Positions 1 to 63,173 of a DNA stretch of 63,173 nucleotides are shown one piece after another. Each line of letters begins with the position of its first letter. Position 1 is the first letter of the stretch. Origin of the DNA: Terriglobia bacterium (GTDB lineage: Bacteria > Acidobacteriota > Terriglobia > Acidiferrales > UBA7541); contig JAIQGD010000016.1 in the NCBI GenBank assembly GCA_020072765.1, positions 1 through 63,173 on the forward strand. Reading direction: 5' to 3'. Position numbers and translations under genes: made by a program. The notes beneath the pieces were generated by a model. That model was given only the letters and a program-made list of their open reading frames with translations, was not told where the DNA came from and did no database searches.

Positions 1-2357
1 CCGAGCTGCGGGACTGAGACCGGGACGGTCGGCGGGGTGGCGGCATAGCCCGTGGCGTAGCGCTGGTTCAGAAGATTTTCGACGGCCACGAAGACTTCCG
101 CGCCGCCGCGAATGGGGCGCGAGGCCATGGCGTCCAGGACGAAGTAGCTCCCCAGCAAGTAATTGTTCAGGTCGTCATCGAATTGCCGGCCGCCCATGCG
201 GCCGGTCACGGAGAAATTGATCCGCGAGGGATTGGTGTAGCGCGCCTGAAAGGTGAGGACGTGGTGCGGCACCTGAGCGATCCAGCGGCCCACGAGCGAG
301 GGCGTCTGTCCGGGAGAACTGATCACGGTCGCATTGACGTACTGGTAGCCGCCCGAAAGCTGGAGACGATTGGTGAGGCGCGCCGTGGCGTCGATTTCGA
401 CTCCCGGCGCGCTGGTGCGGCCCAGATTCCGTTTAACGCGGATGATGGTGTTGGGAATGGGCGCCGGGCAAGGCGGCACGGCGCCGGGCGTGGGGCAGGT
501 GACGTTGGCCACGGGATTGATAATCTCATTGAAGAACACCACGCCGCGGACTTCCAGCCGGCGGTTGAAGCCATTCACATTGACGCCCGCTTCGCCTCCG
601 GTGAGGCGCTCCTCCCTCAGATCGGGGTTGTTGTTCGTGAGGGTGTTGGCCTGCCGGAACGACCGGTAGAGCTCGTTGAGCGTGGGCGCGCGAAAGCCCC
701 GGTAGACGGAACCCGACCAGGCAACGTGGGAATTCATCTGATGGAGCAAGGACAGGCGCGGGCTGAAAGCGTCGTAACTCTGGTTGGGATAGAGCGTGAG
801 CGCGGGCGGCGGGCACGACAGGGCAAACGGAGCGCATTGGGAAAAGGCGTCGAAGTTGCGCCAATGGTCGTAGCGCGCGCTCGCGCTCAGAATCCAGCGC
901 GGCGCGATCTGAATCAGGTCCTCGCCGAAAAAGCCCAGGGTGCGCTGGTGTCCTCCGGCCAACGTGTTCCGGGTGTGATTTCCCGTAACCGAGGAGAACT
1001 GAATCTCGCTGCTGTGTCCGATTTCCTCGTGCTCGTCAAATCCGGCCACCAGCGTCTGACGCTTTCCCAGGCCGCGCGACCACACGGCCGAGCCGCCCAC
1101 GCCCTGCGCGGGCACGGTCTGGCGGTTCGTCAGTATTTCGCTGTTGCGGTTGGCCGCCACGGAGGAAAAGCCCTGGTGCCATCTCTGCGCTTCGCCATAA
1201 AAGCGCAGGGTTAGAGAGCCGGCGGCGCCGAGTTGCAGATTGGCGCCCAGAGCCCCCTCGCCCAGGCGGATGTCATTGGTCGTAACCGGCGTGCCGTTAT
1301 CGTGTGCGCTATCGAAAAACCATCCGCGCGCCAAGATTTCGCTCTGCGCTCCCGACTTGCTACCAAAGTGGCGCCCGATCATCAGGTCGGCGGTGCCGTG
1401 CTTGGCGCGGGCCTTGGTGTCCACGCTCCCGCGGAAGGGTTCGGGGACCAGGATGTAGCCGTCGGTCTGAAACACTTCTCCGCCGAACGTCGCTTCCCAG
1501 CGTCCTGCCTGGCCGCCGGCCCACAGCGAAAGGTCCGGCGTGTTCTGATTGCCATAGGAGGTTTCCAGCGATAGGCCGGCGGGCCGGGCCGTTCGCGTGC
1601 GCAACTGCACGACGCCGCCCAGGGCGTCGCTGCCATACAGGCTCGACGCGCCTTCCTGCGCGACTTCCACGCTGGCCACCGATTCGGCCGGGACGCGATC
1701 CCAATAGTCGGAAGAGGAAAAGGGATCGTTGAGCGGGATGCCGTCTTCCAGCACCAGGGTGCGGCCCGCCGACGTCGCGCCCAAACCGCGCAGCGAAACG
1801 CTGTGCGTCCCCAGCGCGGCCGTCCGGCCGCTGGTTCGCCGGAAGAAGCCAAAACCCGGGATCTGGCGCAATGTATCATCCAGGGTGAGCGAGGGTGTCG
1901 CGCGCAGGTCGTCGCGAGTCAACTGGAGGACGCTGACCGGGGAATCGCTCAGCCGCGTCTCGGTGCGCGCCGCAGTCACAATGATCTGCTGGGCCAACGG
2001 GAGAGGTTCGAGGACGACTTCCACGTGTGCCGGAGCGCCCGCGGCGATGTTCCATGCCTGTTCCACGGGCTTCAGGCCTTTGGCCGTGACCCGGAGCGTT
2101 CCCGAGGCTTCCGGGACGTTCTCGAAGACAAACGTGCCCGATGGGCCGGTGGAGGTCGTCGCGGAATAGGATTGTGCGCGCAGATCAACCTGCGCATGCG
2201 GCACCGAGGCGCCAGTGGCGTCGCGCACCACCCCTTCGACGCGGTTCCCCTGCGCCTGGGCGGACGGCGCCCCAGCAACGATCAGCAACACCAACGCGCT
2301 GAAGCACGCAAACACACCAAGAATAAATCGGAATTTACGTACGGCCACTCGGATCAT
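1..2357 (-). CDS. TonB-dependent outer-membrane receptor, C-terminus cut by window edge
   Basis: The frame is open from ATG 2357 to the window edge with no stop. It starts with a signal peptide (basic MIRVAVRKFR, hydrophobic core, cleavage after AQAQG). A carboxypeptidase-regulatory-like beta-sandwich follows at about residues 35-115 (EGVVRDATGASVP), then a plug domain (VSLRGLGATSAGRTLVLEDG, SSLYGSDALGGVVQLR) and a long beta-barrel. The last visible residues (VENLLNQRYATGY) are typical of the final barrel strands, so only a short C-terminus is missing. A Shine-Dalgarno AGGGGAG lies 7 nt before the ATG. These receptors import large substrates across the outer membrane using TonB energy; the ligand cannot be told from sequence. 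Because the frame runs off the window, no complete ORF exists here and antisense ORFs should not be mistaken for genes. Confidence 0.9.
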   Translation of the reverse strand, partial: MIRVAVRKFRFILGVFACFSALVLLIVAGAPSAQAQGNRVEGVVRDATGASVPHAQVDLRAQSYSATTSTGPSGTFVFENVPEASGTLRVTAKGLKPVEQAWNIAAGAPAHVEVVLEPLPLAQQIIVTAARTETRLSDSPVSVLQLTRDDLRATPSLTLDDTLRQIPGFGFFRRTSGRTAALGTHSVSLRGLGATSAGRTLVLEDGIPLNDPFSSSDYWDRVPAESVASVEVAQEGASSLYGSDALGGVVQLRTRTARPAGLSLETSYGNQNTPDLSLWAGGQAGRWEATFGGEVFQTDGYILVPEPFRGSVDTKARAKHGTADLMIGRHFGSKSGAQSEILARGWFFDSAHDNGTPVTTNDIRLGEGALGANLQLGAAGSLTLRFYGEAQRWHQGFSSVAANRNSEILTNRQTVPAQGVGGSAVWSRGLGKRQTLVAGFDEHEEIGHSSEIQFSSVTGNHTRNTLAGGHQRTLGFFGEDLIQIAPRWILSASARYDHWRNFDAFSQCAPFALSCPPPALTLYPNQSYDAFSPRLSLLHQMNSHVAWSGSVYRGFRAPTLNELYRSFRQANTLTNNNPDLREERLTGGEAGVNVNGFNRRLEVRGVVFFNEIINPVANVTCPTPGAVPPCPAPIPNTIIRVKRNLGRTSAPGVEIDATARLTNRLQLSGGYQYVNATVISSPGQTPSLVGRWIAQVPHHVLTFQARYTNPSRINFSVTGRMGGRQFDDDLNNYLLGSYFVLDAMASRPIRGGAEVFVAVENLLNQRYATGYAATPPTVPVSVPQL

Positions 2358-2529
2358 GCGCTAACTCCCCTTTTCCTGTGGGGGCCCTATTAGCTCTTTA
2401 CACGCAGGCCTAGGAGGCCACGCGGCAAGAGAAGATGAGGACTAAGTATAATGTTTCCAGCAAGCCCACAAAGAACACAGTATGGTATCTTCCTGACGCG
2501 GGAAAGTCCACTTCTGGGAGGAAGGCCGC
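2358..2529. other. Divergent intergenic region between TonB receptor and PilZ gene
   Basis: 172 nt separate the two divergent starts. A TATAAT hexamer lies at 2447-2452 on the plus strand, and its reverse complement region reads TATACT. Neither orientation has a convincing -35 box, so promoter direction is undecided. Confidence 0.3.
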
Positions 2530-3390
2530 ATGACCTCAGTGCGCCGGAGCGATCGCGTCTCATTCATCTTGTTGCTGGAAGCGTCCGGCACGGATAGCCA
2601 CGGCCGGGAATTCAAGGAGCCTGCGCGGACCCTGCTGCTCAACCGGGCGGGCGCGGTGATTACGCTGGACCGGGAGCTGGCGGCCGACCAGAAGATCCAT
2701 GTGCGGCGGCAGTCGCCCAGCGAAGCGCATCGCCAGTGCGATGTGCGCATCGTGGGCCACTTTGGCCGGCAGAAAGAAGGCCATCTGTACGGGATCGAGA
2801 TCCTGGACCCGGCCGTGGACCTGTGGGGAGTGGAATTCCCCGAGATTGCCGAATCGGCCGAGGCAGTGGCGCGCATGCTACTGGAATGCACCTACTGCCA
2901 CCACCGCGAAGTGGTGTATCTGAACGAACTGGAACTCCACGGATTTGAAACGAACCGGGGCATTGCGCGCCACTGCCGAAACTGCCGCGTGCCCAGCATC
3001 TGGACCCAGGCGCCGCATGAAGACGACAAGAAGTTCACGTCGCGTTCGGCCGCTGCGCGCGCCAGCAACCCGGAGACCCCGGCCACGTCCGGAGACGGTC
3101 ACCCGGAGCGACGGCGGAACCGCCGGCCCACACGGCTGACGGCCTGCATCCGCCAGCAGGGAAACGACGATGAACTGGCGGTGTGCGAGGACATCTCCCC
3201 GATCGGCGCGTGTTTCCGCAGCAAGCGCCGCTACGATGCCGATGAAGTCATTGAGGTGGCCGTGCCCTACGCGCCCGACGCCGCCAATATTTTTCTGCCG
3301 GCTCGCATCATTTACTCGGAAGAACTGCCCAAGGCGGGGTTGTTTCGGCACGGGGCGGAGTACGTGACCGGGCGTCCGCCAGCCAGCTAA
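2530..3390 (+). CDS. Double PilZ-like protein with central Cys-rich (zinc-ribbon-like) segment
   Basis: 286 aa, cytosolic. An N-terminal PilZ-like region begins RRSDRVSF. The middle (about residues 118-158) carries two CxxC pairs (CTYC, CRNC) and extra histidines, suggesting a zinc ribbon. A C-terminal PilZ domain begins RNRRPTR (about residue 197) and continues with ICEDISPIGACF-type sequence. PilZ domains classically bind cyclic di-GMP through RxxxR and D/NxSxxG motifs; the C-terminal copy has RNRRPTR and a degenerate EDISPIGA. The start is set by GGGAGGAAGG 5-10 nt upstream of ATG. It ends convergently with the chemosensory operon and shares its terminator. A link to that operon as a c-di-GMP output is inference. 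Confidence 0.72.
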   Translation: MTSVRRSDRVSFILLLEASGTDSHGREFKEPARTLLLNRAGAVITLDRELAADQKIHVRRQSPSEAHRQCDVRIVGHFGRQKEGHLYGIEILDPAVDLWGVEFPEIAESAEAVARMLLECTYCHHREVVYLNELELHGFETNRGIARHCRNCRVPSIWTQAPHEDDKKFTSRSAAARASNPETPATSGDGHPERRRNRRPTRLTACIRQQGNDDELAVCEDISPIGACFRSKRRYDADEVIEVAVPYAPDAANIFLPARIIYSEELPKAGLFRHGAEYVTGRPPAS

Positions 3391-3397
3391 CGGGGAG

Positions 3398-3423
3398 GAC
3401 GCGCCCCACAAAGGGGGCGCGTC
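3398..3423. terminator. Bidirectional hairpin between PilZ gene and cheX
   Basis: A 10-bp perfect GC-rich stem (GACGCGCCCC / GGGGCGCGTC) with a short ACAAAG loop lies between two convergent stop codons. It has no long T-run, so factor-independent termination is plausible but not certain. Confidence 0.6.
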
Positions 3424-3923
3424 TAGCAGACGGAAATCGGGGAGTGTTCGCGAGCGCGCCGCGCGTGGTAATGCATGGCGATATTGAGATAGACGTTCCC
3501 GCCCGGGGTTTCAAAACACAAGATCGTGGCTTCGGAATCGTGCCCGGCTTTCTCGCACTGGTCGGCGGTGACGAGCGCCGGAGGATAGACGCGGAACTCG
3601 AATCCGCGGTCGTTGAGCTGCGTGACGGCATTGCCGATCACCATGTTGGCCAGCTCGCACACGGTCTCCGGTACAATCGTCTCGCCGGGGTCCACATCCT
3701 CTCCGGCAAGATAGCTGACGACCTTGGCGGCCGCCTGCGGGTCCATGTCCAAAATGATGCGCCCTTCAATCTGTCCCTTGAAATCCACCATCGCCGCCAG
3801 CCCCTTGCGCCGGTAGCCATCCTCTTCCATGGTGAGATCGACGATCCTGGCGGGCGTCTTCATCATCTCCGCCAGAACGGCATCGAGCGAGCCAATAAAC
3901 GGCTGGATCAGATCCATTCTCAT
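3423..3923 (-). CDS. cheX: CheX-family CheY-P phosphatase
   Basis: 166 aa. It has the CheC/CheX/FliY phosphatase fold signature E-x2-C-E-L-A-N-x-V-I-G-N-A around residues 87-99; the Glu and Asn pair of this motif is the catalytic E-N pair that dephosphorylates CheY-P. Usual length for CheX is 150-160 aa. The ATG overlaps the cheY stop by 4 nt, so it is the last translationally coupled gene of the minus-strand chemosensory operon. Its position directly after cheY fits a role in resetting the signal. A one-domain CheX is more likely than CheC, which would be larger and carry two such motifs. Confidence 0.85.
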   Translation of the reverse strand: MRMDLIQPFIGSLDAVLAEMMKTPARIVDLTMEEDGYRRKGLAAMVDFKGQIEGRIILDMDPQAAAKVVSYLAGEDVDPGETIVPETVCELANMVIGNAVTQLNDRGFEFRVYPPALVTADQCEKAGHDSEATILCFETPGGNVYLNIAMHYHARRAREHSPISVC

Positions 3924-4369
3924 CGGGCGCTCTCCCCGGCGGCGCCCACGGGCGTCGCCGCGCTTTCGTCGCTGAGGACATAACGGATGATTTCGTACAG
4001 GGCATCGGGCTTGACCGGCTTCTGGACGAAGTGGCGCGCGCCTTTCTGGAGGGCGGCCAGGATGTTGTCCTGGTAGCCCACCGACGAAACCATCACCACG
4101 CGCGCGTCGGGGTGATCCTGGACGATCCGCCCCACCGCCTCGATGCCTTCCATCTGCGGCATGGTGATGTCCATCAGGACAATGTCGGGAGTGGTGCGAG
4201 CGTACTCGGTGATCGCGGTCAATCCATCGCCCGCCTCCCCCGCCAGTTGGCCGCCAAACGACTCCACCATCTTCGCCAGGCTCTTCCGGGCGAAGACCGA
4301 GTCGTCCACAATGAGGTAGCGGACCGGCTGGTTGTCTTTTTTACGGGTCAACGGCTCAAACTGTCTCAT
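3920..4369 (-). CDS. cheY: Single-domain response regulator, CheY
   Basis: 149 aa receiver with all conserved residues: acidic pair DD22-23, phospho-acceptor D67 (VLMDITMP), the Ser of VVMVSSVG, and the Lys of FVQKPVK. There is no output domain. An N-terminal extension of about 15 residues precedes the fold. It overlaps cheB by 4 nt upstream and cheX by 4 nt downstream. It probably carries the phosphoryl signal of the CheA at 5505-7595. No flagellar motor gene is nearby, so its target (pilus, polysaccharide export or another function) is unknown. Confidence 0.88.
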   Translation of the reverse strand: MRQFEPLTRKKDNQPVRYLIVDDSVFARKSLAKMVESFGGQLAGEAGDGLTAITEYARTTPDIVLMDITMPQMEGIEAVGRIVQDHPDARVVMVSSVGYQDNILAALQKGARHFVQKPVKPDALYEIIRYVLSDESAATPVGAAGESAR

Positions 4370-5508
4370 GACGATCTCCTTCGCGAAGCAACTTCTCCCA
4401 CGGATTCACTTCCCGCCTCGGGCTCGGCCGGCTGAGCCGGGTCCGCGGACGGTCGTTCCGCCGGGCACCTGGCCATCAGGGTGCCGGCCATATCCCGCAG
4501 CGAAACCACGCGATCGGCAAAACCGCGCTCGATGGCCGAGCGAGGCATGCTATCCACCACGCAACTGTCCGGACTCTGCGCGATGGTGAAACCGCCGGCG
4601 GCGCGGATGGCGCCCAGACCGGCGGCGCCGTCTTCTCCCATGCCGGTCATCAGCGAGGCCACCGCCTTGCCGCCAAACTCCCGGGCCACGGAATGAAACA
4701 GCACGTCGACCGAGGGCCGGTGGCCGTTGACCGGCGCCTCATCTCCCAGAATCACGATGTCGCCATGCTCCATGCGCCGCACCTTCATGTGACGATTCCC
4801 CGGGCAGACCAACGCACGCCCGGCGAGCAGCAGGTCGCCGGACCGCGCCTCCTTGACTTCGATGGCCGAGCTTTCGTGCAGCCGCCGCGCGAACATTTCC
4901 GTGAACCCTTCCGGCATGTGCTGCACCACCACCAAACATCCCGGAAAATCCTCCGGCAGATGCGAAAAGACGTACTGCAACGCGTTGGGTCCGCCGGTCG
5001 AGATGCCGATGGCCACAATGCGCGTCGGCCATTGCGGATGGGCTGAGCCGCCGCGACTCAATTTCCGTTTGGCCACGGGCAAGGTGATGACCATCTTGGG
5101 GGCGCCCGAGGAGGCCGCCACCTTGATTTTCAGCGCCAGCTCGGAACCGATCTCGCGCAGATGGCCCGAAGCAGCGTCCTGCGGCTTGGTGACGAAGTCG
5201 AACGCGCCCAAGCCCAGGGCTTTCAGCGTCACCGAAGCGCCTTCCTCGGTGTGCGAGCTGACCACGATCACCGGCACGCGATGCTTGCGCGTGATCCGCC
5301 GGAGCATCTCGAGCCCGTCCATGCGCGGCATCTCCAGATCGAGCGTGACGACGTGGGGCCGCAGTTCTTCGATCTTGCGCAGCCCGATCATGCCGTCCAT
5401 GGCCGTCCCCACCACTTCGATGGCCGGGTCGCCCGCCAGCGACTGCGGAATGAGCTTCCGCATCAGCGCGGAATCGTCCACCACGAGCACGCGGATCTTC
5501 TCGCTCAT
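4366..5508 (-). CDS. cheB: Chemotaxis protein-glutamate methylesterase/glutaminase CheB
   Basis: 380 aa. An N-terminal receiver (DD11-12, D57 in VTLDLEMP, KPQD loop Lys) is joined to the C-terminal methylesterase with the Ser of GISTGGP, the His of VVQHMPEG and the Asp of MTGMGEDG, the catalytic triad of the family. It removes methyl groups from MCP glutamates and is activated by phosphorylation from CheA. It lies between cheA and cheY with 4-nt overlaps on both sides. The C-terminal 25 residues are polar and unstructured. Length is slightly above the usual 350 aa because of that tail. Confidence 0.93.
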   Translation of the reverse strand: MSEKIRVLVVDDSALMRKLIPQSLAGDPAIEVVGTAMDGMIGLRKIEELRPHVVTLDLEMPRMDGLEMLRRITRKHRVPVIVVSSHTEEGASVTLKALGLGAFDFVTKPQDAASGHLREIGSELALKIKVAASSGAPKMVITLPVAKRKLSRGGSAHPQWPTRIVAIGISTGGPNALQYVFSHLPEDFPGCLVVVQHMPEGFTEMFARRLHESSAIEVKEARSGDLLLAGRALVCPGNRHMKVRRMEHGDIVILGDEAPVNGHRPSVDVLFHSVAREFGGKAVASLMTGMGEDGAAGLGAIRAAGGFTIAQSPDSCVVDSMPRSAIERGFADRVVSLRDMAGTLMARCPAERPSADPAQPAEPEAGSESVGEVASRRRSS

Positions 5509-7595
5509 GCGATGGCTCCCACCGCCGGAATCCGGGCCAGATGCGAAATCACCGCCGGAACATTCAGAATCAGGACCACGGTTCCGTCGCCCAGGATCGA
5601 CGCGCCGCTCACCAGCGGCGAAGTGACCAGCTGATCCTCGAGCGCCTTGATCACCAACTCCTCTTCTCCCATCAGGCTATCCACGGCGAGCCCGAAGCGG
5701 CGTCCGCCGGCGCCGATCACCACGACAAAGATTCGCTTGGAGCCTCCGCCCACCGGCTGCGGCCCCAGGCGGTCCAGGCGAATCAGCGTCAGCACCTGCT
5801 CGCGCAACTGAAACACCTCGTGGTTGTCCACGCGGTGAATCTCCTCTTCGGTGATGCGCGTGATTTCCGCCACCGCGGCCAGCGGAACCGCGTACAGCCG
5901 GGAGTGGACGCGAAACAGCAGCGCCTGAATGCTGGCTAGCGTCAGCGGCACCAAAAGCCGGTACGTCGTGCCTTTCCCTGGCTGGCTTTCCACTTCCACG
6001 GAACCCTTCAGCGCTTCCAGGGCCGTCTTGACGACATCGAGCCCCACGCCGCGCCCCGAGATTTCCGTGACGGCATCGGCGGTGCTGAGGCCAGGGGCAA
6101 AGCACAGTTCCAGCTGCTGCGTTTCGTTCAAGCGCATCGCCTCTTCGGCGGAAACAATGCCCCGCTCCACGGCGCGGCGGACGATCTTTTCGCGATTCAG
6201 CCCGCGCCCGTCGTCGGAAATTTCGATCACCACCTGGTCCCCGTCGTGATAAGCGTTCAGCAGGATGGTGCCGCGCACCGGCTTTCCGGCCGCCTCGCGC
6301 TCCTCGACGGTCTCGATCCCGTGGTCTGCGGCATTGCGGACCAGGTGCGCCATGGGCTCGGCCAGCGCGTCCAGGATGCCCTTATCCAGATCTGTATTCT
6401 GCCCGCTCATCTCCAGCCCGATATTCTTGTTCCGCGACTTGGCCACATCGCGCACCACGCGCGGGAAACGTCGGAACAGCTGTTCGACGGGCACCATGCG
6501 GATCTTCATCACCGACTTCTGCAATTCGCTCAGCACGCGCGACTGGAAGGCCAGCGCATCGGCAAACTTGCCGCGCAAGGAATCCTTCGCATGGCGCTGT
6601 TCGAATTCCCCAATGGCCCGCTGAAGCATCGACTTTCCAATAATGAGCTCGCCGACCAGGTTCATGACCGTGTCGATGCGGTCGGCTTCGACCCGCAACG
6701 TACTCTCGGCCACATGGGCGAGGCCGGGCCGGCCCGCCCCTTCGCGCACATCCTCTTCGGCGCCGCCACTCACCTCGGCGCGCGGCGGCTTCACACCCGC
6801 GGAGACCGCGGCCGCTTCCGACTCGATCAGGATTTCCAGCAGGTCCCGCGGCGCCGATTGCGGCACCGGCAGCGCCTCCATCTCGACGTGTTCGACGACC
6901 GAAGGAATCTGGCAACGCTTCCGGATCCACTCCACGTCGTGCGTGCTCGAGAGCGCCGCTTCGATCAAGCGCATGCTCTCCACGCTTCCGGCGGCTTCCT
7001 GGCGGAGCACCAACACGCGGCCGGCGCCTTCCAGGGCCTTGCGGACCAACTCGAAGGCGGCGGCGGGCAGCAGCGCCTGGGGGTCCAGACGCAGCGCGAT
7101 GTTGTACACGGCTTCCCCGCGGCGAAAGGCCTCGGCAATCATCAGGCGTTCGTATTCCGTCCATTCAAATCTCGCCTGCGACGCGGCGCGCGGCGTTTCG
7201 GTGACCTGCTTCTCCAGCAGGCGCCGGATGTGCTCGCGCAGCGCCCCTCCGTCGGGCGGCTGCAGATCGCTGCGGTAGGCCGCCAGCATCTCGTGAAACG
7301 TATCGGCGGCGGTCAGAACGACTTCGGCAATCAATCCGCTCTTTTCCTGCACCAGCTCCGGCGTCAGCACATCTTCGAGCTCATGGGCAAGTTCGCTGAG
7401 ATGGCGGAGGCCGCACGCGGCCGAATCCCCCTTCAGCGTGTGGACGGCCCGGCGCACATGACGAAGCTGCTCGGTGTCCTTGGGATTGGATTCCAAGGCG
7501 AGTCCCGCTTCGTTCATTCCCTGCAGAATCTCGGCGGCGCTCTCAAAAAAGAGGTCGCGGAGTTCCGAGGAGCGATCGTCGGGCGAAAAGCTCAC
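5505..7595 (-). CDS. cheA: Chemotaxis histidine kinase CheA
   Basis: 696 aa starting at GTG 7595, which overlaps the cheR stop (GTGA); a longer upstream reading would only run antisense through cheR codons. Domains in order: Hpt with phospho-accepting H52 (AVHTLKGD), a long P2-like linker, dimerisation helices (IDTVMNLVGELIIG), HATPase with N box (HLVRNAADHG), G1 (DDGRGLN) and G2 (GRGVGLDVV), then a CheW-like regulatory domain at the C-terminus. No receiver is attached. It phosphorylates the CheY and CheB encoded just downstream, in complex with the MCP and CheW of the same operon. Confidence 0.93.
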   Translation of the reverse strand: MSFSPDDRSSELRDLFFESAAEILQGMNEAGLALESNPKDTEQLRHVRRAVHTLKGDSAACGLRHLSELAHELEDVLTPELVQEKSGLIAEVVLTAADTFHEMLAAYRSDLQPPDGGALREHIRRLLEKQVTETPRAASQARFEWTEYERLMIAEAFRRGEAVYNIALRLDPQALLPAAAFELVRKALEGAGRVLVLRQEAAGSVESMRLIEAALSSTHDVEWIRKRCQIPSVVEHVEMEALPVPQSAPRDLLEILIESEAAAVSAGVKPPRAEVSGGAEEDVREGAGRPGLAHVAESTLRVEADRIDTVMNLVGELIIGKSMLQRAIGEFEQRHAKDSLRGKFADALAFQSRVLSELQKSVMKIRMVPVEQLFRRFPRVVRDVAKSRNKNIGLEMSGQNTDLDKGILDALAEPMAHLVRNAADHGIETVEEREAAGKPVRGTILLNAYHDGDQVVIEISDDGRGLNREKIVRRAVERGIVSAEEAMRLNETQQLELCFAPGLSTADAVTEISGRGVGLDVVKTALEALKGSVEVESQPGKGTTYRLLVPLTLASIQALLFRVHSRLYAVPLAAVAEITRITEEEIHRVDNHEVFQLREQVLTLIRLDRLGPQPVGGGSKRIFVVVIGAGGRRFGLAVDSLMGEEELVIKALEDQLVTSPLVSGASILGDGTVVLILNVPAVISHLARIPAVGAIA

Positions 7596-8500
7596 TGCGC
7601 CCCCTCGATGCGCTGGTAGACCGTCGCGTTGTTCTCGTGGATCATGTGGAACTTGGTGGTCAGCCCGAACAGGCTCTCGGCATGGCCCACGAACAGATGG
7701 CCTCCCGGATTCAGGCAGCGGTAGAACTTTTCGATCAGCCGCTTTTGTTCGGCTTCGTCGAAATAGATCATTACGTTGCGGCAGAAGATGATGTCGTTGT
7801 TCTGGGGCAGGAATTCGGCTTTCAAGTTGTGGAAGTCGAACTGCACCAGATTCTTGAGCATCGGCTTGATGGCGTATTTGTCCCCGGCCTTCTCGAAATA
7901 GCGCAGGCGGCAGGTGTAGTCGACCGGCTCCATCTGGGGTTCGGTGTAGATGGCCTGCTGCGCCGCCAGCAGCGCGGAATAGCTGATGTCGGAGGCGAGA
8001 ATCTCCACCTTCCACGGCGGCGGGATCAGCGGCTTGGGGGTCGGCATATCAAACGGCAGCGGGTTGCGCAGGTAGTAGTAGGCCAGCGCATCGCAGACCA
8101 TAATGGCCAGCGTGTAGGGCTCCTGGCCGGTCGAGCAGCCGGCGCTCCAAATGCGGAGCGACCAGTCGCGCCGTTCCTGCTTGCGCTTCAGGATCTCCTC
8201 GAGAATGACCTTCTGAAACAGTTCCAGCTGCGGGCGGATGCGAAAAAAGCTGGTTTCGTTGACCGTCAGATTCTCCAGCAGCGCGGTGAGCTCCTTCTTG
8301 CCCTCCCGGCTGGTCAGCAGGCGGTAGTAGGCGTAAAAGGAGTCGATCTGGCAGGCCTTGAGACGCCGTTGCAGGCGGTCGCGGAGAAAATGCGTGCGGC
8401 GCTCATCGAAGTGCATGCCGCATTCCTGGTACACCAGGGTTTGCAGGAGCTTGAGTTCCGCGTCGGTCAGCTGCACTTGCGTCGGGAATGTGGTGGACAT
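7592..8500 (-). CDS. cheR: Chemoreceptor methyltransferase CheR
   Basis: 302 aa. Helical N-terminal CheR domain, then an AdoMet-dependent methyltransferase fold with WSAGCSTGQEPYTLA (SAM-binding loop), NETSFFR, and CRNVMIYFD, all signatures of CheR. It methylates glutamates of the MCP at 9044-11041. An insertion (about residues 158-172, proline-rich PLPFDMPTPKPLIPPP) separates two strands and is not usual in enterobacterial CheR. A GAGG Shine-Dalgarno precedes the ATG. Its stop overlaps the cheA GTG. Confidence 0.92.
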   Translation of the reverse strand: MSTTFPTQVQLTDAELKLLQTLVYQECGMHFDERRTHFLRDRLQRRLKACQIDSFYAYYRLLTSREGKKELTALLENLTVNETSFFRIRPQLELFQKVILEEILKRKQERRDWSLRIWSAGCSTGQEPYTLAIMVCDALAYYYLRNPLPFDMPTPKPLIPPPWKVEILASDISYSALLAAQQAIYTEPQMEPVDYTCRLRYFEKAGDKYAIKPMLKNLVQFDFHNLKAEFLPQNNDIIFCRNVMIYFDEAEQKRLIEKFYRCLNPGGHLFVGHAESLFGLTTKFHMIHENNATVYQRIEGAQ

Positions 8501-8527
8501 GCGTACCTCGTCAGTTTTCGAGCCGTT

Positions 8528-9028
8528 CTAGAAACTGCGCACGGCGCTGGCGGTGAGGACATCGGCTGCGGAATCGGCGGCTTCGTCCAGGCGCTTGAGC
8601 TCCCCGCGCTGCAGGATGCGGTTCAGATCCAGCAGCATGACGAGCCGCCCTTTGAGCTTGCCCACCCCCGTGATGTAATCGAGCTCCCCTTCATGAAAGA
8701 CGTTGTTCGGCTCTTCGATTTCCGAAGGCGAGATGCGCAACACCTCCGAAGCGGAATTCACGATCAAGCCAATGGCCCGCGTCTCCAGCTCGACCACCAC
8801 GACGCGGTTCTTCTTGTTGGGTTCGAACGACTTTTCGCCAAAGCGCTTCCGTAAGTCGACGACCGGGATGATGCGGCCCCGCAAGTTGATGACGCCCTCG
8901 ATGTAGTGGGGCGCATTGGGGACGGCGGTGATGTCCGGGACGCGAATGATTTCCCGGACCATGGAAATGGGCAGCCCGAACGTCTCGCGTCCGATCCGAA
9001 AACCGACGACCTGAAGTTCCTTTTCCAT
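8528..9028 (-). CDS. cheW: CheW scaffold protein
   Basis: 166 aa, a single CheW domain: VVGFRIGRETFGLPI, VREIIRVPDITAVPNAP, IEGVINLRGRIIPVVDLR, all hallmark segments. It couples the MCP to CheA. It sits between the MCP gene (15 nt) and cheR (27 nt) in the same operon. The length is typical. Nothing in the sequence suggests loss of function, unlike the two CheW-like proteins of the second cluster. Confidence 0.93.
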   Translation of the reverse strand: MEKELQVVGFRIGRETFGLPISMVREIIRVPDITAVPNAPHYIEGVINLRGRIIPVVDLRKRFGEKSFEPNKKNRVVVVELETRAIGLIVNSASEVLRISPSEIEEPNNVFHEGELDYITGVGKLKGRLVMLLDLNRILQRGELKRLDEAADSAADVLTASAVRSF

Positions 9029-9043
9029 GGCGGGCTCGTGTCC

Positions 9044-11041
9044 TCAGGACCGGACAAGTTCCCCGTATTCAACGGGGGCATGGCGTTCCGGCCCGGGCCG
9101 GCGCGCCGGCGAACGGCGTTTATCCGAACCACTGTCGTCCAGCGAGAAGCGATCCATCGAGTCAATCAGCCCGCGGGAGAGCTTCGACATCTGCTCGGCC
9201 GTGGCCGCCAACTCGGTGGAACTGGAACTGGACTGCTGCACGAGTTCGCGCATCCGCTCCATGGCTCGCACCACCGCCTGGGCGCCGGAAGCCTGCTCTT
9301 CGACCGCCGAGCTGATCTCCTGCGTGATTTCCGTCAGACGCGAGGTGGCCTTGGCGATCTGCGTCGAACCATTGGACTGCTCCATGGTGGCGGCCCCGAT
9401 TTCCTGGGAGAACTTGTAGACCTCGGTGACCACCTCGGCGATCTTGTCCAGCGCAATGCTGAGATCGCGGTTCAGCACCAGGCCTTCCTGCACCATGGTC
9501 GTGCTCTTGTCCATGTTCTCGACGGCCTCGCGCGCTTCGGTCTGAATCCCCTGAATCAGCTCGGAAATTTCCTTGGTGGACTGCGTGGACTTTTCCGCCA
9601 GCTTGCGGACCTCCTCGGCCACCACGGCGAAACCCAAACCGTGCTCGCCGGCGCGGGCGGCTTCGATGGCCGCATTGAGCGCCAGCAGGTTGGTCTGTTC
9701 GGCCAGATCGTCGATGACTTCGATGATCTTGCCGATGTTATCGGCGCGGTTGCCCAGCACGTCGATGATCTTCGCGGACGCCTGGATCGACTGGCTGGTG
9801 CGGCTCAGGCCTTCCGAGACGCGGTTCATCGTGCCCATGCCGCTCTGCGCTTCTTCGCGCGAGCGATGGGAAATTTCGACCAGCATCTTGGCCGTGTCGG
9901 CCACGCGCTGGATGGAAGCCACCATCTGATCGATGGAGGCGGAGGTTTCGGAAACGCTGGAGGCCTGCACCTGGGTGTTCTTCACCACGTTCTGCACGTT
10001 GATGCTCATCTCGTGCATGGTGCTGGTGACTTCGTCGATGGCCGAGGCCGCCTGCACGCTCACCTTGGCTGCTTCGTCGGACGCGCCGGCCATCTGCCCG
10101 GCGCTGCTGGCCACCTGCGAACCGCTGTCCCGCACCTGGCGGACCAGCTGGCGCAGTCCCTGGGTCATCTGTTCGAAGGCCTTCGCCATGGTGTCCTGGT
10201 TGGACCGCGGCGTAATGTTCACGGAGAGTTCGCCCTCGGCAATGGCCGACGAGACCGCCGCCATTTCCTTCAGGTGGATGATCATCTTGTTGAAGTCCCG
10301 CGCCAGAATGCCCACTTCGTCATCGCGGTGGATATCGATGGTCTGATCCAGATTGCCGGTATCCCCGATGCGGCGCGCCACATCAATCAGGTGCGAGAGC
10401 GGTTCGCGGATCGACTTGGCCGTGTAGAACGCAATGCACCCGCCGAGAATCACGGCGAGCAGCGTGCCTGCGATGGTGATGATGGTGTTGACATTGGTGG
10501 CCAGGGACGATGAGGCGTTGGATTCTTCCTGGGCCTTGCGCACCGAGCGGCTGGCATCGTCCAGAATCGTCGTGGAGCGGTTGATCCAGGAGGCGGGGTC
10601 GTGCTGCAGGTAGAAGATCTGCAGATCGGCCACCGTGGCGTTTCCATCGTCCACCTGATGCCGGCGGGCGATGGTGTCCTTGGCGAAACTGTCGGCCCAG
10701 TTGCGCTCATTCTCCTCGAGCTGGGGAAGGGCCGCGCGCAGCGTGCCGTCATTGACCTTGATCTCGCTCTGCTTGAGGAGTTCCTGGAGCTCGTTGATCC
10801 CCTTCTTGGTCTTCTCTTCGTCGCGCAGGTCGCCGCTCAGAAGATAATTGCCGAGCGTCAGGCGGTTCTCGATCACCTTGGCCCGGATGTTGGCGATGGC
10901 CTGCACGTCCGACAAGGTCGCGTCGGCGGCCGCCCGCGTGCTGTATTGTTTCATGGCGCTGAAAATGGTGATCACGAACAGAAACAGTATGACCGCCAGA
11001 ACCGCGCCAAATCCGTAATAGAGCTTCTTGCTGATCGTCAT
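9044..11041 (-). CDS. Methyl-accepting chemotaxis protein
   Basis: 665 aa. TM1 at about residues 9-29 (YYGFGAVLAVILFLFVITIF), a periplasmic helical sensor of roughly 150 residues, TM2 at about 185-207 (IITIAGTLLAVILGG), HAMP, and a long coiled-coil signalling domain with the conserved hairpin tip ([36 protein letters not shown]). The periplasmic part looks like a four-helix bundle; the ligand is unknown. A GGAGG ribosome site precedes ATG 11041. It is the first receptor gene of the operon, after the TonB-C protein gene. The C-terminus lacks a CheR-tethering pentapeptide that I can recognise. Confidence 0.92.
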   Translation of the reverse strand: MTISKKLYYGFGAVLAVILFLFVITIFSAMKQYSTRAAADATLSDVQAIANIRAKVIENRLTLGNYLLSGDLRDEEKTKKGINELQELLKQSEIKVNDGTLRAALPQLEENERNWADSFAKDTIARRHQVDDGNATVADLQIFYLQHDPASWINRSTTILDDASRSVRKAQEESNASSSLATNVNTIITIAGTLLAVILGGCIAFYTAKSIREPLSHLIDVARRIGDTGNLDQTIDIHRDDEVGILARDFNKMIIHLKEMAAVSSAIAEGELSVNITPRSNQDTMAKAFEQMTQGLRQLVRQVRDSGSQVASSAGQMAGASDEAAKVSVQAASAIDEVTSTMHEMSINVQNVVKNTQVQASSVSETSASIDQMVASIQRVADTAKMLVEISHRSREEAQSGMGTMNRVSEGLSRTSQSIQASAKIIDVLGNRADNIGKIIEVIDDLAEQTNLLALNAAIEAARAGEHGLGFAVVAEEVRKLAEKSTQSTKEISELIQGIQTEAREAVENMDKSTTMVQEGLVLNRDLSIALDKIAEVVTEVYKFSQEIGAATMEQSNGSTQIAKATSRLTEITQEISSAVEEQASGAQAVVRAMERMRELVQQSSSSSTELAATAEQMSKLSRGLIDSMDRFSLDDSGSDKRRSPARRPGPERHAPVEYGELVRS

Positions 11042-11111
11042 CTTGCCAGACCTCCGCTGTCTGCCCCCGGAAACGCCCTGCCCCCCTTGGGTTCAGAGAA
11101 TGTTGCTCACC

Positions 11112-11465
11112 CTACTTGAACTCGAATTCCACCAGTTCGGTGCTGTCTTTCGGCCCCGGCTCAAACCGCCACTTCTTCAGCGCGTCGGTGGCCGCATTCA
11201 CCAGCAGCGGGCTACCGCCCACCACCCGGGTCTCCACCACGCGGCCGTCCGCTGAAACGGTAGCTTCGATCTTCACCTTCCCCATCACATTCATCTGCTT
11301 GGCTAACGCGGGATATTCCGGCAGAACCTTGCTGCGTACCCTGCGCTTCGCACCTTCGGTGGAAGCATCCTGCGCGGACGCCTTCGGCGCCAGCACTGCC
11401 GCTCCGCCCATCAGGAGCGCGAATCCTAAACCAACAATTGCGATCTTTCTCTTGATGCTCTTCAT
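11112..11465 (-). CDS. Secreted protein with TonB C-terminal domain
   Basis: 117 aa from ATG 11465. A longer upstream start is possible but would include the sigma54 promoter. Signal peptide: KSIKRKIAIVGLGFALLMGG with cleavage around ASA-Q (residue 31). The rest is one TonB C-terminal domain (KVLPEYPALAKQMNVMGKV, VVGGSPLLVNAATDALKKWRF). Normal TonB has an N-terminal anchor for ExbBD and a periplasmic linker. Here a cleavable signal appears to replace the anchor and there is almost no linker, so energy transduction is unlikely. It is 70 nt upstream of the MCP gene, same strand, and directly behind a sigma54-like promoter, so it is probably the first gene of the chemosensory operon. A periplasmic partner of the receptor is a guess. 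Confidence 0.8.
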   Translation of the reverse strand: MKSIKRKIAIVGLGFALLMGGAAVLAPKASAQDASTEGAKRRVRSKVLPEYPALAKQMNVMGKVKIEATVSADGRVVETRVVGGSPLLVNAATDALKKWRFEPGPKDSTELVEFEFK

Positions 11466-11510
11466 GGCCGTGTTTTTTCTCCGTAGGGAAACAAGCCCTG
11501 CCCGGCTAAG

Positions 11511-11526
11511 TGCAAGGGGGATGCCA
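11511..11526 (-). promoter_or_regulatory. Sigma54-type -24/-12 promoter of the minus-strand chemosensory operon
   Basis: Read on the minus strand it is TGGCATCCCCCTTGCA. This matches the consensus TGGCAYR-N4-TTGCW at all of TGGC, A, Y, TTGC and A, with exactly 10 nt between GG and GC. The expected start site near 11500 leaves a leader of about 35 nt before ATG 11465. An NtrC-family activator is encoded 3 kb away at 14193-15590. Confidence 0.75.
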
Positions 11527-11561
11527 TGAGCAATGCCATCTTCAAAAGAAAGACTGAGATG

Positions 11562-11594
11562 TCCTGAAACCAATGTATCTGATTGTTTCCAGGA
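11562..11594. promoter_or_regulatory. Inverted repeat, candidate enhancer (UAS) for the NtrC-type activator
   Basis: TCCTGAAAC (11562-11570), 14 nt, then GTTTCCAGGA (11585-11594): arms complementary apart from one extra C. The centre is about 78 nt upstream of the predicted sigma54 start site, where activator sites usually lie. Related TCCTGA motifs precede the two other sigma54-like promoters. Confidence 0.5.
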
Positions 11595-11761
11595 GACTTA
11601 CAGAACTTTGAGGGAGGCCAAGCAACGGCCGCAGCCCGTCGAAATCGTCTCAAACCACGGCGGGCGCGACGATTCCGGTCTCAGCTTGCGACACCGGCCG
11701 AATTGCCGCTTACAACAACTCCGGACTGCCTATTCCTTGACTCAAATTGAGATGAGACGCT

Positions 11762-13798
11762 ATGGTCGATGATCATAGGCGGAGCGCGCGGGCCCCTACA
11801 TCTTCCATGCGTGCACTCAAACGTGTCCGAGAAACTCCTGTTGGTCTCGGGGGCTCCTTCGAGAGCCTTCTTGCGCAGTTTTCTGCCGCCACGCTGGAAC
11901 TGAACCCATCGCTGGGCGCCGCTGAATTCGCCTCACGTCTGACCGTCCGCGCCACGCAAATGATGGCCGCGCGCGCCGCCGTGCTCGCGCTGGAACATGA
12001 CAGCGGATGGACCGTCGCAGCGTTGAGCGGGCCGGCGCAGCATTGGGATAATCCGGTACAGCAGCGCCTGGCCATCGCCCTATCCGAACAATCCAGCGTG
12101 CCCGGAATGGCGCTGCGCTCGGATTCGGCTTCCCGCTTGTTGGGGCAGGACTTGGCGGAAGCGCTGGGATGGATCGAGGTCGTCCTGGCCCGTTTGACCG
12201 GCAGCGACGGCACGCTGTTGGGCGTACTGTGCCTGGCCGATCCGGGACGTCCCCTCTCCGACAGCGAAAACCAGATCTTCCAGGCGCTGGCCAGCCATGC
12301 CGCCGTCGCCCTGGAGAACGTCCGATTGTTCTCCCGCATCGAGTGGTCCCGGAAACAGTGGGTCCAGGATTTCGATGCGATCTCCGACGTGATTGTGGTG
12401 CATGACTCCGAAGGCCGCGTGCTGCGGCTGAACCGCGCGCTGGCCCAGGTGCTGGAGGTGCCGCCGGCAGCCGCCGTGGGCCGACCGATCGGCGAACTGG
12501 GCCTGCTGGCATTGTCGGCGCCGCGCGGCAGCTGCCCGTTTTGCCGCACACGCCAGGTGGCGCGCGAGGAGTTCACCCATGCGGTGGGAAACCGCACCTA
12601 CCTCATCTCCACGTCGCACATCCCCGCCGCGGGAAACGGCAAAGCCCGCACCATCCATGTGCTCAAGGACATCACCGAACACCGCGAGGCCGAGCGCCGC
12701 TATCGCCGGGAGCGCGATTTCAATCGCAACATTCTGAATAACACGGAGAGCATGATTCTGGTGCTCGACACGGCCGGGCTGGTCAGCTACGCCAATCGCC
12801 GCTGCTATGAAGCCGGCCATCGCGAGCAGGACATTCTGGGCCATCCGCTGGCCGAGATGGTTCCCCCCGCGCACCGCCCGGCCATTTCCGACGCGCTGGA
12901 ACGAACCCTGCAAGGGGTCGCCGTCGGCAACCTGGAGATTCCCGTTCTTCGCGGAGACGGCACGACCGGACAGTTTTCGATCAGCCTGAGCCCCATGCGC
13001 GACGAACGGGAAGAGATCAACAGCATCGTGGTGGTGATGACCGACATCACCGATGCCGCCAATCTGCAGGCCAAGCTGATGCACACGGAAAAAATGGCGG
13101 CCCTGGGCCAACTGGTCTCCGGCGTGGCCCACGAAGTGAATAATCCTCTGGCTGCGATCGTGGGCTTCACCGATCTCCTGCTGGAGAACTCCGCCATCCC
13201 TGGCGAGGCCAAGCAGGAATTGCGCGTGATTCTGCAGGAGGCCGAGCGCACGCGCGTCATCGTGCAGAATCTTCTGAGCTTCGCGCGCCAGATGCCGGCG
13301 CAGCGCGAGCCCGTGCAGATCAACGCCATCCTGCAGCAGACGCTGCAACTCCGCGCCTACAATTTCTCCAACCACGGCATCGAAATCCGGCAGCGTTACC
13401 AGGACGAATTGCCCCTGACCATCGGAGACCCGCAACAGCTGCGCCAGGTCTTTCTCAACATTCTCAACAATGCCTACGACGCCATCCAGGAAGGCCACCG
13501 TCCCGGAACGATTGAGATTTCCACGTCTCACGGCGACGGGCACGTCGAAGTCGTCTTTCGCAACGATGGCCCCGCCATCGCCCACCCCGAGCGCATCTTT
13601 GAACCTTTCTTTACGACCAAAGAAGTCGGCAAGGGCACGGGCCTCGGGCTGAGCATCTGCTATGGCATCGTGCGCGCGCACGGCGGTGAGATTGCGGCAC
13701 GCAACAACGCGGAGGGCCCGGGCTGCGCGTTTCTGGTACGCCTGCCCATTGCTCGAACAGCCCCCGCCGAACAGCAGGCTCAGGAGATCACTCCATGA
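11762..13798 (+). CDS. Soluble sensor histidine kinase, GAF-PAS-PAS-HisKA-HATPase (NtrB-like)
   Basis: 678 aa with no membrane segment. A GAF domain (about 40-195), PAS 1 (about 205-310, with a CPFC pair) and PAS 2 (about 325-440) are followed by HisKA with H457 (GVAHEVNNPLAA) and HATPase (N box NILNNAYDA, G1 RNDGPAI, G2 GKGTGLGLSICYG). This is the layout of NtrB/AtoS-type kinases that pair with NtrC regulators. It overlaps the next receiver gene by 4 nt and is followed by the NtrC gene, so these three form a phosphorelay operon. The CxxC in PAS 1 could bind metal or sense redox state. ATG 11762 has only a weak ribosome site; ATG 11807 is the alternative. Confidence 0.88.
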   Translation: MVDDHRRSARAPTSSMRALKRVRETPVGLGGSFESLLAQFSAATLELNPSLGAAEFASRLTVRATQMMAARAAVLALEHDSGWTVAALSGPAQHWDNPVQQRLAIALSEQSSVPGMALRSDSASRLLGQDLAEALGWIEVVLARLTGSDGTLLGVLCLADPGRPLSDSENQIFQALASHAAVALENVRLFSRIEWSRKQWVQDFDAISDVIVVHDSEGRVLRLNRALAQVLEVPPAAAVGRPIGELGLLALSAPRGSCPFCRTRQVAREEFTHAVGNRTYLISTSHIPAAGNGKARTIHVLKDITEHREAERRYRRERDFNRNILNNTESMILVLDTAGLVSYANRRCYEAGHREQDILGHPLAEMVPPAHRPAISDALERTLQGVAVGNLEIPVLRGDGTTGQFSISLSPMRDEREEINSIVVVMTDITDAANLQAKLMHTEKMAALGQLVSGVAHEVNNPLAAIVGFTDLLLENSAIPGEAKQELRVILQEAERTRVIVQNLLSFARQMPAQREPVQINAILQQTLQLRAYNFSNHGIEIRQRYQDELPLTIGDPQQLRQVFLNILNNAYDAIQEGHRPGTIEISTSHGDGHVEVVFRNDGPAIAHPERIFEPFFTTKEVGKGTGLGLSICYGIVRAHGGEIAARNNAEGPGCAFLVRLPIARTAPAEQQAQEITP

Positions 13799-14196
13799 CC
13801 ACGCCGGACAGCACGGCATCCGCTGCAGTCCGCATCCTCTTGATCGAGGATGAACCTTCCGTCGCCGCCTTCCTCCGCGCCGCGCTGGAACGCCGCGGAT
13901 ACGAGGTGGTGCCGTCGTCCTCCGCCGCCGGGGGAGTGCAACTGCTGGCCTCGGGCGACTTCCACGGGGTGATTTCCGACTTCCGCACGCCGGGCGGGAT
14001 GAATGGCGCCGATGTGCACAACTGGCTTCAGCGGAACCGGCCCGAGATGGCCAACCGCATCATTTTCATTACCGGAGACACGGCCAGCGATGAAACCCTC
14101 ACCCTGCTGGCCCAGGCGGGAACGCCGTGTGTCGAAAAACCCTTCCGCGTGCAGCAACTCATGGCTGCGGTGGAAAAAACCATAGGAAAACCATGA
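13795..14196 (+). CDS. Stand-alone receiver domain protein
   Basis: 133 aa receiver: acidic pair ED18-19, phospho-acceptor D62 (VISDFRTP), Thr of FITGDT, Lys of CVEKPF. It has no output domain. It lies between the kinase and the NtrC-type regulator with 4-nt overlaps to each. It may act as a phosphate sink or as an intermediate in the relay. It could instead be the direct partner of the kinase while the NtrC receiver is fed from elsewhere; the sequence does not decide. Confidence 0.85.
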   Translation: MTTPDSTASAAVRILLIEDEPSVAAFLRAALERRGYEVVPSSSAAGGVQLLASGDFHGVISDFRTPGGMNGADVHNWLQRNRPEMANRIIFITGDTASDETLTLLAQAGTPCVEKPFRVQQLMAAVEKTIGKP

Positions 14197-15590
14197 ACGA
14201 AGAATCGCGCCTGCGCTTTCTGATCGTGGACGATGAGCAGAGCATCCGCCGCCTCTGCATCACCGTCGGCCAGGGACTCGGCTTTTTGTGCAGCGAAGCG
14301 GAAACCGCCGAGGCGGCGCTGGAATTGCTGGAAGCCTCCGCGCCCGACATCGTCGTCAGCGACTTGAAGCTGCCAAACCTGTCCGGGGAGGACCTCCTCC
14401 GCAAGATCAAGGAAGTTTTGCCGCGCACGGAAGTGGCCATCATGACCGGCCACGGCTCGATTGAGTCGGCCGTCGAAGCGATGCGCCAGGGCGCCTACGA
14501 CTACATCGAAAAGCCGTTCCGCGTGGAACGCCTGCGCCAACTGCTCAAGCGCATGGCCGAGAAAGTGAATCTCGTCACCGAAAACCACTTCCTGCGCGAG
14601 CGCGTGAGCACGGAAACCCAGCTCGACGGCATTACCGGCACATCGGTCAAGATTCAAGACGTGTTGCGCATGGTTTCGCGTCTCAAGGACACGCGCACGC
14701 CCGTTCTGGTGACCGGCGAAAGCGGCACCGGAAAAGAGCTGGTGGCACGCGCCGTTCATTTCCGCGGACCTCTGGCGCAGATGCCGTTCATCGCTGTCGA
14801 TTGCGGCGCCCTGGTGCCTACCCTGATGGAAAGCGAGCTCTTCGGCCACGAAAAAGGCGCCTTTACCGGCGCGTTAAAGGCCAAAATGGGTCTATTTCAC
14901 GCCGCTGACGGCGGCTCCATTTTTCTGGACGAGATCGGCGAACTCCCCCTGGAAATGCAGGCCAAATTGCTGCGCGTCCTGCAGGAAAAGGAAGTGCGGC
15001 CCGTGGGGAGCAACGACCGGGTTCCCGTGGACGTGCGCGTGATCGCGGCCACCAACAGGGATCTGGAGGCCGCCTATCGCACCGGAACGTTTCGCAAGGA
15101 CCTCTATTTCCGGCTGAACGTCGTGGCCATCCATATTCCACCGCTGCGCGAGCGCCGCTCCGATATCCCGCAGCTGGTGCACTGCTTCCTGGAACGCTAT
15201 GCGCCCGGCGAAAACATTCAAGTCACCCCGGCGGCCATGAACAGCTTCCTGCAGTATGACTGGCCGGGCAACGTCCGCGAGCTGGAGAACTGCATCGCCC
15301 GCGCCGTGGCGTTGGGAGCCCATCACTCGATTGACGTCGCCGACCTTCCGCCAGCCATTGGAGGCGCCCGGAACCTGGAAATCAGCGACGAAGAGGCGGA
15401 TCTGTCCGGCACCGCCCTGGCCGATATGGAGCGCATGACCATCTTGCGCGTGTTCGAGCAGGCCGGGGGGGACAAAGCCCTGGCGGGGAAGATGCTGGGC
15501 ATCAGCCGCGCGACGTTGTACCGCAGACTCCGGCGCTACAATATCCCCTTGCGCTCGGCGCCCAAGCGGCTGGTCGAGACGACTTCCTGA
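14193..15590 (+). CDS. NtrC-family sigma54-dependent response regulator
   Basis: 465 aa from ATG 14193 (ATGA overlap with the previous stop). Receiver at 1-125 with phospho-acceptor D57 (VVSDLKLP) and KPF lysine. AAA+ domain at about 145-380 with Walker A GESGTGKE, the sigma54-contacting GAFTGA loop, and Walker [10 protein letters not shown]-terminal Fis-type helix-turn-helix ([19 protein letters not shown]). All motifs needed to activate sigma54 RNA polymerase are intact. Three sigma54-like promoters lie at 11511, 15764 and 18763, so it is the likely local activator of both chemosensory operons. This arrangement resembles enhancer-binding proteins controlling development or motility in delta-proteobacteria and Acidobacteriota. 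Confidence 0.92.
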
Positions 15591-15653
15591 CGAATGGGAA
15601 CTGTCCGGCGGCATTGGCCCGACCGCTTCTAGTGTGTATCGTTCTCCCCACAG

Positions 15654-15682
15654 CCTGAGACATATCCGTGTCATCCTGAGAC
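15654..15682 (+). promoter_or_regulatory. Direct repeat CCTGAGAC spaced two helical turns, candidate UAS
   Basis: CCTGAGAC at 15654-15661 and again at 15675-15682, 21 bp apart, so on one face of the helix. GACATATCCGTGTC between them is a GACA/TGTC dyad. They lie about 110-135 nt upstream of the start expected from the sigma54-like site at 15764-15779. Confidence 0.5.
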
Positions 15683-15763
15683 GGACTGCGAACCATCCCC
15701 GCGGGCTCGTCTGCTAACCAGCGTTCTTTCTAGGATTTAGGATTATCCCTGCCCGAAAATCTT

Positions 15764-15779
15764 TGGCCTCGCTCGTGCA
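15764..15779 (+). promoter_or_regulatory. Sigma54-type promoter for the PilZ-like / pseudo-kinase genes
   Basis: TGGCCTCGCTCGTGCA: TGGC and TGCA boxes with the exact GG-N10-GC spacing. One consensus T of TTGC is replaced by G. The start site would be near 15790, giving a leader of about 105 nt to GTG 15895. This is weaker than the other two sites. Confidence 0.5.
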
Positions 15780-15894
15780 ATCTCCTTTTGCGGAAGGCTT
15801 CCGACTCGGTCGATTTCTGCCGCGCCCTGATCCTCCGGGCAGGCAGGGCAATGAGATCTGGCGAGTGCGGAGGCCGCGAAAGGAAGTTGACGCT

Positions 15895-16245
15895 GTGTCG
15901 CGTGAAGCCGTCGCCACCTCGGTTGCAGCCAAACAGACGTGTGTGGAGAAGCTTGCCCAACTCTTCCCGAATGTCTCACCCATGCACATTCCCGTGCGGG
16001 TGATGATCAGCGGAAAGGAGCGGCGCCGGTTGCAAGAGCAGACCGTCATCGAATTCGGCACGGCGCACGAAGTGGTGTTCGCCTCGACCCTGCCGCTGGA
16101 ATTCGAGGATCGCGTCCGCCTGCTGAACTCCGATGGCTCGCTCGATGCTCACGCCACCGTCGTGGCCGTGCGGTATCACGGCGGCCGCAAAGCCGTCGCC
16201 GCGCGCTTCGTCGGAGACGTCGGAAATTGGATCATCAAACCATGA
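15895..16245 (+). CDS. Small PilZ-like domain protein
   Basis: 116 aa from GTG 15895, chosen because AAGGAAG lies 8-10 nt upstream. The open frame continues up to 15763, but that part overlaps the sigma54-like promoter and looks non-coding. After about 30 residues the sequence IPVRVMISGKERRRLQEQ and the alternating beta pattern to VRYHGGRKAVAARFVGDVG resemble a PilZ-type beta barrel without clear c-di-GMP motifs. It overlaps the next gene by 4 nt. Similar small PilZ-like proteins are often adaptors. Function is inferred only from fold likeness. Confidence 0.6.
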   Translation: MSREAVATSVAAKQTCVEKLAQLFPNVSPMHIPVRVMISGKERRRLQEQTVIEFGTAHEVVFASTLPLEFEDRVRLLNSDGSLDAHATVVAVRYHGGRKAVAARFVGDVGNWIIKP

Positions 16246-17969
16246 GCCCGAAACATACGACCACGATATCCCCGCCCGCCGCTTCCAAGAAATCCGCCGC
16301 CGCGGGGCCTGATCCGGCCGATCTCACGGCCAAATGGACGGAAGCGCGACTGGTATACCCCATCTATGCGGCGCTGGCGACGCAGTTCCACTTCGCGCCC
16401 CTGCCCTACCCTCCCGGTGAAGTCCCGCCGGCAAGGCCCACGCGCAAGATCTTCGACCGGGACACGGAGTGGCTGCACGCCATCGACGAAAAAGTTCTGG
16501 CCTATCAGATCCGCCAGCTCCCCTCGGAAATTCTCAATGCCCACGAGGAGAGCCTGCGCGCCCTGGTGCACCGGCAGTTGCGCGCGCCTGAGAAAACCAA
16601 CACGGATCGCGACAAAATCGATTTTCTGCTGGTGCAGTACTTTGCGATGTGCGCGCCCGAGGAGATGTATCACTCGGAAATCACGCTCGAGGACGTCGCC
16701 CGCATCCTGCAACCCGTGCTGGCGGGAGCCGATGCCACCCCGCTGGAATGGTGCGAGCCGCTCGAGCAGATTCTGGCGAATATCGCGGAATGCGTGAGCC
16801 TGCGCGACATGATGGAGGGCGGCCTGCTCGAACAAGGCCGCATGGTGAAGGATTCCGCCGGACACATGTTCTACGATCCGGCCGCCCTGGTGGCCTTCTG
16901 CCGCTTCAATTTTCTGCTGCGCCGAGCCTTCATTCGCATGCTGCACACGGACTTGAGCGCCATGCGGCAAGCGGTCGGCGCTCTGGAAGCCCGCGGCGTC
17001 AAGACGGTCGATTGCCGCCGGGCCGGCTTCTCCGCTGCGGAGACCACCGCGGAGCTTCGGCGCTTCTGCGAGAACTGGCGGCCGCCGTTCCAAAAGGACT
17101 ATGCGGAAAACTCCGTCAGCCGCGCCCTGGAACAACTGATGGCGCTGCGGACCGATCTGGAAGAAGCGCTGGGAAGTGAACCCTCCGACGCGCAGCCCGA
17201 TTCCTTTTTCGCACCAGAGGACGAAGCACCGACACCCGCGGCAAAGAAGACCGCTCCGAGCCCTGCGGCACGTCCCGCGCCTGCCAAAGCGGCGCCGCCC
17301 CCGGCTCCCGCGGCCAGCGCGCATCCGCCAGCAGCCAAGACTCCCCCGGCGGCGCCCGCACCATCGAGCGCGCGTCCGGCGGCACCGGCCAAGCCGCAGG
17401 CCCGAGCCGCAGCTCCTCCGGCGGCGAATGCTCCGGCGGGCACGGCCAAGGTCCAAAAGCCTGTCACGAAGCAGGGGGCAGCTGCTCCGGCCATGCCGGC
17501 CGCTCCCTCAGCACCCAGGCCGCCCAAGCCACCCGCGGCCATGCCGGCGGAGCCGACCGCTTCCGCCGAGGCTGAGAAGTGTCTCGAGGCGATCTGGGAG
17601 CAGTTGATCGCCGCGCCGCCGACGCACGGCCGCTCGATGTCCACGGTGGTATTGCAGAACACGAAGATTTTGCTTTCGGCCTGGGAGGTCGCGGCCTTCG
17701 TCAGCGATGGCGGCCAGGAATCGGAAGACTTGCGGCGGGCCGTGGTGGCCCGCGCGCTGCTGGCCGTGGCCACGGATTTGCGGACGCGTTCCGGAGAGGC
17801 CGACGCGCTGGCCTCGGCGCTCTCCCTGGCGCGCAGTGAAGTCTCGTACTTCCAGGGCCGCGTCGAACAGGCCAAGCGGGCGAAGAATACGGAAGCCGCC
17901 GTCAATCTCGGAATCAGCACGAAGCGGCTACTCTCCTTCATGGAAGAAGCGGATAAGCTCCGTCCCTGA
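16242..17969 (+). CDS. Unrecognised two-domain protein with Ala/Pro-rich linker
   Basis: 575 aa; I do not recognise the family. The N-terminal 310 residues are helical and rich in charged and aromatic residues (LTAKWTEARLVYPIYAALAT, CRFNFLLRRAFIRML). A low-complexity Ala/Pro/Lys linker of about 110 residues follows (roughly 325-440). The C-terminal 120 residues are predicted helical (KCLEAIWEQLIAAPPTHGRS, ARSEVSYFQGRVEQAKRAKN). There is no signal peptide or membrane segment. It is translationally coupled to the PilZ-like protein and lies 25 nt before the pseudo-kinase. The linker resembles those of scaffold or polar hub proteins, so it may organise the chemosensory complex. That is inference. 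Confidence 0.7.
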   Translation: MSPKHTTTISPPAASKKSAAAGPDPADLTAKWTEARLVYPIYAALATQFHFAPLPYPPGEVPPARPTRKIFDRDTEWLHAIDEKVLAYQIRQLPSEILNAHEESLRALVHRQLRAPEKTNTDRDKIDFLLVQYFAMCAPEEMYHSEITLEDVARILQPVLAGADATPLEWCEPLEQILANIAECVSLRDMMEGGLLEQGRMVKDSAGHMFYDPAALVAFCRFNFLLRRAFIRMLHTDLSAMRQAVGALEARGVKTVDCRRAGFSAAETTAELRRFCENWRPPFQKDYAENSVSRALEQLMALRTDLEEALGSEPSDAQPDSFFAPEDEAPTPAAKKTAPSPAARPAPAKAAPPPAPAASAHPPAAKTPPAAPAPSSARPAAPAKPQARAAAPPAANAPAGTAKVQKPVTKQGAAAPAMPAAPSAPRPPKPPAAMPAEPTASAEAEKCLEAIWEQLIAAPPTHGRSMSTVVLQNTKILLSAWEVAAFVSDGGQESEDLRRAVVARALLAVATDLRTRSGEADALASALSLARSEVSYFQGRVEQAKRAKNTEAAVNLGISTKRLLSFMEEADKLRP

Positions 17970-17994
17970 GCCGAGAAGAGGAACAGGTGCACTC

Positions 17995-18681
17995 TTGAAC
18001 CAAGCCAGCGTCCTGATCGTCTCGGACGACACCGAATTTGCGCGCACCATCGTGGGCCGATGGCAAGCGGAACCGCACGCCCCGGGAATCACGCTGGTCA
18101 CCAGCGACGTCTGGCATTCGGCCAGCGGATCGGGATGCGATCTGGTGATGATCGGACCCGTTCGTGAAGGAAAACTCCCCTCGATCCTCACTTCGGTCAG
18201 CGCGATGCCCAGAGCGGCCGCTGTCTATCTCGCCGAAGAAGAGAAAGATATCCCCTTGTTGCACGCGGAACATCCGCACCTGGTCGTCGTGCCGCGGCAA
18301 GACGGCTGGGCGGGAATCCTGATCGTGGTTTCCATCGAAGTGCTGCGACGCGTGGATGCGCTGGCGCGGGCGCACCGCGCCGAACGCCTGGCCCTGGGAG
18401 TCCAGGGGGACGCCACCCTCGGCCGTTACATGCTGGAGATGCGGCCCAGCGTGAACAACGCGCTCACCTCGGTGCTGGGCAATGCGGACCTTCTGCTGCT
18501 CGAGCCCGGACAGCTGTCGCGGGACAGCCGGGAACAGATTCGCGTCATTCATACCATGGCCCTGCGTCTCCACGAAATTATGCAACGTTTCTCATCGCTG
18601 GTCACGGAAATGCGCGCCGGTGAGACGATTTCTCAGGATGAGACGGAAGACGCCGCTCCTGCTGTTGTCATGCGACCGTGA
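17995..18681 (+). CDS. Pseudo-signalling protein: degenerate receiver plus His-less DHp helix pair
   Basis: 228 aa from TTG 17995 (GAAGAGGAACAGG upstream; no ATG or GTG fits the frame). The first 120 residues look like a receiver (VLIVSDDTEFARTIVGRW), but the phospho-acceptor position (GCDLVMIGPVREG) has no Asp and no conserved Lys is seen. The C-terminal 70 residues resemble HisKA dimerisation helices: MRPSVNNALTSVLGNADLLL aligns with the H-box of sensor kinases but has Arg where His is expected. No ATPase domain follows. It should therefore dimerise and bind partners without catalysis. It closes the three-gene unit behind the sigma54-like promoter at 15764. Confidence 0.7.
   Translation: MNQASVLIVSDDTEFARTIVGRWQAEPHAPGITLVTSDVWHSASGSGCDLVMIGPVREGKLPSILTSVSAMPRAAAVYLAEEEKDIPLLHAEHPHLVVVPRQDGWAGILIVVSIEVLRRVDALARAHRAERLALGVQGDATLGRYMLEMRPSVNNALTSVLGNADLLLLEPGQLSRDSREQIRVIHTMALRLHEIMQRFSSLVTEMRAGETISQDETEDAAPAVVMRP
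18621..18644 (+). promoter_or_regulatory. TGAGAC direct repeat with TCTCAGGA, weak candidate UAS
   Basis: TGAGAC at 18621-18626 and 18639-18644 flank TTCTCAGGA (18630-18638), the complement of TCCTGAGAA. It lies inside the 3' end of the pseudo-kinase gene, about 155 nt before the expected sigma54 start site. It is listed because the same TCCTGA core precedes the two other sigma54-like promoters. Confidence 0.35.
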
Positions 18682-18762
18682 AACCGCCGCCCATCTCCGG
18701 CAACCCACACGACATCAACGAGTTGCAGAAGATCGTACGACTCTCAAAACCCGCGTCCGGGG

Positions 18763-18778
18763 TGGCTGTGCAGTTGCA
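18763..18778 (+). promoter_or_regulatory. Sigma54-type promoter of the plus-strand chemosensory operon
   Basis: TGGCTGTGCAGTTGCA: TGGC and TTGCA boxes are perfect and GG-N10-GC spacing is exact. The start site is expected near 18789, 26 nt before the GTG of the first gene at 18815. The 133-nt gap from 18682 to 18814 otherwise contains nothing coding. Confidence 0.75.
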
Positions 18779-18814
18779 ATCACCTCTAGGGGATTTTAGC
18801 GCGGAGGTGCGGTT

Positions 18815-19177
18815 GTGGTGATCAAGGTCCTGGTGGTGGATGATTCGCCGGCGGAAATCCGGCTGCTGCAGTCGGTCTTGCAGCAGGGTGGTTTCCAGTC
18901 GATTGCAATCTCCGACCCGACGAAGATCGAGGAAGCGATTGACGAAGAGCGGCCCAACGTAATCCTGCTCGACGTTGTCATGCCCCGGCGGAACGGCTTC
19001 CAGGCCTGCCGGGATCTGAAGAATGAGGATCGGTATTCGAAAATTCCGGTGATTCTGGTGACGTCGAAAACGACGCCGAGCGACCGTTTCTGGGGCGAGC
19101 AGCAGGGCGCCAACGCCTACGTCTCCAAGCCCTTTACGCCGGAGGAATTGATCAGCACCGTGAAGAGATTCGCCTAA
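18815..19177 (+). CDS. Single-domain response regulator (PilG/PilH-like)
   Basis: 120 aa receiver complete in all key residues: DD9-10, phospho-acceptor D53 (VILLDVVMPRRNG), Thr/Ser of LVTSKT, Lys of YVSKPF. The insertion pattern SDRFWGEQQGANAYVSKPF is that of the PilG/PilH receivers of twitching-type chemosensory systems. It starts with tandem GTG codons after GCGGAGG. It is the first gene of the plus-strand chemosensory operon, and its stop shares one base with the cheW start (TAATG). Confidence 0.9.
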   Translation: MVIKVLVVDDSPAEIRLLQSVLQQGGFQSIAISDPTKIEEAIDEERPNVILLDVVMPRRNGFQACRDLKNEDRYSKIPVILVTSKTTPSDRFWGEQQGANAYVSKPFTPEELISTVKRFA

Positions 19178-19704
19178 TGCCGAACGATCTGGACAACACG
19201 GGACTCCCGCAGGAACTCGAAGGCGGCGCCTTTGTCGAGGGAGAAGCCTCGCCCATCGAGCGCCGGCCCGACCGCCAGTACTGCGTGTTCCGGGCCGGCC
19301 GGGAACGCTTTTGCCTTTCGGTGTTGGAGGTCGAGGAAGTGGTGGATTGGCCGATTGTGACGCGCATCCCCTTGACGCCTTCGTTCCTGATGGGGATTTT
19401 CAACCTGCGCGGCACGATCGTGCCGTTGATGGACATCGCCTTCACCGAGGGGCGCCGGCCGGGTCTGCTGCCGAAGCACGTCGTGGTCGCCGTCCTGGAA
19501 GGGGACGCGCAGCGCGAGGATCTGCGGATCGGCATCGCGGCCGACGAAGTGATCGGAACGTATTCGGTGAATGAGGACGCGCTGCTCGACCAGTCGCCCG
19601 CCGAGGTGCCGCACTGCCGTGGGATGTTGCGGCACGATGATCGCCTGGCGCTGGTGGTGGATGTGCGGCGCTTGACCGAGGTTTTCGCCGTGCCGGTGAT
19701 CTGA
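19177..19704 (+). CDS. CheW / PilI-like adaptor
   Basis: 175 aa. A 28-residue acidic N-terminal extension precedes a CheW domain: [48 protein letters not shown]. It couples the MCP at 19833 to the hybrid CheA. The segment order and the neighbouring receiver and MCP give the same order as pilG-pilI-pilJ of the Pil/Chp cluster. Confidence 0.88.
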
Positions 19705-19832
19705 GACGGCAGCGGCGCAGGACACGGGGATCGGAAGTCGGGTTTTCAAGATTGGGGAGGCCGGCGAGCCTGCGCTTTCCGCAGAGACAGCCGGTCAGGA
19801 TTGATACGCGGGCAGGATCTTGGGAGGAAGTC

Positions 19833-21272
19833 ATGAAAGGTCGTCTGGGTTCGACAATTTGGATGCTCATTGCATGGGCCAGCGTGGCGCTGTTCGGCGT
19901 CCTCGGGCTCGCCTATCACGCCGGCAAGGAATCGGCCGGCACCGGCCTGGCCGATGTGTCCTCGATGCCGGCAGGCGCCAGCGGAGCCCTGTTCGGCGCC
20001 GTGGCGCTGGCGGCAGCGGCCGCGCTTTCGCTGGTGTTTGTCCTGAGCAAGCGGGTGATCACGCCGGTGGGAGAACTGGCGAAGTTCTCCGAGCGCCTGG
20101 TGGCCGGCGATTCGCGCGCGCGCATGGAGATCGATAGCGACGACGAGTTCGGCATCGTGGCCGAAAATCTCAACCGCAGCGCCGCCAAGGTCGCCCTGGC
20201 CGTCACCAACCAGCAGGCCCAGGATTCCCTGCAGCGCGGCATCACCGACCTGCTCAACACCATCAACCTGGTGGCGCGCGGCGATTTGACCGTGCGCGGC
20301 AAGGTGACCAACGACGCGCTGGGCAACGTCGTGGACTCCATCAACTTCATGCTCGACAACTTCACCAAGGTTCTGGAGCGCGTCCGCAAAGCCGCCATCG
20401 ACGTCAGCACCAGCGCCAACCAGATTCTGTCGTCCGCCGACGATATGACCGCCGGCGCGACCCAGCAGGACCAGGAAATCACCAACACCTCCTCGGCCGT
20501 CGAGGAACTCACCGTGTCCATGAAGCAGGTGTCCAACAACGCCGAGGCCAGCGCCGAAGCGGCCCGCCGCGCTCTGGACGCCGCCGAACAGGGCAACCGC
20601 GCCGTGAGCGACACGCTGGAAGGCATGCAGCGCATCCGCTCGTCGGTGCAGGCCACGGCCAAGAAAATCAAATCACTCGGCGACCGCTCCCTGGAAATCT
20701 CCGAGATCATCAACGTGATCAACGACATCACCGAACAGACCAACCTGCTGGCTCTCAACGCCGCCATCGAGGCCGCCCGCGCGGGAGACGCCGGCCGCGG
20801 TTTCGCCGTAGTCGCCGACGAAGTCCGCAAGCTGGCCGAACACTCCCGCAGCGCCACCAAGGACATCGCCGCGCTCATCAAAGCCATTCAGGCGGAGACC
20901 AACGAAGCGGTGGTGGTCATGGAGGAAGGCACACGCGAAGTGGAAGTCGGAGCGGGCCTGGCCGATCAGGCCGGTAAAGCGCTGGAAGCCATCTCCAGCG
21001 TCGTCCGGCAATCAGCCGAACTCGTCCAGGAAATTTCCCTGGCTTCCAAGCAGCAGGTGCGCGGCACGGAAGGCGTGGCCAACGCCATGCAGATCATCTC
21101 CAGCATCACGCGCCAGACCACCCACGGCGCCAAGCAAACCGCCGTCACCGTGGACAACATGGTCCGGCTGTCCGAACAGCTCAACGAAGCGCTGGCCCAA
21201 TTCCGGTCGGCCCGGGGCGCGGACGCGAAAGAAGAGTCGCAACCCGCCGTGCCCGTCGCCGCTCACCGGTAA
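19833..21272 (+). CDS. Methyl-accepting chemotaxis protein with minimal periplasmic loop (PilJ-like position)
   Basis: 479 aa from ATG 19833 (GGGAGGAA upstream). TM1 is at about 9-29 and TM2 at about 48-70, separated by only about 20 residues, so there is no periplasmic sensor domain. HAMP (about 70-125) is followed by a second linker ([20 protein letters not shown]) and a complete signalling hairpin ([36 protein letters not shown]). The input is therefore likely membrane-borne, cytoplasmic or provided by a partner. PilJ proteins of the usual kind carry two large periplasmic domains; this one does not. Confidence 0.9.
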
Positions 21273-21322
21273 CGGAACAGATCTGCACCGGCAGGAAACA
21301 GCCAGGGAGCTGAACGTCGAAC

Positions 21323-22210
21323 ATGAAAGAGCGTCCACATACGGCCGTGAAGCTCACCGAGTCGGAACTCGATGAGATTCGCACGCTGATCGAGCACCGC
21401 TCCGCGATTCTGTTCGATGCCTCGCGCGAACGCTTCTTCTCGACCCGCGTGCGCGAGCACCTGCAGGAGCACGGCATCGCCAGCGGCACCGACCTGCTGC
21501 GGCAGGTGAAAAGCTCGAGCATTGCCTACGAGGCGCTGCTCGAAGGCCTGCTCACCCAGGAGACCTCCTTCTTTCGGTATCCGGCGGTCTACGAAGCGCT
21601 GGAGAAAACCATTCTGCCCGAGATGCAGGAGCGCAAGTTCTGGAACAACCCGCGGACGCTGCGCATCTGGAGTGCCGGCTGCTCGACCGGCGAAGAGCCG
21701 TACTCGATCGCCATCCGGGTCGGCGAATCGCTGAAATTCGCGGAGGCCTGGGACATCGAAATCCTCGCCACCGACGTCAGCCGCCGCGCCCTGCGCCACG
21801 CCGAACACGGCGTCTATTCCCGGCGCAGCCTGGAAGCCCTGTCGCCCACGCAGCTGGAAACCCATTTCACGCCCGTCAAGAACGGCTTTCAGATTCGCCC
21901 GCGCACCCGGAAGCTGATTTCGTTTGTGCAAATGAACCTGGTCGAACTGGCCTACGTCGGCAAGGTGGACTGCATCTTCTGCATGAACGTCCTCATGTAT
22001 TTTTCCGAGGAGCGCCGCCTCGGCATCCTGCGCCGCTTCTACGAAGCGCTGGAACCCGGCGGGTACTTCCTGCTGGGCCACTCCGAGACGCTGACTCACA
22101 CTCCGGTCAAGTTTGAACCCGTGACGCTGGGAGATTGCCGGCTGTACCGGAAACCCGGAGCCGCCGCGCCGTCCCGTCCGGTGCCGGCTCTCGCGGAGGG
22201 AGGCCAGTGA
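21323..22210 (+). CDS. cheR: Chemoreceptor methyltransferase CheR
   Basis: 295 aa with the CheR N-terminal helical domain and the SAM-binding domain (LRIWSAGCSTGEEPYSIAI, QETSFFRYP, CMNVLMYFSEE, GGYFLLGHSE). It methylates the MCP encoded just upstream. It is more compact than the first CheR and lacks its proline-rich insertion. Its stop overlaps the GTG start of the hybrid CheA gene. Confidence 0.92.
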   Translation: MKERPHTAVKLTESELDEIRTLIEHRSAILFDASRERFFSTRVREHLQEHGIASGTDLLRQVKSSSIAYEALLEGLLTQETSFFRYPAVYEALEKTILPEMQERKFWNNPRTLRIWSAGCSTGEEPYSIAIRVGESLKFAEAWDIEILATDVSRRALRHAEHGVYSRRSLEALSPTQLETHFTPVKNGFQIRPRTRKLISFVQMNLVELAYVGKVDCIFCMNVLMYFSEERRLGILRRFYEALEPGGYFLLGHSETLTHTPVKFEPVTLGDCRLYRKPGAAAPSRPVPALAEGGQ

Positions 22211-25191
22211 ACGGCCCCAGCCCAGAAGCGATCGAGTTCTTCCTGCAGGAGGCTTCCGACCAGCTCCAGTATCTGCGGGAGTATGCCTCGCTGTTGCAGG
22301 AGGCGCAAACCAAGCCGGAGGACCTCGAGAAGCTCTACATCGCCGCGCACACGCTGGCCGGCACGTCGGGCAGTTACGGTTTTCCGTTGTTTTCCGAAGT
22401 CGCGGGCAAGGTCGCGCACATCTTCCACTACGCGATGAACGCGGTGCTGACGCCGGAAATGCTCGGTCCCCTCACCGATTTCATTGCCGACGCCATTTCC
22501 GTCCTGGAATTCGACCTTCTGCAGATGATTTCCAGCGGGACGGAAACCTCCGGCGATATCTCGGCCTTCAAACAGCGCTACGCCTTCGCCTTCCCGGCGG
22601 CGCCCGCACAGGAAGAAATTGCCGACGAAGAAACCGGCTTCGAAGGAGCCGGGGAGCCGGACCTGAATGCGCCACCGGCCGTCTCCTTTGCCGACCGGCT
22701 GCCGCCGGATGGCGAAGTTCCCGACGAAGTTCTGGAGTTCTTCGTTCCCGAAGCCGAAGAACACTTGCAGGCCGTGACCGAATGCCTGCTGGCGCTGGAG
22801 GGAAAACCGAACGCCGAGGATATTAACCGGCTGTTCCGCGCCATCCACACGGTCAAGGGTTCGGCCGCGCAGGTCGGATTGCACCGGCTGTCCGCCGTGG
22901 CGCACCGGGTGGAGGATTTGATCGGGCAACTGCGCGATGGGGCCTTGCAGCCCAATGCCGACATCGTGGACCTATGTCTCCAGTCCGTCGACGTCCTGAA
23001 AAAGTTCCTGCAACGCCAGTGGGCCAGCGACGCCGAAATGTCCGCCGCGGTGGATCCCCTGTTGATGCGCATCGGCGAACTCGCGCCCGAAGAACCCGTC
23101 GACGGCGCGGCCCCGCCGGCCGCCGAGGGACAAGCGCCCGCGGAGACCGAAGAGCAGCCGGATGCGGCCCCTCAGCCCGCCAAGACTCAAAGCGCAGCGG
23201 TAGGCGCGCTGCCCCAGGCCAAATCGGTGCGCATCGCGCTGGATCGCCTGGACCGCATGATGAACGCGGTGGGCGAACTCGTCATCAACCGCACGCGGAT
23301 GCTGGGCCGGCTCGCCGAGCTGTCGAATCTCGTCGAGGTGCTCACGTTCTCCAAGGCCCGCCTGGGCGCCAAGGTGGGTGAATTCCAGGAGAAACACGAA
23401 TTCAGCCGCCTCCGCTCGACGCTCGTGCCCGGCAGCCAGCCGCCGCAGATGGACACGTTCCGCGGCAAGCTCATGGCCTTGCCGTCCCTGCCGGCCGACA
23501 GCGTGTCCGAGTTCAGCGATCTGGAGATGGACCGCTACGACGATTTCAATATTCTTTCGCGCTCGCTGGCGGAAATTTCCGCCGACGTCAGCGAGGTTCT
23601 GGGCCAGCTGGAAGGCTTCATGGGCCGCGTGGATTCCGATATCGACGAGTTCACCAAACTCGCGCACCATCTCCAGGATGAAATCACCGCGGCGCGCATG
23701 GTGCCGATCGGCAATCTGTACACGCGCCTTTCGCGCTCGGTGCGCGACGCCGCCAAGATGACCGGGAAGCCCGTCGAGATAGTCCTGGAGGGCGCCGAGA
23801 CCGAACTCGACAGCAACATCATCCAGCACATTTCCGACCCCTTGATTCACCTGGTGCGCAATTCCGTGGCCCATGGGCTGGAAACCGCCGAGGCCCGCCG
23901 TCAGACCAACAAATCGGCCAAGGGCCGCGTCACCGTGCGCGCCTATCACCGCGGCAATCACATCTACATCGAAGTGGAAGACGACGGCCGCGGCATCGAT
24001 TATGAAAAGATTCGCCAGAGCTTGATCCATTCCGGCGCGACGTCGCCGGCCGCCGCCGCCGAACTCACCGAGCGCGAGCTGCGCGAATACCTGTTCCGCC
24101 CGGGCTTTTCCACGGCGTCGTCGATGACCGAACTGGCGGGGCGAGGCGTCGGCCTGGACGTGGTGCGCGCCAACGTGCATGCGCTGAACGGGGAAGTCGA
24201 AGTGCGCTCCGAGCTGGGCCGGGGCACGTGCTTCACCGTGAAGGTGCCGCTGACGCTGATCATCTCGCAGGCGCTGTTCGTGCGCTGCGGCAAGACGGTC
24301 TTCGCACTGCCGCTGGCCGTTGTCGAGGAAATTCGAAGGCTGCGCCCCGCCGACATCGAGGATGTGGGCGGGAAGCTGCTGACGCGGGTCCGCGATGTCG
24401 TCACCGACGTGGTCCGACTCGACGTGCAGCTCGGCCTGCCTCCGCTCGAACCCCTGAACGGATATTTTCACATGGTCATCGTGCGGGTCGCGGGCAAACA
24501 GGCCGGTGTCATCGTGGAGGAAGTGATTGGCAAGGACGAGATCGTGATCAAGAACCTGGGCGATTACCTGCGCCGCGTCAAGCTGTTCCCCGGCACGACG
24601 ATCTCTTCCGATGGAAGCCTGATCCTGTTGATCGACCTGAACCGCCTGATCGCTTCGGACAGCTCGGACCGCCACGCCATCGAGCCTTCGTCTCCCGCGG
24701 CGCGCGTCTTCGCGCCGGGCGCCGAAGCGGTGGCCGCCGGCAGCATTCCCTCCGAGGCCGTGGATCCGGTCGAGAACGATCGCGTGGTCGTGGTGGCCGA
24801 CGATTCCATCAGCGTCCGGAAATTCGTGGGACGCATGCTGGAGAAGGCCGGCTATCGCGTGAAGCTCGCCGCGGACGGGCTGGAAGCTTCCGAAGTGGTG
24901 GCGCAGTCGGGCTGCCACCTGCTCATCACCGACCTGGAAATGCCGCGCATGAATGGTTACGAGCTCATGGCCCATTTGCGGCAAGACCCCGTGACCCGGA
25001 GCATCCCCGTGCTGGTGGTCACCTCACGGGCCGGAGCCAAACATCGCGACCGCGCCATGAAGGAAGGCGCCTCGGGCTTCCTGACCAAACCCGTGCAAGA
25101 GGACCAGTTGATCGCCACCGTCGAGAGTCTGATCGGCACCGACGCGCGGCACGGATATCCCGCGGCCAACGCGCCGCTTCGGCAGGTTTGA
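22207..25191 (+). CDS. Hybrid CheA: Hpt-Hpt-CheA-CheW-receiver (ChpA/FrzE-like)
   Basis: 994 aa from GTG 22207 (GTGA overlap). Two Hpt domains with H48 (AAHTLAGTSG) and H214 (AIHTVKGSAA) are followed by an acidic/proline linker and a dimerisation region (LDRMMNAVGELVINRTRML) with a long insertion of about 80 residues typical of ChpA/PilL-type kinases. HATPase follows with HLVRNSVAHG, DDGRGID and GRGVGLDVV, then a CheW-like domain and a C-terminal receiver with phospho-acceptor D909 (LLITDLEMPRMNG). It serves the plus-strand system. The first Hpt has Thr-Gly-Ser where others have Lys-Gly, so it may be weak. The attached receiver probably acts as output or phosphate sink. Confidence 0.92.
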   Translation: MNGPSPEAIEFFLQEASDQLQYLREYASLLQEAQTKPEDLEKLYIAAHTLAGTSGSYGFPLFSEVAGKVAHIFHYAMNAVLTPEMLGPLTDFIADAISVLEFDLLQMISSGTETSGDISAFKQRYAFAFPAAPAQEEIADEETGFEGAGEPDLNAPPAVSFADRLPPDGEVPDEVLEFFVPEAEEHLQAVTECLLALEGKPNAEDINRLFRAIHTVKGSAAQVGLHRLSAVAHRVEDLIGQLRDGALQPNADIVDLCLQSVDVLKKFLQRQWASDAEMSAAVDPLLMRIGELAPEEPVDGAAPPAAEGQAPAETEEQPDAAPQPAKTQSAAVGALPQAKSVRIALDRLDRMMNAVGELVINRTRMLGRLAELSNLVEVLTFSKARLGAKVGEFQEKHEFSRLRSTLVPGSQPPQMDTFRGKLMALPSLPADSVSEFSDLEMDRYDDFNILSRSLAEISADVSEVLGQLEGFMGRVDSDIDEFTKLAHHLQDEITAARMVPIGNLYTRLSRSVRDAAKMTGKPVEIVLEGAETELDSNIIQHISDPLIHLVRNSVAHGLETAEARRQTNKSAKGRVTVRAYHRGNHIYIEVEDDGRGIDYEKIRQSLIHSGATSPAAAAELTERELREYLFRPGFSTASSMTELAGRGVGLDVVRANVHALNGEVEVRSELGRGTCFTVKVPLTLIISQALFVRCGKTVFALPLAVVEEIRRLRPADIEDVGGKLLTRVRDVVTDVVRLDVQLGLPPLEPLNGYFHMVIVRVAGKQAGVIVEEVIGKDEIVIKNLGDYLRRVKLFPGTTISSDGSLILLIDLNRLIASDSSDRHAIEPSSPAARVFAPGAEAVAAGSIPSEAVDPVENDRVVVVADDSISVRKFVGRMLEKAGYRVKLAADGLEASEVVAQSGCHLLITDLEMPRMNGYELMAHLRQDPVTRSIPVLVVTSRAGAKHRDRAMKEGASGFLTKPVQEDQLIATVESLIGTDARHGYPAANAPLRQV

Positions 25192-25192
25192 G

Positions 25193-26305
25193 ATGACGAC
25201 CGCTCCCAACAAGAAACTTCGCGTGTTGATCGTGGATGACTCCACGTTCATGCGCAAGGTGCTGCAGGACATCATCAACGCCGATCCGCAGCTCGAAGTG
25301 GTCGGGCAAGGAGCCGATGGGCGCGACGGCGTCGCGCTGGCCCAATCCCTGCGGCCCGACGTCATCACCATGGATATCAACATGCCGCACCTCGATGGCC
25401 TGCAAGCCACCGAGCTGATCATGTCGCAGAACCCGCGGCCCATCGTCATCGTCAGTTCCGAATCTCGCGAGGGCACCACCAGCACGCTCAAGGCGCTCGA
25501 GCTGGGCGCGGTGGACTTCGTGACCAAACCCACCAGCGGCATCGACCTGGATATGAAGACCGTGGCGGAAGACCTGAACCGCAAGATCCGAACCGCCGCC
25601 AAAGTTCGCGTGGTGCGTACAGCAACACGCTCGGCCCTTCCCATGCCGCGCGCGCCTCTTTCCGCCACCGCGGCGGCGGTCAACAGTGCCGCCCTGACGC
25701 AGAGCGGCGGGAAGTTTCCCATGGTGGTCCTGGCGGCCTCCACCGGCGGACCGGCGGCCATCACCCGCGTGGTGGCGGGTTTGCCCAAGGATTTTCCCGC
25801 GGCCGTTTTTCTCGTCGTGCACATGCCGGCGGCCTTCACCAAGCAATTCGCCGTGCAACTGACCGAAATCACGGCCCTCCCGGTGAAGGAAGCGGAAGCC
25901 AACGAAGTGCCGCAAGCGGGGACAATTTACCTCTGCCCCGGATCGCATCACCTCCAGCTTTCCAGCGGCGGCAAGATCACGCTGGATCCCGGCCCGCGCA
26001 TTGATGGCTACCGCCCGTGCGCCGATGTCGCCCTAGAAAGTATCGCCGCCTACGCGGGCATGCTCATGGTGGCCGTCGTCCTCACCGGTATGGGTGCCGA
26101 TGGCGCCAAGGGCGTGAAGACGGTGAAGAGCGCGGGGGGCTGCGTGCTCGCCCAGGATGAGGCTACCTCCACGATTTTTGGAATGCCGGCCGAGGCGATC
26201 AAAACCGGCGCGGTCGAGGAAGTTCTCGGACTCGACGACATAGCTCCCGCGCTGGAAAAGCGCGTCGCCAAATTGCTCCGCCTGGCCCCGGTAGGCGCTC
26301 GATGA
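25193..26305 (+). CDS. cheB: Chemotaxis methylesterase CheB
   Basis: 370 aa. Receiver with DD15-16 and D61 (VITMDINMPHLDG) and VTKP lysine, then methylesterase with the Ser of LAASTGGPA, the His of LVVHMPAAF and the Asp of LTGMGADGAKG. It is complete. It follows cheA by one nucleotide and overlaps the next CheW-like gene by 4 nt. It acts with the CheR of this operon on the receptor's adaptation sites. Confidence 0.93.
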   Translation: MTTAPNKKLRVLIVDDSTFMRKVLQDIINADPQLEVVGQGADGRDGVALAQSLRPDVITMDINMPHLDGLQATELIMSQNPRPIVIVSSESREGTTSTLKALELGAVDFVTKPTSGIDLDMKTVAEDLNRKIRTAAKVRVVRTATRSALPMPRAPLSATAAAVNSAALTQSGGKFPMVVLAASTGGPAAITRVVAGLPKDFPAAVFLVVHMPAAFTKQFAVQLTEITALPVKEAEANEVPQAGTIYLCPGSHHLQLSSGGKITLDPGPRIDGYRPCADVALESIAAYAGMLMVAVVLTGMGADGAKGVKTVKSAGGCVLAQDEATSTIFGMPAEAIKTGAVEEVLGLDDIAPALEKRVAKLLRLAPVGAR

Positions 26306-26835
26306 ATACTCCTCGCGGCCAGGAAGCCCCGTCGCGCCGGCGCCGCCGGACCGAAACCGTTGTGCTGTTTGGCGTGGCCAACCAGGAGTTCGCCATCTCC
26401 GCGGATTCCGTGCAGGAAATTCGCAGCACGGATGGACTGGCGGGCGCGGCCAATGAGATCGAGCAGCCCGTGCTGCCGAAGGTGCGGCACATCATCGAAC
26501 ACGGGCATCGCGCCTATTACGTCGTGAACGCCGGGGTTCATTTCGAACTGCCGGTCTCGCGCCCCGCGCTGCTGCTGATGCTGCGGGACTCGCACGTCGC
26601 CGTGTTGATCGATCGCATTGAACGCATGACCCAGATTTCGTCCCTCTATCCGCTTCCCTTGGCCTTCCGGGGCGAAGAGCGCCGCTGGTACCGCGGACTC
26701 GCGTATGTGGAGGATGCGGTGATTCCCCTGGTGCATTCGGGAGGATTTTTGACGCCGGAAGAATGCGAACTGCTCGATCAGGCCGCCAAGGCGCAGGCGG
26801 AGCAACAGGCGGCCGAAGGAGCGGTGCCGGCATGA
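26302..26835 (+). CDS. CheW-like protein, divergent (first of two)
   Basis: 177 aa. A basic N-terminus (SRRRRRTE) is followed by a CheW-like fold: VVLFGVANQEFAISADSVQE matches the first CheW strands and DSHVAVLIDRIERMTQIS the later ones. The GVINLRG-type core loop is missing (here VKV-like VRHIIEHGHRAYYVVNAGV). Such forms could serve as array spacers or accessory adaptors. It sits in an unbroken run of overlapping genes from cheA onward. Confidence 0.7.
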   Translation: MNTPRGQEAPSRRRRRTETVVLFGVANQEFAISADSVQEIRSTDGLAGAANEIEQPVLPKVRHIIEHGHRAYYVVNAGVHFELPVSRPALLLMLRDSHVAVLIDRIERMTQISSLYPLPLAFRGEERRWYRGLAYVEDAVIPLVHSGGFLTPEECELLDQAAKAQAEQQAAEGAVPA

Positions 26836-27302
26836 CCGCGGCGAACAACACGGCCCAGAACTCGTTCATCGTCGTCCAGATCGGCGGCCGGAAGCTGGCC
26901 CTGCGCGCCGATGTGGTCACCGAGCTTTCGGCCCCGGTCCGGCTGCATGCCTTTCCGCACACGTCCCGGGCGGTCCTCGGCGTGATCATTCGCCGCGGAC
27001 GCATCATTCCCGTGTACGATGTGGCCCCTTTGCTGGCCGGCCGCAGCCTTTTAACGCAGCGCTTCTACCTCGTGGCGCGCCGGCACATCGGGCAGGCGAG
27101 CGAGTTCGGGGCCCTGCCGGTGAGCGGCGAATGCGAACTCGTGAGCGGCGAAATGCAGCCGCCCGCCGGCGATGGTCCCGCCTATATTTGCGGCACGCTT
27201 GCCGTCGGAGAACAATCCCTCGACGTGGTGGACTTCGACGCGCTCGTCACGTCGCAGGAATCGGCCGATGACGCCGCCGGCAGCGGGGAGGTGCCTTCAT
27301 GA
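26832..27302 (+). CDS. CheW-like protein, divergent (second of two)
   Basis: 156 aa from ATG 26832 (ATGA overlap). SFIVVQIGGRKLALRADVVT and TSRAVLGVIIRRGRIIPVYDV give the CheW pattern; the loop equivalent to GVINLRG is GVIIRRG. The middle region is shortened. Two CheW-like proteins in a row plus the regular CheW at 19177 give this operon three adaptors besides the CheA CheW domain, as in other multi-CheW arrays. Confidence 0.75.
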   Translation: MTAANNTAQNSFIVVQIGGRKLALRADVVTELSAPVRLHAFPHTSRAVLGVIIRRGRIIPVYDVAPLLAGRSLLTQRFYLVARRHIGQASEFGALPVSGECELVSGEMQPPAGDGPAYICGTLAVGEQSLDVVDFDALVTSQESADDAAGSGEVPS

Positions 27303-28120
27303 ACGCACCGGCGAATGCTCCTCGCGTCCTGCTGATCGACAGCAACATCTACTTCACCAAGCGGCTGGGCGACGCCCTTAAACAGGAGGGCTTCGACGTG
27401 GTGCCCAGCACCCAGGGAACCTATGCCCTCACCATGCTGGAATGGAATGCCCCGGCCGCCATCCTGTGCGCCACGAACCTCCGCGAAATGGGCGCGCTGG
27501 AAATGGCGCCCATTCTCCGCGCCGATCCGAAAACCGCGGGCATCCCTTTGATTGCGCTGGGCGGAGGCGACGACCAGGCGCTGCTTGAAGCTTTCCGCGC
27601 CGGCTGCGATGACTATGTGGATCGCCGGCGTCCGGCCGCCGACATCGCCGCGCATGTGCGATCGTTTCTGGTCAGCCGCCAGGATGGCTTCCAGCCCACG
27701 CAGATGTTGTCGAGTTCCCAGACCGACCTCAGCGGCAGCTTGTCGCTTCTGGATCTTCCCGGGGTCATTCAAATGCTCGCCCAGGCCCATCAGAGTGGCG
27801 GGCTGCACATCAACGCGGGCGATACCGACGGCATCATCTTTTTCGAGGGCGGCCAGATCTTCCATGCGGAATGCGGCGCGCTGTTCGGGGACGAAGCCGT
27901 GACCCAGATCGTCAAAGCCTGCCACGGCGTGGCCAACGGGGTGTACAAGTTTGTCTACGGCGCCGCCGCCGCTCAGCGGACCGTTCTCCGTTCCACCACC
28001 GATCTTCTGCTCGACGCCATGCGCGAGTTTGACGAACACGCGCGCGACCAGGAGGAGCAGGCCGACGAGCAGACCCAGGAACAGCCCGAGGAGCAGCCAT
28101 CGGAGAAGGAGGCGTCATGA
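27299..28120 (+). CDS. Degenerate receiver fused to DUF4388/PATAN-like domain
   Basis: 273 aa. A receiver-like domain (VLLIDSNIYFTKRLGDALKQ) lacks the phospho-acceptor: the motif reads AAILCATNLREMG instead of xxLLDxxMP. The conserved Lys is replaced (YVDRRRP). From about residue 140 a DUF4388-type domain follows (LSGSLSLLDLPGVIQMLAQA, GIIFFEGGQIFHAECG). The C-terminus is an acidic Glu/Gln tail. DUF4388 (PATAN) is found in PatA-type and Myxococcus gliding regulators and mediates protein contacts, for example with small GTPase or polarity proteins. A phosphorylation-independent adaptor is the likely role. Confidence 0.82.
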   Translation: MNAPANAPRVLLIDSNIYFTKRLGDALKQEGFDVVPSTQGTYALTMLEWNAPAAILCATNLREMGALEMAPILRADPKTAGIPLIALGGGDDQALLEAFRAGCDDYVDRRRPAADIAAHVRSFLVSRQDGFQPTQMLSSSQTDLSGSLSLLDLPGVIQMLAQAHQSGGLHINAGDTDGIIFFEGGQIFHAECGALFGDEAVTQIVKACHGVANGVYKFVYGAAAAQRTVLRSTTDLLLDAMREFDEHARDQEEQADEQTQEQPEEQPSEKEAS

Positions 28121-28872
28121 GCGAAACCCTCACCGAGGTCCGCACGCCCACCGTCTACTTCATCGACGACAGCGCCACGATGCGCGAGGTGATCAAGATC
28201 GCCTTTCGCAAGGAGAATATCCACGTCATCACCTGTCCCGATGCCGCTTCGGCCATCGAGCAGTTTGGCAACACCGCGCCCGACGCGGTCATCACCGACC
28301 TCATCATGCCGGACAAGGACGGCTACGAGGTCTGCCAGTTCATCAAGCAGCACGAACAGTTCGGACAAACGCCCGTCATCCTGATGTCCGGGGTCGTGAA
28401 CAAGAACGTCGCCGAAAAGGCCATGTCGGTCAAAGCCGACGAGCTGATCCGCAAACCGTTTCAGCCCCAGGACCTCATCAACCGCGTCAAGAATCTGCTG
28501 TACCCCAAATCCGCGGAGGCAGTGGTGGAGGAGGCTTCGGCCCCCAGCGCCAGCGACCTCATGCCCGCTCCGCCGCACACGGCTCCGGCGGCCCTGAACA
28601 ACCTGTTTTATGCCGGCCCGGTGCCTGCCGCCCCGGTCCATGCCGCCCCGCGCCCCGGTGCACCAGCGGCGGCTCGGCCGGCCGCGCGGCCCAGCGCGCC
28701 CGCGCCTGCACCCCGCCCAGCCGCGCCGCCTTCCGCCGAAGCGCACAAACTGCGCAACGAGATTGTTCGTCTCGAAATGCTGGTGAAAAGACTCCAGGCG
28801 GAACTCGATGCCAAAAGCCAATATTGCACGGCGCTGGAAGCGCACATCAAGAGCCAGCAGGAATCCGAATAA
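28117..28872 (+). CDS. Receiver protein with Ala/Pro linker and C-terminal coiled coil
   Basis: 251 aa. Intact receiver: DD17-18, D61 (AVITDLIMPDKDG), Ser of LMSGVVN, Lys of LIRKPFQ. A Pro/Ala-rich linker (about residues 140-205) leads to a coiled coil (about 208-248; LRNEIVRLEMLVKRLQAELD). It is the last gene of the plus-strand chemosensory operon and overlaps the previous one by 4 nt. It is a candidate phosphorylated output protein that could be recruited to a polar or cytoskeletal partner through its coiled coil. Confidence 0.85.
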   Translation: MSETLTEVRTPTVYFIDDSATMREVIKIAFRKENIHVITCPDAASAIEQFGNTAPDAVITDLIMPDKDGYEVCQFIKQHEQFGQTPVILMSGVVNKNVAEKAMSVKADELIRKPFQPQDLINRVKNLLYPKSAEAVVEEASAPSASDLMPAPPHTAPAALNNLFYAGPVPAAPVHAAPRPGAPAAARPAARPSAPAPAPRPAAPPSAEAHKLRNEIVRLEMLVKRLQAELDAKSQYCTALEAHIKSQQESE

Positions 28873-28887
28873 CTCCTGCTCTGGCCG

Positions 28888-28915
28888 GATGCTGCCGAAA
28901 GGCCGTTCGGGCATC
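28888..28915 (+). terminator. Hairpin at the end of the plus-strand chemosensory operon
   Basis: GATGC-TG-CCGAA pairs with TTCGGGCATC (stem of 9-10 bp with a 2-nt bulge), starting 16 nt after the last stop codon and followed by a T/C-rich tract (TTCTGTGCTCTCTT). Confidence 0.55.
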
Positions 28916-29040
28916 TTCTGTGCTCTCTTGGAAACTGCCCGACCCGCGTGCTTGACCCTTCTTGGGAGCGTGGCCTAACCTCAATTTAACTCTATGAGCA
29001 AGTGGCTAGCGTGGGTCGAAGCGCGTTGCAAAGGGGGGTC

Positions 29041-29985
29041 ATGGGGCACCGCAGTGAGCAACGGATCGTCATTTCCATCCCGGTCATCGTCCGGGGTGTG
29101 GATTCCCGCGGCGCTCCCTTCGTCGTCCCCGCCACGACACATGACATCAGTTGCACGGGTGCGTGCCTTCAGGGTTTGAACGGCCTTCCCGGTCCTGGCA
29201 AGAAGGTCGAGATCGAATGTCAGAATGAGAAATCCTGGTACCGGGTTCAGTGGATCGGTGAGAGCCGCAACTCCACCGCCGGGCGGGCAGGCGTTCGATG
29301 CCTGGAACCCGGGAAGTACATCTGGGGCGTCACGCCAAAAGAATGGGAGGCGGACACCTACGACCACGCGACGCCCCGGGCCATGGTGGCTCAGGCGGCC
29401 GGCTCGCCCGACGATTTGTCCCCCGAACTGAGCGGCCAGGAACGCCGCCTGTTCCCGCGACACGCTTGCCGCATCGAGGCCCAAGTCTCGACCCAGGATG
29501 ATGCCATCCGCCTGCTGGGAAAGATAACGGACATTTCCCTCGGCGGTTGTTACGTGGAAATGCTCTCGCCGCTGCCGGTCAAAACCTCGGTCAAATTATC
29601 GTTCCAACAGGACGATGCCACGCTGCGTCTAACCGGCCTGGTGCGGTTGTCACAAATGTCGCTGGGGATGGGCGTCGCGTTCACGGGGATGACCCCCGAG
29701 GGCTTTGAGAGGCTGCGGCGTTTGACCCTGCCTGCCGGGCCCTCCTCCTCCGCGCCTCCCGCGCCGGCCCAGGCCAAGGCGACGCCCGCACGGCCTCCGC
29801 GGCCCGAGCCGCGCACGCCGCCCGTGGACCCCCTCCCGGACTCCCCACCGGAACTTGACCCACTCGATCCGCCGGACGTGCGCGAAACACTGGCCGCCGT
29901 GGTGCGCATCCTCTCCCGCAAGGGACTTCTCACACGCGCTGAACTCCTCGAGGAGTTGGAACGACTGAAGCCCGTTCGTAGGTGA
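29041..29985 (+). CDS. Double PilZ-domain protein
   Basis: 314 aa from ATG 29041, preceded by AAGGGGGG; GTG 29002 is the alternative. The N-terminal PilZ-like domain (RSEQRIVISIPVIVRG, THDISCTGACLQG) is followed by a linker. The second PilZ domain (ERRLFPRHACRIEAQV, ITDISLGGCYVEM) has the RxxxR and DxSxxG elements of c-di-GMP binding. The C-terminal 80 residues are Pro-rich and end in a short helix. It stands alone behind the chemosensory operon. A role as its c-di-GMP-dependent output is plausible by proximity only. Confidence 0.8.
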   Translation: MGHRSEQRIVISIPVIVRGVDSRGAPFVVPATTHDISCTGACLQGLNGLPGPGKKVEIECQNEKSWYRVQWIGESRNSTAGRAGVRCLEPGKYIWGVTPKEWEADTYDHATPRAMVAQAAGSPDDLSPELSGQERRLFPRHACRIEAQVSTQDDAIRLLGKITDISLGGCYVEMLSPLPVKTSVKLSFQQDDATLRLTGLVRLSQMSLGMGVAFTGMTPEGFERLRRLTLPAGPSSSAPPAPAQAKATPARPPRPEPRTPPVDPLPDSPPELDPLDPPDVRETLAAVVRILSRKGLLTRAELLEELERLKPVRR

Positions 29986-30126
29986 TGGTTCGCTGCGCTG
30001 GCCGGAAAACCTGGCCCTGCCCCGCCGAAATCATGGAACTTGCTTTGGCCAGGCCTTAGTGCCAGAATTCCCCCGGCTTTTCTGTCCGAGCCAGTCCCAT
30101 GCGAGGTTCCAACTGGAGATGACAAT

Positions 30127-31155
30127 ATGAGACGAAAACGTGCGATCACCGCACTGGTCAGTGCGGCCCTGCTGTTGGCTGGATTTCCCCTCTCCGCGTC
30201 CCGCAAGCCGGTTCCTTCCCGAGCCTTTCAGTTCACATCCGTCGTCCACGTCCCGGCGCTGCCTTCCGGCTCCCGCCAACTGAAACTCTGGATTCCCGTG
30301 CCCTACCAGGACGCCTATCAATCCGTCACGCAACTGAAGATCGAAAGCCCCGTTCCCTACAAAATCGACCGCGAGACCCAATATGGCGACCGCTACGCCT
30401 ATCTGGTGGTGAACGCATCGAAGACGCCGGGGCCGTTCGACATCGCCATCTCCTTCCATGCCCGGCGTTTCGAGCATCGGGTGTCGCTCACGCCTTCCAG
30501 CCAGACTTCCTCGGCGCCGCGCCTGGAGCTGGCGCGTTTTCTCCAGCCCGATAGCCTGGTGCCCATCGATGGGAAGATCGCCGATCTTTCCCGAGAGCAG
30601 ACAACCGGCGCGACCCAGCCGCTCGCCAAGGCGCGCAAACTGTACGACTACGTGATCGCCACCATGCACTACGATCACGACGGCAAGGACTGGGGACGCG
30701 GCGACGCTCTCTGGGCCTGCGACGCCAAGCACGGAAATTGCACCGATTTCCATTCCCTGTTCATCGGCATGGCCCGCGCCGCGGGAGTTCCCGCCCGGTT
30801 CGAAATCGGGTTCTTACTGCCCTCCGACTCGCACCAGGCCGCCATCACCAGTTACCATTGCTGGGCGGAATTCTACGTGCCGGGCATCGGATGGATTCCC
30901 ATCGACGCCTCGGAAGCGTGGAAGCACAAGGAAAAAGTCGACTATTTCTTCGGAGCCACGGACACCAACCGCCTCATGATGACCCTCGGCCGCGACATCC
31001 GCCTGCATCCGGCGCAAGCGGGCAGTCCCCTCAACTATTCCGTCTATCCCTACGCCGAGCTGGACGGAAAGCCGTTCACCGATTTGAAGAATGATTATTC
31101 CTTCCGGGACGATCCCGCCCCGGTGGAAACATCCACCCTCGCGCGAGGAGATTGA
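30127..31155 (+). CDS. Secreted transglutaminase-like (cysteine protease fold) protein
   Basis: 342 aa from ATG 30127 (CTGGAGATGAC upstream). Signal peptide: MRRKRAITALVSAALLLAGF. A transglutaminase-like domain has Cys in GNCTDFHSLFIGMARAAGVP, His in TSYHCWAEFYV and Asp in WIPIDASEA, the family's catalytic triad in the usual order. The N-terminal 140 residues form a beta-rich domain. It is probably periplasmic and may act as a peptidase or amidase; the substrate is unknown. It is not in an operon with its neighbours. Confidence 0.85.
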   Translation: MRRKRAITALVSAALLLAGFPLSASRKPVPSRAFQFTSVVHVPALPSGSRQLKLWIPVPYQDAYQSVTQLKIESPVPYKIDRETQYGDRYAYLVVNASKTPGPFDIAISFHARRFEHRVSLTPSSQTSSAPRLELARFLQPDSLVPIDGKIADLSREQTTGATQPLAKARKLYDYVIATMHYDHDGKDWGRGDALWACDAKHGNCTDFHSLFIGMARAAGVPARFEIGFLLPSDSHQAAITSYHCWAEFYVPGIGWIPIDASEAWKHKEKVDYFFGATDTNRLMMTLGRDIRLHPAQAGSPLNYSVYPYAELDGKPFTDLKNDYSFRDDPAPVETSTLARGD

Positions 31156-31165
31156 TCCATCTCCC

Positions 31166-31194
31166 GGTCCATCGGCGAGTCCGCTGATGGGACC
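31166..31194. terminator. Weak hairpin between convergent genes
   Basis: GGTCCATC and GATGGGACC can pair around a loop of about 12 nt between the transglutaminase-like and uracil-DNA glycosylase genes. There is no T-run. Confidence 0.3.
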
Positions 31195-31250
31195 CGTTCC
31201 CGCCGAGCGCTGCCCTTCGCTGACGCTGGTCTCGCAGCGGATGGCAGCGT

Positions 31251-31946
31251 TCATGCGGGCGATTCGCGCTCCAGGAACCGCCGAATCCCGCGCAGAACCC
31301 GCGCCATCATCGCTTCCGTCAGCTTGCCCGTGAACGTGTTCTGCTGGCTCGGATGATAGGAGACGAACAGCCGGGGCAGGCCCTCGCCCAGCGCATAGCT
31401 CGCCCCGTGCCGGAACGCAAAGGCGCCCACACTGGGAATCTGGCCGCGCTCCTTAAGCAAGCTCAGATACGCGCGCAGGGCGATCCCGCCCAGCACCAGC
31501 ACGGCCCGGGGCCGCACCAGCTCCAGCTCGCGCTCCAGATACGGCCGGCAGTGCGCGGCCTCGGAGGGCAGCGGCTTATTCGCCGGGGGCGCACAGCGCA
31601 GCACGGCGGTGATGTACGCATTCCGCAACGCCAGCCCGTCGCCGCGGCGCTCCGAACGCGCCTGATTCGCGAAGCCGGCGCGATACAGCGCTTGATAAAG
31701 GAAATCGCCGGAGCGGTCTCCCGTGAACATCCGCCCGGTGCGGTTGGCGCCATGCGCGGCGGGGGCCAGCCCCAGGATCAGCAGCCCGGCGTGCGGGTCG
31801 CCGAATCCCGGCACGGGCTTGCCCCAATACTCCCATGCTTGAAAGGCCCGGCGCTTTTCGCGCGCCACCTTCGCCCGATAGACCACCAGCCGCGGGCATT
31901 TCCGGCACGCCACCACCTTGCGGTTCAATTGTTCCAGTGCGTCCAC
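31251..31946 (-). CDS. udgB: Type 5 uracil-DNA glycosylase (UdgB)
   Basis: 231 aa from GTG 31946, chosen for AGGGAG 5 nt upstream; TTG 31961 is the alternative. The family 5 motifs are clear: GLAPAAHGANRTGRMFTGDR near the N-terminus and HPSQQNTFTGKLT near the C-terminus. Four cysteines (CRKC, and two around CAPPANKPLPSEAAHC) fit the iron-sulphur cluster of families 4 and 5. The active-site motif has Ala-Ala where other families have Asp/Asn, as known for family 5. It excises uracil and other deaminated bases from GC-rich DNA. Confidence 0.9.
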   Translation of the reverse strand: MDALEQLNRKVVACRKCPRLVVYRAKVAREKRRAFQAWEYWGKPVPGFGDPHAGLLILGLAPAAHGANRTGRMFTGDRSGDFLYQALYRAGFANQARSERRGDGLALRNAYITAVLRCAPPANKPLPSEAAHCRPYLERELELVRPRAVLVLGGIALRAYLSLLKERGQIPSVGAFAFRHGASYALGEGLPRLFVSYHPSQQNTFTGKLTEAMMARVLRGIRRFLERESPA

Positions 31947-32108
31947 AGGGGCTCCCTGCAAAAGCTACCACGAAAATGCGCCTCCGGGCCCATCGTCGCC
32001 GAGAAGCCAGCGGATAGCATTGGGCGAGCGGCGGCTCGTCGGGGTAAACTTGACGGCAGAGCCACCCGCGCCCCAGGACCGACCCGGACGCCGGCGGCGC
32101 TACCGCTT

Positions 32109-32939
32109 ATGGAAGTTGGCTCGGGCCAAAAGACGATCCTCGATCGCATTGTCGAAACGCGCCGCGAATCCATCGCGCACAGGAAAAGTGTGCTGCCGGA
32201 CGTGGCCCTGAAGATGGCCGCCGAAAAAATGGCGCCGCCGCGCGATTTTGCGGGCGCGCTCGGGCGCTCCGGCTACAACGTGATCGCCGAACTGAAAAAG
32301 GCCTCGCCCTCGCGCGGCCTTCTCCGAGAACGCTACGAGCCCTCCGTGCTGGCCGCGAGTCTCGAACGTGCCGGCGCCGCGGCCCTTTCCGTCCTGACGG
32401 AAGAGGATTTCTTTCGCGGCTCGCTGGGCGATTTGAAGGAGGCGCGGAAGGTCACGCACATTCCCATCCTCCGAAAGGATTTCATCGTCGACCCGTGGCA
32501 GGTGTGGGAGGCCCGCGCGGCGGGCGCCGACGCCTTTCTCCTGATTGCGGCGATTCTGGACGATGGCGCGCTGGGCGAATTGCTCGCCCTGGGCCGCGAC
32601 TTGAAGATGGAGCCGCTGGTCGAAGTCCACACCCGCGGGGAGCTGGACCGCGTGGTCGCCGCCGGAGCGCGCATCATCGGCGTCAATAACCGCGACCTCC
32701 GCGATTTCTCGGTGCACATCGAGACGTCGCTGGAGCTAATCGAAGCCATCCCGGACGATTGCATCGCCGTGAGCGAATCGGGCCTGCGCACTCATGACGA
32801 TCTCGCGCGCCTGCGCCGGGCCGGCTTCGACGCCTTCCTCGTGGGCGAGCAGCTCATGAAGCACGCCGATCCCGCCGCGCCGCTGCGCGAGTTGCTGGGC
32901 GTCGCGGTTGCAGGCCAGGCGGGCGAGCGGGGCGCGTGA
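32109..32939 (+). CDS. trpC: Indole-3-glycerol phosphate synthase
   Basis: 276 aa, TIM barrel. Signatures: VIAELKKASPSRGLLRE (catalytic Lys region), ALSVLTEEDFFRGSL, ILRKDFIVDPWQ, IIGVNNRDLRDF, VSESGLRTHDDL. It makes indole-3-glycerol phosphate, the fourth step of tryptophan synthesis. ATG 32109 was chosen over the much longer open frame, which runs antisense through the glycosylase gene. It is first in the trpCFBA operon; trpE, trpG and trpD are not in the window. Confidence 0.95.
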   Translation: MEVGSGQKTILDRIVETRRESIAHRKSVLPDVALKMAAEKMAPPRDFAGALGRSGYNVIAELKKASPSRGLLRERYEPSVLAASLERAGAAALSVLTEEDFFRGSLGDLKEARKVTHIPILRKDFIVDPWQVWEARAAGADAFLLIAAILDDGALGELLALGRDLKMEPLVEVHTRGELDRVVAAGARIIGVNNRDLRDFSVHIETSLELIEAIPDDCIAVSESGLRTHDDLARLRRAGFDAFLVGEQLMKHADPAAPLRELLGVAVAGQAGERGA

Positions 32940-32958
32940 GAACGCGATCGGAACAGCC

Positions 32959-33603
32959 ATGGCCAGGGTCAAAGTGAAAATTTGCGGCCTCACCAATTGG
33001 CGCGACGCCCGGCGGGCCTGCGAGGCCGGTGCCGATTTCCTCGGCTTCAACTTCTATCCCGGCAGCCCGCGGTATATCGCGCCCGCCAAGGCCCGGCGGA
33101 TCATCCGCCGCTTGCCCAAGCGGATTGCCGTGGTCGGCGTCTTTCAAGACGAGAGCGAGCAGAGCGTGCGCGAGATCGCGCGCACGGCGGGGCTCGGCTA
33201 TCTGCAACTGCACGGCGACGAGCCGCCCGCCATGGTCCTGCGGCTCGCGCGCACCTGGCCGGTCATCAAGGCGCTGCGCGTGGGAAAATCGTTTCGTCCC
33301 GCGCAACTGGCGCGCTACAAAAAGGCCGCGGCATTTTTGCTCGATGGTTTTGACCGCCACCGGCGCGGCGGCACGGGCAAGACCTTTGACTGGAAGATGG
33401 CGCGCCGCGCCAAACGCTATGGCCGGATTATGATCGCCGGCGGGCTGAACCCGGAAAACGTCGGCGAAGCCGTGCGCGCCGGAAACCCCTGGGCCGTGGA
33501 TGTCTCCAGCGGCGTCGAAGCGGCGCCGGGGAAGAAAGATTTCGTTCGCATGAAAGCCTTCGTGCAAGCCGCCCGGCGCGGCGCGCGCGGAAACGGAAAA
33601 TAG
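32959..33603 (+). CDS. trpF: Phosphoribosylanthranilate isomerase
   Basis: 214 aa TIM barrel: [20 protein letters not shown] with the catalytic Cys, [19 protein letters not shown], and [16 protein letters not shown] with the catalytic Asp. It catalyses the Amadori step before trpC. It is 19 nt after trpC. The length is typical of the family. Confidence 0.95.
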
Positions 33604-33607
33604 AATC

Positions 33608-34831
33608 ATGACGTCACCCACACCTTCGATCGCCAGCCCCGTGCCCGACTCCCGGGGGCGCTACGGCCCCTACGGCGGCCGCTACGTTCCCGAAACGCTC
33701 GTGGCTCCCCTCGAGGAACTCGAACGGGCCTACGCCGAAGCCTGCGCCGATCCCGCGTTTCACGCCGGCCTCGACGCGCTGCTCCACGATTTCGCCGGGC
33801 GCCCCACCCCGCTGCAATTCGCCTCGCGCCTCACCGAACGCCTGGGCGGCCCGCGCATCTATCTCAAGCGCGAAGACCTGCTCCACACCGGCGCGCACAA
33901 AATCAACAACTGCCTCGGGCAGGGCCTGCTGGCCGTGCGCATGGGCAAAAAGCGCGTGATCGCGGAAACGGGCGCCGGACAGCACGGCGTGGCCACCGCC
34001 ACGGTCGCCGCCCGCCTCGGACTTTCCTGCACCGTCTACATGGGCACCGAGGACATGGAACGCCAGCGCCTCAACGTCTTTCGGATGCGCCTGCTCGGCG
34101 CGGAAGTCGTCGGCGTCGATGCCGGCAGCCGCACCCTGAAGGACGCCATCAACGAAGCCATGCGCGACTGGGTGACCAACGTCCGCACCTCGCACTACCT
34201 GCTCGGCTCCGTCCTCGGCGCGCATCCCTACCCCCAGATCGTGCGCGATTTTCAAAAAATCATCGGCGAAGAAGCGCGCGAGCAGATTCTCCGCGCCGAA
34301 AAACGCCTGCCCGATCATCTCTACGCCTGCGTGGGCGGCGGCTCGAATTCCATCGGCCTGTTCCACGCCTTCCTGGGCGATGCCGGCGTGAAGATGGTGG
34401 GCATCGAAGCGGGCGGCCGCGGCAAATCCCTCGGCGAACATGCCGCGCGGCTGGGCGCGGCGCACGGTTTCACCGGCGCGCGCCCCGGCGTGCTGCAAGG
34501 AACTTACACCTACGTGCTGCAGACCGCCGACGGCCAGATTGCCCCCACGCATTCCATTTCCGCCGGCCTCGATTATCCGGCCATCGGACCCGAGCACGCC
34601 TGGCTGGCGGATTTGGGCCGCGCCGAATACACTTCCGTCACCGACGAAGAGGCCATCGACGCCGCGCGCACGCTGGCGCGCATCGAGGGGATTATTCCCG
34701 CTCTGGAATCCGCGCACGCCGTGGCCGGGCTGATCCAGCGCGCGCCGCGGATGAAGAACAGCGAAATCGTCATCCTGAATGTCTCCGGCCGCGGGGACAA
34801 GGATATGGAGACTCTCTCCCGCTATGTCTGA
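33608..34831 (+). CDS. trpB: Tryptophan synthase beta chain
   Basis: 407 aa PLP enzyme. The start [15 protein letters not shown], the PLP lysine in [25 protein letters not shown], the phosphate-binding GGGSNSIG and the C-terminal [11 protein letters not shown] are all diagnostic of TrpB1. It condenses indole with serine. It lies 4 nt after trpF and overlaps trpA by 8 nt. Confidence 0.97.
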
Positions 34832-35699
34832 CGCCGCCAGCCCCAAGTCCTCGGCTTCGCCCCAGCCATCCGCGGGCCGCATCGAGCGCCGCTTCCGCGA
34901 GCTGGCGCAAACGGGCGAACTCGGCCTCGTCGCCTACATCACCGCGGGCGATCCTTCGCTGGAGGCGACCGAGAAGATTGTCCTGGCGGCGGCCGAGGCC
35001 GGCGCGGACGTCATCGAACTGGGCGTGCCGTTCAGCGATCCGGTCGCCGACGGGCCCACGATTCAGCGCGCCATCGAACGCGCCCTCCGCGCCGGGACCA
35101 CCCTCGCGGGCGTTCTCGGCCTGGTAGCCCGCCTCCGCGCGCGCACCCAGGTGCCCCTGGTGCTGTTCAGCTATTTCAATCCCCTTTTGCAGATGGGCCT
35201 CGAAACATTTGCCGAAGCGGCCGCCGCGGCGGGCGCCGATGGCGTCCTGGCAACGGACCTGACGCCGGAAGAAGCCGAAGATTACCGCGCGGCGATGCGC
35301 GCCCACGGCCTCGACACCATCTTCCTGGCCGCGCCCACCTCCACCGATGCGCGTCTGGAAAAGATTGCCGCTGTCTCCAGCGGCTTCCTGTATCTGATCT
35401 CGCGCACCGGCGTGACCGGCGCCCGCGAGGCCCTCCCCGAAGACCTGCCGGAACTGGCGCGGCGCGTCCGGCGCTTCACGAAATTGCCTCTCGCCGTCGG
35501 CTTCGGAATTTCGGCCCCGGCTCATGTGTCCGTGCTCGGCGGCATCGCCGACGCCGCCGTCGTCGGCTCCGCGCTCGTCGCCGAGGTCGAGAAGGCCTCC
35601 CACGCCGAGCAAGCCGCCGAAAACGTGGCTGGACTCATCCGCCTCCTGAAGCGCGCCGCCCGCCAGGGCATCAGCCGCCGCACCGAACGCCCCACATGA
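34824..35699 (+). CDS. trpA: Tryptophan synthase alpha chain
   Basis: 291 aa from ATG 34824, inside the trpB 3' end. TIM barrel with [35 protein letters not shown] (catalytic Glu and Asp), and [11 protein letters not shown]. It cleaves indole-3-glycerol phosphate to indole, which is channelled to TrpB. About 20 extra polar residues at the N-terminus precede the family core. Confidence 0.96.
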
Positions 35700-35738
35700 G
35701 CAACACACACCGGCGCCGCCAAATGCTTCCTGGCAGTT

Positions 35739-35750
35739 GTAGTAAACTAC
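35739..35750. repeat. Short dyad GTAGT-AA-ACTAC
   Basis: GTAGTAAACTAC is a 5-bp inverted repeat with a 2-nt centre, extended partly by CAGT/ACTG outside. It lies in the 110-nt gap between trpA and the small unknown gene. It could be an operator; no other evidence. Confidence 0.25.
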
Positions 35751-35809
35751 TGCTTTGACGGCGGAGGAGTTCCCCGGCGGACGCACCCGGAAGGACATTG
35801 GCGGAAACC

Positions 35810-36118
35810 ATGGACCCGCACTCGATTGTCGTCGTGAGCCTGCACAGCCCGAAGGAACGCTTGTGGGGCGAATTGCTCGATGTCTCCAGCGCCGGCGTCA
35901 CCCTGCGCGGCATCGACCTCGGCTCCTTCGATCATTTCGTCAGCGAGGTCTTGCACCCCGAGGGCGACCGCATCGGTTTGCCGACGCTGTTTTTCCCCAT
36001 GCTGCGGATCGAGCGGATCGCGCTGGACGAGGCCCGCGGATCGGTCCCTTCCCTGGCGGAAACATTTGAAAAGAAAGTGGGCCGCTCGCTGGTGGATTAC
36101 CTCGCGCAGTTTGCCTGA
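35810..36118 (+). CDS. Small conserved-looking protein of unknown function
   Basis: 102 aa from ATG 35810; TTG 35798 behind GGAAGGA is an alternative. I do not recognise the family. Beta-rich start (SIVVVSLHSPKERLWGELLD, VSSAGVTLRGIDL), then a helical end (LAETFEKKVGRSLVDYL). The pattern SxVxVSLxxPKExxWGxLxxxxxxGVxxRGI suggests a small barrel resembling the translation or RNA-chaperone folds, but this is only shape likeness. It is encoded between trpA and the phosphatidyltransferase gene. Confidence 0.7.
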   Translation: MDPHSIVVVSLHSPKERLWGELLDVSSAGVTLRGIDLGSFDHFVSEVLHPEGDRIGLPTLFFPMLRIERIALDEARGSVPSLAETFEKKVGRSLVDYLAQFA

Positions 36119-36196
36119 ACCGGCGCCCTGCGCACGTTGCCCCACGGCGCCCGAATGAAGCGGGAAGAAAGCCCGCCTGCAGGCCGGATAAGACAA

Positions 36197-36772
36197 ATGC
36201 ACAGCCGAATTTTCACCGTTCCCAACCAGCTCACGCTGCTGCGCCTGGCCTTCCTGCCGTTCTTCGTGATCGCCATCGAGTACGAGCATTACGCCCTGGC
36301 CCTCGGCATCCTCGTGGCCGCGGGCATCAGCGACGGCCTCGACGGGCTGCTGGCGCGCGAGCTGAATCAGAAAACGCCGCTCGGCGCCTACCTCGATCCC
36401 ATCGCCGACAAGCTGCTGCTCTCTTCCTCCTACGTCGTGCTGGCGCTCAAGGCCAAGATCAGCTGGTGGCTGGCCATTCTCGTTCTCAGCCGCGATGTTC
36501 TGCTGCTGGCCGCCAGCGCGGTGATTCTCGTGACGATTGGCTACCGTCCCTTTCCCCCGAGCGTCTGGGGCAAGGCCACCACCTTCTTTGAAATTCTCCT
36601 GATTGTGCTGGTGCTCGTGGTAGCCGTGTGGAACGTCAACGGCGCACTCTGGATCGCAAGGTGGGTGTGCGGCTTTCTCGTCGCCGCGCTGGTGATGATT
36701 TCCGGCGTGCACTACGCTGTCGTGGTGTCGCACCGGCTCCATACCGAGGGTGCTGGCCAGGCCGGTGAATAG
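36197..36772 (+). CDS. CDP-alcohol phosphatidyltransferase (PgsA-like)
   Basis: 191 aa from ATG 36197 (MHSRIFTVPNQLTLLR matches the usual start of the family); ATG 36155 is an alternative. The signature DG-x2-AR-x8-G-x3-D-x3-D is present as DGLDGLLARE then GAYLDPIADK. There are about five membrane helices. The likely product is phosphatidylglycerophosphate synthase, transferring phosphatidate from CDP-diacylglycerol to glycerol-3-phosphate; the exact acceptor cannot be fixed from sequence. Confidence 0.85.
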   Translation: MHSRIFTVPNQLTLLRLAFLPFFVIAIEYEHYALALGILVAAGISDGLDGLLARELNQKTPLGAYLDPIADKLLLSSSYVVLALKAKISWWLAILVLSRDVLLLAASAVILVTIGYRPFPPSVWGKATTFFEILLIVLVLVVAVWNVNGALWIARWVCGFLVAALVMISGVHYAVVVSHRLHTEGAGQAGE

Positions 36773-36785
36773 ACCGCTTTAGGAG

Positions 36786-36838
36786 GCCGGGGCTTCAGCC
36801 CCGGCGTAACTCGCCTGGAATCCGGGGGCTTTAGCCCC
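36786..36838. repeat. Pair of TTC-centred palindromes between convergent genes
   Basis: GCCGGGGCT-TC-AGCCCCGGC (36786-36805) and GGGGCT-TT-AGCCCC (36825-36838), followed by another AGCCCC half. They sit between the phosphatidyltransferase and rhomboid genes and may end both transcripts. The same TTC-centred design recurs at 45252-45271 and 45289-45306. Confidence 0.65.
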
Positions 36839-36850
36839 TGAAGCCCCGTG

Positions 36851-37729
36851 CTACCCTCCCCCGCGCAACACCCGGACCGCCACCACCACCAAACTCGCGG
36901 CCACCGCGCACCCCGCCGCCCAGCCCAGCACGTAGGCCCTCGACCGTTCTTCCCCCGTGGCCGGCGGGCGATCGATCATCATCTTGCCCAGCGCAAATCC
37001 CGTGGCCAATCCGCCCAGGTGCGCCCAGTTGTCGATCCCCGAAAACAACAATCCCCAGACCGCGATATAAATCAGCCAGCGAATCAGCTGCCCGCGCAGC
37101 ATCTGCATGGCCGCGGTCTGCCGGCCCATCGTGACCGCCAGGAGCACGCCGATCAGCCCCACCAAGGCCCCGGAGCCGCCCACGCTGAAACGCCCGAAAA
37201 AACTGCTCAGCGCGTAGCCGCCGATTCCCGCCACTACGTAGATGAAAACATAGCGCGCCGAGCCGTACATCTCTTCGATGGTCGGCCCAATGTCCATGAG
37301 CACCCACATGTTGAAGATAATGTGCATCAGGCTGCCGTGCAGAAAAATCGCCATCACAAACCGCCACGGCTCGTGCAGATTCGTGGCCAGCCGCGACGAC
37401 GCGCCAAGCTGTTGCGCCACATTGCCGTCAATCGCTCCGAGGCCCATCAGACCGAAGAATCCTCCGCCAAGTCCTTGCAGTTCCCCCAGGCGGATGGTCC
37501 ACAGCAGGCTCAGGCCGTAGAGCAGGCAGCTCAGCGTGAGAATGGCGTAGGTGGCTGGGGAAGTGGTCGGGATCAGGCGTTCCAGCGACCGGCTGGCCGC
37601 CGCCAGCGAAAACGTCAGGCTGGCGCCGCACTGGTGGCACCGCGTGGCGCTCGCGCCCACCAGCGTCCGGCACGCCGGGCAAAGCTTCGGGCGCGGCCCG
37701 CTGCGCTCACCGCCAAAAAATCCGCTCAT
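36851..37729 (-). CDS. Rhomboid-family intramembrane serine protease with N-terminal zinc ribbon
   Basis: 292 aa from the internal ATG 37729; a GTG 33 nt upstream is possible. An N-terminal CPAC...CHQC zinc-ribbon pair (about residues 17-34) is followed by six or seven membrane helices with the rhomboid features: HGSLMHIIFNMWVL, the catalytic Ser in GGSGALVGLIG and the His in NWAHLGGLATGF. It cleaves membrane proteins within the bilayer; the target is unknown. It is divergent from rlpA. Confidence 0.88.
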   Translation of the reverse strand: MSGFFGGERSGPRPKLCPACRTLVGASATRCHQCGASLTFSLAAASRSLERLIPTTSPATYAILTLSCLLYGLSLLWTIRLGELQGLGGGFFGLMGLGAIDGNVAQQLGASSRLATNLHEPWRFVMAIFLHGSLMHIIFNMWVLMDIGPTIEEMYGSARYVFIYVVAGIGGYALSSFFGRFSVGGSGALVGLIGVLLAVTMGRQTAAMQMLRGQLIRWLIYIAVWGLLFSGIDNWAHLGGLATGFALGKMMIDRPPATGEERSRAYVLGWAAGCAVAASLVVVAVRVLRGGG

Positions 37730-37788
37730 CTCTTCGCCGATCCGGCTGCGCCTCCGCGGCACGCGCGGCGGCTCAGCCCCAGGGTTCC

Positions 37789-37817
37789 TTGCGGGAATGC
37801 CAGTGCGTTCCTATAAT
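37789..37817 (+). promoter_or_regulatory. Sigma70-type promoter of the rlpA-like gene
   Basis: TTGCGG (37789-37794), 17-nt spacer, TATAAT (37812-37817). The start site near 37825 leaves about 30 nt to GTG 37856, which also argues against the earlier GTG at 37829. Confidence 0.7.
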
Positions 37818-37855
37818 ACCCAAGTTGAGTGCACACCAGTGAAGCAGGATGTCGC

Positions 37856-38641
37856 GTGAGGTCCGTCGCTCGGGTGACGGATTTCGAACAAGCATCGAAG
37901 CGTGCCCGGAGCTGCGCGCGGGCTGGGCTGCCGCGTCGGCTGGCACTGGTGACCGCACTCTTCCTGGGCCTGATCGCCGCCGGCTGCGCGCACCCCGCGC
38001 ACACGGCGCGCCCTCCCGTCGCGGCTCCTCCGGCGCAGCCTTCCCCGCGTTCCGGACCTCCTCCGCCCATCGAGCGCCAACCCGTCGTGCCCGGCGAATA
38101 TGTCGAGGAAGGCGTGGCCTCCTGGTACGGAAACCCCTTCGACGGCCGCCGCACCTCGAATGGCGACATCTATGACATGCACGCGTTCACAGCCGCGCAC
38201 CGCACCCTGCCGTTCGGCGCCGTCGTCCGCGTCACCAACCTCGGCAACGGCCACCAGACCGAAGTCCGCATCAACGACCGCGGCCCCTTCGTGGCCAACC
38301 GCATCATCGACCTCTCGCTCTCCGCGGCCCAGGCCATCGGCATGGTGGGCACCGGCACCGCGCAGGTGCGCATCGAGGTCATTGCCGGGCCCAATCCCCG
38401 CGTCGGGTTCTTCGGCGTGCAGGTGGGCGCCTTCCGCATGCAGGACAACGCCGACCGCCTGCGCGCGCAACTGGCGGCCAATTACGCCCCCGTCAGCATC
38501 GCCACCTATGATTCCCCTTCCGGATTGTTCTATCGCGTGCGCGCGGGACGCCTGCCCACCGAGGACGCCGCCGGCCGCCTCGCCGAGGAATTGCGCTCCC
38601 GCGAACACCTGACCACCTTCGTCGTCCGCCTGGATGAATGA
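37856..38641 (+). CDS. rlpA: RlpA-like lipoprotein with SPOR domain
   Basis: 261 aa from GTG 37856 (AGGA 6 nt upstream). An N-terminal export signal ends in IAAGC, a probable lipoprotein cysteine. After a Pro-rich spacer comes the double-psi beta-barrel RlpA domain (GVASWYGNPFDGRRTSNG, INDRGPFVANRIIDLS). A C-terminal SPOR domain (GVQVGAFRMQDNADRLRAQL) follows. RlpA binds denuded septal glycan and in Pseudomonas is a lytic transglycosylase; the catalytic acid Asp of NDRGPF is present. It overlaps the next gene by 4 nt. Confidence 0.88.
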   Translation: MRSVARVTDFEQASKRARSCARAGLPRRLALVTALFLGLIAAGCAHPAHTARPPVAAPPAQPSPRSGPPPPIERQPVVPGEYVEEGVASWYGNPFDGRRTSNGDIYDMHAFTAAHRTLPFGAVVRVTNLGNGHQTEVRINDRGPFVANRIIDLSLSAAQAIGMVGTGTAQVRIEVIAGPNPRVGFFGVQVGAFRMQDNADRLRAQLAANYAPVSIATYDSPSGLFYRVRAGRLPTEDAAGRLAEELRSREHLTTFVVRLDE

Positions 38642-39747
38642 TGACACTCGCGCCGCACCTTCGCACACCCGCGCGCTTCTCCCACGGCCGCCATCTCTGT
38701 TTCGCCGTCTCGTTCGCGCTGCTCGGCTGCCTTGCACCGGCGCTGCTTCCCTCCGCGTTGGTCGAAGCCGCGCGCGGGCAAGCGCCGTCGACGAGCCGCA
38801 CCAACTCGGCCGTGACCATTGTGCTCCCTCCCAGGATTGTGGCCGGCCAGCCGGCTACGCTCGCGGTTCTGGGCGTGGATGGCCGGCTCACCTCCGGCTT
38901 GGAAGTCCGCCTAGGGCGCGACCTCTCGGTCACCACCGACCGCACCGGGCGCGCATCCTTCACCGCGCCGGAAAGCGGCGTCCTGCTGGCGAAAGCCTCC
39001 GGAGCGTCCGTCGCGGCGCTCGTGGATGTGTCCGCCCCCGCGAATAGCCCGCCGGCGATCCGCGTGGCGCCCGTGGTTTCCTTGCGCGATCGTTTCTCGG
39101 TTTGCGGCGCCGCATTCGCCGGCGATGCCAACGCCAACCGCGTGAAAATCAACGGCCAGCCCGCGCTGGTTCTCGCGGCCTCGCCCGCATGCCTCGTGGT
39201 TCTCCCCGGGGCCAAGGCCGAACCCGGCCCGGCCACCATCTGGGTCGAATCCCCCAAAGGGCAATGGAGCGCCGCCACATCGCTCGTCTCGCTCGAATTC
39301 GAGGCGCCCAATCCCCCGCTGCGGCCCGGCCAGAAGAGTCAGATGCGCGTGCGCGTGCAGGGCTGGGAGCAGCCCCTGCACTTGGTCGCAGAAAACGAAA
39401 CGCCCGGCGTGCTGCGATTTCTCAGCGGCGATCTGCAGGAAGTCGTCACCGGCGGCGGGCCGCAGAATTTCGCGCTGCTCAAGGTCGAAACCATCCGCAC
39501 CGGCGATTTCTCCTTCCACGCGCGCCTGCTGCCCGCGCCCGATCCGGACGCGGCTCGCCGCTATCTGGTCGCCGCTGCGCCGCTCGCGCCCCACAACTTG
39601 CAAGGGAAGATCCGCCGCCTCGCCGGCCGCCTGTCACACTCGTCCCACAATTTCCAGGCGGTTCGCCGGGAACTCGATCGGCTCGCCCCCAACACGGTGC
39701 CTGACGATCTCCGCACCCTTCTCGACGCCGCCCGCGCCGCCCTATAG
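38638..39747 (+). CDS. Secreted protein of unknown function, Ig-like repeats likely
   Basis: 369 aa. Signal peptide at about residues 15-45 (HLCFAVSFALLGCLAPALLP). The body is beta-rich with two or three Ig/CARDB-like modules (VTIVLPPRIVAGQPATLAVL, RVAPVVSLRDRFSVCGAAFA, KVETIRTGDFSFHARLLPA), ending in a short helical segment. The start ATG overlaps the rlpA stop (ATGATGA), so it is co-translated with the cell-wall lipoprotein. I do not recognise a catalytic site. Confidence 0.7.
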   Translation: MMTLAPHLRTPARFSHGRHLCFAVSFALLGCLAPALLPSALVEAARGQAPSTSRTNSAVTIVLPPRIVAGQPATLAVLGVDGRLTSGLEVRLGRDLSVTTDRTGRASFTAPESGVLLAKASGASVAALVDVSAPANSPPAIRVAPVVSLRDRFSVCGAAFAGDANANRVKINGQPALVLAASPACLVVLPGAKAEPGPATIWVESPKGQWSAATSLVSLEFEAPNPPLRPGQKSQMRVRVQGWEQPLHLVAENETPGVLRFLSGDLQEVVTGGGPQNFALLKVETIRTGDFSFHARLLPAPDPDAARRYLVAAAPLAPHNLQGKIRRLAGRLSHSSHNFQAVRRELDRLAPNTVPDDLRTLLDAARAAL

Positions 39748-39860
39748 TCCGAGCGCCTCGCCAAGCAGACCACATCGAACAGCGCGATCACATTCCGCAC
39801 CTCGTGGAGTTTTCTTCTCGTCTGGGGTCTTGTGCATGGGACGCGTGATTGTTGCGGAGG

Positions 39861-39897
39861 TTTTGTAGCGGCCGGTCCCGCGAAGCGGGACCGGGCA
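39861..39897 (+). repeat. Dispersed palindromic repeat, short copy
   Basis: TTTTGTAGCGG followed by the palindrome CCGGTCCCGC-GAA-GCGGGACCGG (39872-39894). The same unit occurs at 41340-41375, imperfectly at 44935 and at 51335. The 348-nt gap from 39748 to 40095 holds only this and the tract below. Confidence 0.75.
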
Positions 39898-39943
39898 TCT
39901 CACACGGAAGGCGCCGTAGCTTAATCCAGGCGCTCGAAATCAG

Positions 39944-40039
39944 CCCTTCTCTTCTCAGCGCCCTCTGCGTCTGTGCGGCGCGCCTGTTCTTCTCTGTGTT
40001 CTCTGTGCCTTCTCCGTGCCCTCTGTGTTAAATCTCTGC
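39944..40039 (+). repeat. Degenerate CTCTGTG low-complexity tract
   Basis: About 95 nt of imperfect CTCTGTG/CTTCTCTG units. A similar tract in opposite orientation (GCAGAG-rich) lies at 51378-51420, again next to a copy of the palindromic repeat. Such tracts are scattered in many environmental bacterial genomes. Confidence 0.6.
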
Positions 40040-40095
40040 AAACGGTTCACGAAAGAAGTTGCAGGCAGGGCGTCACCAGCTCTTCGGATGGAAAA

Positions 40096-41199
40096 TCATT
40101 TGCCGGTGGCGGATTCCAGAGCCTTCGGCGCAGCTTCCGGAAGCGTGCCCTGGGACATTTGTTCCAGCGAATTGCGCGCCCGGCCCAGCCGGCTGTCCGC
40201 GTCCTCGTAGCTCTGCTGCGCGTGGCGCAGATGCGTGCCCAGCCTTTCATACACATCCGCGAACGACTCCACCTGCTTCTTCAGCCCGGAAAGGCTGGCC
40301 AGCAAGTGCCGCGCATTTTCCTCGATGCGCTGCCCCTGCAAACTCACGGCGATGGCGCTCAAGCAGGCGTAAAACGTGTTCGGCGAAACAGGGAAGACGC
40401 GCTTGCCCCGGCAGTATTCGTCGAGCTTCCCGGACTTCGCGTCCTCGGTCATCAGCAGCTCGTAATACACCCCTTCCGAAGGCACGAACATCAGCGCGTA
40501 ATCGAACGTGTGCTCGTCCGGCAGAATGTATTTCCCGGCAATCGAGTCGGCGTGCTTGCGCACCGCCACGGAAAACTCGCGCCGCGCCTCGCCGCCCTCT
40601 TCAGCCAGCCGCCGGTAGGCGTCCAGCGGAAACTTCGAATCAATCGGCAGCAGCCGCTCGCCGCTGCGCACCACCGCATCCACAATCGCCCCGGTTGACG
40701 CGAACCGGTATTGCATTACAAACGCGCTCTGCGGCAGCGCATCCTCGAGCAACCGCTCCAGCGTGACCTCGCCCAGCGTCCCCCGCGTCTTCGCTCCGCC
40801 CAATACCGATTGCAGCGTCTCCGCCGCCTTGGAAAGGTCCCGGCTGGTCTGCTGCACCTCGCCGATCTTCTCGCTCATCTGCACCAGCGCCTCGGTGGAC
40901 GACTGCAAGCGCTTGGCCACTTCCTTCTGCGCGTCGCTGGCCAGCTGCCCCGTCGACGCCACTCCGCTTTGCAGCTCCTGGCGCACCTGCCCGAGCTGCT
41001 GCGTCATCGCCTGCGTCAGCTGATTGATCTGCTGGCTCATCTGCGACGTCACCGCCTGCCCCTGCGCCGCCAGCGACGTCTGCATCTCCTGGCGCACCGC
41101 CGACAGCTGCGCCTCCGATCGCCGCCCCGCCGACCACACCAGCCATCCCACCACTATCATCGCGGCCACCGCCGCGGCCACCCAAACCATTGGACTCAT
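40096..41199 (-). CDS. rmuC: DNA recombination protein RmuC homologue
   Basis: 367 aa. One N-terminal membrane helix (VWVAAAVAAMIVVGWLVWSA) is followed by a long coiled coil (about 25-125) and the RmuC nuclease-like domain (RGTLGEVTLERLLEDALPQS, LPIDSKFPLDAYRRL, FMFVPSEGVYYEL as ALMFVPSEGVYYEL). RmuC limits DNA inversions and has a PD-(D/E)XK-like core. The C-terminal tail is short. It is transcribed alone. Confidence 0.9.
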   Translation of the reverse strand: MSPMVWVAAAVAAMIVVGWLVWSAGRRSEAQLSAVRQEMQTSLAAQGQAVTSQMSQQINQLTQAMTQQLGQVRQELQSGVASTGQLASDAQKEVAKRLQSSTEALVQMSEKIGEVQQTSRDLSKAAETLQSVLGGAKTRGTLGEVTLERLLEDALPQSAFVMQYRFASTGAIVDAVVRSGERLLPIDSKFPLDAYRRLAEEGGEARREFSVAVRKHADSIAGKYILPDEHTFDYALMFVPSEGVYYELLMTEDAKSGKLDEYCRGKRVFPVSPNTFYACLSAIAVSLQGQRIEENARHLLASLSGLKKQVESFADVYERLGTHLRHAQQSYEDADSRLGRARNSLEQMSQGTLPEAAPKALESATGK

Positions 41200-41230
41200 C
41201 GACCTTCGCCTTTGTGCTTCCCTGGCTCTC

Positions 41231-41410
41231 GCTCTGCCTTTTGTAGCACCCGCTTCAGCCTCACTGCACCGGACAGCCTTGTTCTCGCCTTTGTAGCGGC
41301 CGGTCCAGATTTACCGCACCGGGCAGCCTTGTTCTCGCCTTTGTAGCGGCCGGTCCCGCGAAGCGGGACCGGGCAGCCTTCCAGTGGCACAGCCATTCCT
41401 GGCTATGCAT
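41231..41410 (+). repeat. Three 50-bp tandem units plus second hairpin of the dispersed repeat
   Basis: TTGTAGC starts at 41241, 41291 and 41341, an exact 50-nt period, each ending CCGGRCAGCCTT then GTTCTCGCC. The third copy holds the palindrome CCGGTCCCGC-GAA-GCGGGACCGG (41350-41372) and continues into GCACAGCCA-TTCC-TGGCTATGC (41387-41408). With 41516-41583 this fills most of the 546-nt gap from 41200 to 41745. Confidence 0.8.
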
Positions 41411-41515
41411 CGCGTCGCCACGGCAATGCACACACTCTAGCGCGATCCCCCCGCGCGTGCCAATCGTTGCCGCTCGAGCCGCCGCCCATCGAGATGCTGT
41501 CACTTCGGAGGGGTA

Positions 41516-41583
41516 TGTAGCAACTGGTCCAGCTTCAGCGGACCGCGTCTTGCCGTGGCACAACCACTCCTGGCTGTGCACCT
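41516..41583 (+). repeat. Divergent copy of the dispersed repeat
   Basis: TATGTAGCAACTGGTCC, GCTTCAGCGGACC, then GTGGCACAACCACTCC and TGGCTGTGCAC: the order of both hairpins is kept but the first stem is largely lost. Confidence 0.6.
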
Positions 41584-41745
41584 CTCACATCCTGCGGATC
41601 TATGCGGTCACTTCTGCCTGGAGCGCAAAAAGGGGGTCGAACGCACCCTATGGAACGAGCTTCTTCACTTCGTCCCGGCGGCCGCGCGGCGCTTCGGCTC
41701 TTCCGGCCAGATGCAGATGCCGCGCTGAAGTCCCCGCCGCAAGCG

Positions 41746-44469
41746 TCATTTTTTCAGCCCCGCCTGCCAGTTCAACACGACGGTGAACGGCGGCTGCGCG
41801 CTCGCCGCCGAAGGGGCCGGCATGAGAAAACGCGTGCCATCCGCGGAGACGTCCCAGAACAGCACGCCGCGCGGCACCTTGAACAACGCCTTGGGAATTC
41901 CCGCCTGAAACACCCCGCTCGTGTTGACTTCCACCGCCATCGCCGTTCCGTCCAGGGACAAGTAGAACAGCTCCTTGCCGTCCCGGCGCCAGAGAGGAGT
42001 GGTTCCGCCGTCCTTCGACACCATCCACTTGCCGGTCGCGGGCGTTCCTCCGCTGGAGGCTGAGCCCAAGGCGGAAGCAGCATCGAACGGCCGCACGTAG
42101 ATTTGGTCCTTGCCGGATTCATCGGACGAATAGACGATCCACCGGCCGTCCGGCGAAAATCGGCCGGCTGCCTGGTTGAACTCCGAGTGTTCTACCGCAA
42201 CCGGTTTGCGGTCCGCCGTGTCGCCGCCCAGCGGAAGAATCCATATATGGTTGGGCGGAACGGGGTTGTAATACAACAGGAAGCGCCCGTCCGGCGACCA
42301 ACTGCTGGGGGCCTTGAATTCGCTCGATTTGAACATGACTTCGTCTTCGCCCGCGAGGTTCGACGTCTTCTGGTACAGATCAAACATCCCGCCAGTTCTA
42401 TTGGAAACGAACACGATGCGGCTGCCGTCCGGGGACCATACGGGGTTCGAGTTCCAGCCCAGGTCAAAGGTGAACCGCGTCGTCACGCCCCGCGCGAACT
42501 CATAGAGCCAGACATTCCTGTTGCCCGCGTTTTGCAGATCCACGCGCTCGAAGGCCACACGCTTTCCATCCGGCGCGAGCGACAGACTGCGGTAAACACC
42601 CACGTCCCCAAAGGCTCCGATGAGCTTCCCCGCCCGGTCGAACCAGCTCAGTTGGCCGTGGATATTGCCCCGGGCTCCGCCCGTCGCCACGGGTTGAAAA
42701 CCTTGTATATAAACGAGAACGTCCGTGGCGGACGCCGAGAAACTCAGATTGGAAACCTGCTCGGCAATCGGAATAGCTTCGCCGGCCAGTTCGAGTCGCG
42801 TGGGGTCGAACGGCTGGGCCATCAAGGTGCCAAGTCCCCCAACGTCCATGCCGCCGCGTACAAAGAGCAGGCGCCCCACATTCGAGCCCGAAGACGGCGC
42901 GTAGGCAACGGAGGAGGAGTCGGGCAACAACTTCTTCCCTGGCTGCTCCTGCGGCTTGGCATCCACGGAGCTAAGATAAATACCCGTACCGCCTCCGTTC
43001 GTTAACACACGCCAGTAAACGAAGTGACGCCCGTCCGGCAAAAAGGAGGGAGTGACGGCAGTTCCGTCGGTGGTGATGGGCGAAGGGGAACCGCCGGACG
43101 CGGCGACTCGCCGCATGCCGAGAAGCGATCCGAAAACGATCTGATCGTCGCGGCTCCACGCTCCTCCAAAGGCGGAGGGGGCATCGCACAGCGTCACCGG
43201 AGGACCGCCCGCGGCCTCGATTTTCTTCAGCCTGCCCTGACTGGGGAACGCAATATAACGGCTATCGGGCGACCAAAAAGGGAAGCCTGAGATGCCTTCC
43301 GTACCGTCGAGAGGCCGCGCATCGAGTGTCTCCACCGACCGAACCCACAGGCGGGTCTGGCCCTCCGCGCCTGTGCCGACGAACGCCAGTTTGCGGCCGT
43401 CGGGTGATAACGCGAAGACGCCACTCAAGGTCAGTTTCTCGGGCACGGGAATTTCAAAACGCATGATCTGGGTTGCGGGCGCTTTCTCGCGCGTGTAGAG
43501 GAACGCCAACAACACCGCAGCCAGGACCAATACACCCGCGGCCCCCCCAGCCACCCACAGCAGCCACCGTTTGGCCGGACGTGCGGTTGCGGCGGCCGAA
43601 GTTGGGTCCGGCACGCCCGCCAGAACTTCGTCGAGCGAAATGCGCGCATCGCCGATGGCTTGCAACCGCTGCTTCGGGTCCTTCTGCAGGCAACGCTGCA
43701 GCAGCACGCGCACCCGTACCGGCGTTTCCGCTGGAAGCCTCGACCAGTCCGGCTCCGTGCGGATCACCGCCGATAGCGTGTCCGTCACCGACTCGCCGCG
43801 AAACGCCATCTTGCCCGTCAGCATCTCGTACAGCACGCAGCCGAATGCCCAGATGTCCGCGCGGCGGTCCACCGCCTTGCCCTTCGCCTGCTCCGGCGAC
43901 ATGTACGCCGCCGTCCCCAGCAGCACCCCCGCCTGCGTCGCCATCCTGCTGATCGTCGGCGAGTTGGCGAAATCCACGGAGGACGCGTCGCCTTCCAGAG
44001 CTTTGGCCAAGCCAAAATCGAGAACCTTCACCGCGTCGTCGCTCGTCACCTTCACGTTCGATGGCTTGAGATCCCGATGCACGATCCCGTGCTCGTGCGC
44101 GTACTCCACGGCTTCACAGATCTGCTTGGCAATGGGCAATGCTTCGCTAATGGGAATCGCACCCGCACGGATGCGTTCGGCCAGCGTCGGGCCTTCCACC
44201 AGCTCCATCACCAGCGCGTGCGTGGCGCCGGAATCCTCCAACCCGTAGATCGAGGCGATGTTGGGATGATTGAGCGAGGCGAGGACCTTCGCCTCGCGTT
44301 GGAACCGCGCCATCCGCTCGGCGTCGCGCGCGAATGCATCGGGCAGAACCTTCAGCGCGACCTCACGTCCGAGCTTCGAATCGTGCGCGCGATACACCTC
44401 GCCCATCCCGCCCGCGCCGATCGGCGCGGCGATTTTGTAAGGCCCCAGCTTCGTCCCTGCATTCAACAT
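41746..44469 (-). CDS. Transmembrane Ser/Thr protein kinase with TolB/WD40-like repeats
   Basis: 907 aa from ATG 44469 (GAGGGA upstream); the open frame extends 41 codons further without a ribosome site. Kinase domain at 1-275: GAGGMGEVYRA, VALKVLP, HRDLKPSNVK, DFGLAKA, GTAAYMSPEQ, all intact. One membrane helix follows at about 300-325 (WLLWVAGGAAGVLVLAAVLL). The outer half carries repeated WSPDGxxIxF-type blades (FALSPDGRKLAFVG, WSPDGSRIVFVS, FSPDGRWIVYSS) forming a beta-propeller. This architecture is expanded in Acidobacteriota. Ligand and substrates are unknown. Confidence 0.93.
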   Translation of the reverse strand: MLNAGTKLGPYKIAAPIGAGGMGEVYRAHDSKLGREVALKVLPDAFARDAERMARFQREAKVLASLNHPNIASIYGLEDSGATHALVMELVEGPTLAERIRAGAIPISEALPIAKQICEAVEYAHEHGIVHRDLKPSNVKVTSDDAVKVLDFGLAKALEGDASSVDFANSPTISRMATQAGVLLGTAAYMSPEQAKGKAVDRRADIWAFGCVLYEMLTGKMAFRGESVTDTLSAVIRTEPDWSRLPAETPVRVRVLLQRCLQKDPKQRLQAIGDARISLDEVLAGVPDPTSAAATARPAKRWLLWVAGGAAGVLVLAAVLLAFLYTREKAPATQIMRFEIPVPEKLTLSGVFALSPDGRKLAFVGTGAEGQTRLWVRSVETLDARPLDGTEGISGFPFWSPDSRYIAFPSQGRLKKIEAAGGPPVTLCDAPSAFGGAWSRDDQIVFGSLLGMRRVAASGGSPSPITTDGTAVTPSFLPDGRHFVYWRVLTNGGGTGIYLSSVDAKPQEQPGKKLLPDSSSVAYAPSSGSNVGRLLFVRGGMDVGGLGTLMAQPFDPTRLELAGEAIPIAEQVSNLSFSASATDVLVYIQGFQPVATGGARGNIHGQLSWFDRAGKLIGAFGDVGVYRSLSLAPDGKRVAFERVDLQNAGNRNVWLYEFARGVTTRFTFDLGWNSNPVWSPDGSRIVFVSNRTGGMFDLYQKTSNLAGEDEVMFKSSEFKAPSSWSPDGRFLLYYNPVPPNHIWILPLGGDTADRKPVAVEHSEFNQAAGRFSPDGRWIVYSSDESGKDQIYVRPFDAASALGSASSGGTPATGKWMVSKDGGTTPLWRRDGKELFYLSLDGTAMAVEVNTSGVFQAGIPKALFKVPRGVLFWDVSADGTRFLMPAPSAASAQPPFTVVLNWQAGLKK

Positions 44470-44934
44470 GAGATCCCTCGCTCCGCAAAACCATCCGCAA
44501 CGCAAACAACGCGCTCCGCTCGGACTTTGGCCCAGCGGCCACAACTTGTCTCGTAAATGGTTTTTAGGGGGTCGGACCTTTAGCTCCGACATCCAATCAT
44601 CCCTAAACGTGGGGCCTTGCCCCTAAGGTCAGCCTGAAAAACCTCCCGGACTGATGAGATACGTTCGCGGGTGGCGTCCGGCAAATCACCGCTCATAGTT
44701 CGCGGCTCGTAGTCCGCCGTAGGGGCGCTGCTTGCTGCGCCCTGCCCGGCTCCGCCCACACCAATTGACCCTGCGATTTCCTAAGGTCCCACGCGATGGA
44801 CCGAAGGCAGCTCCATATGGCGCAGGATTATACCCCTAAAAACATTAACCCATCCCATTACTTGAGCCAGATAGCGCCGCAATATCCGCGCTGCATGATC
44901 CCCGATTTCATCTCCCCTTTCGCGCGAAATTACC

Positions 44935-45006
44935 TTGTGTAGTGGCCGGTCCCGCGAAGCCGGGACGGTTATCCTGGCTGCGGCGAAGCCACTCCTGGCT
45001 GTGCAT
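44935..45006 (+). repeat. Copy of the two-hairpin dispersed repeat
   Basis: TTGTGTAGTGGCCGGTCCCG, CGAAGCCGGGACGG, then GCGAAGCCACTCC and TGGCTGTGCATTG. This has the same order of parts as 41340-41410. Confidence 0.7.
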
Positions 45007-45251
45007 TGTTTACACCAACAACCGGTGGCACCTGCACTTCGGTCGTGCTACGGTAAATTGATGCTGGGAAGCGAACGCATGGTCTTGCAAACGCCAACAA
45101 CGGCGCACGAAGCCCCGGCTGCCGGCGGCCGCTCCGCCAGCCGCTGCGCGGACGACGCTGCCCCGTCGCCTCGACATTTCACGCGGCCCCGATCCGGCCA
45201 TTTCGCCCATCGCGCTCATCGCGCACAGGCCCCTACGCAGCCGTGCGTCAG

Positions 45252-45306
45252 GGTGCGGCTTCAGCCGCACCGGGAGCCATCCAGCCCGCAGGGGTTTCAA
45301 CCCCTG
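45252..45306. repeat. Two TTC-centred palindromes
   Basis: GGTGCGGCT-TC-AGCCGCACC (45252-45271) and CAGGGGTT-TC-AACCCCTG (45289-45306), perfect apart from the central TC. Their design is that of 36786-36805 with different arms. Confidence 0.7.
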
Positions 45307-45357
45307 GGGGACCCAGGCGCCACGCCCGGAGCCCTTGCGCGCCTCCGTCCGCCCATT

Positions 45358-45438
45358 TCTAATCGCAACACTCAATTTACAGAAATCCCTCTAACTGACT
45401 GGAAACAAAGGACCGCCCCCCTCTCTAATCGCAACACT
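45358..45438 (+). repeat. Direct repeat TCTAATCGCAACACT, 66 nt apart
   Basis: Exact 15-nt copies at 45358-45372 and 45424-45438, 80-160 nt before the sppA start. They could be regulatory or a target-site remnant. Confidence 0.5.
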
Positions 45439-45518
45439 TTCGGGGGTACGATCGTGGGTGAAAAGGCAGCGATTTTCCGCCGTAACACAGTCAAGCAGCC
45501 GGTGAAAGGTGAACGCAG

Positions 45519-47207
45519 ATGACGTGGGCAAAGAGGCGGGCGATCGTGATCGGCGTGCTGGCACTGGTTGTTGTGCTGGTTCTGTGGGCGGCCTGGAGAC
45601 CGGAGCGGCTCGACAATCACTCCGTGCTGGTCATTGACGCCACCGGCTCCATCGACGAACAGCATCCCACCGACTTGCTCGGCAGCTTGACCGGCCGAAA
45701 GCCCGCCGTGCTCCACGACTACGTCGACGCCATCGACGCCGCCCGCACCGATTCCCGCATCACCGGCCTGGTCCTCCGCCTCGGTTCTCTCGACACCGGC
45801 TGGGCCAAGCTCGAGGAACTCCGCGCGCACCTCCTGGCCTTCCAGACCAGCGGCAAGCCCAGCATCTGCTACCTCGGCTACGAAGGCGTCGGCAACCCGG
45901 AATACTATCTGGCCAGCGCCTGCCAGCAAATCTGGCTCGTGCCCAGCGCTCCGCTCAACGTCAAAGGCATGATGGCCGAGGCCGTCTTCTTCCGCGGCTC
46001 GCTCGACAAACTCAACATCGTCCCGGAGTTCTACCACATCGCCGAATACAAGACGGCGACCAACATGTTCACAGAGAAGAAATTCACCGCGGAGCACCGC
46101 GAGGAAGTCGCATCCGTGCTGCACGGCATTTACAGCCGCTATTTGAACGACGCGGCGCAAGCGCGCCACATGACTCCCGCCGCCTTCGAGGAAATCCTCA
46201 CCCACGGGCCGCTCCTCACCAGCGAGGCGGTGGAAAAGCGTCTGGTCGACCGGCTGGCCTACTGGGACCAGGTGCAGGACTACTTCAAGAGCGGCGATCG
46301 CGATTGGAAACCCGTTTCGCTGGGCCGCTACGCCTCCTTCGTGAAGAATCCCGAAGGCGACCAGTTGGCCGTCATCTACGCCAGCGGCCTGATTATGTCC
46401 GGAGACTCGCGCAACTCGCCGACCCAGGGAATTATCATGGGGGGCGATTCGGTGGCTGCGGATCTTCGCGCCGCGCGGGACGACGCGGACATCAAAGCCA
46501 TCGTCCTGCGGATTGATTCCGGCGGAGGATCGGTGGTCGCCAGCGAAGTGATCCGCCGCGAAGTCGAGCGGGCCCGCGCGCGCAAGCCCGTGGTCGTCTC
46601 CATGTCGGACGTCGCGGCCTCCGGCGGCTACTGGATCGCCACCCCCGCCACGAAAATCGTGGCCGACGCCAATACCATCACCGGCTCGATCGGAGTCCTG
46701 GTCGGCAAACTCAATCTCGCCGGCCTTTACCGTCTCCTGGGCGTGAGCACGGACTACGTCGCCACCAGCGACAATGCCACGCTATTTTCCGACCAGCAGA
46801 ATTTCACGCCCGACCAGCGCGCCTACATCGAAAAATCGCTCCGCGACACCTACTCCCAATTCACCCGCGGCGTCGCGCAGGGACGCGGAATGAAGGTCGA
46901 GGCCGTGGACAAAATCGGCAAGGGCCGCGAATGGACCGGCGCGCAAGCCCGCCAATCCGGACTGGTCGACGAACTCGGCGGACTGGACCGCGCCCTCGCC
47001 ATCGCCAAGGAACTCGCGCACATCCCCGCCGCCTCCCCCGTGCATCTGGTGCGCTTCCCCGAAGAAAAAGGGCTTCTCGAAATGCTCTTTGAGCGCGACT
47101 CCAGCGAACTGAGCGAGTTCGGCTCACTCGACGCCACGCTCCGGCACATCGCCGGCGTGATGGAGCCGGTGCAGGCCCGCGTGCCCTACCAGCTCCGCAT
47201 TCGCTAG
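45519..47207 (+). CDS. sppA: Signal peptide peptidase SppA, 67K type
   Basis: 562 aa, the double-domain form as in E. coli. One N-terminal membrane helix (AIVIGVLALVVVLVLWAAW). The catalytic dyad is split as in the family: Lys in HIAEYKTATNMFTE in the first half and Ser in MSDVAASGGYWIAT in the second. IDSGGGSVVASE and ITGSIGVLVGK are further landmarks. It degrades cleaved signal peptides in the membrane. AAAGGTG lies 8 nt before ATG. Confidence 0.93.
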   Translation: MTWAKRRAIVIGVLALVVVLVLWAAWRPERLDNHSVLVIDATGSIDEQHPTDLLGSLTGRKPAVLHDYVDAIDAARTDSRITGLVLRLGSLDTGWAKLEELRAHLLAFQTSGKPSICYLGYEGVGNPEYYLASACQQIWLVPSAPLNVKGMMAEAVFFRGSLDKLNIVPEFYHIAEYKTATNMFTEKKFTAEHREEVASVLHGIYSRYLNDAAQARHMTPAAFEEILTHGPLLTSEAVEKRLVDRLAYWDQVQDYFKSGDRDWKPVSLGRYASFVKNPEGDQLAVIYASGLIMSGDSRNSPTQGIIMGGDSVAADLRAARDDADIKAIVLRIDSGGGSVVASEVIRREVERARARKPVVVSMSDVAASGGYWIATPATKIVADANTITGSIGVLVGKLNLAGLYRLLGVSTDYVATSDNATLFSDQQNFTPDQRAYIEKSLRDTYSQFTRGVAQGRGMKVEAVDKIGKGREWTGAQARQSGLVDELGGLDRALAIAKELAHIPAASPVHLVRFPEEKGLLEMLFERDSSELSEFGSLDATLRHIAGVMEPVQARVPYQLRIR

Positions 47208-47277
47208 CCGCCGAAAACACGCGCCCGCCCGTTTGCCTCGGAAAAGTCGGCGCAATTTCGCTATACTGTATTGCACC

Positions 47278-47352
47278 GGCGCGGTACCCAAGTGGTAAGG
47301 GAGAGGTCTGCAAAACCTTTATACGTGGGTTCGATTCCCACCCGCGCCTCCA
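47278..47352 (+). tRNA. tRNA-Cys (GCA)
   Basis: 75 nt including an encoded CCA end. Acceptor GGCGCGG (47278-47284) pairs with CCGCGCC (47342-47348). Anticodon loop CTGCAAA gives GCA for Cys. T-arm GTGGG-TTCGATT-CCCAC. A TATACT -10 box lies at 47262-47267. Confidence 0.96.
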
Positions 47353-47521
47353 CAATTTCCCCTGTGTTTCGTTTTCGCCGGCGGCGACGCTTTAGCCTGC
47401 AACTCCGGCGTGCCCTTTTTTTGCAGCGGGACAATCGGATCTCGTTCCCAATCCCTACTTTCCCCTTGTGCGCGTGGAGAGAAATGCATATAAATCCCCC
47501 GTACCGGACAGGAGCAACTTC

Positions 47522-49339
47522 GTGAGAAGACAAATGATCTGGCTGCGGTTTCTATTGGTTTTCATGGTCGCGACGATGGCAGCCGCCCGCGCGCATTCCC
47601 AGGAAACGCATCTGTATTGGGGGGATACGCATCTGCACACCTCGAATTCCATTGATGCGTTCAGCACGGGAAACATCAGCGCCGATCCGGACACGGCCTA
47701 TCGCTTCGCCAAGGGCTTGCCGGTTCTCCACCCCTCCCTCCGGACCCGCGTGCGCATACTGCGCCCCCTCGATTTTCTCGTGGTCTCGGATCACGCCGAG
47801 CTGATGAGTTTGCAGACGGAGCTCTTGAAGGGCAATACGCTGATGCTGGCGACCGAGTGGGGCAAGCGGCTGCGAGCCGAGCTCCAAACCAACGTGCGCC
47901 GGTCCGTGATGAACTTCAAGCCGGAAGAGCGCCAGGAAGTGATCAAGCAACTCTTCAGCATCGAGATTCGCCAGGGAACGTGGGCGGCGCAGGTGGATGC
48001 GGCGGAACGCTACAACGAACCCGGCAAGTTCACGGCCTTCGCCGGCTGGGAATGGTCCTCCGCTCCGAATTGGAAGAACCTGCACCGCGTGATTTTTACC
48101 CCTTCCGATGCCGCCACCGCAAAGAAGTTCATACCCTTCAGTTCGTACGAAAGCGACAAGCCGGAAGACCTTTGGAAATGGCTGGAGAAAACAGAGAAGG
48201 AGACGGGTGCCGAGCTCATCGCCATCCCGCACAACTCGAACCTTTCGGGCGGTCTCATGTTCGATATGGTGGACAGTGCCGGCCGCCCGATCACCGCGGA
48301 ATACGCCCGCATGCGCATGCGGTGGGAACCCGTGATGGAAGTAACCCAAGTCAAAGGGACTTCCGAAGTCCTTCCGGAGTTATCCCCCACCGACGAATTC
48401 GCCGATTTCGAGATCCGCAGGAAGTTGCTCACTGGCACTCCGACTCCGCCCAATAAGGGCGATTATGCGCGCTACGCCCTTCTGCGCGGGCTGGAGATCG
48501 AACAGAGCGCAGGCGCGAATCCGTACAAGTTCGGCATGATCGGAGCCTCCGATTCTCACACGGGCCTTTCATCGGTCGAAGAGAATGATTTTCTCGGCAA
48601 GCTGGCTATGGACGCGTTGCCTCAAGAGCGCTTGCGGCCCTCTTCACCGGTCATCTTCCCGGCCTGGGAAATGTCGGCCAGCGGCATTGCGGGCGTGTGG
48701 GCCACGGCCAACACACGGGAGGCGATTGCCGCGGCTTTCAAACGCAAGGAGGTGTACGCCACCACCGGGCCGCGCATCTCCTTGCGCGTATTCGGCGGCT
48801 ATTCCTTTAGGACGGCTGACGCCAATGCAAAGGACGTATCCAAGGCGGGCTATAGCAAAGGGGTTCCCATGGGCGGAGACCTTTGGAACGCGCCGAAAGG
48901 AACCGCTCCTTCCCTTCTGATCTATGCCGTGAAAGATCCCATGAGCGGCAACCTCGATCGCATCCAGGTGATCAAAGGCTGGCTGGACGCCTCGGGCCAG
49001 ACTCACGAGCACATTTACAACGCTGCCTGGGCCGGCGAGCGCAAATTGAGCGGCGACGGAAAGCTGGCGGCGGTGGGCAACACCGTCGATGTCCGCACCG
49101 CCACGTATTCGAATACCATTGGGGCGGCGCAGCTGGCCACCGTGTGGACGGACCCGGATTTCCATCCGGGACAGAGGGCGTTTTATTACGTCCGCGTTCT
49201 GGAAATCCCGACGCCGCGCCACTCCGCCTACGATGCCGTGGCGCTCGGCATCGACGTCAAAGAGACGCACCAACCGGCCACCATACAGGAAAGGGCCTAT
49301 TCTTCGCCGATTTGGTACACCCCGCGAGCGCCGAAATGA
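47522..49339 (+). CDS. DUF3604 secreted PHP-like phosphoesterase
   Basis: 605 aa from GTG 47522 (AGGAG 8 nt upstream). Signal peptide: WLRFLLVFMVATMAAARAHSQ. The mature protein begins YWGDTHLHTSNSIDAF, a PHP-type metal-binding motif, with FLVVSDHAE, IAIPHNSNLSGG and GMIGASDSHTG supplying further His/Asp ligands. This is the DUF3604 family, predicted metal-dependent hydrolase; no substrate is established to my knowledge. Its stop overlaps the PpiC gene, and the three-gene set DUF3604-PpiC-HupE recurs together in many Proteobacteria as far as I recall. Confidence 0.87.
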   Translation: MRRQMIWLRFLLVFMVATMAAARAHSQETHLYWGDTHLHTSNSIDAFSTGNISADPDTAYRFAKGLPVLHPSLRTRVRILRPLDFLVVSDHAELMSLQTELLKGNTLMLATEWGKRLRAELQTNVRRSVMNFKPEERQEVIKQLFSIEIRQGTWAAQVDAAERYNEPGKFTAFAGWEWSSAPNWKNLHRVIFTPSDAATAKKFIPFSSYESDKPEDLWKWLEKTEKETGAELIAIPHNSNLSGGLMFDMVDSAGRPITAEYARMRMRWEPVMEVTQVKGTSEVLPELSPTDEFADFEIRRKLLTGTPTPPNKGDYARYALLRGLEIEQSAGANPYKFGMIGASDSHTGLSSVEENDFLGKLAMDALPQERLRPSSPVIFPAWEMSASGIAGVWATANTREAIAAAFKRKEVYATTGPRISLRVFGGYSFRTADANAKDVSKAGYSKGVPMGGDLWNAPKGTAPSLLIYAVKDPMSGNLDRIQVIKGWLDASGQTHEHIYNAAWAGERKLSGDGKLAAVGNTVDVRTATYSNTIGAAQLATVWTDPDFHPGQRAFYYVRVLEIPTPRHSAYDAVALGIDVKETHQPATIQERAYSSPIWYTPRAPK

Positions 49340-50238
49340 GATTGCGGCGCTTTCTGCGAGAACCGCTGCTTCACTTCCTGGTGGCCGGCGGCATTCTATT
49401 CGGAATATTCGGCCTGACGCACCGCGCCGGGCCTGCTCTGGCCTCCGACAAGACGATCGTCGTAGACAAGGAAACGCTGCTGACTTTTTTGCAGTATCGT
49501 TCCAAAGCCTTCCAGCCGGAATTTTTCTCCTCGCAACTGGAGGCCATGACTGCCGCGGAGCGGAAGGATCTCGTGGACCAGTATGTCCAGGAGGAGATCC
49601 TCTACCGCGAGGCCAAGGCCATGGGGCTGGAGCAAGGGGATTACGTCATCCGGCAGCGTCTCGTACAGAAGATGCGCTTTTTAGTCGAGGACATGGCCGA
49701 AGGCCGCGCGGCGCCGGACGCTGGCGTGCTCGCCGAATACTTTCAGAAAAACAGGGAGCGTTATGCCGTCGATCCTTCGGTGACCTTCGCGCACGTCTTT
49801 TTTGATTCTTCCGTGCGTGGCGACACGGAGGCGCGAGAATCGGCCCTGCGTCTGAAAGAGAAACTCAACGCCAACGCCGCCTCCTTCAGCGATGCGCCAA
49901 AGTATGGAGACCGCTTCCCCTTCCTGCAGAACTATGTCGAACGGAAATTCGATTATGTGGCGAGCCACTTCGGCAACGAGTTCGTCTCGGAGCTGAAACA
50001 AAGCGCTCCTTCGGAGAAGCACTGGATCGGACCGCTCCGATCCACCTATGGCTATCACGTTGTCCTGATGACGCGGCTCACCGCGGCACGCATCCCGGCA
50101 CTCAACGAGATCCGGTCGCAGGTGGCCGATGACTGGCTGCGCGATCAGAGCGAAGAGGCACGTTCGAGATCCCTGAACCAGCTCGCCGGCGAGTACAAAA
50201 TAATGCAGAAGGACCTGGGAGGTTCGCTTTCCAAGTGA
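49336..50238 (+). CDS. Membrane-anchored PpiC-type peptidyl-prolyl isomerase
   Basis: 300 aa from ATG 49336 (ATGA overlap). One N-terminal membrane helix (LLHFLVAGGILFGIFGL), then a SurA-like helical N-domain and a parvulin domain (VTFAHVFFDSS, ALRLKEKLNANAASFSDAPK, IGPLRSTYGYHVVLM). The GPL...GxHxV ending of parvulins is present. It probably helps fold its operon partners or other exported proteins. Confidence 0.87.
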   Translation: MRLRRFLREPLLHFLVAGGILFGIFGLTHRAGPALASDKTIVVDKETLLTFLQYRSKAFQPEFFSSQLEAMTAAERKDLVDQYVQEEILYREAKAMGLEQGDYVIRQRLVQKMRFLVEDMAEGRAAPDAGVLAEYFQKNRERYAVDPSVTFAHVFFDSSVRGDTEARESALRLKEKLNANAASFSDAPKYGDRFPFLQNYVERKFDYVASHFGNEFVSELKQSAPSEKHWIGPLRSTYGYHVVLMTRLTAARIPALNEIRSQVADDWLRDQSEEARSRSLNQLAGEYKIMQKDLGGSLSK

Positions 50239-51272
50239 GGACTCCGACAAAGGCCCGGCCTTGGCGGCTCATATTTTTTCTGGCGGCATGCCTCGGGTCT
50301 TGCCTGATGCCGGGCCTTGCGCGTGCCCATGATGCGCGGCCCTTGTCGATCCTGATCGCCGAGCGTCAGGAGCACGTTTACTTCGTCGAGGTGCGGACTC
50401 CTCCCTCGGTGGAGTCCGCCAACCAGCCCAGCATTTCCTGGCCGGTGGGATGTTCCGTTCATCCGGGGAGCACGCAGGATGCCGCCGGCGCCGGCTTGGA
50501 GACGATGCTGGTTTCGTGCCTGGCCGGCCTGGAAGGACAGCGCATCGGAGTGCAATACAAGCACTTCAACCCATCGCTTTCCACCCTTTTCCGGCTCCGC
50601 TCGGCGAACGGCGCGACCCACACGGCGGTGGTGCCGCCCGACCAGACGGAATGGCTGGTTCCCGCGGCGACAAATTGGCGGAGTGTGGCGCGCGATTATT
50701 TCATTCTGGGCCTAAAGCATATCGGGTCGGGCATTGACCATCTGTTGTTTGTCACGGGGCTCCTCCTGCTGGCCCGCACCGTCCGCCGCGTTTGCGTGGC
50801 GGTCACGGGTTTTACGCTGGCGCATTCCGTGACGCTTTCGCTCTCGGCGCTCGGGTTTGTGCGCCTGCCTGTGGCGCCCATCGAAGCGGGGATTGCGCTT
50901 TCGATCCTCTTTCTTGCGCGCGAGATCGCTCGCCCCGACCCCGAGAGTTTCGCCCGCCGGTTCCCTCTCGTAGTCTCTTCCTCGTTCGGCTTGCTGCACG
51001 GCTTTGGTTTCGCCGCCGCGTTAAGCGAGGTGGGGATTCCCCACAATGAGATCGCCGCCGCGCTTCTGTTTTTCAACGCCGGAGTCGAGGCAGGCCAGCT
51101 GACCTTCATTGCCTGTCTCTGCGCATTGCTTGCGGCCGGATACGGCGCCGCCCGCCTGGCGGGAATCCAGCCGGTTCGGTGGGCGCTCCATCGCGTGGAG
51201 GTCCTCGGCGCGTATGCCCTGGGAGTTCCGGCGTCGTTCTGGTTGTTTCAGAGGCTCCAGAATTTTTGGTAG
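50235..51272 (+). CDS. HupE/UreJ-like membrane protein
   Basis: 345 aa from GTG 50235 (GTGA overlap). A signal peptide ending in ARAHDARP exposes an HD near the mature N-terminus. A periplasmic beta-rich domain of about 125 residues is followed by six membrane helices with HIGSGIDHLLFV, GFTLAHSVTLSLSAL and FGLLHGFGFA, the His-rich motifs of the HupE/UreJ_2 family. That family is suspected of metal transport (Ni or Cu). The periplasmic domain upstream of the membrane part is the common form in this operon type. Confidence 0.85.
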   Translation: MRTPTKARPWRLIFFLAACLGSCLMPGLARAHDARPLSILIAERQEHVYFVEVRTPPSVESANQPSISWPVGCSVHPGSTQDAAGAGLETMLVSCLAGLEGQRIGVQYKHFNPSLSTLFRLRSANGATHTAVVPPDQTEWLVPAATNWRSVARDYFILGLKHIGSGIDHLLFVTGLLLLARTVRRVCVAVTGFTLAHSVTLSLSALGFVRLPVAPIEAGIALSILFLAREIARPDPESFARRFPLVVSSSFGLLHGFGFAAALSEVGIPHNEIAAALLFFNAGVEAGQLTFIACLCALLAAGYGAARLAGIQPVRWALHRVEVLGAYALGVPASFWLFQRLQNFW

Positions 51273-51334
51273 CGGTGGCGGGAATAAGAAAGCAGCCGGA
51301 GATTGCGCAGACTTTGCAGTTCGAAGGCTCTAGG

Positions 51335-51420
51335 TTTTGTAGAGGCCGGTCCCGGGGTGTGGGACCGGGCAGGTCTCACCGCAGAGCGCGCAGAGGCGCA
51401 GAGAAGGAGCGGAGAGAAAG
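51335..51420 (+). repeat. Dispersed palindrome copy plus GCAGAG-rich tract
   Basis: TTTTGTAGAGG, then CCGGTCCC-GGGGTGT-GGGACCGG (51348-51369), followed by a GCAGAG/GGAGAG-rich tract (51378-51420), the reverse-orientation counterpart of 39944-40039. The 248-nt gap from 51273 to 51520 has nothing else. Confidence 0.6.
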
Positions 51421-51520
51421 CCGGAGAAGTGCCGGGCCGGCAGAAAACGCCGGCCCGCCGCTACAAAAGCGAACCTGCCAGTCGTTAATCGAAACGCTCT
51501 AGCCGGTTGTTCGGGCCGGC

Positions 51521-52474
51521 CTACTCCCAGCCCGTCTTGGAGTTGTACGGCATGGTAAAGCCCATGGCTTCGATCTCGTGGATTTTGCCGCCTCGCACCT
51601 TGTAAATGTGCGCGGCGGGAAGGTCGAAGGGCTTGAAGTTCATGTCCCAATGGTCCACGCCGGGAACACCCACGATTTTGAGCGTTTTTTCTTCCATCGG
51701 GTGGCGGAATTGCGAGAGGCCGAAGACGAGACCGGTCTCTTCGTCCACGATCCAGACGCGGCGTGGTTCGATTCGCTTGATGTAACTCATTATTCCTGTG
51801 TCGAGTTGCGCGGAGCAACCCATTGCGCCGAATGTTCCAAAGCCAGGAGTGGCCGGCGCCGGAGTATTGCTCGTTGTCTGCATCCCATTTTCGCGGCGGA
51901 CGCAGTCGTCGGCGAACGGCGAGGCTTTTCCATTGGCGGTTGTCAACGCGTCGTAATAGGAAGCGCCGATCTTCAGCGCCTGTTCTCGCGGGACTCGCTC
52001 GCCCACCGGAACCCAGGCCAGCAGGCCGGGGCGCGGGGCCTGCAGATTCGCCAGACTTCGCTCACTGAGGTTGCGCGCGAGAAGGTGCTCCGCTTCGGTG
52101 ATCTTGCCGTTGACCAACTTCAGGCGCAGGCCCAACAGCACGGGCTTGTCGCCTTCCCGCATCACACCCATAAAACCGACCTGCTGCGCGGTCGGATCGG
52201 GAACGTAGATCGCGAAATTCGTGGGGATGCCGGAGGCGGTCTTCCACAATCCCTCGCCCGGCTTCATGGGGACGGTGTTTTCGACGAACTTGACGTTGGC
52301 GGCAAACGCGACGCGCGAGGGATCATGCGCGACCAGCGCCGCAAGATAGCTGTCCACTTTTTCGTTGAGACACGCTCGATCGCACCGCGCTGCCCCCGCC
52401 TTTGACTGCTGCGCGACGGCTGGCAGCCCCGTCGCAATCGCCAGAATCAAAATGAGTCCACGCAGAATCTTCAT
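51521..52474 (-). CDS. Secreted protein of unknown function (DUF8021/SnoaL-like)
   Basis: 317 aa. Signal peptide: MKILRGLILILAIATGLPAVA. The mature part starts with a CxxxC pair (CDRACLNEKVDSYLAALVAH) and has two SnoaL/NTF2-like folds: the first around AHDPSRVAFAANVKFVENTV, the second ending AHIYKVRGGKIHEIEAMGFT. The NTF2-like pattern suggests a secreted hydrolase-like or ligand-binding protein. I recall similar proteins annotated DUF8021, but this is not certain. Confidence 0.72.
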   Translation of the reverse strand: MKILRGLILILAIATGLPAVAQQSKAGAARCDRACLNEKVDSYLAALVAHDPSRVAFAANVKFVENTVPMKPGEGLWKTASGIPTNFAIYVPDPTAQQVGFMGVMREGDKPVLLGLRLKLVNGKITEAEHLLARNLSERSLANLQAPRPGLLAWVPVGERVPREQALKIGASYYDALTTANGKASPFADDCVRRENGMQTTSNTPAPATPGFGTFGAMGCSAQLDTGIMSYIKRIEPRRVWIVDEETGLVFGLSQFRHPMEEKTLKIVGVPGVDHWDMNFKPFDLPAAHIYKVRGGKIHEIEAMGFTMPYNSKTGWE

Positions 52475-52613
52475 CGTATCTCCCCCTTATTACCGCGCAT
52501 GCGCACGGAACTCCGTTAGCCTTGTACTCCGAACCAGCCCGGAAGGCCAGCCTAAATTTGCGGAATGTGGCCGCGTTTTCCCGGCCCGGATCGTGCGGTC
52601 GCGGAATGGAGTC

Positions 52614-53828
52614 TTAGCGGCGCCGGCGCTTCTTGCTGGCCGCTGGCTTCCGCTTTCGCTTGGCGCTCTTCTTGCCCTTGGGCCACAGCTCTTTGCTGGC
52701 GATGCGCGCGCCCTCGGCCAGGGCCTCGAATTTCGCCCACATGACGGACGCGGGCACGCGCACAATGCGGTCGGCTTGCGCGAAGCCGCAGTCGGTGCTG
52801 GCTATCACGTTCTCACGCCCCACGAGGCGCGCGAAGCGCACGATGCGGTCCGCCACAAGCCGCGGATGCTCCACGGTGATGGTGTGGTGCGTCACCACAC
52901 CCGGGATCAGGATCTTTCCTTTCGGAAGTTTTCGCGTCTCCCACACACGCCATTCGTGCTCGTGGCGCGGATTGGCCGCCTCGATCGAATACGCTCCCGC
53001 GCGCACGCTGAGGATGAAGCCCAGAATCTCCTCAAGCGGGGCATCGGAAAGATGCGGCACGTGCCAGCTGCCGAAGCAGACGTGGTAGCGCACGCGATCC
53101 TCGGGAATCCCCTCGAGCGCGTGATTCAGCGCCTCGATGCGCAGCCCGGCCCACTGGCGATAATGTTTCGGGCTCTGCTGCACGAAGTGGTCGTACATAT
53201 TGGCCAGGACGGCGTCGTCCACCTGCACCACCAGCCCGGCCTTGTGGATGGCGCGGTACTCTTCGCGCAGGGCGTCGGCGATGGCGTAGACGTACTCTTT
53301 TTCGGTGGGATAGTATTCGTTGACGCCGTCGTAGGCCGTGCTGGCCGGCGCGACCACGGGAAGGAAAGCCTCCTCGACTTTCACCGAGCGCAGGGCCGCT
53401 TGCAGGTTGCGAATGTCGCGCTCCAGCGGGCCGAGGTCCAGGTACTTGATCGGACCGACGCAGGCGACCGTGGGCACGCCGGCAGCCATCCAGGGAAACT
53501 CCGCCGCCATCACGTCGGGGAAGCGGTCGCGGTCGCGGCCCAGCCAAACCACCGGGCGCAGTTGATCGGGCCGCGTCACGAACCCGCTGATCCGTTCCAG
53601 AACGTAATTGGCCCAGCTGGATTTTCCGTATTCGCCGTCATTGACGATGTCGATGCCGGCCTTGGCCTGCATCTGCACCGCCTCGGCCACGCACTCGCGC
53701 AGGCCGTCTTCGTAGCGCTGCTGACTCCCGGGCGAATTCCGGGCGGCTTCGGCCAACTCGCGGAGTTTCGCCGGGCGCACCAGGCTGCCGACGTGGGTGG
53801 TGAGAATGCGATGCTCGCTTCGTTTCAT
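52614..53828 (-). CDS. MetE-like cobalamin-independent methionine synthase-family protein
   Basis: 404 aa TIM barrel of the UROD/MetE type. TTHVGSLVRP at the start, DIVNDGEYGKSSW, and the zinc-ligand positions His/Cys in YHVCFGSWHVPH and Cys in ASTDCGFAQ are kept. It has no N-terminal MetE half, so it is a core methyltransferase-like form with an unknown methyl donor or acceptor. The C-terminal 20 residues are nearly all Lys/Arg, unusual for the family. It could transfer methyl groups from other donors. It is transcribed alone. Confidence 0.82.
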   Translation of the reverse strand: MKRSEHRILTTHVGSLVRPAKLRELAEAARNSPGSQQRYEDGLRECVAEAVQMQAKAGIDIVNDGEYGKSSWANYVLERISGFVTRPDQLRPVVWLGRDRDRFPDVMAAEFPWMAAGVPTVACVGPIKYLDLGPLERDIRNLQAALRSVKVEEAFLPVVAPASTAYDGVNEYYPTEKEYVYAIADALREEYRAIHKAGLVVQVDDAVLANMYDHFVQQSPKHYRQWAGLRIEALNHALEGIPEDRVRYHVCFGSWHVPHLSDAPLEEILGFILSVRAGAYSIEAANPRHEHEWRVWETRKLPKGKILIPGVVTHHTITVEHPRLVADRIVRFARLVGRENVIASTDCGFAQADRIVRVPASVMWAKFEALAEGARIASKELWPKGKKSAKRKRKPAASKKRRRR

Positions 53829-53985
53829 GGGTGGATGCTCTCCTCTTCGCGGTGACGGGTCAGAATTGTATTACGAACGGCGCGGTGCGCTCCAGAATTC
53901 GTTTGCGGAAAAAACGGGCCGGACAGTGAGACGTTTCGTGCGAGGGATTTTGCGGGACTGCGGTGCTTTCGGAGATTACAGCAAA

Positions 53986-54020
53986 CTGCCCCGCCCGATC
54001 GCTGGGATCGAGCGGGGCAG
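53986..54020 (-). terminator. Strong hairpin downstream of the large TonB receptor gene
   Basis: CTGCCCCGC (53986-53994) and GCGGGGCAG (54012-54020) pair, extended by CGATC/GATCG arms, 38 nt after the receptor stop. The minus-strand exit is TTTGCTG, a short T tract. Confidence 0.65.
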
Positions 54021-54058
54021 CCGCTGTCATAGGTGCCCTTCGTGGCGGCGCTGGGCCG

Positions 54059-57000
54059 TTAGAAGGAGAACCGCGCGGCGAACTGGAACTGCCGCGGGTT
54101 AAACATGGTCCGCGGCTTGCCGAAGTTGGCGTTCGGATTGTACGGGATGAAGTTAACCCCGCCAATCGGATTGAATGCCAAGGTTCCCGTACCAATGTTG
54201 ATGTTCCCCGCCGGGCAAGCCGTGGATGCCGCGCCCGCCTGGATCGCGAGGCTGGTGGCATCGTTGTAGCGCTTCGGGATCCCGCCGCAAAAGACCGGAG
54301 ATCCGTAGACCGAGGTCACCTCATCGATGTTGGCCCGATCCAGCACGTTGAACGCGTCCATGATCACGTCGAGCTTCACGCGCTCGCTGATATGAATCGC
54401 ACGGGAAACGCGGAGATCCCACGAGTACAGCGGGGCTCCGATGTAGGTGTTCCGGGGAATCATGGTTTGGCAGTTGCTGGCCGAGGTGCAAACGCTCCCC
54501 GGCACTCCGCCTGCGACGCGGTCGGTAGCGCCGCCGGCCAGATCGTTCAGCGTGTTGTTGCCGGCGAAGATCGTGAACGGCCGCCCAGCCTGCATGGTGA
54601 TGATGCTGCTGAACTCGAAGTTGCGCAGGAAGCTGTCCTTCGGCGCGCTGAGTGTGAAGTTGGCGACGAAGTGGTGACGCACATCCTGGTTCGAGTTGGA
54701 CCGCTCGGCCGCGTAATCGAACTGGTTGACGGGGAGGTTGATGAAGGTGGTGAAGTTGCCGTTGTCAATCGTGTGCGAATAGGTGTAGTTCGCGGTCAGA
54801 TTGAGGTAGTGGCCCCAGCGCTCCAGCGCCGTCACGGTCAAGCCGTGGTAGGCGGCGTTGGCCACGTTGTTGTTGTAGTCGAGAAGACCCGAGCTCAGCA
54901 TCTGCAAGCCCGAGCCGAACGCGCCATTAAACCAGGGGCCGACACCAGCCAAAGCCCCGGTTCCGAGGACGGGTACGCCCGTGGCGCACTTCGACAGGGT
55001 ACCATTGGCATTGACCATTCCAGGAACCCATTCCGGCAGAGGGTCTGTAGGACTTGCCGCTTGCGCAGCGTCCGTCGTGCCCACCGGGCAGGGAACGTTG
55101 ATGTTATTTCCGCGGACCAGCCGGTGCGCGCCCACGAAGAGGTAGCCGAGGTTGAGCGCGAAGCCCTTGCCGAACTGGCGATCGATCTCCGCACTCGCCT
55201 GCACGGCGTAGGGCAGCTTGCTGTTGTGTTCCATACCGCCCGCGCCACGGCCGCACGCGCCCGTCGTAAAGCAGGTGCCCGCCATCGGGATCACCCCTCC
55301 CACGGTCAACGCGCTGTAGCCGCCTGTCTGGATGATGCTGGCCACCATGTCGGCTGCACCCTGCGAGGCGGGGAAACCGAAAATCTGGTATCCCTGCGTC
55401 GCCTGGAGATTACCCGACGCAACCATCGGCATTGTTTGCGGCTGGATGCCGGCGCCGCTGCAGATGGCCGTGATGGTAGCGGACGGATTGTTGCCGCAGA
55501 GGTATCCGGCCACCACCTTTTGCGTGTTGGGGATGAAGAAGAAGCTCATGTTTTGCCGGTCGGAGAACATCCCGGCTCCGGCGCGCACGACGGTCTTGCT
55601 GTCCGGCGAGTAGGCCAGGCCGATGCGCGGCTGCCAAGCCGTGTAATCGGGCTTGACGAACGCCGCGAGGCCCGATTCGTAATCCCACCGCAAACCGAAA
55701 TTGAACGTCAGCTTGGGAGTGACGCGCCACTGGTCCTGCGCGAACCCACCCCAGTAGCCATGGTTGATCTGGCGGGAGTAACTGGAGAAGAGCGACGGCT
55801 GGTACGCGTTCGCCCACGTGCTGGTGTTGAGTGGCGCGCCAGTCGGGGCGCACCAGGGAGGATTAGCGCAAGCCGTGGGGCTGGTCGGCAGCGGCACGCC
55901 GGCGTACATGAACACAATGCCGTTGTCGCCCGGTACCGGGCACTGAGCTGCCAGGCTGTTGAGGCCGGCCGATCCCCCGACATCCGCGCCGTAGCTGCCG
56001 TCGTAATACTCGGCGAAATTCGCGAGGCAACCGAGGCCCGGCATGAGCGACCGCACGGGTGTGAACCCGGGGAAGTTGTCGACATCCCAAATGTAGTTGC
56101 CATCGAACCCGAACTTGGCCAGGTGATTGCCCTTGACCCAGGAGATGGAGTCCGAGACCTGCATGCGGCTTTCGTACTTCTGGTCGTCAATTCCGAAGTT
56201 GTGGCCCAACTCGAGGTCGTTCAGAACGCTGAAGTCGGGCTGGCCGGTCATGCCGAGGAAGTTGTAGTGGCGCTGCGCCCATTGGCCGAGGACCGTATTC
56301 ACCAGGTTCGGCGTCAGGATGGAGGTCAGCGTTCCGGAGAGCGACTGGTCGCGCACGAACAGATCGCGTCCACCGCTCGGCGTGCCGATGCCGCCGCCGT
56401 CGAGCGTATTCCCAATCAGTTCACCCAGCGCGCGCCCGTCTTCGATCAGGTAGCGGAGCGCCAGGCGGTTGTTCGTGTTGATCTGATGATCGAGCCGCGC
56501 AAAACCAAAATCGCTGTTGGCGGTCTTGAGAACCCCATTGAGGTATGAGATCGGTGAGCCCGAGCAGCTCGCCAGAGGCAACGTGCAGCCTTCCGGCGCC
56601 AGCCCCATCAGGGCCTTGGCTTCGTCAATCAGGGCAATGTTGCTGACGAGGTCGGGCGGGTAGGTGGGAGATTCCGCGCGGCGCTTGCCTTCGTAGTTCA
56701 TGAAGAAGAAGGTCTTGTCCTTCTTGATCGGTCCGCCGAGGGTGCCGCCGAACTGATTCTGCCGCAGTTGGTTGGGCAGCGGGGCCGGCTGCAACAGCGA
56801 ACGCGAATCGAGCGCGCTGTTCTGGAAATATTCGTAGAGCGAACCGTGCATATCGTTCGTGCCGGACTTGGTGACGATGTTGACGATGCCGCCGACCGAG
56901 CGGCCGTATTCGGCGCCGAAGCTGTTGTTGACCACGCGGAACTCCTGCACGGAGTCCTGCGGGGGAGTGGCGCGCTGCACGCCGCTCAGGGCGTTGACGA

Positions 57001-57613
57001 AGTCCGCGCCGTCCACGGTGATCTCGTTGCTGAACGAGCGCATGCCGCCGAAGGAAATCTGCGTGACTTCAAATTCGGTGATCGTCGTGCCCAGCGAGGT
57101 GCGGCTGGTGGCGACGCCGGGGGTCAGCAGCGCGAAATCCGTGAAGAGGCGCCCGCTGATCGGCAGTGACTGGATCTGCTGCTCGCCGACGACCTGGCTG
57201 ATCTCCGTCTTGGTGGGCTCAATCACAGGCACTTCCGAGGTGACGACAACTTTTTCGCCCGCCGCCGCCAGTTGCAGGGCCACGTCCACCGTCGCGCTCT
57301 GACCGACCGTCAATACGATTTGCGTTTGCCGGTAGTTCGCGAAACCGGAGTACGACGCCGTGAGCTCGTAAGTTCCCGGCGTCAAGTTCGGAACGGTGTA
57401 GAAGCCGCGATCGTTGGAAGTGGCCGTGGACGTGACGTTCGTGCCGGTGTTGCGCACGCTTATATGCGCGCCCCCAACGACGCCGCCGCTCGGGTCCGTC
57501 ACTGTGCCGTTAAGCTGGGCCACCGCGACGGCCTGCGCGAACGTCGAACCCGCGCCAACCAACAAAAGCGCAAACGCTACTGCAACCACCAGAGCCAAAC
57601 GTGCTTTCATCAA
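54059..57613 (-). CDS. Oar-like TonB-dependent receptor, full length
   Basis: 1184 aa. Signal peptide (MMKARLALVVAVAFALLLVG, cleavage near TFAQA). Carboxypeptidase-regulatory domain at about 30-115 (LNGTVTDPSGGVVGGAHISV). Plug domain at about 120-240 (SQVVGEQQIQSLPISGRLF, VDGADFVNALSG, YGRSVGGIVNIVTKSGTNDM). A very large barrel ends in FNPRQFQFAARFSF, with a terminal aromatic residue as required for barrel assembly. This is the Oar-type family greatly expanded in Acidobacteriota, thought to import plant or microbial polymers. AGGTGAT precedes ATG 57613. Confidence 0.95.
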   Translation of the reverse strand: MMKARLALVVAVAFALLLVGAGSTFAQAVAVAQLNGTVTDPSGGVVGGAHISVRNTGTNVTSTATSNDRGFYTVPNLTPGTYELTASYSGFANYRQTQIVLTVGQSATVDVALQLAAAGEKVVVTSEVPVIEPTKTEISQVVGEQQIQSLPISGRLFTDFALLTPGVATSRTSLGTTITEFEVTQISFGGMRSFSNEITVDGADFVNALSGVQRATPPQDSVQEFRVVNNSFGAEYGRSVGGIVNIVTKSGTNDMHGSLYEYFQNSALDSRSLLQPAPLPNQLRQNQFGGTLGGPIKKDKTFFFMNYEGKRRAESPTYPPDLVSNIALIDEAKALMGLAPEGCTLPLASCSGSPISYLNGVLKTANSDFGFARLDHQINTNNRLALRYLIEDGRALGELIGNTLDGGGIGTPSGGRDLFVRDQSLSGTLTSILTPNLVNTVLGQWAQRHYNFLGMTGQPDFSVLNDLELGHNFGIDDQKYESRMQVSDSISWVKGNHLAKFGFDGNYIWDVDNFPGFTPVRSLMPGLGCLANFAEYYDGSYGADVGGSAGLNSLAAQCPVPGDNGIVFMYAGVPLPTSPTACANPPWCAPTGAPLNTSTWANAYQPSLFSSYSRQINHGYWGGFAQDQWRVTPKLTFNFGLRWDYESGLAAFVKPDYTAWQPRIGLAYSPDSKTVVRAGAGMFSDRQNMSFFFIPNTQKVVAGYLCGNNPSATITAICSGAGIQPQTMPMVASGNLQATQGYQIFGFPASQGAADMVASIIQTGGYSALTVGGVIPMAGTCFTTGACGRGAGGMEHNSKLPYAVQASAEIDRQFGKGFALNLGYLFVGAHRLVRGNNINVPCPVGTTDAAQAASPTDPLPEWVPGMVNANGTLSKCATGVPVLGTGALAGVGPWFNGAFGSGLQMLSSGLLDYNNNVANAAYHGLTVTALERWGHYLNLTANYTYSHTIDNGNFTTFINLPVNQFDYAAERSNSNQDVRHHFVANFTLSAPKDSFLRNFEFSSIITMQAGRPFTIFAGNNTLNDLAGGATDRVAGGVPGSVCTSASNCQTMIPRNTYIGAPLYSWDLRVSRAIHISERVKLDVIMDAFNVLDRANIDEVTSVYGSPVFCGGIPKRYNDATSLAIQAGAASTACPAGNINIGTGTLAFNPIGGVNFIPYNPNANFGKPRTMFNPRQFQFAARFSF

Positions 57614-57922
57614 TCACCTCGGAGATCTTTGGACTTAATGCAGAATGGTCGCGTGAGCGCGGCATTCCCGCCCGCGATCAACGCAGGCTGGATAGATACA
57701 ACCCGACTCACCCCCAAATTCCGCTGTGAGTTAATACTATGAGCGGCTTGCATGTGTCAAGGCCCAACTATATACATCCCACCGAAAGGATTATGGTCGC
57801 CGTCTCGGCCGGTACCGTGTAAGAATTGGCGGCTGCATTTGCATACAGGAGGGGCCGTTAAGCACCCGGAGTGCCGCCGGAAAAAGGCGGCGCGCCCCCC
57901 TGGAAAAGGTCAATTGCAAACA
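57614..57922. other. 309-nt divergent control region
   Basis: It holds the leader and promoter of the TonB receptor (minus strand) and the upstream region of the O-methyltransferase. TTGCAT and TATATAC near 57749-57774 could serve the plus strand, with a short spacer. No gene is seen. Confidence 0.4.
57731..57760 (-). promoter_or_regulatory. Sigma70-type promoter of the TonB receptor
   Basis: On the minus strand TTGACA (57760-57755), 18-nt spacer, TATTAA (57736-57731). The implied leader is about 110 nt. Confidence 0.55.
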
Positions 57923-58969
57923 ATGTCGAAAGAAATGGCGTCCCTGACTCGTCTGCCGAAACACGATCCCACGCTGCTGTACCGCTATCGCGACGGCCTC
58001 TACGCCCCGGAACTGCTGGGCGCGGCGGTGACGGGGCTGGATTTCTTCACGTGGCTGGGGAAATCACCCTCCGACGCGCCAACTATATGCAAGTCGCTCG
58101 GACTGGCGGAACGCCCCGTCGATGTGATGCTGACCCTGTTTGCGGCCATGGGCTTTGTGGAGAAGAAGAAGCAAACTTTTCGCCTGACCGAGATCGCCAG
58201 GGAATTCCTGACGCGGGACTCGCCCTGGTTCATCGGGCCGTATTTTGCGCCGTTTGCCGAGCGGCCGGCGTGCCGCGATCTGCTCGAAGTCCTGCGCACC
58301 GGCCAGCCCGCCAACTGGGTGCGCCGCCAAGACCAGAAGCCCTGGGCGGAGGCCATGGAGGACGACGCGCTGTCGAAGCAGTTCACCGGGATGATGGACG
58401 CGCGGGGCCTTTACCTCGGGCCCAGTCTGGCGCGCAAGATCGGCTGGCAACGATTCCGGCACGTTCTGGACATCGCGGGCGCTTCCGGCATTTACGCTTG
58501 TTGCCTGGCGGCCGCGCATCCCCACTTGCGGGCGACGGTGTTCGAGCGGCCCCCGGTCGATCGCGTGGCCCGCCAGTGCATTGCGCGTCGCGGCTGCTCG
58601 GAGCGCGTGGAGGCGGTGGCCGGCGACATGTTTGCAGCGCCCTTTCCGGATGGCTGCGACGTGCATCTGTTTTCCAACGTCCTGCACGACTGGGACGTGC
58701 CCGCCGTCCAATCCCTGTTGCGCAAATCCCACGCCGCGCTGCCCCGGAACGGGATGATCGTGATTCACGATGCCTTCCTCAACCGGCAAAAGACGGGACC
58801 CCTTCCGGTGGCGGCCCATTCGGTGTTTCTGATGGCGGTCACGGAGGGGCGCTATTACTCGCTTTCGGAAATCGAGGGTTTTCTGGAAGAGGCGGGTTTC
58901 TCGGGAATGAAGTATCGGAAGAACGCCATGGACTACGGAATCGTCACCGCGCGCAAATCCCGGCGGTAG
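57923..58969 (+). CDS. SAM-dependent O-methyltransferase (Methyltransf_2 type)
   Basis: 348 aa from ATG 57923; ATG 57935 is also possible. An N-terminal winged-helix dimerisation domain (APELLGAAVTGLDFFTWLGK, GFVEKKKQTFRLTEIAREFL) is followed by the SAM fold: VLDIAGASGIYACCLA, the acidic E of ATVFERP, and the catalytic-His region FSNVLHDWD. The family methylates small phenols and polyketides. It is convergent with the selenoprotein gene, 21 nt apart. The nearby demethylase-like gene makes a role in methoxy-aromatic turnover tempting but unproven. Confidence 0.85.
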   Translation: MSKEMASLTRLPKHDPTLLYRYRDGLYAPELLGAAVTGLDFFTWLGKSPSDAPTICKSLGLAERPVDVMLTLFAAMGFVEKKKQTFRLTEIAREFLTRDSPWFIGPYFAPFAERPACRDLLEVLRTGQPANWVRRQDQKPWAEAMEDDALSKQFTGMMDARGLYLGPSLARKIGWQRFRHVLDIAGASGIYACCLAAAHPHLRATVFERPPVDRVARQCIARRGCSERVEAVAGDMFAAPFPDGCDVHLFSNVLHDWDVPAVQSLLRKSHAALPRNGMIVIHDAFLNRQKTGPLPVAAHSVFLMAVTEGRYYSLSEIEGFLEEAGFSGMKYRKNAMDYGIVTARKSRR

Positions 58970-58990
58970 CGTGAGCGGCGCGCTCGTGGA

Positions 58991-60742
58991 TCACGCCCAG
59001 CGATCGATCGAGATGCTGGACCGATAACTCAGATTGCCCACCTGAAAAAAGGCGTTGGTCTGCCCGCCCGTGACCACCAGGTTGATGTGCTCGGCTCTTG
59101 CCCAGCGGGGAATCAGGGCATCATCGGGCATCTTGTACCAGGTGGCCCAAGGCTCCTGGCCCTTGATGGCTCGCGGATAGTCGAATTGATAGACGAAGGC
59201 CTGCTGCTTGTAGTCCTTCACCGGCAGCGTCGTGTTCTTCCACAGCCAGTTGGCGATTTTTTCCTTGGTGTCGTAGCCCTGCTCGACCAGGCGCTTGGCT
59301 ACCAGCGGATCGCAAATCACCAGCGCGCCAAACAGCCCGAGCAGCGTTCCAAACATGTCGCTGATCTGCTCGTCAAACATGGGATTCTCGAGCACTCCGG
59401 CGTGCTTGGCTCCGTGGCCCTGGCGCAGATCCTCTCCGGCAAACAGGCTGACCACGCTTTCCTCGGTCTTGAATCCCTTTTGCACGTGAAACGGAGTCCA
59501 GGGACTGTCCTTCTCGTTCTCGGCGATCACGATGTTGTTGTAATTGAGATTGTTGCCCTGCGAGCCCAGGTAGGTGTCTCCGGGAATTCCGGCGTTTCCG
59601 AGATTTCTCGACAGGATCGTCCAGGCCCGGCCGATGGTGGCGTTGGGCTGCGCAAACGGGCCCATCGCGCCGATGGTGTAGTTCATCGTGAGCTTGTCGC
59701 GGACCGGCCCGTTGATCACCATCGAGTAGGCGAAGGAGGTCGTGGAACTTCCCAGGGCGGACACCCCGGAAGCGGCGATCGCCAGGATCACCGGAAAATA
59801 TTCCGGCCGCGCCCCCGCCATCACGGCGTTGATGGCCACCTGCCGGACGGTGTACGACCACGGTTCATACAGGCCGCCCGCCATTTTTCCGACCACTTCG
59901 TCGGGATGATGGCTGGTGCCCTTGAGCATGGCTGCGACTTTTTCTTCCGTGGGCAGGATGATCGGCAGGTAGTCCGTCATTCCGTTGTCGCAGTAATACT
60001 GCTGGAGATTGTCGGCAGTATCCGGCCCGAACGTCGGAGGCCCGACCGACGGGCTTACCATGCCCGACTTCAGTTCTTCGGGCACCAAGGGCTGGGTCAG
60101 ATAATCGACCATTTCCTTCATCATCGGCTTTCCGCTGACCGGATCGTCGCCATTGAGGTAGGCCCAAATCTGTTCCGCGGTCTTGCCCCAGATGGGATGG
60201 GGCGTGAAGGTGATGCGCTCGCGCGGCATGCCTTTATTGGCCGCGGTGGAGAGGGCCAGGTCCTTGAACGCCCGGGTCACCACCGGGGTGGTGGGAATGC
60301 CCATCTTTTCCAGCGTGAAACAATGGCCGACGACCGCCGGCGTGCAGCCTCCTCAATGCCCGATGGCCATGATGCAGGCGTGCCCTTTGGCCTTGATCTC
60401 CTTCCACAGCGCCGGATCATCCTCGGCGTACGCCCCGGCCTTCTTGCGATAGACGGTCGTGACGCCCGGCATGTTCTGGCTGAACCAGCGCTGGATCAAG
60501 TGCAGGAGGGAATCGGCTCCGGGAAAACCGTCGTCCACCAGGAAAACGGTCTTTCCGTCGAGGCTCGCAAGCCGCGGCGCCATGGGAACGAGTTTGACGG
60601 GAGGAGGAGTGCCCTTCGGATTGAGCGTGACAATCTTGCCGGAGCCGGCGGCCGGACCTTTGGGCCCTTCCGCCAAGGCACCGGGAGCCGCGAGGGCCGC
60701 CGGAGAGATTCCGAGCAGTGACAACAGTTGTCGTCGATTCAT
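58991..60742 (-). CDS. UGSC-family selenoprotein with Tat signal and in-frame UGA (Sec130)
   Basis: 583 aa if TGA at 60353-60355 is read as selenocysteine; otherwise a 129-aa fragment and a 437-aa orphan frame starting at 60304. The N-terminus MNRRQLLSLLGISPAALA is a twin-arginine signal. The TGA lies in GH-U-G-G-C-T followed by VVGHCFTLEKMGIPTTPVV. This matches the UGSC family, where a U/C-G-S-C redox pair precedes a conserved LEKxGIP. C133 is the resolving Cys. After the TGA the frame stays open for 453 codons with family-like sequence. A SECIS-like hairpin follows. The protein is probably an exported thiol/selenol oxidoreductase or reductase subunit. It lies 62 nt after the demethylase-like gene, same strand. 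ORF finders will split it. Confidence 0.85.
60326..60355 (-). promoter_or_regulatory. UGA selenocysteine codon and bacterial SECIS-like hairpin
   Basis: Minus strand: UGA (60355-60353), 11 nt, then GCCGGC-GGUC-GUCGGC (60341-60326), a 6-bp stem with one G-U pair. The apical GGUC loop sits about 18 nt after the UGA, within the window where SelB-binding bacterial SECIS loops (G/GU at the tip, as in E. coli fdhF AGGUCU) are found. Confidence 0.65.
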
Positions 60743-60804
60743 AGCCGCTGGAATCCCTCCCGCTCGCGCTCGGCAATACGGGCGCGTGGCCTTGCCGTGT
60801 GAAC

Positions 60805-62199
60805 CTACTTCTGAGCCGTCCGCCAGCCCGGCGCGTACTCCTTGCGCGCCACTTCGGCGTAAGGCACAGGGCTGACAATCGCGCGGATTTGCGTCTGCAC
60901 GTGGCGCTCGACGGTGGGTTTCGACGACCCGCCGCCTTCCTCGCCCCACACGAAGGTGACCTCGGTGCCCGGCTCGGTGACCTCTTTGTTGAGAATCGCC
61001 AGCGTGAGCATCTTGCCTTCGTTCGAACTGTAGCCGCACCACGTCGAGATCCCCACCGTCTTGCCATCCTTCATGACCTTGTCATAGGGCAACGTGGAGT
61101 AGACCGCGGAGGGGAAGTCGAAGTACTTGGCGCGGTCCTTCTTCTGGAACATGGTTCCCAGGGCCCGGGTGACGTCTTCGTCGTTCAGTGCCAGAGTCAC
61201 CTTCTTGCGCTTGGGGTTGGCCGCAATCTTCTCGAGCGCGGCCCGGCCGATGAAATCGTGATCGAACTTGACGATCGGCCCGTAGCCGATGTCGTAGGGC
61301 GTGAGGTAGTAGTCCTCGATATTGTCGGAGTAGAAGCTGCCGCCCAGCGAGGCAATGGCTTCGTAGCCGTTCGCCGGCAGCCATTGCCGGAACGGCTTCA
61401 TTTTCTCGCCGCTGTAAATGGCCGGCATGGGCGAGGGAATCCATCCCGATTCCAGCGTGTTGGATGAGTACGCCCGCGCGCCCACCAGCCGCAGGCCGAA
61501 TTCCTGCCCGGCCTCGAAGATGGCCGCCTTGACCGCCTCGCCCTCTTCCCAGGGACCAAAAATCTCCAAGCCGGGCTGTCCGGCCATGCCGTGACGCAGC
61601 GCGCGCACTTGGCGTCCGGCGATGGTAATCGTGGTCATGTTGAAGAATTTGAGGTCCGGGGCCGGCTTGCCCGTCACCTTGGCGATGACCTTCATGGCGT
61701 TGGGACCCTGCACCTGATAGCGGTACACCTTGCGGACAATGGGGCCCGAACGCGCCGCCGCTCGCTCGTCGCGTTCCACCTTGGCGTTGTAGCCGCCCTT
61801 CTCGCAGTGGTACTGCACCCAGCTATGAATCGAGGGGCGCCCGACGAGATTGAACAGATTCTTGTCCAGATAGAACAGCACGACGTCGCCGATCACATAG
61901 CCGTCGTAATTGCAGGCCACAAACTGCTTGGCTTTGTCCGGCACGAACCCCTGAAAGCTGTTCACGCCGAGATCGGAGAGCAATTTCAACGCATCGGGCC
62001 CTTCCACATACATGTCGGTCATGTGGTAGGACTGGTTGAAAAGCACGCAGGTCTGCTGCCAGGCGCGCTGCTCATCCCTCCAGTTCGAATATTCCGGCAG
62101 GACGACGGGATAGACGTACGGCCCGGTCTGCGAATTGCGCAACATCTTTACCGGATTTCCAATGGATTGTATCAGGTCCTCTAGATTCTTATGGCTCAC
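60805..62199 (-). CDS. GcvT/LigM-like tetrahydrofolate-dependent demethylase or aminomethyltransferase
   Basis: 464 aa from GTG 62199 (GAGGAG 5 nt upstream). The fold is of the GcvT type: PEYSNWRDEQRAWQQTCVLF near the start, YHMTDMYVEGPDALKLLSDL, GVNSF, RYQVQGPNAMKVIAKV, HGMAGQPGLEIFGP, GARAYSSNTLESGWIPSPMP. These resemble LigM/DesA-type O-demethylases that move a methyl from vanillate-like aromatics to THF, more than the glycine-cleavage T protein (about 360 aa). The substrate is not determinable. It is first in an operon with the selenoprotein, behind a long structured leader. Confidence 0.82.
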   Translation of the reverse strand: MSHKNLEDLIQSIGNPVKMLRNSQTGPYVYPVVLPEYSNWRDEQRAWQQTCVLFNQSYHMTDMYVEGPDALKLLSDLGVNSFQGFVPDKAKQFVACNYDGYVIGDVVLFYLDKNLFNLVGRPSIHSWVQYHCEKGGYNAKVERDERAAARSGPIVRKVYRYQVQGPNAMKVIAKVTGKPAPDLKFFNMTTITIAGRQVRALRHGMAGQPGLEIFGPWEEGEAVKAAIFEAGQEFGLRLVGARAYSSNTLESGWIPSPMPAIYSGEKMKPFRQWLPANGYEAIASLGGSFYSDNIEDYYLTPYDIGYGPIVKFDHDFIGRAALEKIAANPKRKKVTLALNDEDVTRALGTMFQKKDRAKYFDFPSAVYSTLPYDKVMKDGKTVGISTWCGYSSNEGKMLTLAILNKEVTEPGTEVTFVWGEEGGGSSKPTVERHVQTQIRAIVSPVPYAEVARKEYAPGWRTAQK

Positions 62200-62479
62200 T
62201 GTCTCTCCTCAATGGCAGGACGATTCCGTCCGCTCACGCAAGATCCAAATTCTTCCTAGCGATTTCAGCACGCGCGGAGCGCCATCGTGGCTGGCACGAA
62301 GGCTTGCACGCGTCATTCTCGTGGTGCTTTGGGAGCGCCCCACACACGGCCGTGGGATCCACCGCCTCCCGACCCGCCGGGTGTCTGGTGGCAGCGCCCC
62401 TGCTTCCTCGGGGCGCAGGGTTGCTGGGCGCTCCACCACCGTGACGTAGCTTTTGTCCGAAGCATCAGCCTTTCGGAGC
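62200..62479 (-). ncRNA. Long structured 5' leader of the demethylase-selenoprotein operon
   Basis: About 280 nt between the predicted start (near 62479) and GTG 62199. The strongest element pairs 62386-62399 with 62426-62438 (TGGTGG-c-AGCGCCC against GGGCGCTCCACCA) with one bulge. An inner stem joins CCCTGC (62398-62403) and GCAGGG (62415-62420). A competing stem joins GGAGCGCCC (62332-62340) to GGGCGCTCC (62426-62434). Alternative pairings of this sort suggest a cis-regulatory RNA, but I could match it to no known riboswitch. Confidence 0.45.
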
Positions 62480-62485
62480 CTAAAG

Positions 62486-62514
62486 AAGATAAGGGAGGGC
62501 GGCGCATCTGTCAA
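62486..62514 (-). promoter_or_regulatory. Sigma70-type promoter of the demethylase-selenoprotein operon
   Basis: Minus strand: TTGACA (62514-62509), 17-nt spacer, TATCTT (62491-62486). Confidence 0.7.
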
Positions 62515-62686
62515 CGGGATTGTATTCTTTCCGGGCCCACTTTCCGCCCGCCAACGCAGGAGGTCTGCATTGGCATCTTCCCCGCGATCGCGCCGGCGCA
62601 AAGATAACATGCCTATTCCCAAACGGTTACGAAGTGCGCCGCAGGGCCGGCCCTGTCTGGCTCGAAATTCCCACCGTAAATTACGT

Positions 62687-62700
62687 ATGCAATGTTGCAT
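62687..62700. promoter_or_regulatory. ATGCAA-TG-TTGCAT dyad, possible operator
   Basis: 6-bp inverted repeat with a 2-nt centre, 12 nt upstream of the -35 box of the plus-strand promoter at 62712. Confidence 0.35.
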
Positions 62701-62711
62701 GCACATTATTC

Positions 62712-62740
62712 TTGACAAGAACCGGTGGCGGTAGTAAGAA
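62712..62740 (+). promoter_or_regulatory. Sigma70-type promoter of the terminal TonB receptor gene
   Basis: TTGACA (62712-62717), 17-nt spacer, TAAGAA (62735-62740). The start near 62747 gives a 75-nt leader to ATG 62822. Confidence 0.65.
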
Positions 62741-62821
62741 GCACCGCACAGGGTGTGTGGGAACTAGGGTATGACGCACTCACTGCGTGAAATCCACAGG
62801 TGTGAAAGGATAAGGTGGGCA

Positions 62822-63173
62822 ATGGCAAGAGGGCGTAGCATAGCGAAATTTGCATGGCTGTACATAGTGATGGCGTTACGCGCAAGCGCAGACGGCCAGC
62901 ATTTCCGGCACGGCGACGGACGCTTCGGGCGCCGCGCTGGTTAACGCCAGCGTCACGGCGACCAATACCGGGACGAGCGCGGCGACATCGACCGTAACCG
63001 ATTCACAGGGACGCTACCGGATTTCCCAGTTGCCCGTCGGCACGTATAACGTGCAAGCCACGCTGGCGGGCTTCCAGACGGTGGTCAATAAGGGCGTCGT
63101 GCTGAGCGTCGGCGGCTCGACCGTAATCGACTTCTCCCTTCCTGTCGGGAAGGTGACGGAGACCGTCAACGTC
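62822..63173 (+). pseudogene. TonB-dependent receptor N-terminus, frameshifted and cut by window edge
   Basis: ATG 62822 follows AAGGTGGGCA and encodes a signal peptide (ARGRSIAKFAWLYIVMAL). The mature sequence QTASISGTATDASGAALVNA, a carboxypeptidase-regulatory domain continuing to the window edge (YRISQLPVGTYNVQATLAGF), is in another frame with a stop at 62868-62870 and no start of its own. Dropping one base near 62879 (TTAcGCG) joins them as MALAQAQTASIS, a perfect AxA cleavage site. This is either a real single-base insertion that kills the gene or a sequencing error. Confidence 0.75.

Follow-up and report, generated by a model that had tools for sequence, protein, structure and literature searches.

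The gene at 58991..60742 (minus strand) of the window, the whole 63,173-nucleotide stretch of DNA analysed here, almost certainly encodes a single selenocysteine (Sec) protein of the UGSC type, 583 codons long, in which the UGA at codon 130 is decoded as Sec. Read from 60742 to 58991, the frame contains one internal TGA, codon 130 (60353..60355, minus strand), and ends in a second TGA at 58991–58993. Residues 1–129 and 131–583 share one frame, with 453 codons beyond the internal TGA. An earlier note on this DNA had described two in-register frames split only by TGA 60353–60355, a TGA that falls at the U of a U-G-G-C redox motif, and family-like sequence for more than 450 codons past it; all of this was borne out. 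The motif is a variant of U-G-S-C, and Cys133 (60344..60346, minus strand) is the presumed resolving cysteine of the UxxC pair. Searched separately, the downstream ORF continues to hit the last part of the UGSC model (positions 111–155). As that note anticipated, standard gene callers would be expected to split the gene into two ORFs.

Several lines of genomic evidence support Sec decoding. The gene lies in a 3.78 Mb metagenome-assembled genome (MAG; G000) that is 96.6% complete and holds all of the selA, selB, selC and selD functions that the earlier note had pointed to, namely selA, selB, selD and a tRNA-Sec with anticodon UCA. A Pfam UGSC search located 14 UGSC loci in G000, each with one in-frame TGA. 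We aligned these 14 genes with five genes of other acidobacterial MAGs, giving 19 proteins from four assemblies; three of the five additional genes lie in tandem at one locus (L018). U130 and C133 are invariant in all 19 proteins, and the codon in the U130 column is TGA in 19 of 19. The earlier note had asked whether homologues carry U or C here, and both occur: TGC occupies the Sec column in three paralogues of the sister genome G010 (motifs CSTC, CSTC and CAGC). One paralogue in G007 reads CSTY at the motif. Sec-containing variants among the paralogues include USTC, USSC, UGSC, UHGC, UPGC, UDGC and UNGC, with UGGC in the window gene. The terminal stops of the aligned genes differ (TAG, TAA or TGA) at a constant position, which identifies the final TGA (codon 584) in the window gene as its stop. 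Genome-wide reassignment of UGA is unsupported, as the window gene ends in TGA where its paralogues end in TAG or TAA.

In a phylogenetic tree, the Cys copies of the window genus are nested among Sec copies and therefore look like Sec-to-Cys changes. Downstream of the UGA, dN/dS is ∼0.03–0.2 in close pairs, at or below the upstream level. At the locus L062 (G010:C71), a Sec UGSC paralogue stands in tandem with two Cys paralogues; in this natural Sec-to-Cys series the SECIS has decayed. Some distant UGSC paralogues in G095 and G171 (family f38) carry Ser at the Sec position, so some members of the family may not be redox enzymes. These Ser-for-Sec paralogues are found in tandem (L111, G095:C67; L110, G171:C100) and lack the resolving Cys; the same family also holds Sec copies.

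A bacterial-type SECIS-like stem-loop, identified by folding and paralogue comparison, lies at 60317..60351 (minus strand). Its apical hairpin, GCCGGC-GGUC-GUCGGC (60326–60341, minus strand), overlaps the register conserved among the paralogues (60321–60339). The window stem with its GGUC loop folds at −14 kcal/mol with a z-score of −0.74, and a G-loop hairpin at least as good stands at SECIS distance from 17% of the remaining in-frame positions of UGSC genes; the window hairpin is thus uninformative alone. The stem that the earlier note placed at the right distance is therefore present but unremarkable, and becomes significant only against the paralogues. For that comparison the hairpin register was fixed, and synonymous recodings of each gene were drawn according to the codon usage of the genes themselves. 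UGA paralogues with the peptide PATVGHC form seven of seven Watson-Crick pairs, a score that ∼0.05–0.1% of synonymous recodings reach. In the same register the window gene forms four Watson-Crick and three G-U pairs with none broken, which 6.8% of recodings equal; its minimum-energy hairpin is longer and slightly shifted relative to the conserved register. All four Cys paralogues checked have 1–3 broken pairs, and three of these also encode PATVGHC. In a UGA copy at locus L027, a compensatory CTG/CAG exchange has preserved the stem. Most UGA paralogues keep the hairpin via synonymous codon choice, and other family subgroups are less clear. Together these patterns indicate selection on the SECIS hairpin, with the strong case being that of the paralogue group. 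An Rfam scan of 57000–63173 returned just two weak sub-threshold matches, both located elsewhere.

An alternative reading of the locus takes the TGA as a true stop: a split gene, a pseudogene or a sequencing error, with the downstream ORF (ATG at 60304) made separately. The two ORFs from standard callers fit this reading, as does a hairpin that is unexceptional by itself. Nonetheless, all 19 aligned genes, from four assemblies, have the TGA in the same column, as do many more within the genus; natural variants carry Cys at this position, and UGA copies have kept the SECIS that Cys copies have lost. Codons 3′ of the TGA are under purifying selection, and the Sec machinery is complete. We consider this reading extremely improbable, and a genuine stop or pseudogene was rejected on the paralogue series, the Cys variants, the SECIS test and dN/dS.

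The protein's family assignment, which the earlier note gave as UGSC, holds for only part of its length. The Pfam UGSC model (PF24696) matches residues 40–192 (60167..60625, minus strand) across the TGA with E=7.6e-30 and 104.7 bits against a cut-off of 25. The NCBIfam UGSC equivalog NF041046, by comparison, gives 83.8 bits, below its cut-off of 125, and two thirds of the protein is a second, unnamed domain. We know of no function for UGSC proteins. They were among the commonest selenoproteins of aquatic metagenomes in the GOS survey, and their fusion to an ‘Unknown_1’ domain has been on record since 2008 (PMC2398784). The window protein shares with the family (PF24696, NF041046; PMC2398784) a Sec in UxxC at the same place, but its motif is UGGC rather than UGSC, it has a fused 350-residue C-terminal domain and an export-type signal, and it belongs to sets of 5–18 paralogues per genome.

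Profile comparisons link the UGSC domain to a family of known chemistry. When 14 diverse UGSC domains were searched, the recurrent matches outside UGSC were all to glycine, sarcosine, betaine and proline reductase selenoprotein B models. Eleven of the 14 proteins matched TIGR01917 (GrdB; best 1.8e-4), 10 matched GrdF, four various_sel_PB, three GrdH and two PrdB. These matches are partial and far below family cut-offs; for TIGR01917 the full-length cut-off of 602.2 is not reached by UGSC proteins. The GrdB model itself (TIGR01917) has no match in G000 at E 0.001. An hhalign comparison of UGSC with GrdB-type and PrdB-type sequences gave E=8.5e-6 and a probability of 83%, with Sec aligned on Sec. 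Acidobacterial GrdB-type proteins (L113, L114) read SNUATCSRCGATIAKAIEEAGIP...HPCG where UGSC reads ADUGSCTTCSLHDTINLEDWGVP...HPI, and both share the spacing U, C+3, C+6, E+15, G+18, P+20. The resemblance to GrdB, GrdF, GrdH and PrdB thus consists of UxxC (UxxCxxC in classical UGSC), matching spacing and a downstream HP motif. The similarity is barely detectable and spans no more than ∼75 residues. Within that stretch, the UGSC domain is very probably a remote homologue of the Sec-bearing part of GrdB/PrdB rather than a GrdB member. Unlike GrdB and PrdB, the window protein has a putative signal peptide and aerobic-type catabolic neighbours, and GrdE, GrdA or GrdC partners were not seen.

Structural comparisons were less informative. 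Sequence searches of the PDB with P0001, A1, A3, A5 and one GrdB-type protein found nothing significant. The whole window protein was modelled by AF2 with a pLDDT of 53.9, leaving the UGSC domain alone usable; the C-terminal domain modelled alone reached a pLDDT of 48. The UGSC domain model has alternating alpha/beta structure (residues 49–170), and in a Foldseek search it matched nothing clearly, the top 50 hits including no thioredoxin. The 2008 GOS paper termed UGSC proteins likely Trx-fold (PMC2398784). On the present sequence and model comparisons, the domain is not clearly a thioredoxin fold, and the earlier call finds no support here.

The C-terminal half of the window protein (∼residues 238–583; 58994..60031, minus strand) has no Pfam, NCBIfam or PDB relative. 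A likeness to ketol-acid reductoisomerase (E 0.05 and worse) was taken as chance. At loci of other acidobacteria that encode short UGSC proteins, the adjoining gene encodes the same domain as this C-terminal half (E 1e-50 to 1e-70), so the long window protein is the fusion of a conserved gene pair, with the second subunit fused in. In several of the partner proteins the shared domain is preceded, at the N-terminus, by a thioredoxin/AhpC-like domain that contains a CPTC motif. From this thioredoxin-like domain we infer that the electrons would naturally come from a thioredoxin-type reductant.

The N-terminus of the window protein carries a twin-arginine-type signal, MNRRQLLSLLGISPAALAAPGALA (60671..60742, minus strand). 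Read by eye, it runs MNRRQLLSLLG...ALA, with RR at residues 3–4, where the earlier note had seen twin arginines. Most close paralogues share the motif, beginning NRRK(L/M/I)L(S/T)(L/M)LG and followed by an AxA site, and distant homologues in G095 have TRRSFLK and TRRGFIK at the N-terminus. The signal is absent from two copies on contig C49 (L040), and the L033 copy and one L035 copy have other N-termini. TatC (PF00902) has no match in the 96.6% complete G000, whereas control genomes were positive. This negative result weakens the case for Tat export, which the earlier note had proposed. However, the hydrogenase small subunit of the same genome carries SRRQFVK, so the TatC gene may be missing from the MAG. 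Tat export is plausible from the signal common to most close paralogues; the undetected TatC and the several paralogues that lack a signal weigh on the other side.

UGSC genes are unevenly distributed. Among 61 relatives, most UGSC-bearing members of the window genus group have 5–18 copies; several genus-mates, and the remaining genomes from the family and order, lack UGSC. In a wider sample of the phylum, UGSC occurs in 41 of 396 genomes, with at least eight copies per genome in another genus (g74, family f38). SelA is found in 55 of the 61 relatives, some of the matches being partial or weak; this near-ubiquity suggests that the Sec system is older than the UGSC expansion. A different, anaerobic-type setting occurs in the second family rich in UGSC, where an aldehyde:ferredoxin oxidoreductase gene is close to a UGSC gene (L112, G180:C4).

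Directly upstream of the window gene, on the same strand, is a syringate/vanillate-3-O-methylgallate O-demethylase gene of the DesA/LigM type (60805..62199, minus strand; NF047633, 801.8 bits against a cut-off of 800). A TonB-receptor-like outer-membrane beta barrel (54059..57613, minus strand; OMP_b-brl_4 and CarboxypepD_reg) and a MetE-C-like methyltransferase (52614..53828, minus strand) are also encoded nearby, and a look-alike of the latter sits beside a DesA-UGSC pair in G009 (L102:998-2164). The wider G009 locus (L102, G009:C47:4000-16000) is a window-like cluster of genes for a small secreted protein, a MetE-like protein, UGSC and DesA; its UGSC gene is split across several frames, through error or decay. 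Elsewhere in the window are a tRNA-Cys (GCA) gene (47278–47352) and, judged from N-terminal sequence, runs of receiver-like response-regulator and receptor-like signal-transduction genes (3423–28872).

Full-length DesA/LigM was found in nine of nine UGSC-rich genomes and in none of 12 others searched, and it adjoins a UGSC gene in five genomes (G000, G005, G006, G009 and G010). The DesA-adjacent UGSC genes do not form one clade in the tree, indicating that the linkage arose more than once or was reshuffled. PQQ alcohol dehydrogenases, counted by TIGR03075 and including the ‘acido-empty-quinoprotein’ group, number 23–42 per UGSC-rich genome searched (∼33 matches in G000) and 1–3 in genus-mates with zero or one UGSC gene. 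Among the rows listed, where contigs are short, 40 of the 108 UGSC genes have a PQQ dehydrogenase gene no more than 5 kb away, against an expectation of at most 3.9. One G000 contig (C96; L037, L038) has the order UGSC, UGSC, PQQ, PQQ, PQQ, UGSC, empty quinoprotein, UGSC. Other UGSC neighbours encode tannase/feruloyl esterase, 4-oxalomesaconate tautomerase, pca-type CoA transferase, aldehyde dehydrogenases, a TonB-like receptor and MetE-like methyltransferases. These neighbours point to lignin-type methoxyaromatic catabolism, and we lean slightly towards a role for the UGSC proteins in aromatic catabolism. The DesA and PQQ profiles may instead follow one clade, not function.

Our best explanation of the whole, to which we give an even chance, joins Sec decoding, GrdB/PrdB kinship and the fused second subunit to a putative function: the window protein would be an exported, substrate-specific Sec reductase that cleaves C–X bonds, our best guess for the substrates being oxidised lignin-derived compounds. 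In the mechanism we conjecture, PQQ-dependent alcohol dehydrogenases encoded next door would make a carbonyl, and Sec130 would attack the carbon adjacent to it and expel a leaving group, forming an organoselenium adduct. Cys133 would resolve the adduct to a Se-S bond, which the thioredoxin-like partner would reduce, and the released methoxyphenols or acids would pass to the neighbouring DesA/LigM O-demethylase. That ether or other C–X cleavage is the reaction itself, on the substrate that we infer, is the doubtful part of this explanation. There is precedent in FarB/FarE, the fluoroacetate dehalogenase of Cloacibacillus porcorum: the Sec of the GrdB-like FarB is proposed to displace the leaving group by attacking a polarised carbon, and multiplication of GrdB-type genes yields copies proposed to be substrate-specific C–X cleavers (PMC10838667). 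The window protein differs from FarB/FarE in domain architecture, phylum and neighbours. Overall, the scheme would be a selenium analogue of the C-alpha-dehydrogenase/beta-etherase pathway of SYK-6, the bond cut perhaps being the aryl-ether C–O. In that pathway LigD, LigF and LigG cleave beta-aryl ethers with glutathione (PMC7691349). The proposed logic shared with LigD/LigE/LigF/LigG is alpha-alcohol oxidation, chalcogen attack on C-beta and adduct resolution; the SYK-6 pathway, in contrast, uses cytoplasmic glutathione transferases and NAD-type dehydrogenases that have no homology to the UGSC system.

Two other functions were weighed against a catabolic reductase. The UxxC motif, the frequent thioredoxin/AhpC-like domain of the partner protein and the likely Trx-fold call of the GOS paper (PMC2398784) would all suit a general periplasmic thiol/selenol redox protein, such as a peroxidase or disulfide reductase, with no dedicated substrate and a copy number that reflects redox stress, for example from the products of PQQ dehydrogenases. 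Yet the similarity is to GrdB/PrdB and not to thioredoxins, and 14 diverged paralogues beside different catabolic genes suggest substrate specialisation. To our knowledge, general antioxidant enzymes are also rarely amplified 10–18 fold. We regard such a role as possible but unlikely. Less likely still is a redox or maturation partner of the adjoining PQQ dehydrogenases, acting in disulfide formation or electron transfer rather than catabolism. It would account for the 40 of 108 listed UGSC genes near a PQQ dehydrogenase and for UGSC and PQQ copy numbers that rise together within the genus. Against it, more than half of the listed UGSC genes lack such a dehydrogenase within 5 kb, the class-mate G043 has 43 PQQ dehydrogenases and no UGSC, and the window copy adjoins DesA/LigM, not a PQQ enzyme.

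Annotation pipelines are likely to truncate UGSC-type genes at the UGA codon. For the proteins themselves, kinship with GrdB/PrdB supplies a candidate chemistry, while a setting comes from the partner domain and the genes nearby. It is tempting, though decidedly speculative, to see the multiplied, exported, GrdB-derived selenoenzymes and the PQQ alcohol dehydrogenases as a glutathione-free selenium system with which soil and peat acidobacteria cleave lignin-derived ether or similar C–X bonds. If the link to PQQ dehydrogenases and methoxyaromatics is true, these acidobacteria would need selenium for part of their carbon metabolism.
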